Below, piece by piece: positions 1 to 21,409 of a stretch of DNA of 21,409 nucleotides. The position numbers and the translations under genes were made by a program. Every line of letters starts with the position of its first letter. The first letter of the stretch is position 1. Origin of the DNA: a virus. The stretch covers positions 1 to 21,409 of IMG/VR virus record IMGVR_UViG_3300031825_000077; one strand, given 5' to 3'. The notes beneath the pieces were generated by a model. The model was not told the DNA's origin. It saw only the letters and a list, made by a program, of their open reading frames with translations, and made no database searches.

Positions 1-11
1 AAAGAATACTT

Positions 12-719
12 TCACCTGTACACTGCCCCGTATCTACGGCAAGGGTTTTGCCCCTTGATGAGCTTAAGCAGCGTGGCATACGCAGTTTGATAAGTACGAT
101 CCTTTTCCAGTACCGCAGCGATATCAACCTCGTTTTTCACATCCTCCCAGGCGAACTTGAACCGACGCGAGCACATTTCCGTGAATGAGTAATTCTCTTC
201 GTCGTTATGAAAAGGCAGGGTATCCGAAGAAGCGGAAACCATGACGGAACCCTCGTAATCGTATGTCCACTGATCTCCGTTTTCAGAAGACGATGGAACT
301 TGAAAGAATCCAACCTTTTTAGTACTTGTCGGCTCCCAATAGAACCAAAGAGGATCGCCATATTGCGTGGCATAGTCGTAGTACGTAATTTGCAGACCTT
401 CAAGACCGCCTGCATATTCGTAAATCTGCCGATTATCCGCAGCTCTGTAGAAATGCGGATACCCGTAAAAGCGGGTGAAGTCCGCCGCCAGAGCATACGT
501 TCTCTGCTCAGTGACGAAGGTTACTGAGCCAGTAGTCTTTCTCTCGGAAGGGATAAGACGCTCGGCAATCAACTTCACGAGTTCATCCTGAATCGCCACT
601 ACAGCGAGATTCAGCGATGCGTTGTGCTGCGTATCCGACAGGGTCATGACTAAATCGGTATCCCCCCTGATAATGGCGTTCTTACGCAGAATTCTGTTGA
701 TTGCCTCGAGCAATGTCAT
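12..719 (-). CDS. Putative head-tail adaptor protein, 235 aa
   Basis: I do not recognise a named family by sequence alone. The position, two genes downstream of the major capsid gene in a phage head module, is where adaptor or connector proteins are usually encoded, and the length fits. The N-terminus is helical and polar (MTLLEAINRILRKN), the middle is rich in aromatic residues (FYGYPHFYRA, WFYWEP) and the C-terminal third is helical, which resembles gp6/adaptor-type proteins that dock on the portal. The ATG at 719 overlaps the stop of the upstream 97-aa gene by 4 nt, so the two are translationally coupled. The adaptor role is inference from position; coding status is well supported by length and tight packing. 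Confidence 0.7.
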   Translation of the reverse strand: MTLLEAINRILRKNAIIRGDTDLVMTLSDTQHNASLNLAVVAIQDELVKLIAERLIPSERKTTGSVTFVTEQRTYALAADFTRFYGYPHFYRAADNRQIYEYAGGLEGLQITYYDYATQYGDPLWFYWEPTSTKKVGFFQVPSSSENGDQWTYDYEGSVMVSASSDTLPFHNDEENYSFTEMCSRRFKFAWEDVKNEVDIAAVLEKDRTYQTAYATLLKLIKGQNPCRRYGAVYR

Positions 720-1009
720 ACCATCTCCACGGTCCCGAACTTAGCCCTTAGCGCATCCAGTAGAAGATGCTGCATACCCTGCCTGTTCTGCTGAGAGCCG
801 AGCATCGTCCCGGTTATGTTGGTCTTGAATGTGAAGCTATACTCGTTGCCGTCGATCCAGACGGATACGGAGATTTCGTTGCTTCTTTTTCGTGGGGCTT
901 TGGGTTGCTGCGGTAGCTTGATTTCAGTTGTGGAGACAGCCTCTTGAATATCAGTCTTGCGCCCCGCCTTTGCTTCGTACCGCAGCCTTGCCTTATCGAA
1001 CTCGGACAT
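716..1009 (-). CDS. Hypothetical phage protein, 97 aa
   Basis: Small basic protein. The N-terminal half (about residues 1-45) is charged and proline/lysine-rich, and the C-terminal half reads like a compact beta-rich domain (ISVSVWIDGNEYSFTFKT) followed by a short helix. I do not recognise the family. It lies between the capsid terminator and the adaptor-like gene and overlaps the latter by 4 nt. Because an intrinsic terminator (1021-1047) sits immediately upstream, expression of this gene and the next must depend on terminator read-through or on a promoter I could not identify. Confidence 0.65.
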   Translation of the reverse strand: MSEFDKARLRYEAKAGRKTDIQEAVSTTEIKLPQQPKAPRKRSNEISVSVWIDGNEYSFTFKTNITGTMLGSQQNRQGMQHLLLDALRAKFGTVEMV

Positions 1010-1020
1010 AAAGCCCCATG

Positions 1021-1047
1021 AAAAAGGGGCTGACCGAAGCCAGCCCC
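1021..1047 (-). terminator. Intrinsic terminator after the capsid gene
   Basis: On the minus strand a 7-bp GC-rich stem (GGGGCTG with CAGCCCC) extends by a G-U and a C-G pair to close a TTCG tetraloop and is followed directly by five T residues. It lies 16 bp downstream of the capsid stop codon. This is a classical rho-independent terminator. Partial termination here would let capsid protein be made in excess over downstream head-completion proteins. Confidence 0.85.
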
Positions 1048-1062
1048 AGGTTTAACTACAGA

Positions 1063-2151
1063 TCAGAGCTTGCTTGCGCCGCTGCGGATTTTCCCGATCC
1101 AGTTTCCGTTGAGAATCTCGCCGATCCACCACGATTTCCAAGCCAGCGAGCCGACTTCGTTGTACGGATCGGCCGCACCCGAAGAACCCGGCTTGTGGTA
1201 AATCACTTCCACCGCGGGCGGATTTTTCGGGTTGTACATCTCGTAGGCATTGGTCGCGTGCGTATTACCAAGCCCCACCGAGCCGACCGCTTCCTTGCCG
1301 TAGATATACGTGCTGTAAACGTCATTGAGGACGCTGGACGCACCACGCAGACCGGTCGCCGTGGTAGTACCTGCGGACGTAGAGACCGGGATAATCTCCG
1401 TCGAGCACCAGCGTACACCACCAGCAGCGCCGAACTCGAACGGCAGTGTCTCTGTATAGCCACCGTACGTCTCAACCGGAATGAACACGCCAGCACCAAG
1501 GCCGCGTATGTCCTCTTCCACGTCCACATGCGCGATGCCGTAGAAGCTAGAACGAACCGGGGAGGTGCCGATGTTGGTCGAACCATAGGCATCGCTGGTG
1601 AACTTCATGGCGCTATTGCGGTTGAGCTGGTTCACCATGTACTTAATGTCATTCAGCGTTATTGCCGACGTAACATTGGTATCTGCCGTCCCACCACCGA
1701 CAGCGCCGTTTGCATAGCGCACCTGCGTCGCGCCGCTGTAAATGGTCTCCATCAGCACGTTCAGCGATTCGCCCGCATTCGCTCCAAGCGTGTCCAGGAA
1801 CTTTGCGGCACGCATGTTCATCTGCAGGAGGTCGATTTCTTCAGACAGGGAGATTGCATTGCCCTTCTTCAGAATCGTCGCCGTAACCGTGCTAATGGTC
1901 GGAAGGACCGTACTACGGGTGGGGAAGGTCGTTGCGCCCGTCAACTCGCCGAGAGTATCGGTCGCAACCGCCAGATTGTCGATGCGCTCCCATTTAACGG
2001 CAGCCGTCGAGCCGTTCTTTTCGAGCGTCCCGGCCAGCGTGCCGTTATAGAAAGGAAGCTTCTTACGAGCCGCTGAAAGCAGGCCCTTCATCAACTGGAA
2101 GTTGACGCCAAGAGCGACGTTAGATGCAGTGCTAGAAACGAGGTAAGCCAT
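1063..2151 (-). CDS. Major capsid protein, N4-gp56 family, 362 aa
   Basis: Forms the icosahedral head shell. The protein starts MAYLVSSTASNVALG and ends with the family-typical tail: a VEVIYHKPGSSGAADPYNEV stretch, then a WKSWW segment and a final INGNWI-like segment (here ILNGNWIGKI). That C-terminal signature, the small-residue-rich mid region and the 360-residue length fit the N4-gp56 major capsid family. The ATG is preceded by AAGGA 9 nt upstream. Scaffold is directly upstream and a strong terminator lies directly downstream, the normal arrangement for a capsid gene expressed at high level. The long open frame on the opposite strand is a shadow. Confidence 0.93.
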   Translation of the reverse strand: MAYLVSSTASNVALGVNFQLMKGLLSAARKKLPFYNGTLAGTLEKNGSTAAVKWERIDNLAVATDTLGELTGATTFPTRSTVLPTISTVTATILKKGNAISLSEEIDLLQMNMRAAKFLDTLGANAGESLNVLMETIYSGATQVRYANGAVGGGTADTNVTSAITLNDIKYMVNQLNRNSAMKFTSDAYGSTNIGTSPVRSSFYGIAHVDVEEDIRGLGAGVFIPVETYGGYTETLPFEFGAAGGVRWCSTEIIPVSTSAGTTTATGLRGASSVLNDVYSTYIYGKEAVGSVGLGNTHATNAYEMYNPKNPPAVEVIYHKPGSSGAADPYNEVGSLAWKSWWIGEILNGNWIGKIRSGASKL

Positions 2152-2185
2152 TATTATTTTTCCTTATGAGGCTACCGCAAAACTT

Positions 2186-2875
2186 TTAGAGCGTGCCGCG
2201 TCCTATGTAGGATTGCCATTCCTTGTCGAAAGCCGCGCCGGTCTTACCCGCAAAGCGGTCTTCTTCTGGATTGGTCTGTTTTGTGGTGGCCGATGATTGT
2301 TGTGCTTGTTTTAGGGCCTTCTGATTCTCGGCAAGCTGCGGGTCTGCACGGACAGAAAACTTCTTCTGTAGCTGCTCGCCCATCGCCTTCGTCGCCGCAT
2401 TCCACGCCTTCGGGTTTTGATGGCGCTTTTGGTAGATCGCAGCAAACTTCGGGTCGGAACGAACCTGCTTCGCCAAAGCAAACTCGATCAAGTCCGCATC
2501 GGCTTCGGGTAGACCAACAACCTTATTGAGATCAGAGACCAGCGTTTTTACTTCTTCAGCTTCGCGCCGGTTGATTTCCGAGACCGCTAATTGCCGCTGG
2601 AAAGCCTCCATGCTCGCGAGCTTCTTCTGAATTTCTCCGGATTGCGCCGCTTGCCACGTCTTGAATCCGTTAGGGTCAAGAACGGGGTCAGGTACAGCAG
2701 GCAGGGTTTCCTGCGCCGTTTGTTGCGGCTGCTGCTGGGTCTGCTGCGGCTGGAACGACTGCGCCTCCGCTTCTACGTTGAACTCGCTGTAAACCTGCTC
2801 CAGCGTGTTTTCCGTCTGCGGGGCTTCGGTGCTAGCGGGTTGCTCAGTGCTAACCTGCTGCGCTTGCTCTGCCAT
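2186..2875 (-). CDS. Capsid scaffolding protein, 229 aa
   Basis: Predicted internal scaffold for procapsid assembly. The composition is that of phage scaffolds: the first about 65 residues are disordered and rich in Gln, Glu, Thr and Pro (QPQQTQQQPQQT), followed by a charged helical, probably coiled-coil, segment (about 75-135) and a basic C-terminal helix region (about 155-200). No catalytic motif is visible, so there is no evidence for a fused protease. It sits directly upstream of the capsid gene, as scaffolds do. Start ATG at 2875 has GGAG 5 nt upstream. A terminator lies between this gene and the preceding 67-aa gene. Confidence 0.85.
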   Translation of the reverse strand: MAEQAQQVSTEQPASTEAPQTENTLEQVYSEFNVEAEAQSFQPQQTQQQPQQTAQETLPAVPDPVLDPNGFKTWQAAQSGEIQKKLASMEAFQRQLAVSEINRREAEEVKTLVSDLNKVVGLPEADADLIEFALAKQVRSDPKFAAIYQKRHQNPKAWNAATKAMGEQLQKKFSVRADPQLAENQKALKQAQQSSATTKQTNPEEDRFAGKTGAAFDKEWQSYIGRGTL

Positions 2876-2887
2876 GTGAACTCCAAT

Positions 2888-2909
2888 AAAAAAGGCCCCG
2901 AAGGGCCTT
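2888..2909 (-). terminator. Intrinsic terminator with TTCG loop
   Basis: Minus strand: 7-bp stem (AAGGCCC with GGGCCTT) closing a TTCG tetraloop, then a run of T. It follows the 67-aa gene by about 15 bp and precedes the scaffold start by only 12 bp. Scaffold and capsid need read-through from upstream or a promoter hidden in the upstream coding sequence. Confidence 0.85.
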
Positions 2910-2924
2910 GTGGTTGAGACTGTG

Positions 2925-3128
2925 TTACTTACCGGTTAGCAACTTAAAGAGAAGGTCGAAACCATCCTGCCTACCGGATTGATACTTAAGTTCTTCGATA
3001 ACAGCGTTGTTTGCTTCCATTGAACCAGCAGGGCGGTAAGCTGGAACCACGGGACGGCTTTTGTGCATTGCGTCCATGATTTCCTGAAACTCTCGCGTTT
3101 CCCGCAACTGCTTTAACAGTTCTTTCAA
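2925..3128 (-). CDS. Hypothetical protein downstream of portal, 67 aa
   Basis: Small charged protein (MKELLKQLRETREFQEIM...). The N-terminal 25 residues are predicted helical, and the middle contains VVPAYRPAGSMEANNAVIEE. Phages with this head module often carry a similarly sized unknown gene between portal and scaffold, but I cannot name it. The apparent start is TTG at 3128, which overlaps the portal stop in a TTGA junction, implying coupled translation. A terminator follows at once. Confidence 0.65.
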   Translation of the reverse strand: MKELLKQLRETREFQEIMDAMHKSRPVVPAYRPAGSMEANNAVIEELKYQSGRQDGFDLLFKLLTGK

Positions 3129-5155
3129 GCGGTCTCCTTGCTAGCAGCGGCTTCCTGCATCGCCTGTTCCGGTATCTGTTGGGCTTCAATGAGTGTCTTA
3201 ACGGTCTGCGCTTCGATAAGGTCAATCTCGGCTGCCGCTTTCTTTGCAGCTAAGACTTGCTCGCGATTCTGACCTGCCATGTCAGATTGCATCTCTACCG
3301 AACTCTTACGGGCGTCTACTTGCAACTCCGCAACCGCAAGCTTCTCCTTGGATTGCAACTCTGCGGCGGCGATCTTCTCTCTCGACTGAATCTCAGCGGC
3401 CTTCACCTGAGCACCTGATTTAAGCTGCTGGTTCTCGGTCTGTAGCTGTTGCATCGCCTGCTGCATCTGCTGCATTTGCTGTTGGACCTCAGGCGGTATC
3501 TGCGGGCCTTCGTCCACCTGAACGTACTGTTCTGGATTCTTAAGACCCGCATCGCGGTAGGTCTGGAGCATGATCTCCGTCGTTTTGAGCTTCGGCGCGA
3601 ACAGCGGACTTCCGGAGAAAAACGCAGTAGCCGATCCCACTCGCTGAGTCCTCTGTTCTTCACCCAAAAGACCGCGAGAGCCGACGACATCGAAGTGCGC
3701 GTTAGCCTGAATGTCGCTGTTCTTCGCCCGGATGAAGTCTGGCGTAGACATTTCGGAGTTGTAGAACGTGTACTCCGTCATGTTCTTCCGATTAAGCTCG
3801 TGCTGCATGTATAGCCAAGGTCTTAAACCGCCATCCTCCAACATGCCTACAAACCCAACCGTGCGAACCTCTGCCCCTTGTTGTGTCTTGTTAACCTCAG
3901 TAGCTGTCTGCCGATCGGAGTTCACAACCCCGGTACGCAGAGAAGAAACGCCGGTTCCCTCCTGCATCTGGCGCAGGCCCATTTGCAGCCCTTCCAGCGC
4001 CCAACGAGGATCGCCTATATCCAGAGCCTGCATACCCTTGCCCATGCTCTTGGTCGGCGTCTTGGCTCCAGGAGAAAGGTCGGGACCATCGTTCATCACG
4101 TAATCCGGGTCATTACCGTCATACTCAATCGGCGGCTCTACCTTAAGATTCACAGCGTCCACGAAGCGATTAGCGATAATCGTCGTGATCTTCTGCATCG
4201 GGGACTGCTTAATGATAGGCGACGTATAGTATGGGTCTCGAATGTCCTGCCTCTCATAGCCTCCGTATATTATGGAAGGGTAAGGAAGCTCATTCGCCGC
4301 CATGAAAACAATGACGCCGTTCGCAAGAATCGCAAACGAATTCGGGAAATACATATCCCCGTCGTCTCGATCTATGTTCAGGTCGCCGTACCACTTCGTC
4401 AGCTTTACGTCTTTGGTCTGAACCTCCCCGTTTTTATGTTCTTCGTCGGGGATCTTGGAAAGGCGGTTAGACATCCATCCGTCACCCTTCGCAATCCTTT
4501 TCAACTTCCACAGCGGCATGTACTCGTTGATAAGCATCGACCCCGTGTAAAACAGGTTCGTGCCGATCACCGAAGGGGAGGGATCGGGGTAGGCATTCCA
4601 CATCGAAACTGGTTGCCATACCGGGGCAGAGACTTGCTTAAGCTTCTGCCCGTCATACACCATCATCTCTTTAGCAAACTTCGCTTCTGCCACAAACCCG
4701 CCGTGGTGCAGGGCTTCTTTAACCGAAAGTCTAAAGCGCCCCTTAAATCCGAAGTCCTTATGTTGCTGCACCATGAGAGAGCGTAAGAGACCATCTGCAA
4801 TCCGCTGCTTCTGCTCGGGCACTCTGTTCTGCCCAACATCCTTATTCAGCTCAACGTGAGGCTCAAACCAGTTTTCATCCGGGAACGTAATACGCATTAC
4901 GTCGTCGGTGATGATCTCCGAGGCCTTTGATAGCTCACCTAGCTCAAAGGCAGACTGCCACGCGGCCTCAACGGACATTCCCGGCATGACTTTCTGCAGC
5001 GGGTTCATGGCGATTTGGCGGTCGACCTCTTTCCACTTGGATTCGTGGTTTTTGCGGAATTGCGATTTCTCGCGGGTGGAAAGCTCGTCGTTGATGTACG
5101 TCTCGAGCTTCTTCCAGTCCGCAGAAACGATCCGCCTGTTTTTAGGTTCAGCCAA
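3125..5155 (-). CDS. Portal protein, 676 aa
   Basis: Ring-forming protein at the unique vertex through which DNA is packaged and ejected. Support: position directly after the large terminase (2-bp gap) and before scaffold and capsid, size (about 75 kDa, typical of podovirus-type portals), and an N-terminal region with an early helical segment and a tryptophan/aromatic-rich middle (WQPVSMWNAYPDPSPS). From about residue 555 to the end the protein is a long Gln/Glu/Ala-rich coiled coil, starting at PPEVQQQMQQMQQAM, which fits the helical barrel extension of large portals. The apparent start is TTG at 5155; no in-frame ATG occurs until about residue 49, so a non-ATG start is likely. Confidence 0.9.
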   Translation of the reverse strand: MAEPKNRRIVSADWKKLETYINDELSTREKSQFRKNHESKWKEVDRQIAMNPLQKVMPGMSVEAAWQSAFELGELSKASEIITDDVMRITFPDENWFEPHVELNKDVGQNRVPEQKQRIADGLLRSLMVQQHKDFGFKGRFRLSVKEALHHGGFVAEAKFAKEMMVYDGQKLKQVSAPVWQPVSMWNAYPDPSPSVIGTNLFYTGSMLINEYMPLWKLKRIAKGDGWMSNRLSKIPDEEHKNGEVQTKDVKLTKWYGDLNIDRDDGDMYFPNSFAILANGVIVFMAANELPYPSIIYGGYERQDIRDPYYTSPIIKQSPMQKITTIIANRFVDAVNLKVEPPIEYDGNDPDYVMNDGPDLSPGAKTPTKSMGKGMQALDIGDPRWALEGLQMGLRQMQEGTGVSSLRTGVVNSDRQTATEVNKTQQGAEVRTVGFVGMLEDGGLRPWLYMQHELNRKNMTEYTFYNSEMSTPDFIRAKNSDIQANAHFDVVGSRGLLGEEQRTQRVGSATAFFSGSPLFAPKLKTTEIMLQTYRDAGLKNPEQYVQVDEGPQIPPEVQQQMQQMQQAMQQLQTENQQLKSGAQVKAAEIQSREKIAAAELQSKEKLAVAELQVDARKSSVEMQSDMAGQNREQVLAAKKAAAEIDLIEAQTVKTLIEAQQIPEQAMQEAAASKETA

Positions 5156-5157
5156 AT

Positions 5158-6603
5158 TTAGCCCCAGTTCGTAGCGCCTCTAGCAGCGTGGCGTTTTGGT
5201 CTTTTTATTGTTTCGGTGCGTGCGTGCCGAAGCATCATGAAGGCGTAGCGAGAAGCAGAAAGCACGTCATCGCGCAGCTTTACGATCTTTCCTTTCTTGT
5301 CGCGGTGATACATGCGCTTCTCTTCCAGCCAAACCCGGCATGTCTTAAACACCTTCCATTTTCCGGTTTCCATGCGCTCCACCATTTCCATGATCGGAGC
5401 CTCAACGGAATTCCCGCCTTCCCCCTCTTGTTTTCCCATCGGCGGGGGGTTTGTAGCTTTGGCAGGAAGCAGGTTTAGCTTCTCTTTCTTATACGAGTTA
5501 ATCAGCGCCTCACCAGTGCCCTTTTCGGAATTCAAGCCATCATGGGGCCACGCCACAGGCACCCATTCCCCCCAACCCCTAACGACAGAGGAGTGAACGG
5601 CTGGGAGCGCCTTCGATTCGCGGTAATCTGCAATGACATAGACCGTGTCGGTATCTCTATCCCAAGCGAGTTTTGCTGCGCCGAAAGGATGGTCCCACCC
5701 GAAGTCGATCCCGCTAATTTGCGGCCAATGCCTCGGAATCGGAAATGGCTCAACCTCGATCTGTTCATCTGGTGTGGCGAAAATGACGCCAGCCCCCATA
5801 AGCGGGACGCCCTTAGACCGCATCTCTCGTTCATGCGCCGGAACAGACGCAAGCTTTTCTGCTCGCACTTCAGGTGTCATATGCGGGGCGTCGTCCCAAG
5901 TCGCAGTTATTACGGCCTGCCCCGGCTTCAAGTCGTTCAGGAACGCTACAACAACCTCCGTCATCCCCTCCTCCGGTGTGAACGTAAGGATGATGGTCGT
6001 ATCCTTCTTGGCGAAGGTCGCGCGAACAACTTGAGACCAAATATCTAACGGGGGTTCTTCATCCAGCCATACGCCATCACGAGCGCGGCCCATGAACTTC
6101 TTGAAACCCTGCTCATAGGCTTTAAATTGAAGCTTCGACCAGCCGCCAGATACGTGCTTAACCAGTACTGTATCTATGGCATTAGGAACACCGGGCTTAT
6201 TGGTCTTCTTCCCGATGCAGTCAACGGGAATCGAGCCGCTACCAAATAAAGCAGGGTTCTCCGGGTCTCCCAGAAGTTCCGCCTGCATAATGTCACGCGT
6301 CGTATCGTTCGTGTTCGACGCGGCCATCCAATCGACCGGACGGAAGAACCTCTTACCCTTCCAATCCTTCGGATACTGCCCCGTAAGGTGCATCGCAACT
6401 TCCATCGCGGCGCACATCGTCTTTCCGATCTTGTTTGCAGCGATAATTGCCCGCTGCGCTGCCAGCCTACCCGGGGTTAGATGCCCCTCTGCGTAATGAA
6501 ATTTCTCCTGGTAGGGATACGGCTTGTAATAGTCGAGTTTGTGAAACGTCCGCCGCCTCTCCATCAATAGGACTAGGCGGGCTAATTCCTCTTGGGGATT
6601 CAA
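5158..6603 (-). CDS. terL: Terminase large subunit, 481 aa
   Basis: ATP-driven DNA packaging motor with headful or site-specific nuclease. The ATPase domain has Walker A AANKIGKT (residues 55-62) and Walker B with catalytic Glu in VWLDEEPP (about 178-185). The C-terminal RNase-H-like nuclease has its first acidic motif in GIDFGWDHP (about 298-306) and a late acidic DDVLSASRY near residue 445, matching the expected metal-binding aspartates. Length is normal. The start TTG at 6603 has TGGAGA a few nt upstream; the next in-frame Met is residue 14, just before the conserved PYQEKFH, so the exact start is uncertain. The portal gene follows after 2 bp. Unusually, the small-subunit candidate is 4.3 kb upstream. 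Confidence 0.95.
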   Translation of the reverse strand: MNPQEELARLVLLMERRRTFHKLDYYKPYPYQEKFHYAEGHLTPGRLAAQRAIIAANKIGKTMCAAMEVAMHLTGQYPKDWKGKRFFRPVDWMAASNTNDTTRDIMQAELLGDPENPALFGSGSIPVDCIGKKTNKPGVPNAIDTVLVKHVSGGWSKLQFKAYEQGFKKFMGRARDGVWLDEEPPLDIWSQVVRATFAKKDTTIILTFTPEEGMTEVVVAFLNDLKPGQAVITATWDDAPHMTPEVRAEKLASVPAHEREMRSKGVPLMGAGVIFATPDEQIEVEPFPIPRHWPQISGIDFGWDHPFGAAKLAWDRDTDTVYVIADYRESKALPAVHSSVVRGWGEWVPVAWPHDGLNSEKGTGEALINSYKKEKLNLLPAKATNPPPMGKQEGEGGNSVEAPIMEMVERMETGKWKVFKTCRVWLEEKRMYHRDKKGKIVKLRDDVLSASRYAFMMLRHARTETIKRPKRHAARGATNWG

Positions 6604-6736
6604 TTTTCTCCAGGTCTAAAATTACGGGGCGTAACATGGGGTCAAGGTCGGGAAACATCACAATCAAGGCGTAGAGCTTCCCTATTGCATCCTGCAGCGG
6701 TGTCCTTTCAGCTTTCCGTGCATCGTGAGCGGGCAA
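6467..6736 (-). CDS. Possible small protein overlapping terL, 89 aa
   Basis: A frame starting TTG at 6736 with a good GGGGGA ribosome site 6 nt upstream. It overlaps the methyltransferase end by 55 nt and the start of terL by 137 nt. The first half reads like a protein (LQDAIGKLYALIVMFPDLDP, then RPVILDLEKIE), filling the otherwise empty 78 bp between the methyltransferase and terL. The second half lies inside terL and looks like out-of-frame translation. It may be a genuine coupling peptide, a decayed gene or a false positive. Confidence 0.35.
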   Translation of the reverse strand: MPAHDARKAERTPLQDAIGKLYALIVMFPDLDPMLRPVILDLEKIESPRGISPPSPIDGEAADVSQTRLLQAVSLPGEISLRRGASNPG

Positions 6737-7215
6737 ATCAGTTCCCCCTTAGCTTCTCCACGGTTGTCGCAGATGATCGTTTTCGCTTTGACCTTGTAAG
6801 TCTCTAGCGGGTAGTGCCAGCCCCACGACAAAAGAGAGATAACGAGGTCCGCCTCTATGTCCTGAGTGCCGATGTCGTACCAGCGATCTACAGTCACGCC
6901 GTTAGATTTCAAAAACTCCGTGGCCACTTCACGAGAACTAAACGGCTTCATCTCCGACTCAAACCCGCCCCGCCAGTCCTCTTTAGGACCGTCACCGTCC
7001 AGTAGATATAACTTCGCCTCGGGATATTTCTGCTTTAAGAGAATGTCTATCCCGGCCATGCCGCAGCCGATGTCCAGTATCGAATCCACAGACTCCGGTA
7101 GATATGGTTCGATCTGCTCGAAATCCGACTTCAGGCTTTCTATGTACTCTTCAGCAGTTTTCGTGTGAGTGCGGTGTAAGAACACCCACTCAAGAACCTC
7201 GGGCGATAGCTTCAA
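6682..7215 (-). CDS. Class I SAM-dependent methyltransferase, 177 aa
   Basis: Small Rossmann-fold methyltransferase. Motif I is ILDIGCGMAGID (residues 46-57) and the acidic end of strand 2 is LYLLDGDG (about 69-76), which bind S-adenosylmethionine; WYDIGTQDIEADLVISL carries the motif II/IV region. No DPPY or NPPY motif is present, so a DNA N6-adenine target is not indicated. It is the last enzyme of the glycan-type cassette, overlapping the upstream glycosyltransferase by 26 nt, so methylation of a sugar or lipid carrier is a reasonable inference. Start TTG at 7215 is needed to keep the N-terminus; no ATG precedes motif I. Confidence 0.85.
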   Translation of the reverse strand: MKLSPEVLEWVFLHRTHTKTAEEYIESLKSDFEQIEPYLPESVDSILDIGCGMAGIDILLKQKYPEAKLYLLDGDGPKEDWRGGFESEMKPFSSREVATEFLKSNGVTVDRWYDIGTQDIEADLVISLLSWGWHYPLETYKVKAKTIICDNRGEAKGELICPLTMHGKLKGHRCRMQ

Positions 7216-7840
7216 GAATGATGTCCGCGTGCTGTTGTTGGATATGCGACGTGTCGGATAAAAGCTTCATCGCCTTCCCCCCGGCTCCGCCCACCCTAGC
7301 TCTTTGGTAAGTCTCGTCGGACTCAGACTTCCCATACTTGAAGTGCAAATGCTCTACTTCCACGTCTTTAACCTGGATCAGCCGGCCGCACTTTTTGGCA
7401 ACCTCAGAAACCCAGCCATCAGGCCCGAAGTGAGCAAAAATGTCAGGCCATGGACCGATAAGCTTTACCCACTTCATCGACATAACGAAGTGATTGCAAT
7501 TCTGCTTCGCGTGGTCCGTGCCGTAGACGATCGCTAAATCATCCTTCGGCATCGCGTTTAGGAGCTTTTCGTCCCAGTCCTGAGTCCGAAACTCGATGTC
7601 GTCCGACCCGATCATGAAGTAGGGCGTCTCGACCTTGGCAATCATGGACAGGAGAGCTTTAGAACTCCCCACCGAAGGTCCTATCGTGACCCCTTCGTAT
7701 TCATCCCTCTTCGGATCGTCCTCGTCTACATAGGCCATCAGGTGAAACGGATTGCGAGCGGTCCGTAGAGCGGAATCAACGGCATTCCTAAACCGCTTCG
7801 GCCGTCCTCTTGTCGCAATGAGTAGCGATAGCCTCAACAA
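7190..7840 (-). CDS. GT-A fold (family 2-like) glycosyltransferase, 216 aa
   Basis: N-terminus LSLLIATRGRP is the nucleotide-binding opening strand of family 2-like glycosyltransferases. VDEDDP (38-43) and GSDDIEF (78-84) supply the acidic residues for nucleotide-sugar and metal binding; the second is the DXD-equivalent. The C-terminal GPDGWVSEVAKKCG and EVEHLHFKYGK segments resemble the acceptor-binding helix and the late histidine region of such enzymes. At 216 residues it is short, as phage versions often are, with no membrane anchor. The apparent start is TTG at 7840, followed by a second TTG, with GGAG just upstream. It overlaps both neighbours, indicating a compact co-translated cassette. 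Confidence 0.85.
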   Translation of the reverse strand: MLRLSLLIATRGRPKRFRNAVDSALRTARNPFHLMAYVDEDDPKRDEYEGVTIGPSVGSSKALLSMIAKVETPYFMIGSDDIEFRTQDWDEKLLNAMPKDDLAIVYGTDHAKQNCNHFVMSMKWVKLIGPWPDIFAHFGPDGWVSEVAKKCGRLIQVKDVEVEHLHFKYGKSESDETYQRARVGGAGGKAMKLLSDTSHIQQQHADIILEAIARGS

Positions 7841-8540
7841 CCATCTCCGGAGTTATGCGCTCCAACGCCTGTCTACAGTGAAGGCATGGTGTTATGGAGC
7901 CGCAGAAATAAGACGCTTTGCACAGGTTGGTATGCGAGTCGTAGCCCAAGGTGTTAGGCCCCACCAACCCGCCCCAGACCACGACAGCGGGTTTCCCTAA
8001 AGCCGCCGCCGCGTGGTGCATACCGCCATCAGTGCCTACAAATAAAAAAGCCCTCGCTAGGAGGGCACAGGCGTCGCGGAATGACCGCGTTTCAAGCTGT
8101 CGGACGTTTCTTAATCGCCGTCCTTTACCTTGAATCCACCTAATCTCTGGTAAAGCATCGACAACCTTTTGCCAGTTGTCGAAGCCCCAATCCTTGTTTC
8201 CACCGAACGAGCCTTTGGTGTTTGGCTCGATGTAAACGAAATCAGACTCAGACCATCGAAGCTCACCTGGAGAAAAGTAAATCTCTCCGGGTTCAGCCTT
8301 AAACGGCTTCCACGCCATCCGTTCTTTAGTGGTCTTGGAATAGTCGATATACGGTCTGTTACCTTTGACCGCCTTGACCCACACACCGTCAGGAATGATC
8401 TTTTTCGAGATGCGCGGATTGTTCTCGAAAACCTCTGACCATTTAATCTCTGCCCCGTCTCCGACCATCACCCGCTTTCCAGTTACCGTATTGGCCTTGC
8501 GGGCAAGAGCGGTAACGAGGATCTCGTCACCGAAACCCAA
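7788..8540 (-). CDS. GT-B fold (family 9/heptosyltransferase-like) glycosyltransferase, 250 aa
   Basis: The protein begins directly with the conserved GFGDEIL motif (family 9 enzymes usually have GxGDxxL after a short strand) and carries the C-terminal GTDGGMHHAAAALGKP motif (about 169-184), the nucleotide-sugar site of heptosyltransferase-like enzymes, followed by VVVWGG. YIEPNTKGSFGGNKDW fits the central inter-domain loop. Length is about 100 residues short of bacterial heptosyltransferases but matches compact phage relatives. An in-frame stop lies 9 nt upstream of the TTG at 8540, so the TTG (with CGGAG 9 nt before it) is effectively forced if the GFGDE motif is translated. Confidence 0.88.
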   Translation of the reverse strand: MGFGDEILVTALARKANTVTGKRVMVGDGAEIKWSEVFENNPRISKKIIPDGVWVKAVKGNRPYIDYSKTTKERMAWKPFKAEPGEIYFSPGELRWSESDFVYIEPNTKGSFGGNKDWGFDNWQKVVDALPEIRWIQGKGRRLRNVRQLETRSFRDACALLARAFLFVGTDGGMHHAAAALGKPAVVVWGGLVGPNTLGYDSHTNLCKASYFCGSITPCLHCRQALERITPEMVVEAIATHCDKRTAEAV

Positions 8541-9096
8541 CGACGCTTACTCCGTATTTTTCTTCGATTAGCGGAAGCATCTTGTTTTCGGCTTTCCAGT
8601 CATGCCCCGTTGTCCACTTACCCTTATTCGCTTTGTAATAATCCAGCTTGTCGGGGTCCAGGAGGTTATCGAAGCCGACCAGCCTGATTTCTTCGGCCTT
8701 CAAAAACTCGCAGGCACACAGAATTGCAAACATCCCGAGGGAGAAGTTTCTAACCTCCTCCCGCCCGAGCGTCTTGAAAATCGCATTCCAGCGGAGAAAT
8801 AAATCAAGCGGGATTATTAATTGAGCTTTTGCCCGATTTCTAAAATTAGCATCAGTTGTCGGATTCCATGCTCCCTTCTTTGGCTGCCCGAAGTACTGCT
8901 TCGGCACTTTCTTGTAATCAAGCATCACCGGCAGCGTTTCCGTCGAGCTGCACATGTAATCGACTCGGGTGCCGTAATCCTCTTTGTTCTGCCAGCTCGG
9001 GTCTTTGAGCCTTATGACGATGGTTTCGTCTATCCTCGGACCCCAGCCCTTACCTAGCGGGCTTTGACCGTGCCCAATGACTGATACTGTCTCCAA
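8527..9096 (-). CDS. Sialyltransferase-like (GT29/GT42 style) glycosyltransferase, about 189 aa
   Basis: The N-terminal motif VSVIGHGQSPLGKGWGPRID resembles the CMP-sugar-binding opening of GT29/GT42-like proteins (VxGNGPSL...), and a downstream FSLGMFAILCACEF / IRLVGFDNL pair resembles the second sialyl motif, where a Ser-Gly helix is followed by a strand ending in GFD. These similarities are from memory of the family, so the donor sugar is uncertain. I chose TTG at 9096, with GAGGG 10 nt upstream, because it places the motif at residue 5 and shortens the overlap with the preceding gene; GTG at 9126 would add 10 residues. The 3' end overlaps the next gene by 14 nt. Confidence 0.7.
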   Translation of the reverse strand: METVSVIGHGQSPLGKGWGPRIDETIVIRLKDPSWQNKEDYGTRVDYMCSSTETLPVMLDYKKVPKQYFGQPKKGAWNPTTDANFRNRAKAQLIIPLDLFLRWNAIFKTLGREEVRNFSLGMFAILCACEFLKAEEIRLVGFDNLLDPDKLDYYKANKGKWTTGHDWKAENKMLPLIEEKYGVSVVGFR

Positions 9097-10097
9097 CTGT
9101 CGAATACCCTCACCGAGCCGTACCACGACGTTTTACCCGGGGTCGCCCTGCAGACCCACTTCCACGGCAGGATTGAACGTCGATCCGGCAATGCCGTCAT
9201 CGGGTCCGCAATAATCACGTCCACAGGGACTCCAAGAGCGCCCGCAAAGTGCGCGACAGAGGTCGAGACGGTAACGACCTTAGAGAGATTCGACAGCAGC
9301 CCTAAAACGCCTTCTATGTCGTTTCTGAGGTCGAGTCCTGCGGGTGCGTTGTGCTCCTCATCCCATTCAGGATCGTATTGCAGGCTGATTCCATCCGACA
9401 AAGCGCGTCGTATAAGCGGTTCACAGCCTTGAGCTCCTCGCCAAGAGACTCCGATATGGCCTCTAAAACCTGCAAATCGCTTAATTTGCTCATCACTCGC
9501 TTTCAAAAACGGCATACCGGGAAAATGCTTCAGCGAACGCCTAAAGTTCCTCGCTAAATCCCCTATCGGCCACCACGCCTCCGCGCCTTCCGGGACTCCC
9601 TGGACCTTCCTTTTACTGCCTTCGATTTCTGCGGGTCTCGTTTCGACTCCGAAGGAGCGCTCGAAGATGGTTTGCAGTCTCGGGTCACATTCGACAATGA
9701 CCGAATCAACCAATCTCTGAACGTCTGGAATGCACGACGCAAAGAAAACTTCATCCCCTATCCCCTGATCGCCAATGATCCAAAGCTTTTTAACCCGAGA
9801 CCCATTCCAACGAGGAATCGGAAACGGATTACTGTCTTTCCAGTGCCACAAGCCTAAGTGATAATCCGACTGAAACTCCCAACCAGACCAGTCCGAATAA
9901 TCACCCAAGTAAAAACGGGCCTGACAACGCGCCCAGCGTGCGTTAGGCGGCTCGTCAGGGACTAGATGCAACTCACCCCTACGATATGCCTTCTCAAGCT
10001 TCCTGATCGCGTTCTGGCGCTTTAGAGGGCTGGCACCAGTGGCTTTCTCAAGGACCAAGCGGATGGAGCGGAAATCAATCTCTCGGGCTAGCTGCAA
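9054..10097 (-). CDS. Family 9-like glycosyltransferase with N-terminal extension, 347 aa
   Basis: Two parts are visible. Residues about 1-80 form a helical region (VLEKATGASPLKRQNAIRK, then a RARFYLGDY-like segment), similar to a repeat preceding the catalytic part in TPR-type glycosyltransferases. The catalytic part begins at WIIGDQGIGDEVFFASCIPD (about 106-125), the family 9 GxGDE motif, and includes IGVSWRG and VTVSTSVAHFAGALGVPVDV (about 273-292), the nucleotide-sugar motif. It is probably the first enzyme of the cassette. Start TTG at 10097 has GGGAG 8 nt upstream and overlaps the end of the 56-aa gene. Confidence 0.85.
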   Translation of the reverse strand: MQLAREIDFRSIRLVLEKATGASPLKRQNAIRKLEKAYRRGELHLVPDEPPNARWARCQARFYLGDYSDWSGWEFQSDYHLGLWHWKDSNPFPIPRWNGSRVKKLWIIGDQGIGDEVFFASCIPDVQRLVDSVIVECDPRLQTIFERSFGVETRPAEIEGSKRKVQGVPEGAEAWWPIGDLARNFRRSLKHFPGMPFLKASDEQIKRFAGFRGHIGVSWRGAQGCEPLIRRALSDGISLQYDPEWDEEHNAPAGLDLRNDIEGVLGLLSNLSKVVTVSTSVAHFAGALGVPVDVIIADPMTALPDRRSILPWKWVCRATPGKTSWYGSVRVFDSWRQYQSLGTVKAR

Positions 10098-10258
10098 CGA
10101 TCAAACTCCCACGACTTGCGCCAGAAAAACACACGAAAGTACAAACCACGCGGCAACACCCAAGAACTCCACCGAAACTCAAGATTGAATATCGGGCCGC
10201 GCTCGTTAAACGCGAAGGCAAAGAGCGTTCGGCTAACCCTTATGTACGACTCGCCCAC
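10088..10258 (-). CDS. Small aromatic/basic hypothetical protein, 56 aa
   Basis: Read directly from the sequence: GTG at 10258, stop TAG at 10088-10090. The product is unusually rich in Phe, Trp and Arg (NLEFRWSSWVLPRG, then YFRVFFWRKSWEF), with alternating hydrophobic and charged residues as in a small beta-sheet protein. An in-frame stop lies 4 codons upstream of the GTG, and GAGGA precedes it by 6-7 nt, so the start is well defined. It overlaps the end of the 144-aa gene by 26 nt and the start of the glycosyltransferase by 10 nt, filling an otherwise empty gap. I do not recognise the family. Confidence 0.65.
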   Translation of the reverse strand: MGESYIRVSRTLFAFAFNERGPIFNLEFRWSSWVLPRGLYFRVFFWRKSWEFDRCS

Positions 10259-10667
10259 GCCGCTTCCTCATGTAGTCCCGCATGTAGGCGTTGTATGCTT
10301 CTCTGCTGCGCCTGTTTAGCGTGCGGGAAATTGAAGCTGAATCTTTTTCACCGGAAACCGCTCGCCCACCTTTTGGCACAGCTTTATGAACTCGCGCTCC
10401 CGATAATTCGGCCTGCCGATTTTCAGCACAACCTCTGGGTTGTCGCGCTTCAGGATTTTCCCGCGAAAGACTCGCCGCGTTGCCGTGATTACTTTCGTCG
10501 GACTTACATACTTCGTGGCCCGACGTGCATTCTGGGCCAGCAGCGTTTCTATTACCTTCTCGATCATTATTAATCGCCTCCGTGTTAATCGCAGATTTGT
10601 TAATCGCACGAAACCTTTCGCACCGCATGCGAGGGTCATGCTTGTTACCGCAAGCGCGACATTTCAT
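10233..10667 (-). CDS. Small zinc-ribbon-like phage protein with basic C-terminal tail, 144 aa
   Basis: The N-terminus MKCRACGNKHDPRMRC holds a CxxC...C knuckle, and the C-terminus ends NAYMRDYMRKRRGRV. This combination (MKC.C..., short AIN/VNT-type repeats, then YMRxYMRxRR) is familiar to me from small hypothetical proteins of betaproteobacterial phages, usually shorter. The repeat part here is AINKSAINTEAIN. Between the two recognisable ends lie about 85 low-complexity residues that coincide with a second gene in another frame (10316-10567), so this linker may be long because a gene lies within it. There is no strong ribosome site before the ATG at 10667. Confidence 0.6.
   Translation of the reverse strand: MKCRACGNKHDPRMRCERFRAINKSAINTEAINNDREGNRNAAGPECTSGHEVCKSDESNHGNAASLSRENPEARQPRGCAENRQAELSGARVHKAVPKGGRAVSGEKDSASISRTLNRRSREAYNAYMRDYMRKRRGRVVHKG
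10316..10567 (-). CDS. Conserved-looking phage protein nested in another frame, 83 aa
   Basis: Reads MIEKVIETLLAQNARRATKY..., then VVLKIGRPNYREREFIKLCQ and FPVKKIQLQFP. The GRPNYREREFIK...PFPVKK pattern is one I know from short hypothetical proteins in phages and prophages. The ATG at 10567 has a perfect GGAGG 9 nt upstream. The whole gene lies inside the 144-aa gene, which is read in another frame on the same strand. Both frames have protein-like features, so this seems a genuine nested gene rather than a shadow. Longer in-frame starts up to 10639 exist but lack such a ribosome site. Confidence 0.7.
   Translation of the reverse strand: MIEKVIETLLAQNARRATKYVSPTKVITATRRVFRGKILKRDNPEVVLKIGRPNYREREFIKLCQKVGERFPVKKIQLQFPAR
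10570..10607 (-). repeat. Three direct repeats of 8 bp at 15-bp period
   Basis: Plus-strand TTAATCGC occurs at 10570-10577, 10585-10592 and 10600-10607, exactly 15 bp apart. In the 144-aa protein these encode the five-residue repeat AINxx three times. The block lies immediately upstream of the nested 83-aa gene; the copy next to it flanks its GGAGG ribosome site. Confidence 0.75.
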
Positions 10668-10905
10668 ATTGGCTCGAAAAATTCGGGAGAGGCTATACGT
10701 GCACGCTCACGGTCGCGCTGGGGGGGGGGCACCCCGTCCCGCCCTCCGCCCACCTACACAGTCTTTTGCTGCGCCGCAGTTCGCATAACATTCATTATGT
10801 AAAGTGAAATGCGATGCAATACTGCCTTTAATCAACCGCTTACGTGTTGCATGCGCCTTTGTGCGCTCGCACATGGCATTTCGGGGTGATTATTGCTGCT
10901 CTGCG
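10668..10905. other. 238-bp intergenic stretch with G10 run
   Basis: No convincing gene. A 25-codon frame on the minus strand overlaps the stop of the terminase small-subunit-like gene (ATGA junction at about 10908) but has no protein-like features. The stretch holds a run of ten G (10720-10729, C10 on the transcribed strand) followed by a GC-rich inverted element, and a small imperfect palindrome CATAA-N6-TTATG at 10784-10799 that overlaps the candidate -10 box of a minus-strand promoter. Confidence 0.5.
10794..10822 (-). promoter_or_regulatory. Candidate promoter for the glycan/terminase operon
   Basis: Minus strand -10 box CATAAT (complement of 10794-10799) with a weak -35 GTATTG 17 bp upstream (complement of 10817-10822). 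The -10 is good; the -35 matches poorly. It would give the downstream genes an internal promoter. Low confidence. Confidence 0.3.
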
Positions 10906-11256
10906 TCATGCGGCCTTGATGCCTGGAGCGTCCTTAGCTCGATCCGCCAGGAGCTTAGTCAGCAGATCGGGGAATGCGTCTATAAGCTGTTGAAACTTGG
11001 CCATAATCTGCTCTTCCGTGAGCTTGTCGTCGGGATTGATGGTCGTTTGCTCGACGGCGGACAAGGACGGGCGCAGCTTATCGTAGATTGCGCGTAGAGC
11101 TGTTACTTGGGTCGCGCTTAATTCGACTTTCCCAAAGCCATGATCAGCAAGCCTGTTCTCTACCTGACTCAGCCGTATCTTCTCTTTGGTCTCCGGGTCG
11201 TGATTACGTTTATGCCGCACTCCGTTCAAGCCCGTTTTGCCCGTTATTCTTGCCAT
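10906..11256 (-). CDS. Terminase small-subunit-like protein, 116 aa
   Basis: Predicted DNA-recognition component of packaging. The central segment VENRLADHGFGKVELSATQV followed by TALRAIYDKLRPSLSAVEQT matches the style of a small-terminase group common in proteobacterial phages, where VSQLVNRLENHALGxVEMSxTQ... precedes LLxKTIPDLSAVE. The N-terminus is basic (ITGKTGLNGVRHKRNHDPET) as expected for DNA binding, and the C-terminus is acidic and helical. The assignment is by remembered resemblance, so moderate. It is separated from terL by about 4.3 kb of glycan-type genes. Start ATG at 11256 lies within the end of the GIY-YIG gene (47-nt overlap). Confidence 0.65.
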   Translation of the reverse strand: MARITGKTGLNGVRHKRNHDPETKEKIRLSQVENRLADHGFGKVELSATQVTALRAIYDKLRPSLSAVEQTTINPDDKLTEEQIMAKFQQLIDAFPDLLTKLLADRAKDAPGIKAA

Positions 11257-11674
11257 AGTTCTTCGCCCATAACTCTATTAGTGTCAGGCATTGCCTCAGG
11301 TCTTTGGCCCACAGCATCGGAGCGCGGCCATCTATGATCCACTCGATAGTCTCCGCAACGCACTGGTCTGTCCGTAGATACCATTCCCCACGCACGGATC
11401 GGCCTTTGAGACGCTTGTGCATCCGCTGCTCAGTCACTTGCCCGCCGTTACATGCGCCAAGCAGAACGAGCTTATGCGGGCATCCTGTCTGCATTTGCTC
11501 CATGCGAGACTTAATATTTGTCGCGGTACCAATCTTAACGAAGTCAGATCCCTCGGCATGGATCGCATACACACAGCCATCACGATACTTCTTAGCCGGT
11601 TTGCCTAACGCTGCCGCATCTCTTTCTGCGTTAGAGCGGACTCGCCCTAGTCCCTGCCCCTTCTTTCCAGCCAT
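11210..11674 (-). CDS. GIY-YIG nuclease-like protein (T5orf172/MUG113 type), 154 aa
   Basis: The core CVYAIHAEGSDFVKIGTATN then IKSRMEQMQTGCP matches the T5orf172/MUG113 subgroup of GIY-YIG domains: a Y-I pair on strand 1, VKIG on strand 2, and an Arg on the first helix. The following VTEQRMHKRLKGRSVRGEWY supplies the conserved E...H.R and GEWY elements. Such domains occur as stand-alone phage proteins; some are nicking or homing-type enzymes, others of unknown role. The N-terminal 30 residues are basic. I prefer ATG at 11674 (GAGG about 8 nt upstream) to the TTG two codons earlier. It sits immediately before the small terminase gene. Confidence 0.8.
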   Translation of the reverse strand: MAGKKGQGLGRVRSNAERDAAALGKPAKKYRDGCVYAIHAEGSDFVKIGTATNIKSRMEQMQTGCPHKLVLLGACNGGQVTEQRMHKRLKGRSVRGEWYLRTDQCVAETIEWIIDGRAPMLWAKDLRQCLTLIELWAKNYGKNNGQNGLERSAA

Positions 11675-11676
11675 TC

Positions 11677-11739
11677 TCAATACCTCGGCATCTTCCCCGG
11701 TTTCATCTTTCCGGGCTTCATCGGTTTCTTTTGTTTCAT
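11677..11739 (-). CDS. Possible 20-residue basic peptide
   Basis: ATG at 11739 overlaps the stop of the upstream 67-aa gene in an ATGA junction, and its own stop lies 2 nt before the next ATG, so it fits perfectly in the chain of overlapping genes. The peptide consists almost only of Lys, Pro, Met and Gly (MKQKKPMKPGKMKPGK). AGAGGG lies 5-6 nt upstream. A longer frame to 11859 has no better support. It may be real or may simply be coupling sequence. Confidence 0.3.
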   Translation of the reverse strand: MKQKKPMKPGKMKPGKMPRY

Positions 11740-11939
11740 CGCGCGTCCCTCTCTATCAGCATGTCCGTGATCGGCCAAAATGCAATCAATGCATCGTGAG
11801 GCTCGAAGCTCGATTTGAGCCCGTTGCTGTTCTCGATCCATCGTATTGGGTGGACGCATTGCACGCGGCGACTGGTGAATCTCACGTTATTTAGACATCC
11901 ATTGTGATGAGTGACGTAAGTTACGAACCATTCTTTCAC
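11736..11939 (-). CDS. Hypothetical phage protein, 67 aa
   Basis: From GTG at 11939: VKEWFVTYVTHHNGCLNNVR, later PIRWIENSNGL and PHDALIAFWPIT. A hydrophobic/aromatic beta-rich small protein of a kind common in phage early or middle regions (WFVTY... proteins); no function known to me. The GTG overlaps the preceding gene's TGA (GTGA), and GAGGAGG lies 10 nt upstream, which favours this start over the GTG 45 nt earlier. Confidence 0.6.
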   Translation of the reverse strand: MKEWFVTYVTHHNGCLNNVRFTSRRVQCVHPIRWIENSNGLKSSFEPHDALIAFWPITDMLIERDAR

Positions 11940-12118
11940 TGCCTCGCGTCCTCCTCTACTCGTTGAGCTACGAGCTCTTTCCACGGTCTTTCTACCGCAT
12001 CGATCACCGCCTGCCAGCTATGCGCTCTGCGTTTCGCCTCGTCCAGCGGCTCTCGTCCATCCCAGCGGTAGTCACGCATGGCTTGGTAGTAGATGGATTC
12101 CGCTTGTTCGGGCGTCAC
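11936..12118 (-). CDS. Hypothetical phage protein, 60 aa
   Basis: Helical, acidic/aromatic small protein (MTPEQAESIYYQAMRDYRWD, then AHSWQAVIDAVERPW). I do not recognise it, but the composition is protein-like. It starts with GTG at 12118, 3 nt after the stop of the 48-aa gene, with a weak GGGUGA upstream, and its stop overlaps the next start. It is part of a four-gene chain of coupled small genes beginning at 12268. Confidence 0.6.
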   Translation of the reverse strand: MTPEQAESIYYQAMRDYRWDGREPLDEAKRRAHSWQAVIDAVERPWKELVAQRVEEDARQ

Positions 12119-12121
12119 ACA

Positions 12122-12268
12122 TCACCCATACGCGATCCGGTCATCTTTCCTCTCGTCCCACAGCTCGACGACACATTCCTCCCTCAGCCGGCACGCCTTT
12201 CCCCGATACTCGATTAGCTCGCCCTCGGGAATCAGCAATATCTCAGGCGCCTCGTTCTGAGAGTTCAT
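12122..12268 (-). CDS. Small acidic hypothetical protein, 48 aa
   Basis: Read directly: ATG at 12266-12268, stop TGA at 12122-12124. It reads MNSQNEAPEILLIPEGELIE, then YRGKACRLREECVVELWDE: a beta-rich small protein with two Cys. It is the first gene after the divergent promoter region (predicted start of transcription near 12307, a leader of about 40 nt). No strong ribosome site is visible. Unknown function. Confidence 0.55.
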   Translation of the reverse strand: MNSQNEAPEILLIPEGELIEYRGKACRLREECVVELWDERKDDRIAYG

Positions 12269-12313
12269 GTAAGTCTTTGATTCCATGGCCTAGAAAATAT
12301 TTATGCGTCCGGC

Positions 12314-12343
12314 ATCAAATAGTTGTTGACACGCATCGGTCAA
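12314..12343 (-). promoter_or_regulatory. Candidate divergent minus-strand promoter
   Basis: Minus strand -35 TTGACC (complement of 12338-12343), 18-bp spacer, -10 TTTGAT (complement of 12314-12319). Its -35 is the mirror half of the palindrome whose other half supplies the -35 of the plus-strand promoter. It would drive the small genes and perhaps the whole late arm leftward. Confidence 0.45.
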
Positions 12344-12346
12344 CAA
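12323..12346. promoter_or_regulatory. Palindromic operator between divergent promoters
   Basis: Perfect 8-bp inverted repeat TTGTTGAC, 8-bp spacer, GTCAACAA. The two halves contain the -35 boxes of divergent promoters, so a bound dimer would block both. The KorA/TrfB-like protein at the end of the plus-strand operon is the obvious candidate regulator (inference). Confidence 0.65.
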
Positions 12347-12354
12347 GTCATACT
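12326..12354 (+). promoter_or_regulatory. Plus-strand promoter of the small-gene cassette
   Basis: Consensus -35 TTGACA (12326-12331), 17-bp spacer, -10 CATACT (12349-12354). Predicted start near 12361, giving a leader of about 35 nt before the ATG at 12396. Confidence 0.7.
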
Positions 12355-12395
12355 GCACTCGTCATCACTTGATGACACCCACTGAGGAGCACGAA

Positions 12396-12602
12396 ATGGA
12401 CCTCCAACAAATTCGCAGCAAACTGGACCTCGCCGGCGTCACTTATCGCGTCTGGAAGGATGTTCGCGTCTATGTCACCAGCACGCCGAACGGCGGCAGG
12501 GGTGACTACGGATATCTTGCCGCCGGAGATGACGGCAGCACTGGGACCTGCCAGGGAATCAGCAAACGCAAAGGCGAAATCTCCGCGATTCTGCGCGGGT
12601 AG
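12396..12602 (+). CDS. Small hypothetical protein, 68 aa
   Basis: First gene of a plus-strand cassette. Reads MDLQQIRSKLDLAGVTYRVW, then KDVRVYVTSTPNGGRGDYGY. Pattern: a helix, then several short strands and a glycine-rich loop, as in small single-domain plasmid or phage proteins. I chose ATG at 12396 because GAGGAGC lies about 7 nt upstream; a start 27 nt earlier lacks this. Function unknown. Confidence 0.65.
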   Translation: MDLQQIRSKLDLAGVTYRVWKDVRVYVTSTPNGGRGDYGYLAAGDDGSTGTCQGISKRKGEISAILRG

Positions 12603-12611
12603 GAGGAGACC

Positions 12612-12794
12612 ATGATTTACGCCTTCCCTCTCACTATTCGCCCGCTTGGTTACACCGCATGGGCAGTCGCGGACTCTGTTGACAAGGCAGCAGACCTCTA
12701 CCAGCAGGCCGTCAATCGCGGCCTTTCCCGCGTCAGGATCATCGACGCGGACGGAATCGACATCACGGATTCCGTGATCCATGAGGATGTATGA
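12612..12794 (+). CDS. Small hypothetical protein, 60 aa
   Basis: Reads MIYAFPLTIRPLGYTAWAVA, then DSVDKAADLYQQAVNRGLS and a strand VRIIDADGIDI. A compact alpha/beta small protein with an acidic C-terminus. GGAGG lies just upstream of the ATG. It starts 9 nt after the preceding stop and its own stop overlaps the next candidate start (ATGA). The related ribosome-site context GAGACC-N-ATG recurs before several genes of this cassette, as though they arose by duplication or were assembled with a common leader. Confidence 0.65.
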   Translation: MIYAFPLTIRPLGYTAWAVADSVDKAADLYQQAVNRGLSRVRIIDADGIDITDSVIHEDV

Positions 12795-12994
12795 CCGACC
12801 ACCACAACTGCAACCGGCTCCGCACAGCGTATCTCGCCGTGGCGGCCGCAAACGTAATGGAGACCACCATGACCTACCGCTACTACCAGGACGAGCACAA
12901 GGCTCTTGCCGCCATCACCATCGCCAAAGCTCAGGGCAAGCAGGCCTACATGATCCACTACCGCGCGGGCACGATCGAAGTCCGCATCTGGTAG
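12791..12994 (+). CDS. Small hypothetical protein, 41 or 67 aa
   Basis: The C-terminal 41 residues (MTYRYYQDEHKALAAITIAK, then MIHYRAGTIEVRIW) look like a small alpha/beta protein. Two starts are possible: ATG at 12791, overlapping the preceding stop (ATGA) with GAGG 5 nt upstream, or ATG at 12869 with GGAG 6 nt upstream in the same GAGACCACC context seen before neighbouring genes. I favour 12869 on residue composition but give the longer extent. Function unknown. Confidence 0.5.
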   Translation: MTDHHNCNRLRTAYLAVAAANVMETTMTYRYYQDEHKALAAITIAKAQGKQAYMIHYRAGTIEVRIW

Positions 12995-13051
12995 ACCATG
13001 ACCCTCGCCGCGCGCAACTGGCTCGGCTACTACATCACCCAGGAGACCATC

Positions 13052-13240
13052 ATGAGCACAACTCGCGCAGCAAACAGCGACAACAGCGACGCCAGCCAAA
13101 TCGCCACCCACCCCTCAGCCTCCGACGAGGAGCGCATCGCCGCAGCTCACATCATGGCTGCATACGACCTGCGCACCGTGTGTGAGCGATCCAACATCGC
13201 TACCGTGCAGACAGCTGGGCAACGGCTGGGTCTGTGGTGA
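13052..13240 (+). CDS. Small hypothetical protein, 62 aa
   Basis: ATG at 13052 is preceded by AGGAGACCATC, the same leader type as the upstream genes. The first about 30 residues are disordered (MSTTRAANSDNSDASQIA), followed by a helical, charged segment (DEERIAAAHIMAAYDLRTVC). An upstream in-frame ATG at 12998 has no ribosome site. The 3' end nearly abuts the helix-turn-helix gene. Function unknown. Confidence 0.55.
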   Translation: MSTTRAANSDNSDASQIATHPSASDEERIAAAHIMAAYDLRTVCERSNIATVQTAGQRLGLW

Positions 13241-13242
13241 GC

Positions 13243-13443
13243 ATGACCCTCGCCGAATTCCGCCGCCTCGCCGATGCGCACAAACTCACAGGGCGCACCC
13301 GCGAGGCGCTGCAGCTCCTCTACGTGGATGGCCTAACAGGCTCGCAGGCGTCACGTAAGGTCGGTATCGACCGTGCAGCCGTCAGCCGTGCGAGAAAGCG
13401 CCTGGAGCGGCCTCTGTGCCCTTCCTGTGGGCGTCCTGAGTGA
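13243..13443 (+). CDS. KorA/TrfB-like helix-turn-helix regulator, 66 aa
   Basis: Reads MTLAEFRRLADAHKLTGRTR, then EALQLLYVDGLTGSQASRKVG and IDRAAVSRARKRL. This is the compact HTH pattern of the TrfB/KorA family from plasmids, with LVDGLSQAEAARRVGVSRQAV as the usual form. A short CPSCG sequence closes the C-terminus, which the plasmid proteins lack. As the last gene of the plus-strand cassette it is a likely autorepressor acting at the 12323-12346 palindrome (inference). The ATG at 13243 is one of three clustered starts (GTG at 13234 and 13237). Confidence 0.75.
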   Translation: MTLAEFRRLADAHKLTGRTREALQLLYVDGLTGSQASRKVGIDRAAVSRARKRLERPLCPSCGRPE

Positions 13444-13458
13444 GACCTATAGCGCGCC

Positions 13459-13677
13459 TCTGGTGAAAGTCCTACGCCATCCCCTTATGAGTGGTTTGAC
13501 CTGACGAATGCAGGCTAACGTAAGGAGCGGAGATAGGAGGACTTTCGCCAGAAGCGGCGTACAGCAACATTTAGTTATCGATTTGTTGCTCTCGATAGTT
13601 TCTGCCTATCGTCACAGGCTTAGGCCGCCCCAGCCCCCAGACCTGTAGGTCTGTCGCAAGGGCTTAAGCAGCTGCTT
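13459..13677 (+). ncRNA. Candidate structured noncoding RNA
   Basis: No gene is convincing here, but the sequence is dense in stems. P1 is a 15-bp pairing of 13459-13473 with 13538-13552 (14 Watson-Crick pairs plus one G-U). Its inner domain holds CGC/GCG (13475-13477 with 13527-13529), CCTTA/TAAGG (13483-13487 with 13521-13525) and an apical stem with CCTG/CAGG (13500-13503 with 13511-13514) and loop ACGAATG. It is followed by hairpins AGCAACA/TGTTGCT (13563-13569 with 13584-13590), CGATAG/CTATCG (13593-13598 with 13606-13611), CAGACC/GGTCTG (13638-13653) and a 12-bp palindrome at 13666-13677. There is no U-tract, so it is not simply a terminator. Strand is assumed from read-through of the plus-strand cassette. 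Confidence 0.5.
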
Positions 13678-13877
13678 GGGCTCGGTATCGATTAGGTTAT
13701 CAGGGATGGCTAACGGCCATGACTCGCTGTGCCTTGCGGCGGTCTTACGGGGCTTTCCCTGTTTATCGCTTCCTCGTCGAGCAGACAATTCAGCGGCTCC
13801 GGGCGGCGCTCAGAGCGATCTGTTTTCTTCCCGGCGGCCCAGACCAAGGCCCACTACTTATGGCGGGGAGTGCCAAT
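13678..13877. other. 200-bp stretch without a recognised feature
   Basis: Several short open frames exist on both strands, but none has a ribosome site plus protein-like sequence. It may be the 3' part of the structured RNA region. Confidence 0.4.
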
Positions 13878-13909
13878 GAAAAAGCCCCGCACCATTTCTG
13901 GCCGGGGCT
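13878..13909 (-). terminator. Intrinsic terminator ending the early minus-strand operon
   Basis: Minus strand: 7-bp stem AGCCCCG with CGGGGCT, an inner CCA/TGG stem closing a GAAA tetraloop, then TTTTT. It lies about 120 bp downstream of the Q-position gene. In a lambda-like plan this is the tR' position, just downstream of a late promoter. Confidence 0.85.
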
Positions 13910-13953
13910 CTGATTTCCGGGCGCGTCTCGTCCTCCCACAAGGACGATGACGA

Positions 13954-13970
13954 GTAATTTCCCGTAATTT
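13954..13970. repeat. Direct repeat of GTAATTT, 10-bp period
   Basis: GTAATTT occurs at 13954-13960 and again at 13964-13970, exactly one helical turn apart, between the candidate late promoter and its terminator. It could be a protein-binding site, for instance for the Q-like protein, but this is speculation from position. Confidence 0.35.
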
Positions 13971-13994
13971 GGACGCAACTTTCCTACGGGGCTT

Positions 13995-14023
13995 AGGATG
14001 CCTGAAAATTATGCTGCCGTCAA
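13995..14023 (-). promoter_or_regulatory. Weak candidate late promoter (PR' position)
   Basis: Minus strand -35 TTGACG (complement of 14018-14023), 17-bp spacer, -10 CATCCT (complement of 13995-14000). The -35 is good, the -10 poor (3 of 6), as expected if an activator or antiterminator helps. Predicted start near 13988, about 80 nt before the terminator. Confidence 0.3.
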
Positions 14024-14028
14024 GCACT

Positions 14029-14361
14029 TTATTCGCCCAACCACACATTTTTTTTACGAAGGGCGGTTTGTAGGTGAAGTCGGGCGTTATCGAGCACATG
14101 CTGGTAATTTCCCCTAGGAAAGCGATAGACGGCCCTCAGATATGCGTGGTGAATGGCACACTGCTCTATGGCCGGAAGGCTTTCTATGGCCGCGTTAGTG
14201 GCCTCTGCGGCCCACTTATCCAAGTTCTCCCAAGCCGTCCACCCCTCAGAGTCAAAGCTGGTGTAATTCTGCAATCCACCGCTGGCCCACTTGGGAAGGC
14301 CGTCAGGCTTCGCGCCTTGGTGCATCCAACTCACCCAATTACGCAGGTGGCACTCCACCAT
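14029..14361 (-). CDS. Possible Q-like antitermination/late regulator, at least 110 aa
   Basis: LRNWVSWMHQGAKPDGLP near the N-terminus resembles the NWGRWxxxG opening of small late-regulator proteins in betaproteobacterial phages. The second half (AIESLPAIEQCAIHHAYLR, then NYQHVLDNARLHLQTALRKK) resembles a sigma region-4-like helical domain as in antiterminator Q/ArpU-type proteins. It is the last gene of the early operon, followed by a terminator, exactly where lambda-like phages place Q. The true start is probably upstream: 16 more protein-like codons are open, and AGGAG precedes an ATA at 14407-14409. Family assignment is moderate. Confidence 0.55.
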   Translation of the reverse strand: MVECHLRNWVSWMHQGAKPDGLPKWASGGLQNYTSFDSEGWTAWENLDKWAAEATNAAIESLPAIEQCAIHHAYLRAVYRFPRGNYQHVLDNARLHLQTALRKKNVWLGE

Positions 14362-14423
14362 AGAGGCGGCAGCGCTGGCGATTTCTAACGGCTCTCTCAG
14401 GTTGGCTATGGCGGCTCTCCTGG

Positions 14424-14600
14424 TTACTGGCGGCGCAACGTGAACGCGTTTACTTCGTGCCTCTCCTGCGGCTTGGGCTGCTCGACCTTCTGATCCAAAC
14501 TCATCACATAGTCATGTAGGCGGTCGTATGGGTCGGGATCGCCCCAAAACAGAAACACCAAAACGCAAAATGCGAGTATTTCCACGAATGCGCTCATCAC
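14424..14600 (-). CDS. Small single-pass membrane protein, 58 aa
   Basis: MSAFVEILAFCVLVFLFWGD starts with one hydrophobic segment (about residues 4-17), followed by a charged tail (DRLHDYVMSLDQKVEQPK...). ATG at 14600 overlaps the stop of the nuclease gene (ATGA region) and has GGGAG about 7 nt upstream; longer in-frame starts within the nuclease gene have no support. One membrane span, N-out or N-in undetermined. It could be a small inner-membrane phage protein; I would not call it a holin from this alone because it sits in the early operon and has only one span and no lysin neighbour. Confidence 0.6.
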   Translation of the reverse strand: MMSAFVEILAFCVLVFLFWGDPDPYDRLHDYVMSLDQKVEQPKPQERHEVNAFTLRRQ

Positions 14601-14893
14601 TCTCTCCCATCCCTCGTTATCGCCGCATGCCATCTGCGAAGGGTGTTTACTGTTTCGGATACGTCGTCTAGGTTTCTCACGAGGCGGCGCATCACGGGTA
14701 ATTCCTTCTGCCGCGCACTCTCCCCACGCTTGCCGTACGATGTATCCGGGTTCTTCACTTCGACCAGCATCGTGACGCCTCCGTGCTGTACCGTAAGATC
14801 CCAATCACCATTGGTCCGATGAACGCGACAGCCGAGTCGCTCGAATGCATCGGCTATCGAGCCATGGTTGGCGTCTGTACGGCGGGCTCTCAC
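14597..14893 (-). CDS. VRR-NUC-like PD-(D/E)xK nuclease, 98 aa
   Basis: RTDANHGSIADAFERLGCRVH, then DWDLTVQHGGVTMLVEVKNPD: an initial helix followed by the D...ExK signature (Asp in DWDL, then VEVK), the active site of the PD-(D/E)xK superfamily. Small stand-alone versions in phage replication operons act on branched DNA or are recombination nucleases. Start GTG at 14893 with AAGGAG about 10 nt upstream; an in-frame stop lies two codons before. It neighbours the replicative helicase and a 60-aa gene. Confidence 0.8.
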   Translation of the reverse strand: MRARRTDANHGSIADAFERLGCRVHRTNGDWDLTVQHGGVTMLVEVKNPDTSYGKRGESARQKELPVMRRLVRNLDDVSETVNTLRRWHAAITRDGRE

Positions 14894-14896
14894 TAA

Positions 14897-15079
14897 TCAC
14901 CATCTCCTTGGTTGACCTACGACAATCTCAGACATCTTCACGCCCTCCGGCATACGTTCGCCGTACTCATACCCCGGCATGCGCGTATGTGTTATCTCCG
15001 CCTCCGGGAAATGCTCGCGTATGTCGTCCGCGAATGCGGCAAGCTCGGGATAGGCGGCGCGACGTTGGGATTTAGTCAT
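14897..15079 (-). CDS. Hypothetical protein, 60 aa
   Basis: Reads MTKSQRRAAYPELAAFADDI, then REHFPEAEITHTRMPGYEYG. A helical N-terminal half then a short extended region ending EIVVGQPRRW. The ATG overlaps the helicase stop, and AGAGGT lies about 6 nt upstream. I do not know the family; it sits between the helicase and the nuclease and is probably part of the replication operon. Confidence 0.65.
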   Translation of the reverse strand: MTKSQRRAAYPELAAFADDIREHFPEAEITHTRMPGYEYGERMPEGVKMSEIVVGQPRRW

Positions 15080-15992
15080 TCCAAAACCTCTGTGGGAATT
15101 GCCCCTCTGTGAACTGGCGCGACGGCTCGTGATAGTCCAGACCGAAACGACCCAGCCAGTTGATGCGCCCGCGCTGCTTGTCTATTCCCAACACGCAATC
15201 AGGACTCTTCGGGTCCTTCGCTTTGTTGCGCCAGACGTTAAACACGTAATCAGCCATCGAGTAGATTTCATGGCCCCCAGCAATGTCGTGCGCGCCCCCA
15301 GGTTGATCCTCCCCGCCCTTTCCATCACGCTTACGCATGTGGGCCACAAGATGTACCGTCATGCCGGTATCCTTGGCGACGGCCTTTAGCTCACCCACGA
15401 ACGCCGCTTGCGCTTCATAGTCATCTCGAGATACGCCGAGCATCATCAGACTGTCGACAACCACCTGAGTGATGCCGAGCTCCGCGGAGGCATACCGCAG
15501 CAGCGCGAGCATTCGTTTCGGCTCTACCCTCCCATGTTGGTCATACAGCCACAGATTCCCGGTGACGTACTGCACGTAGCGATCAATAACTCTCGGAGTC
15601 GGCTCTCCGGTACCGCAGGCCATGATTGCGAGGTCGTGCCAGACTTCGGAGATTTCTTCCTCCATCGATGCGACGAGCGACTTCTCACCCTCGTGGATCG
15701 CCCATAGCATGAGCTGCTTTAGAGCCGCGGTTTTGCCGTGGTGACTCCATCCGGTCCAGATCGCCACCTTCCCCAATTTAACGAGGCATTTTCCAGAGAA
15801 TTTAGGCCACGGCAGCGTTAATCCAACCTCCCCCGCTGCTCCAAGCAAAAGCCGTTTCTTTCCCTCCTCCGCGAGCGTTTCCGCTGGAATGATTCTCGCG
15901 GTATCGGAGGGCTTGAGGTAACGCTCCCAGTCGATTTCCTCCCCCTTGATGACGCCGTTGAATCGACGCAAAGCTCTTTCCGCTAGCGACAT
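15072..15992 (-). CDS. DnaB-type replicative helicase, 306 aa
   Basis: RecA-like ATPase core of a hexameric DnaB-family helicase. Walker A is GWSHHGKT (81-88), an atypical but valid GxxxxGKT; Walker B is QVVVDSL (about 176-182); VHLVAHMRKRDGKGG supplies the H/arginine region and EDQPGGAHDIAGGHEIYSMA the switch region. At 306 residues it lacks the DnaB N-terminal domain, as do many phage helicases in which loading is done by a partner. It follows a zinc-finger primase gene (10-nt overlap) and a replication initiator, forming a complete initiator-primase-helicase set. Confidence 0.9.
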   Translation of the reverse strand: MSLAERALRRFNGVIKGEEIDWERYLKPSDTARIIPAETLAEEGKKRLLLGAAGEVGLTLPWPKFSGKCLVKLGKVAIWTGWSHHGKTAALKQLMLWAIHEGEKSLVASMEEEISEVWHDLAIMACGTGEPTPRVIDRYVQYVTGNLWLYDQHGRVEPKRMLALLRYASAELGITQVVVDSLMMLGVSRDDYEAQAAFVGELKAVAKDTGMTVHLVAHMRKRDGKGGEDQPGGAHDIAGGHEIYSMADYVFNVWRNKAKDPKSPDCVLGIDKQRGRINWLGRFGLDYHEPSRQFTEGQFPQRFWND

Positions 15993-16396
15993 ACGTTCTC
16001 CAGCGCACGGTTGATGTTCCCAGCGATCTGAAACAGCCGGTCCCTATCCGCGAGGCTTAATGGCTTCCCGCGGCTCATGTCCTCGGCAGCTATGGCAACT
16101 ATCGTTGCCTGATACGCGAGGGCTTCCAGCGCGGTCCTGGCATTAAAGGCGATGGGTTTGACTGCGTGAACATCGGGCAATGTCTCGGGCATGAGGTCTG
16201 CCGGCTTCAACCCGAGTGAATCAACGATGCTTTCAAAAGAACATTCCGCGAAGCACCGCACGATGATGCCGCCAGCATTGCCAATCCCTACCGCGAGGCT
16301 CGGACTCTTGTCGTCGTGAGCGGGGCAGCATGCCAGCCACCCATTACCGGACGGCCGGACCTTTTGGAGATGCGTTAGAAACGATTCGATGTTCAT
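15983..16396 (-). CDS. CHC2 zinc-finger primase-like protein, 137 aa
   Basis: The N-terminus MNIESFLTHLQKVRPSGNGW is followed by the primase zinc finger CPAHDDKSPSLAV (Cys24, His27) and RCFAECSFESI (Cys48, Cys52), the CHC2 finger used for template binding in DnaG-type primases. The catalytic TOPRIM domain is absent, so this is a zinc-finger-only version that must act with host primase or a helicase partner. ATG at 16396 overlaps the upstream gene's stop (ATGA), which favours it over the GTG-type start 45 nt earlier. Confidence 0.85.
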   Translation of the reverse strand: MNIESFLTHLQKVRPSGNGWLACCPAHDDKSPSLAVGIGNAGGIIVRCFAECSFESIVDSLGLKPADLMPETLPDVHAVKPIAFNARTALEALAYQATIVAIAAEDMSRGKPLSLADRDRLFQIAGNINRALENVCR

Positions 16397-17175
16397 CCGT
16401 CCACCTTCACGCCGCCAGACTCCGCCTCGGCACCATCCCATCGCTCTCCGTTGAGATACGTCTGCGGCATAGGCTCATAGCCATCCATCCAGCCTTTCGT
16501 CCGCTTCATCGCCTCCACATGCGCAATGATTTCCACGGAACGCTTCTCCAACCCCTTCCGCGACCAAACGGTTAGGCATTTCGATTTGCCCTGCTTACGG
16601 TCTCCCTTGGGCCATGCTTCCCAAAAACTCACAAAGCCGGGAGGCGATATGCTTTTGTCTTTATATGAAGTAGAAGAAGAAGAAGAAGGGCCGTAACCTT
16701 GACCCCCACCCAAGGTCTCACCAATTGGGTGGGTTGGTGATCCTATTGGTGTTGGCTTTGGTGATACCTTTGGTGCATCACCGAACCGCGTTCCATCGCC
16801 ACGTTTGGAGCGGATGTATTCGTCGCGAACCATGCGGCTCGAAAACCATATCGGCCCATCTTGAGCGGGCAAGAGCGAGACCGGATCTCCATCCTTGCCG
16901 GCGTGACGTGGCTTATAGATGAACTCTTCGGTGCGCTCCCCGATGTCTGCGCCCTTTAGAACGCCCTTTGTGCGCAGCGCTCTCAAATCGGCCACCTTGC
17001 ATCCGACGGCTTGGGCAATTTCCTTAAGCGGCCATCGAATGACGCCGTATTCGTCGGAGTCGTGCATGAGGCACATAACATCGATCCATACGCCCTTCTC
17101 GGCGTGCGTGCAGCGGCGAAGCTTGGCATTGCCCTGCCAATCACCTGTGTAAAACTGGAATGCCGGTCGCTTCAC
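16393..17175 (-). CDS. Replication initiator / primosomal N-terminal-domain protein, 260 aa
   Basis: FQFYTGDWQGNAKLRRCTHA and EKGVWIDVMCLMHDS form the DUF1376-like/replisome organiser winged helix, which also includes RWPLKEIAQAVGC. A Ser/Pro-rich linker (including SSSSST) leads to a C-terminal helical domain from about 200 (FVSFWEAWPKGDRKQGKSK, then HVEAMKRTKGWMDGYEPMPQ), typical of phage O/DnaT-like partners that bring in the helicase. Start GTG at 17175 has GAGG about 9 nt upstream. In O-type phages the origin often lies inside this gene; the linker-coding region (about 16650-16800, with AGAAGA and TTGGTGA repeats) is the place to look. Confidence 0.85.
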   Translation of the reverse strand: MKRPAFQFYTGDWQGNAKLRRCTHAEKGVWIDVMCLMHDSDEYGVIRWPLKEIAQAVGCKVADLRALRTKGVLKGADIGERTEEFIYKPRHAGKDGDPVSLLPAQDGPIWFSSRMVRDEYIRSKRGDGTRFGDAPKVSPKPTPIGSPTHPIGETLGGGQGYGPSSSSSTSYKDKSISPPGFVSFWEAWPKGDRKQGKSKCLTVWSRKGLEKRSVEIIAHVEAMKRTKGWMDGYEPMPQTYLNGERWDGAEAESGGVKVDG

Positions 17176-17207
17176 TACCTATCGCCTCGTTGTCGTCGTT
17201 ATCTGGC

Positions 17208-17408
17208 TTACGTCAGCCCTAGCCGCCGCTCCATCTCATGGACCATCTCCGGCGTTCGCTCGTAATGCAGCCTCACAAACCGTCGCCAGTAGGCACTAGC
17301 CGCCTGTCTGTCGTGGTTGTCCCAGGATTCGCACATGCCCTCTAATGCATCGCGCTCGCGTTGTGCGTGCAGATCGTCGGGTGCGGGTGAGTGGGCATGG
17401 TTGGTCAC
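17208..17408 (-). CDS. Hypothetical protein, 66 aa
   Basis: Reads MTNHAHSPAPDDLHAQRERD, then SAYWRRFVRLHYERTPEMVH. Helical, Arg/Glu-rich. GTG start overlaps the upstream stop in a GTGA junction at 17405-17408. Unknown function; probably early operon filler between the winged helix gene and the replication initiator. Confidence 0.65.
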   Translation of the reverse strand: MTNHAHSPAPDDLHAQRERDALEGMCESWDNHDRQAASAYWRRFVRLHYERTPEMVHEMERRLGLT

Positions 17409-17773
17409 CCCACCATCCCCCGGTTAGCGCGGCTCGGAAATTTGATCTGCTTGATCGTTATGCGCCCAGCTATGCGATAAGCACCCTCTGCGATCGCGTC
17501 AGGATGGCTTACAGGACGTTTCTGCGGCTTGGGTGAGGCATTGAGCGCGGGCATCCCAGGAAGGCCGTATACGTTCTCACAGCGCTTAAAGAGATCGCCA
17601 TCTATCGGCACCTGACCTATGCGCGCGATCCGCTCCTGAGTGCGCAGGTTGGTCATCGTATTTGCGACTTGCCGAGTCGGCATTTTTAGCGCTAATGCGA
17701 TTTCCTTGGCCGTCGCCGGGCCGTTCTCCAGCTCTTTCAGGATGCGGTCCACAAGAGTCACGCGATCGCTCAC
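17405..17773 (-). CDS. Winged helix-turn-helix regulator-like protein, 122 aa
   Basis: The first about 60 residues (TLVDRILKELENGPATAKEI, then ALALKMPTRQVANTMTNLR and QERIARIGQVP) form a winged helix domain: two helices, a recognition helix around TRQVANTMTNL, then a beta wing. The C-terminal half is basic and Pro-rich, with no recognised domain. I chose GTG at 17773 because it overlaps the stop of the 43-aa gene (GTGA) and has a purine-rich site upstream; a longer start at 17827 would lie within that gene. It is likely an early regulator or DNA-binding replication accessory. Confidence 0.7.
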   Translation of the reverse strand: MSDRVTLVDRILKELENGPATAKEIALALKMPTRQVANTMTNLRTQERIARIGQVPIDGDLFKRCENVYGLPGMPALNASPKPQKRPVSHPDAIAEGAYRIAGRITIKQIKFPSRANRGMVG

Positions 17774-17901
17774 GATGCTCTCTTCGTCCGAGCCTTGAAC
17801 GTGCCCTCGGGTAATCTCTCGATACACGTGCGACGCAGGCGCCTCCAGTTGTCCACGGTGGGCGACCAGAGGTAGCGGATTAGCAGGAGCATCGGTTTCA
17901 T
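17770..17901 (-). CDS. Small basic hypothetical protein, 43 aa
   Basis: Read directly: ATG at 17901, stop at 17770-17772. MKPMLLLIRYLWSPTVDNWR then RLRRTCIERLPEG: a short hydrophobic start and a strongly basic remainder. GGAG lies 6 nt upstream, and the stop overlaps the next GTG start. It fills part of the gap between the CII-position gene and the winged helix gene. Function unknown. Confidence 0.5.
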   Translation of the reverse strand: MKPMLLLIRYLWSPTVDNWRRLRRTCIERLPEGTFKARTKRAS

Positions 17902-17914
17902 GGGTGTCTCCGGG

Positions 17915-18031
17915 TTAGGCGGCGAGAGCGATGAGTATCCATGCAATAAACACGATTAGCGCGCCGAAAATCAGGCCGCCAATTGCCCCGCTCCGGGGAT
18001 TCCAGAAATGCCACCCAGGAATGATTTTCAT
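17915..18031 (-). CDS. Mini membrane protein, 38 aa
   Basis: Read directly: ATG at 18031, TAA at 17915-17917. MKIIPGWHFWNPRSGAIGGL is followed by IFGALIVFIAWILIALAA, one long hydrophobic span ending at the C-terminus. GAAAGGG lies 5 nt upstream of the ATG. It looks like a tail-anchored inner-membrane peptide. Small membrane proteins of this kind are common in phage early operons; no function known to me. Confidence 0.6.
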   Translation of the reverse strand: MKIIPGWHFWNPRSGAIGGLIFGALIVFIAWILIALAA

Positions 18032-18064
18032 CGTTGCCCTTTCATGTCGTAGTTATCGGCGGTG

Positions 18065-18472
18065 CTACGCAGTGCGCTGAATCAATCCTCGCAATAGCGA
18101 GTTCTCACGTGCAAGGCGATCGTTATCCTCACGCTCTAAGCGAAGCCTGCGCTCCAGCTCGGATTCCTTCGGGGTGAGTACGTATCCGCGACGGTCCGCG
18201 AGCCAAATAAGCGGGACTTCATTGCCGAACTCGTCGAACATCTGCTCGTATCTGTCATGCGGGAATGCGCGCTTTCCATCCTTGATGAGGGACCACGTAG
18301 TAGCGTCGATCCCTAGGACGCGCGCCTGATCCTTGTCGTTTTCCAGTGCGGCCAGCTCGGCACACAAGACGATTGCCTTCGTCATGCTTTGCTGGCGACT
18401 CACGATGCCGGTATCCACCGCCACGGGCTTGCGCGGCAGGCGTAGTGATAGTTGCTCCGAAACATCCGTCAT
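18065..18472 (-). CDS. CII-position helix-turn-helix regulator with coiled coil, 135 aa
   Basis: The HTH lies at about 43-65 (DKDQARVLGIDATTWSLIKD, GKRAFP), followed by NEVPLIWLADRRGY, a pattern I know from regulators in Burkholderia-type prophages. The last about 35 residues (ELERRLRLEREDNDRLAREN SLLRG) form a leucine-zipper-like coiled coil, so it is an oligomer. The position downstream of cro and upstream of the replication genes corresponds to lambda cII. It could activate cI transcription or control early genes; which is unknown. The ATG overlaps the upstream gene's stop in an ATGA junction. Confidence 0.75.
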   Translation of the reverse strand: MTDVSEQLSLRLPRKPVAVDTGIVSRQQSMTKAIVLCAELAALENDKDQARVLGIDATTWSLIKDGKRAFPHDRYEQMFDEFGNEVPLIWLADRRGYVLTPKESELERRLRLEREDNDRLARENSLLRGLIQRTA

Positions 18473-18936
18473 GACTGTTTGCTCACGTTTGCGGACGGTT
18501 TAAGGGCAAAATTTTTCCTCGCAGTAAGGACGGCGTTTTTATAAGCGGCCTCGGCGGCCATTTGTGAGGAATAGGAGCCTATGTATTTGCCACAACAAGT
18601 GACTTGGAACGACGCGGATTTACCACGCCGGACAAGTGTCCAGCCGCGTGCTCTAGCCTGCCTGTTGATATCGCGCTGCATCACACGACCGTTGAGATAC
18701 GCGTCTCGGATGTTTTGCGACCACGGGATTATTTCGACATTTCCGTCCGCATATGGACCTTGGTCGCCCCTTCTTGCCATTACGTATTTGCCGATACCTT
18801 TCCCACGCTGTTCGAGCCGACCGGAGACAGTCCAAATCGTCAGCCAATCGTCATACGAGAGCATCCACTCAATGCCTCTAGTAAGGGCTTGGCGACGTTG
18901 TTGCGCGAACCGTTGCTGAAGAGAATCGCGGGCCAT
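18469..18936 (-). CDS. HNH-associated / AP2-like DNA-binding phage protein, 155 aa
   Basis: MARDSLQQRFAQQRRQALTR, then GKYVMARRGDQGPYADGNVE: the KYxMARxGDxGPYxxxNVxI segment is shared with small phage HNH-type proteins. The C-terminal WTLVRRGKSASFQVTCCGKY plus GSYSSQMAAEAAYKNAV looks like a degenerate AP2-like domain. No clear HNH catalytic His-Asn pair is visible, so nuclease activity is doubtful. I chose ATG at 18936; a GTG at 18963 is possible, but it lies directly against the terminator. Neither has a good ribosome site. Confidence 0.65.
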   Translation of the reverse strand: MARDSLQQRFAQQRRQALTRGIEWMLSYDDWLTIWTVSGRLEQRGKGIGKYVMARRGDQGPYADGNVEIIPWSQNIRDAYLNGRVMQRDINRQARARGWTLVRRGKSASFQVTCCGKYIGSYSSQMAAEAAYKNAVLTARKNFALKPSANVSKQS

Positions 18937-18950
18937 TTCAGATCGACGCC

Positions 18951-19709
18951 ATGACGACGACACACGAAAAAAAACCCGACACGAAGGCCGGGAAACCTGC
19001 GAAAACGCAGGCAGAGGAATGGGGCGACCGTTCCGGCACTAGCAGGGACGAGATGCTTGATCTGCACACAGGGCCAGCCCCTAGTAACCGCTCCCCGGAT
19101 CGCCCGGAAGTTAATGCGGTCTCAGGCCGGCTTGCCGATGCAGCCGTCATCGTATGTGCCGGGAGTCCCGGAACGGTCGTAGAAGGTGATGGACGGCCGG
19201 ACGCTACCCCGGCTGCTTCGATCCTGGACTCACATCTCGGCCCGGACGGCGCTCGCTCACCGTTTGATCCGTATAAGCAACTGCGAGGCTGCAGCGATTG
19301 GCCTGATGCTCTGAGTACGAAGCCCCTTCTGCTCTGTAGCGCGTCTGCTTTCCGCGCCGCGTCCATCTTAGAGGGTGAGCGGGACAGCATTTCGACGGGG
19401 CTTGGTCCCGTAGCTGCCACACGTGTATCTCGCACAGGGGACGCCCAAGCGCCTAACCCTTCGTGCCAGCTCTGCATGAGAGCGCCGCTCATTGAAAAGG
19501 GTGAGCGCTGCCCGAGTTTCACGGGTCGATGCATAACGGGGCTCAGAACTCCCGTCTCCACGCTTACCGGCGTGGCCGCAGCGCTCATTGAAAAAGTTGA
19601 CTCTCCCCGCAAAAACCGCCCGGCGCGCATTGTCGAATTTATTGACGACATAACCGGGAAGGCTGTCGGATACGACGAGCTGCGGCGGGTCATGGGGGAT
19701 GTGGAATGA
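18951..19709 (+). CDS. Uncertain 252-aa ORF opposite to the cro operon
   Basis: Open frame on the plus strand between the tR1-position terminator and cro. Codon content is rich in Asp, Glu, Gly and Ala, and the C-terminus (RPARIVEFIDDITGKAVGYD) reads like a real protein. Four short similar segments, AASILDS, AASILEG, APLIEKG and AALIEKV, recur along the second half. The minus-strand mirror frame (Ser/Arg/Pro-rich) looks like a shadow. Against it: no ribosome site at the ATG, its first codons cover the minus-strand terminator, and it would be antisense to the cro transcript. A later start is possible. If transcribed it would read on through cro antisense into cI, as lambda PRE does. Unknown function. 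Confidence 0.4.
   Translation: MTTTHEKKPDTKAGKPAKTQAEEWGDRSGTSRDEMLDLHTGPAPSNRSPDRPEVNAVSGRLADAAVIVCAGSPGTVVEGDGRPDATPAASILDSHLGPDGARSPFDPYKQLRGCSDWPDALSTKPLLLCSASAFRAASILEGERDSISTGLGPVAATRVSRTGDAQAPNPSCQLCMRAPLIEKGERCPSFTGRCITGLRTPVSTLTGVAAALIEKVDSPRKNRPARIVEFIDDITGKAVGYDELRRVMGDVE
18967..18992 (-). terminator. Intrinsic terminator in the tR1 position
   Basis: Minus strand: 6-bp stem (CCCGGC with GTCGGG, one G-U) with loop CTTCGT, followed by eight T. It lies between cro and the genes for the HNH-like and CII-position proteins, the place of lambda tR1, so early gene expression would depend on read-through or antitermination. Confidence 0.8.
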
Positions 19710-19729
19710 CGGCATGTGGATTGCATGCG

Positions 19730-19918
19730 CTACCGGCCCCTATATGGGAAACGCTCTGGAAGCCGCAGGCTCAGCTCGCACTCCCGCCGCTTGGGAAGGG
19801 GCTTTTTGTTGCTTTTCTCTGCGTAAAGCCACTGGTAGACAGACTGGCGATCCACGCCGAAAAACTCGGCGGTTTTCTTCACGCTCCCAAAGAATTTGAT
19901 AACGGACGAAGTCTTCAT
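19730..19918 (-). CDS. cro: Cro-like repressor, 62 aa
   Basis: MKTSSVIKFFGSVKKTAEFF then GVDRQSVYQWLYAEKSNKK: the HTH at about 14-31 with recognition helix RQSVYQWL is typical of small Cro/YdaS-type proteins. The length is normal. ATG at 19918 falls where the PR promoter predicts the first transcribed base, so the mRNA should be leaderless. A longer open frame upstream crosses the promoter and operators and is not used. It is transcribed divergently from cI across the OR-like pair. Confidence 0.85.
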   Translation of the reverse strand: MKTSSVIKFFGSVKKTAEFFGVDRQSVYQWLYAEKSNKKPLPKRRECELSLRLPERFPYRGR

Positions 19919-19924
19919 GGCCCG

Positions 19925-19954
19925 ATTAAAGCATGCTGTAAGCCGTCGCGTCAA
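19925..19954 (-). promoter_or_regulatory. PR-like promoter of cro
   Basis: Minus strand -35 TTGACG (complement of 19949-19954), 18-bp spacer, -10 TTTAAT (complement of 19925-19930). Both boxes lie within operator halves. Predicted start of transcription at or next to 19918, the A of the cro ATG. Confidence 0.8.
19926..19941. promoter_or_regulatory. Operator OR-proximal (TTAAAGCATGCTGTAA)
   Basis: 16-bp near-palindrome with core AGCATGCT flanked by TTA/TAA (7 of 8 position pairs complementary). It covers the -10 box of the cro promoter. A close relative (14 of 16) occurs inverted at 20683-20698. Confidence 0.8.
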
Positions 19955-19965
19955 GCATTCTTTAA
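19950..19965. promoter_or_regulatory. Operator OR-distal
   Basis: Reads TTAAAGAATGCTTGAC on the minus strand, separated by 8 bp from the first operator. It covers the -35 box of the cro promoter. An identical 16-bp copy lies at 20659-20674 on the plus strand. Confidence 0.8.
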
Positions 19966-19976
19966 GGTCCGCCGTG

Positions 19977-19982
19977 GATAAT
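19977..19982 (+). promoter_or_regulatory. PRM-like -10 box for cI
   Basis: GATAAT (5 of 6 to consensus) nine bases before the cI ATG at 19992; the -35 region is weak and falls in the distal operator, as in activator-dependent PRM promoters. It predicts a leaderless or nearly leaderless cI message. Confidence 0.5.
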
Positions 19983-19991
19983 TCGGACGCC

Positions 19992-20345
19992 ATGAATATT
20001 GGGGACCGGATAAAGACGCGCCGAACCGAACTCGGCCTAACGGTCGTTTGCGTAGCCAAGTACGTAGGGGTTACGGTGCAGTCCGTCTATCAGTGGGAAT
20101 CCGGCGATACGAAGGGGCTGAAGCCCGCCAACCTGGTAGCCGTGGCCGAATGCCTCAAAACGACGGAGAAGTGGCTGGCGACCGGAAAGGAGCCTAAGAG
20201 CAGGCCGCTTACGGATCGCGCCCTATCCCCCGTCGAGCAGGAGCTGCTAGAGCACTTCGGGAAACTCCAGGACGACGGAAAATCGGCAGTAATGGCGATT
20301 TCTCGTCAGCTTGCAGCGCAGCATAAGGGCGAAAAGGGAAAGTAG
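19992..20345 (+). CDS. CI-like repressor without peptidase domain, 117 aa
   Basis: MNIGDRIKTRRTELGLTVVC, then VAKYVGVTVQSVYQWESGDT form an HTH of the XRE/CI type; the recognition helix VQSVYQW matches that of the adjacent Cro in its last six residues. After the HTH come NLVAVAECLKTTEKWLATGK and a Pro/Ser linker, then a C-terminal helical part (SPVEQELLEHFGKLQDDGKS). No LexA/CI serine-lysine peptidase domain is present, so RecA-stimulated self-cleavage is not expected; induction must work otherwise. I chose ATG at 19992 (not the upstream frame across the operators). Likely lysogenic repressor of both operator pairs. Confidence 0.85.
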   Translation: MNIGDRIKTRRTELGLTVVCVAKYVGVTVQSVYQWESGDTKGLKPANLVAVAECLKTTEKWLATGKEPKSRPLTDRALSPVEQELLEHFGKLQDDGKSAVMAISRQLAAQHKGEKGK

Positions 20346-20356
20346 ATCGCGCTACG

Positions 20357-20374
20357 CGCCGCCTTGGTGCGGCG
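20357..20374 (+). terminator. GC-rich hairpin after cI
   Basis: CGCCGC, loop CTTGGT, GCGGCG: a perfect 6-bp stem 11 bp after the cI stop. No U-tract follows, so it is at best a weak terminator or an mRNA 3'-stability or attenuation hairpin between cI and the 58-aa gene. Confidence 0.45.
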
Positions 20375-20435
20375 TGGTACATAACTCGCGTAGACTCGCC
20401 TCGCAGCGAAATAACGATAATCGGAGGCGCTTACG

Positions 20436-20612
20436 GTGAGACACTATTTTCTGAATGAGGAAGAGATAGACCTAATCAACCACGTCCGGCTGCTGACCCA
20501 AACACAAAAAATAGCGATAATCTGCGCTGTCCACGAACTAACCGCCAATCGAAATTTGCGGCAGTTTTCATCGACTCCGAGTAACGTCATACCCCTCCCC
20601 ACCCGCACCTAG
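20436..20612 (+). CDS. Small protein downstream of cI, 58 aa
   Basis: Read directly: GTG at 20436, TAG at 20610-20612, with GGAGG 8 nt upstream. MRHYFLNEEEIDLINHVRLL, then TQTQKIAIICAVHELTANRN and a Pro/Thr-rich tail. Mostly helical. It occupies the position of the lambda rex genes: same strand as cI, 90 bp downstream, before the terminator and OL-like operators. A role in lysogeny or exclusion can be imagined, but nothing in the sequence proves it. A terminator follows 8 bp later. Confidence 0.65.
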   Translation: MRHYFLNEEEIDLINHVRLLTQTQKIAIICAVHELTANRNLRQFSSTPSNVIPLPTRT

Positions 20613-20620
20613 GGAAACAA

Positions 20621-20650
20621 AGGCCGGATCATCATTCCGGTCTTTTTTTA
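20621..20650 (+). terminator. Intrinsic terminator of the cI operon
   Basis: Stem GGCCGGA with TCCGGTC (one G-U), loop TCATCAT, then seven T. It ends immediately before the OL-like operator pair and so insulates the cI operon from the rightward promoter. Confidence 0.88.
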
Positions 20651-20658
20651 TCTTTAGT

Positions 20659-20674
20659 TTAAAGAATGCTTGAC
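20659..20674. promoter_or_regulatory. Operator OL-distal (TTAAAGAATGCTTGAC)
   Basis: Identical over 16 bp to the operator at 19950-19965 read on the opposite strand. It contains the first five bases of the TTGACA -35 box. Confidence 0.85.
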
Positions 20675-20699
20675 AGCATGAATTACGGTATGCTTTAAT
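20670..20699 (+). promoter_or_regulatory. PL-like promoter of the DUF7666 gene
   Basis: -35 TTGACA (20670-20675), 18-bp spacer, -10 TTTAAT (20694-20699): the same boxes, spacing and operator overlap as the cro promoter. Predicted start near 20706 gives a leader of about 34 nt with a good ribosome site. Confidence 0.85.
20683..20698. promoter_or_regulatory. Operator OL-proximal
   Basis: Reads TTAAAGCATACCGTAA on the minus strand, 14 of 16 identical to the operator at 19926-19941. It is 8 bp from its partner, the same gap as in the cro-cI pair, and overlaps the -10 box. Confidence 0.8.
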
Positions 20700-20739
20700 C
20701 TCTCCACGCTCACCGAAACGAGCGGACAAGGAGACGGAG

Positions 20740-21409
20740 ATGGAGAAGAATGGGAAAGCCGATGTGCTCATGGCATATAAAGGATTTGATGCCGAGTTCA
20801 AATGCCGCGACTTCCAATTTGAGGTTGGCAAGACGTATGAGCATGACGGCCCCGTTTCCATCTGCTCGTCAGGCTTCCATGCATGCGAAATGCCGTTTGA
20901 CGTGTGGTACTACTACGCTCCGCATTCCTCGCAGTTTGCCAGCGTGACTCTCAGAGATGTGAGCAAAGAGACGAGCGACGACAGCAAGCGCGTTGCAAAG
21001 AAGATCACGGTAGAGGAGAAGCTCTCGCTGTTCGGCTTCATCCGAGCGCAAGTGAAGTGGACGAGCGAGCTCGCCGAGAAAGAGGCTGCCACCACGGGCT
21101 ACGAGGCCCACGCTGCCACCACGGGCTACGAGGCCCACGCTGCCACCGCGGGCTACGAGGCCCACGCTGCCACCGCGGGCGACAGGGCCCACGCTGCCAC
21201 CACGGGCTACGAGGCCCACGCTGCCACCGCGGGCTACGAGGCCCACGCTGCCACCGCGGGCGACTGGGCCAACGCTGCCACCGCGGGCTACGAGGCCCAC
21301 GCTGCCACCGCGGGCGACAGGGCCCACGCTGCCACCGCGGGCGACAGGGCCCACGCTGCCACCGCGGGCGACAGGGCCCACGCTGCCACCACGGGCTACG
21401 AGGCCCACG
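20740..21409 (+). CDS. DUF7666-type protein with 9-residue repeats (3' end outside window)
   Basis: MEKNGKADVLMAYKGFDAEF, then KCRDFQFEVGKTYEHDGPVS and ICSSGFHACEMP make up the N-terminal domain known from phage DUF7666 proteins (Y-KGF...C..F.FEVGKTY...GFHAC). Helical residues up to 115 lead to a tandem array of a 9-residue unit (consensus AATAGYEAH) from residue 116 to the window edge. Function of the family is unknown to me. ATG at 20740 has AAGGAG 6 nt upstream; a start at residue 11 is less supported. It is the first gene of the PL-like operon. The long frame on the other strand across the repeats is a shadow. Confidence 0.88.
   Translation, partial: MEKNGKADVLMAYKGFDAEFKCRDFQFEVGKTYEHDGPVSICSSGFHACEMPFDVWYYYAPHSSQFASVTLRDVSKETSDDSKRVAKKITVEEKLSLFGFIRAQVKWTSELAEKEAATTGYEAHAATTGYEAHAATAGYEAHAATAGDRAHAATTGYEAHAATAGYEAHAATAGDWANAATAGYEAHAATAGDRAHAATAGDRAHAATAGDRAHAATTGYEAH
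21085..21408 (+). repeat. Tandem array: 12 copies of a 27-bp unit
   Basis: Twelve in-frame 27-bp units encode A-A-T-[TA]-G-[YD]-[ERW]-A-[HN]. Variation is confined to positions 4, 6, 7 and 9: position 6/7 is YE, DR or DW, position 9 is H in all but one unit (N). The array continues past the window edge. Units are almost identical in DNA, which suggests recent expansion or gene conversion. Confidence 0.92.

Follow-up and report, generated by a model that had tools for sequence, protein, structure and literature searches.

Five overlapping genes lie between terS and terL

The window analysed here is the whole 21,409-nt stretch of viral record IMGVR_UViG_3300031825_000077. Five overlapping genes on the minus strand, all present as open reading frames, occupy positions 6682–10097 between the small and large terminase genes. 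From the terS side they encode a GT9-like protein (GT9a), a sialyltransferase-fold protein (GT29), a GT9 protein (GT9b), a GT2-like protein and a methyltransferase. The downstream border is terL (5158–6603, minus strand; PF03237, E = 7.9e-26; PF17289, E = 3.6e-19). Beyond it, on the same strand, are a portal/head-tail connector gene (3125–5155; phrog_332, E = 4e-20; phrog_1216, E = 5e-12) and the major capsid gene (1063–2151; phrog_1357, E = 2.9e-37). The upstream border is a terS-like small terminase gene (10906–11256, minus strand, 116 aa). Because its protein has no Pfam or PHROG match of its own, it is named after its location and its relatives; both position and sequence are matched in contig L002 (53% identity) and in MW202713 (35%).

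An earlier note on this DNA put 4.3 kb between terS and terL, which is the gap we find (10906 to 6603). It drew the block as 6682–10258; the start is right, but the end runs 161 bp beyond the last gene, into the next ORF (10667–10233). Its naming of two GT9-like, one GT2-like and one sialyltransferase-like protein and a methyltransferase is backed by the folds and family matches described below. It also reported no membrane anchor, and we agree: 19-residue hydropathy peaks at 1.53 across the five proteins, too low for an anchor to be predicted.

The five-gene block also sits between terS and terL in L002. Four of the five genes are under purifying selection, with low dN/dS against this relative (the GT29 comparison is saturated), which rules out chance ORFs. 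An assembly artefact is ruled out by identical gene order in many independent contigs, and a selfish insertion between terS and terL by a position that is fixed across the clade. Promoter-like and terminator-like sites in the island region show no excess over shuffled sequence, which is consistent with co-transcription of the island but does not prove it.

The capsid protein was also searched against possible host genomes. There were 8 weak matches in 399 genomes of one order, centred on a Burkholderiales MAG, and 3 matches, the best 42% identical, in 385 genomes of one class, centred on Reyranella. The best capsid match is on G504:C66, an 18-kb contig that carries a portal-like ORF and has no terL or island match. 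Neither search led to a host.

Folds and families of the island proteins

GT9a (9054–10097, minus strand) consists of N-terminal helices (residues 1–90) and a GT-B domain with the GT9/TibC fold. It matches no Pfam family at E ≤ 1, PF01075 included, and its sequence profile (A5) finds no PDB chain. The AlphaFold model (pLDDT 89.9) has a GT-B fold of the GT9 type. In the fold comparison (VIA), Z is 13.8 to 3tov (rmsd 3.8, 225 aligned), 13.6 to WaaC, 12.6 to WaaF and 12.3 to TibC, an ADP-heptose-binding heptosyltransferase according to its PDB titles. These matches span 215–225 residues, and unrelated GT-B rows begin at Z 8.2. The alignment with TibC covers 222 residues at 10% identity. The motif G[IVL]GDE is present in 12/12 aligned homologues, and dN/dS against L002 is 0.154. 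GT9a is a short member of the TPR-GT9 family. Its model is helical at residues 2–89 and its sequence has no TPR match; a group B relative (L004) has TPR matches.

GT29 (8527–9126, minus strand) is listed at 199 aa, probably with a start about 10 codons too early. It has no Pfam or PHROG match, and its profile (A6) finds no PDB sequence. Its AlphaFold model (pLDDT 83.6) has the sialyltransferase (GT29/GT42) fold. The top match is 2p2v (Z 13.0, rmsd 3.6, 177 aligned), 177–180 residues are aligned, and the best 24 fold rows (Z 13.0 to 10.1) are all sialyltransferases or closely similar entries. All six homologues carry GHG.S and H[DE]W..E, the second of which we take to be the His-x4-Glu sialylmotif VS. 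By fold and motif it is a putative sialyltransferase, a role that would entail a CMP-sugar donor. While saturated against L002, dN/dS is 0.157 against L012. Direct relatives were found neither in annotated phages nor by a single-protein scan, and the sole find of an alignment scan was the L002 contig. In L002, a 254-aa ORF lies between GT9a and GT29.

The remaining three genes, also on the minus strand, were assigned by family matches. GT9b (7788–8540; PF01075, E = 2.9e-8) scores 33.8 bits against a curated cut-off of 22, placing it in GT9, and has a dN/dS of 0.092 against L002. The GT2-like gene (7190–7840) matches phrog_14945 (E = 6.7e-29) and, weakly, PF00535 (E = 0.003); its dN/dS against L002 is 0.046. 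The methyltransferase (6682–7215) is of the class I SAM type with an LDIGCG motif. Its family matches are all weak (PF05175, E = 0.006), and it is 82% identical in L002 with a dN/dS of 0.133.

The island recurs throughout the clade

The clade, defined by terL, comprises uncultivated podovirus-type phages. Counting only contigs that extend at least 2 kb beyond terL on its upstream side, glycosyltransferases are found there in 31/31 clade contigs, compared to 0/28 outside the clade. GT9a is the constant first gene, present in 26 of the 31; the other five contigs end before its expected place. The remaining slots exchange GT29, GT2, GT8, methyltransferases, sugar aminotransferases and GDP-mannose dehydratase. 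None of 151 cassette ORFs exceeds a hydropathy of 1.9, and cassette DNA has no match in plasmids. The island does not adjoin the capsid gene in this clade. An integrase is encoded in 9/14 genomes, so lysogenic roles are possible.

Two claims of the earlier note change in light of these data. It described the genes as wedged between the terminase genes, which is misleading because the island is permanent in the clade. It also proposed that sugar donors come from the host. This agrees with the present phage but not with the group, whose members carry synthesis genes in the same slot (DegT aminotransferases, GDP-mannose dehydratase and a nucleotidylyltransferase).

Rhizobium phage RHph_Y25 has a related terL (48%) and no island. 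It was dropped as an island-free sister control for the capsid because its capsid protein is different.

TPR-GT9 genes often adjoin capsid genes and sometimes flagellin genes

In a second phage group, 60 TPR-GT9 loci had at least 1.5 kb upstream. Among the matches listed, 58 of these follow a major capsid gene at a distance below 1.5 kb, with two capsid families represented, a count inflated by shared descent because the loci are sequence relatives of four query loci, one of which is included (L257 is the contig of L023). A methyltransferase follows the TPR-GT9 gene in 45/75 loci, again among the matches listed. At loci with a phrog_334-like capsid, the capsid and glycosyltransferase genes usually flank a gene for a small protein rich in Ser/Thr (mean 22.6%, n = 45). 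The corresponding protein in the phrog_1328 group is not Ser/Thr-rich (11.4%, n = 11). Bacterial TPR-GT9 genes adjoin flagellin at 5/77 loci, against a chance expectation roughly guessed at about 1/77.

Proposed function and alternatives

The genes are real, and the particles probably carry a sugar coat. We propose, with a probability of roughly 0.6, that the five genes together decorate a protein of the phage's virion with a short glycan, inside the cytosol of the host and late in infection. We infer late co-expression and a protein acceptor, and the following order of enzymes is likewise a proposal. GT9a would take the committed step as a soluble protein O-glycosyltransferase, placing the first sugar on a Ser/Thr residue of a head (or fibre) protein. 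The chain would then be extended by GT29, GT9b and GT2 and capped by the methyltransferase. Donors would be host nucleotide sugars in the present phage, with some relatives using their own synthesis genes. Possible benefits are evasion of recognition by host or rivals, particle stability or altered adsorption. Judged by composition, the major capsid protein (Ser+Thr 18.8%) is one candidate substrate; no single virion protein of the clade stands out. This last point counts against the proposal, as do the missing TPR match of GT9a, the separation of the clade's island from the capsid gene and the integrase genes.

Cytosolic O-glycosylation of virion proteins is the best reading because TPR-GT9 genes are linked to capsid and flagellin genes and because GtrA and thymidylate-synthase-type genes were found in none of 14 records. 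The TibC-like fold of GT9a, the low hydropathy of the cassette proteins, the action of FlmG on flagellin and the mycobacteriophage precedent also speak for it. The earlier note had preferred virion modification, a preference strengthened by the clade-wide island, the TPR-GT9 genes beside capsid genes and the bacterial relatives beside flagellin.

It is possible, though unlikely, that the enzymes instead act on the lipopolysaccharide of the infected host, at its core or O-chain, and so keep progeny from re-adsorbing or rival phages from entering. The modelled fold of GT9a fits WaaC and WaaF as well as TibC, which counts against virion modification, and GT9b is a true GT9. Lipopolysaccharide core enzymes, WaaC and WaaF among the GT9 members, work without a membrane anchor, so the anchor-free island proteins fit this role too. 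Perosamine-type genes in relatives point to typical O-antigen sugars, and passages of PMC7029224 interpret pelagimyophage glycosyltransferases as surface (O-chain) modifiers. Against this, the island lies in the packaging operon throughout the clade, the family is linked to capsid genes, and altering the surface at a late stage only would bring little benefit within the same cell. Furthermore, the GtrA flippase (PF04138) was found in 0/14 records, with the control detected in 7/14. The missing GtrA also bears on lysogenic conversion, in which a prophage-expressed island would change the lysogen surface as gtr clusters do. The integrase genes, found together with a repressor gene in close relative G001, favour such a role. 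We nevertheless consider it very improbable, as the island belongs to the late-strand operon of terS and terL, promoter-like sites show no excess, and hydropathy reveals no Wzx- or GtrB-like membrane partner.

Phage glycosyltransferases and methyltransferases can also serve DNA hypermodification, and the enzymes could modify phage DNA bases against restriction. PMC12838424, by its title, is an example. For this island we regard it as very improbable: PF00303 (thymidylate synthase/hydroxymethylase family) was found in 0/14 records, with the control detected in 9/14, and the earlier note's option of a modified-DNA target loses ground. We know of no GT9a relatives that act as DNA enzymes. A Tet/JBP dioxygenase search had matches in 0/4 records, but its control was silent as well, so the result weighs in neither direction.

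Comparison with known glycosylation systems

Virion glycosylation is already known in mycobacteriophages; the enzymes, lineage and location here look different. As described in parts of PMC12363180, mycobacteriophage glycosyltransferases modify capsid and tail-tube proteins, and Freeman et al. 2023, as cited there and in PMC12691614, reportedly found virion glycosylation in Che8, Corndog and Myrna. Both cases involve phage-encoded glycosyltransferases, with capsid or tail targets found there and proposed here. However, the phages and gene position differ, and the present putative system combines several glycosyltransferases and a methyltransferase in one block.

According to sections of PMC7591256, Caulobacter FlmG is a soluble TPR plus GT-B enzyme that O-glycosylates flagellin in the cytoplasm. 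The proposed system would similarly be soluble and cytosolic, the family member of L004 has TPR matches, and some bacterial TPR-GT9 relatives adjoin flagellin genes. Unlike FlmG, GT9a has a short helical N-terminus with no TPR match and a virion protein as its proposed substrate. With TibC-type protein heptosyltransferases, GT9a shares a GT9/TibC-like GT-B fold, a modelled likeness that WaaC and WaaF match equally well. Pelagimyophages also have glycosyltransferase clusters, some with GT8, but these lie beside tail fibres in the host-recognition region rather than between terS and terL (PMC7029224, in part). Clade-specific sugar pathways, proposed for capsid fibrils, occur in giant viruses (PMC10117803, in part), another viral lineage with exchangeable sugar-synthesis genes; their hosts are eukaryotic, and we claim no common descent.

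A literature search, with preprints and most subscription journals outside its scope, returned no paper on glycosyltransferases between terS and terL or on TPR-GT9 genes adjoining a phage capsid gene.

More tentatively, at slightly less than even odds, sugar-coated capsids may be a widespread and fast-changing trait among uncultivated podovirus-type phages. An FlmG-like TPR-GT9 phage branch would initiate O-glycosylation of capsid or decoration proteins. Modules swapped in and out of one fixed slot, either between terS and terL or directly behind the capsid gene, would write clade-specific glycans, in some cases with perosamine-type sugars made by the phage, much as bacterial serotype loci do. 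If so, glycosylation of virion proteins would be a lineage-defining trait of phages that extends past the handful of cultured examples and comes with a dedicated enzyme family and a genome slot fixed in place but exchangeable in content. It would also offer a testable claim on the role of many unexplained phage glycosyltransferases. Research on cultured phages is poorly placed to see this putative trait, because the TPR-GT9 of L004, compared with 50,697 annotated phage records, matches just its own at E ≤ 1e-10 and MW202713.1 gives the only full-length portal match among annotated phages, whereas a scan of viral contigs confirmed at least 539 TPR-GT9 relatives.

A glycosyltransferase island separates terS and terL

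The genes of the 21,409-base IMG/VR virus record taken as the window follow one another on the minus strand as terS-like (11256-10906), GT9a (10097-9054), GT29 (9126-8527), GT9b (8540-7788), GT2 (7840-7190), methyltransferase (7215-6682), terL (6603-5158), portal (5155-3125), scaffold-like (2875-2186) and major capsid protein (2151-1063). The ORFs and family matches in the window confirm the cassette genes and gene order proposed in the earlier note. Overlaps between cassette genes partly reflect a generous choice of starts, since the GT29 homologue in L002, a near relative with the same block, starts ~10 codons later than the listed window start. A short ORF (6736-6467, minus strand) links the methyltransferase gene to the beginning of terL and is kept in L002 (70.7% identity, dN/dS 0.33). 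It overlaps terL in part, in a different frame, so the interval may hold a genuine small gene of roughly 50-60 codons.

Viral contigs were scanned with the GT9a alignment (16 loci) and with a terL alignment, for which the best 80 of 456 relatives were taken and searched with local profiles. Forty of these 80 contigs carry the portal or an island marker and constitute the clade. Within this set of 80, at least one glycosyltransferase lies upstream of terL in 31/31 clade contigs that extend 2 kb or further on that side, compared to 0/28 non-clade contigs with 2 kb there (28 of the other 40), a contrast that is somewhat circular because a portal or cassette match defines membership; the portal marker alone takes in most clade members. 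With a 500 bp cut-off, the counts for the same 80 contigs are 34/38 for the clade and 0/38 for the others. The clade members with no glycosyltransferase match (L121, L128, L135, L139, L140 and L164) have only 2-1592 bp upstream of terL, and a sugar aminotransferase is still seen there in L135 and L140. The terS-terL gap is 4.3 kb in the window and 5.1-7.6 kb in the 11 clade-set contigs with both ends found.

GT9a is the first island gene in every contig that reaches that far, and the genes behind it vary. Among the 40 clade contigs, these are GT8-type a (14), DegT (14), GT29 (11), a GT-A type (11), GT8-type b (11), GDP-mannose dehydratase (8), GT9b (5) and radical SAM (4), along with several methyltransferases and GT2 types. 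L012 is closely related (86% capsid identity) and has GT9a, GT29 and GT9b in common with the window, but different genes where the window has GT2 and the methyltransferase. The L018 island encodes a perosamine-type set, namely GDP-mannose dehydratase (PF16363, E 4e-104), a nucleotidylyltransferase and DegT (E 1e-48), while L014 has a 2OG-Fe(II) oxygenase (PF13640, E 9e-11) directly ahead of GT9a. Cassette profiles run on G001, the contig of L002, gave no match outside the terS-terL interval. The island genes occupy a fixed slot and are exchanged as modules.

Two further island products were seen. A radical SAM/SPASM protein is encoded in the island of some contigs (L019 3534-4565; L110 3979-4995; PF04055, E 3e-16). 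In 4/40 contigs, a virion-like, Ser/Thr-rich (18-25%) 200-aa protein with no clear family match lies inside or ends the island (L018 16371-16973; L134 6637-7239; L140 755-1351; L122 2956-3546), and is a candidate substrate.

Folds of GT9a and GT29

Pfam and PDB sequence searches with GT9a and GT29 returned no match, so we assigned both by fold and motif. The GT9a model (12-sequence alignment, pLDDT 89.9) matches the GT9 enzymes 3tov, WaaC, WaaF and TibC over residues about 100-347 (Z 13.8-12.3), with the next unrelated GT-B rows far lower (Z 8.2). Chloroplast NDH-PSI subunits also match this model (Z 12.0-10.9); therefore the function of GT9a is not given by fold alone. The model of the 199-aa GT29 protein (6-sequence alignment, pLDDT 83.6) has a sialyltransferase fold, with Z 13.0 to Cst-I and CstII and 12.3 to a mammalian sialyltransferase. 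The catalytic-type motifs of both proteins are present in all aligned homologues.

Longer relatives of GT9a lie near capsid genes and, in a few bacterial loci, flagellin genes

GT9a is ~28% identical to the longer TPR-GT9 of MW202512.1. We scanned viral contigs with four TPR-GT9 proteins and took the best 80 of 539 confirmed loci. Profiles recovered the TPR-GT9 ORF in 77/80; the remaining three, at contig ends, all have the upstream capsid gene. Among loci from this set with at least 1.5 kb upstream, a capsid gene precedes TPR-GT9 in 59/60 and lies less than 1.5 kb away in 58/60, the exceptions being L218 (no capsid gene) and L259 (split gene, 2.2 kb). A methyltransferase follows TPR-GT9 in 45/75 loci from the same best 80. 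The capsids belong to two families, phrog_334 and phrog_1328. In the phrog_334 type, the gene between capsid and TPR-GT9 encodes ~140 aa, of which 22.6% are Ser or Thr (n = 45); capsid proteins have 15.9% and TPR-GT9 itself 9.2%. The intervening gene of the phrog_1328 type is ordinary (11.4%, n = 11). As Ser/Thr richness is common among virion proteins, it is only a hint of a substrate. In L024, an HNH endonuclease ORF (7107-7712) splits the major capsid gene (6196-8147; capsid matches at 6196-6987 and 7797-8147), suggesting an intron or intein-like element.

In bacterial genomes, the 77 TPR-GT9 loci taken from 368 confirmed ones are all about 26-35% identical. None of these 77 has terL, and in five (L038, L046, L050, L063 and L101) a flagellin ORF lies near TPR-GT9, mostly as the immediate neighbor. 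FlmG, described as a soluble TPR and GT-B enzyme that is necessary and sufficient for cytoplasmic flagellin O-glycosylation (PMC7591256), is the published precedent.

What do the island enzymes modify?

Homologous enzymes are found in three independent kinds of gene neighborhood, a packaging operon, a capsid gene and a flagellin gene, from which we infer a protein acceptor. Glycosylation of virion proteins by the island enzymes is the reading we favor from these sequences, with a probability of about 0.6. Its strongest rival is modification of host LPS, because enzymes of the LPS core also have a GT9 fold and work without a membrane anchor. Hydropathy of the 151 cassette ORFs reached 1.6 to 1.9 in 10 and was higher in none, and GtrA was found in 0/14 records (control positive in 7/14 named genomes); both results count against the rivals. 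Against phage DNA as the acceptor, PF00303 was found in 0/14 records, with the control positive in 9/14 named genomes.

The island could also be expressed in lysogens. An integrase is present in 9/14 genomes, so many of those phages are temperate; the late-strand place of the island makes such expression less likely. Virion-protein glycosylation remains our preferred explanation.

Mosaicism, genome ends and repeats

The window terL (6603-5158) is 64% identical to that of L002 (9238-10698), compared to 94% for portal, 92% for capsid and 97% for GT2, a sign that terL was swapped by mosaic exchange. In G001, positions 1-10373 recur, diverged, at 43309-53682, and the first 100 bases are found again at 43309; this suggests a circular genome of about 43.3 kb, joined up by sequence from a second strain. 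A Methyltransf_23 gene in G001 (172-1017, plus strand; PF13489, E 9e-9) adjoins a tail-fiber gene (2320-1472) whose product is Ser/Thr-rich (28.7%), making fiber modification thinkable. Tandem arrays occupy comparable early regions of two related phages, the window (21085-21409) and L008 (15211-15525), with differing units of 27 bases (12 copies) and 18/54 bases across the two arrays.

Follow-up and report, generated by a model that had tools for sequence, protein, structure and literature searches.

Several kinds of phage RNA place a hairpin at or near the end of an operon. Phage transcripts may carry 3' hairpins that are processed by RNase III, as in the lambda sib type, which lies after int, and the early RNA sites of T7, which lie between genes; these are long, imperfect hairpins with internal loops, located in the 3' untranslated region (3' UTR) of the operon and lacking a U-tract. 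In lambda, the 6S RNA or late leader corresponds to the pR'-tR' region on the far side of the Q locus, and in lambdoid phages the late promoter region is expected to travel with its antiterminator. Intrinsic terminators likewise put a hairpin at the operon end, made of a short GC-rich stem followed by a U-run. The put RNA of phage HK022 is an element of about 70 nt with two adjacent stem-loops near the early promoters (PMC9378689); it is cis-acting, has strong stems and needs no phage protein. Antitermination by put involves the zinc-binding domain of the RNA polymerase beta-prime subunit.

The window analysed here is the whole of virus record IMGVR_UViG_3300031825_000077 (21,409 bp). Its minus strand carries the late block of a tailed phage (major head protein, portal, large terminase) and an early operon (Cro-like protein, primase zinc finger, helicase). 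A repressor-like gene is divergent to the Cro-like gene, which makes a temperate lifestyle probable. The end of the early operon is separated from the start of the late operon by a short plus-strand operon (about 12369-13443), whose last gene, KorA-like (13234-13443, plus strand), encodes a 69-aa helix-turn-helix (HTH) protein that matches Sigma70 region 4 and KORA only weakly, with no score reaching the Pfam cut-off. The annotated circular podovirus MW202713.1 has the same arrangement, in which the Q locus is followed by a spacer, the small plus-strand operon and then the late genes.

The sole relative reaching the locus was IMGVR_UViG_3300031825_000171 (53,682 bp; L002 in the coordinates below). 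The first bases of this record recur at 43310, with positions 1-10373 duplicated as 43310-53682 (about 10.4 kb); the relative thus appears to be a circular genome of about 43.3 kb assembled past its end, though it is listed as linear. Several proteins are 91-97% identical between the two phages (portal 94%, KorA-like protein 91%). Differences in the KorA-like gene fall mostly in the third codon position (8/1/23 by position), indicating that 13234-13443 is a real plus-strand gene under purifying selection. The operon has a sigma-70-like promoter (TTGACA-17-CATACT, 12326-12354, plus strand), kept in the relative as TTGACA-17-TCTAAT. A palindrome, TTGTTGAC-8-GTCAACAA (12323-12346), overlies the -35 box and is a candidate operator for the KorA-like protein; one of its sides is degenerate in the relative. 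No plus-strand terminator-like site was found between 12200 and 14700.

A first-pass annotation had described 13444-13877, just behind the KorA-like gene, as one structured RNA with at least five independent stem-loops, among them a 15-bp long-range stem enclosing 64 nt. The long stem was borne out. It forms a hairpin domain at 13455-13556, assigned here to neither strand, and begins 11 nt past the stop codon of the HTH gene, as close behind that gene as had been proposed. The outer arms, CGCCTCTGGTGAAAGTCCT (13455-13473) and AGGACTTTCGCCAGAAGCG (13538-13556), are 19 nt long, 89% complementary and 64 nt apart; their 12-nt core, GGTGAAAGTCCT / AGGACTTTCGCC, contains one U.G pair when read on the plus strand. 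Within the inner loop of the domain there is a further hairpin, CCTG/CAGG (13500-13503 / 13511-13514). The domain with its immediate flanks (13453-13560, about 108 nt) folded at -48.9 kcal/mol on the plus strand (z -5.21) and at -52.0 kcal/mol on the minus strand (z -7.21), and on neither strand did any of 200 shuffles do as well. When the sequence was embedded in transcripts of 442, 646 and 901 nt, each pair of the outer stem had a probability of 0.75-1.0; in the larger transcripts the stem was near-certain on either strand, bar one A.C mismatch on the minus strand.

Taken simply as an inverted repeat, the stem is rare for its surroundings: when the 900-nt region was shuffled 60 times, a repeat scoring at least 40 arose once. 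Across the 21 kb such a score is not unique, since the repeat at 881-906/1005-1030 scores higher and 2 of 4 shuffles of the whole window reach 40; the credibility of the hairpin therefore comes from its conservation and not from the inverted-repeat score. The repeat at 881-906/1005-1030 is the strongest non-tandem inverted repeat of the window; it sits between the major head protein gene and the next gene and is identical in the relative. As for the statement that neither arm recurs in the window, the arm core GGTGAAAG / CTTTCGCC is indeed absent elsewhere, except for one CTTTCACC at position 9. Arm cores are present at several other places in the relative.

In the relative, the homologous domain (L002 4199-4297) directly follows the same KorA-like stop codon and also folds better than expected (plus strand z -4.1, matched by none of 200 shuffles; minus strand z -4.3). 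The two phages are identical in 17 of 18 alignment columns over each arm (columns 4-21 and 85-102). This 94% identity compares with about 80-84% in the adjoining coding DNA, which indicates that the arms are held more tightly than the neighbouring gene. The loop is far less conserved and measures 64 nt in the window and 58 nt in the relative. A possible hammerhead core, CTGACGA in the window loop, is absent from the relative and was rejected.

Pairing was compared over 19 pairs, of which 16 are invariant, one differs only by wobble, one is broken in the relative (C.A) and one is compensatory. The compensatory change falls in the inner hairpin, where CCUG/CAGG in the window is replaced by CCGG/CCGG in the relative (U-A to G-C), and with only two sequences a single such pair was matched in 258 of 500 shuffles. 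Overall, 97% of cells were paired, vs at most 53% with the partner slid. The outer stem shows no compensatory change between the two sequences, and 13 of its 15 pairs never vary; the support from covariation is suggestive only. Read on the plus strand, one U.G is common to both phages, and the relative has one more U.G and one C.A; on the minus strand the roles of wobble and mismatch are swapped.

We looked for the domain in other collections. Searches with Rfam (4227 families, release 15) gave no match at the gathering score (best E 3.7, attributable to chance), and ARAGORN detected no tRNA or tmRNA, in agreement with the earlier view that the element matches no tRNA, tmRNA, RNase P or recognisable riboswitch. 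When viral contigs were scanned with a pattern of the two arms, only the relative and one chance match in a tape-measure-like gene came up. No third phage reaching the locus was found by scans with the KorA-like, Q-position, helicase, small-terminase candidate, large terminase or portal proteins; one record (L095, portal 76%) stops about 3 kb short of it. No prophage was found in genome contigs with the KorA-like alignment or the portal, a covariance model run over 0.74 Mb of loci and 22 whole records recovered the two known copies only, and phage and plasmid collections yielded short chance matches only. No hairpin of this kind follows the KorA-like genes of L003-L005, which lead directly into a convergent gene. 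As far as these libraries go, the element is undescribed, yet of an ordinary kind.

The remainder of the interval behaved differently from its first 100 nt or so. The whole 434-nt stretch, read earlier as a multi-domain RNA, folded with a z of only -1.67 (5 of 100 shuffles as good). Once the long stem was left out, 13560-13877 gave z -1.26 on the plus strand and -1.85 on the minus strand, and the matching segment of the relative gave -0.43 and +0.73; the stem-loops other than the long stem are thus no better than those of shuffled sequence. The spacer of about 300 nt (13557-13856, neither strand) could not be aligned with the relative above the shuffled level: over the 290-nt middle segments, 115 columns are identical between the two phages, vs a shuffled mean of 105 and a maximum of 127. 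Beyond it, a second conserved block, CTTATGGCGNGGAGTGCCAATNAAAANGCCCC (13857-13888, no strand assigned), was found in viral contigs in the relative only and corresponds to the T-run and downstream flank of a minus-strand terminator. This terminator, GAGCCCCGGCCAGAAATGGTGCGGGGC followed by TTTTT (about 13879-13910, minus strand), is predicted from its fold as the intrinsic terminator of the early operon; its homologue in the relative (L002 4640-4626) has a different stem with the same T-run and flank in the same place. The description of the interval as free of a U-tract thus applies to the long hairpin and misses the terminator with which the interval ends. The 300 nt beyond the hairpin look like ordinary, fast-changing spacer closed by the terminator of the early operon. 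This plain-spacer result removes the larger claim and narrows the focus to 100 nt.

We tentatively favour, with rather less than even confidence, the view that the hairpin is a cis-acting 3'-UTR element of the KorA-like operon, either holding back exonucleases or serving as an RNase III cleavage site. The domain of about 100 nt would make up the 3' UTR of this operon, and the operon mRNA would run into it. As double-stranded RNA, the hairpin could then act in cis by limiting 3' exonucleases, by being cut by RNase III, or both, and would in this way determine where the regulator mRNA ends and how stable it is, at the point where the two operons converge. The fold, the place and the conservation of the hairpin were observed directly, and transcription, processing and effect are the steps we infer. 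The plus strand is preferred because the domain directly follows the stop codon in both phages, a conserved promoter precedes the operon, and a plus-strand terminator-like site is lacking. A structured element directly behind the KorA-like gene is supported by its fold and by conservation in one relative, with one compensatory change. A regulatory or exonuclease-resistant 3' structure, one of the options offered at first, is the leading guess.

Comparison with the RNase III-processed hairpins is consistent with this 3'-UTR reading. A long double-stranded stem (15 pairs plus inner stems) stands in the 3' UTR of a phage operon, 11 nt after the stop codon, and the hairpin is imperfect, with internal loops and without a U-tract. 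The likeness is one of general features, as the hairpin here lies near convergent operons and not after int or between T7 genes. It does not behave as an intrinsic terminator, since there is no U-run after 13556 on the plus strand or 13455 on the minus strand and the loop is 58-64 nt; the true terminator of the interval is the minus-strand one at its end. Against the 3'-UTR reading, only two sequences are available, with 13 of 15 outer-stem pairs invariant, and folding on the minus strand is at least as strong (z -7.2, -4.3). The wobbles are split, U.G at two pairs favouring plus and C.A in L002 favouring minus, and the near-invariant arms could equally mark a protein-binding site in DNA or RNA. 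If the hairpin does set the 3' end of this mRNA at the meeting point of early and late transcription, it would act as a small timing device that has been kept through exchange of the late antiterminator.

That exchange concerns the last gene of the early operon (14029-14409, minus strand), which stands where related phages have a Q-like late antiterminator. The window protein has no significant family match, so it is named Q by position only; in MW202713.1 the gene in this position carries the annotation antitermination protein. Identity between the Q-position proteins is 20% for the window and the relative (gene at L002 4828-5340), vs 47% for the relative and MW202713.1. The Q-position protein has been exchanged between two otherwise close phages, as has the adjoining spacer. 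The break lies just behind a common start, (I/M)ANLRE. An ATA start seems to be used in both phages (window 14407-14409, minus strand, probable after AGGAG; L002 about 5338-5341, minus strand), with a common AGGAG (TAACCAGGAGAGCCGCCATAGCCAACCT), and the proteins diverge a few residues after it; MW202713.1 uses GTG. Such a rare start codon could hold the antiterminator level low.

The exchange bears on a second explanation, which we regard as unlikely. A minus-strand reading would place the hairpin in the late leader, where it would serve in pausing, processing or RNA antitermination. The late promoter and Q-binding region would then lie within the variable 300 nt and be swapped along with Q, and the gene order shared with MW202713.1, the exchanged Q-position proteins and adjacent spacer, and the strong minus-strand folding in both phages would all fit. 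The hairpin lies beyond the Q locus, as the late leader of lambda does. However, 1.1 kb and opposing genes separate it from the first late gene, and the late promoter and tR' are only putative. No minus-strand promoter-like site was found in the spacer, Q is cut off from the spacer by a terminator, the late transcript would have to cross the opposing operon, and the position of the hairpin is linked to the KorA-like stop codon. An antitermination RNA of the put kind would look similar at this level, but put consists of two adjacent stem-loops of about 70 nt in total (PMC9378689), unlike the single long stem with inner loops found here at an operon end.

It is likewise doubtful that the element works as DNA, its arms being an inverted repeat to which a protein binds (the KorA-like regulator, or a replication or recombination protein), with the fold as a by-product. 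Conservation of the arms in sequence more than in pairing, without compensatory change in the outer stem and with mismatches in the readings of both strands, is what such a site would show. The arm spacing differs between the phages (64 vs 58 nt) by roughly half a turn of the helix, which argues against it, as do the compensatory change in the inner hairpin, the additional arm cores in the relative and the position of the hairpin downstream of the gene, while the operon promoter has its own palindrome.

That the hairpin has no function and is shared through descent seems improbable: the two phages are fairly close, as their proteins show, and the 21 kb contain other inverted repeats that score as high, but the spacer has diverged to random level while both arms remain 94% identical, above the coding DNA. 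We consider it very improbable that the domain represents a new class of cis-acting phage RNA, such as a protein-independent antitermination or processing element between the Q locus and the convergent regulator operon, kept through Q-cassette exchange. A packaging RNA, also suggested initially, is not supported, as Rfam includes the phi29-type family and gave no match, packaging is by a conventional large terminase subunit (Terminase_6N/6C), and the domain lies away from the head genes.

At the far end of the window, positions 21085-21409 form a 27-bp tandem array with 12 copies of GCTGCCACCGCGGGCTACGAGGCCCAC that reaches the end of the record and may be a coding repeat or an assembly stop.
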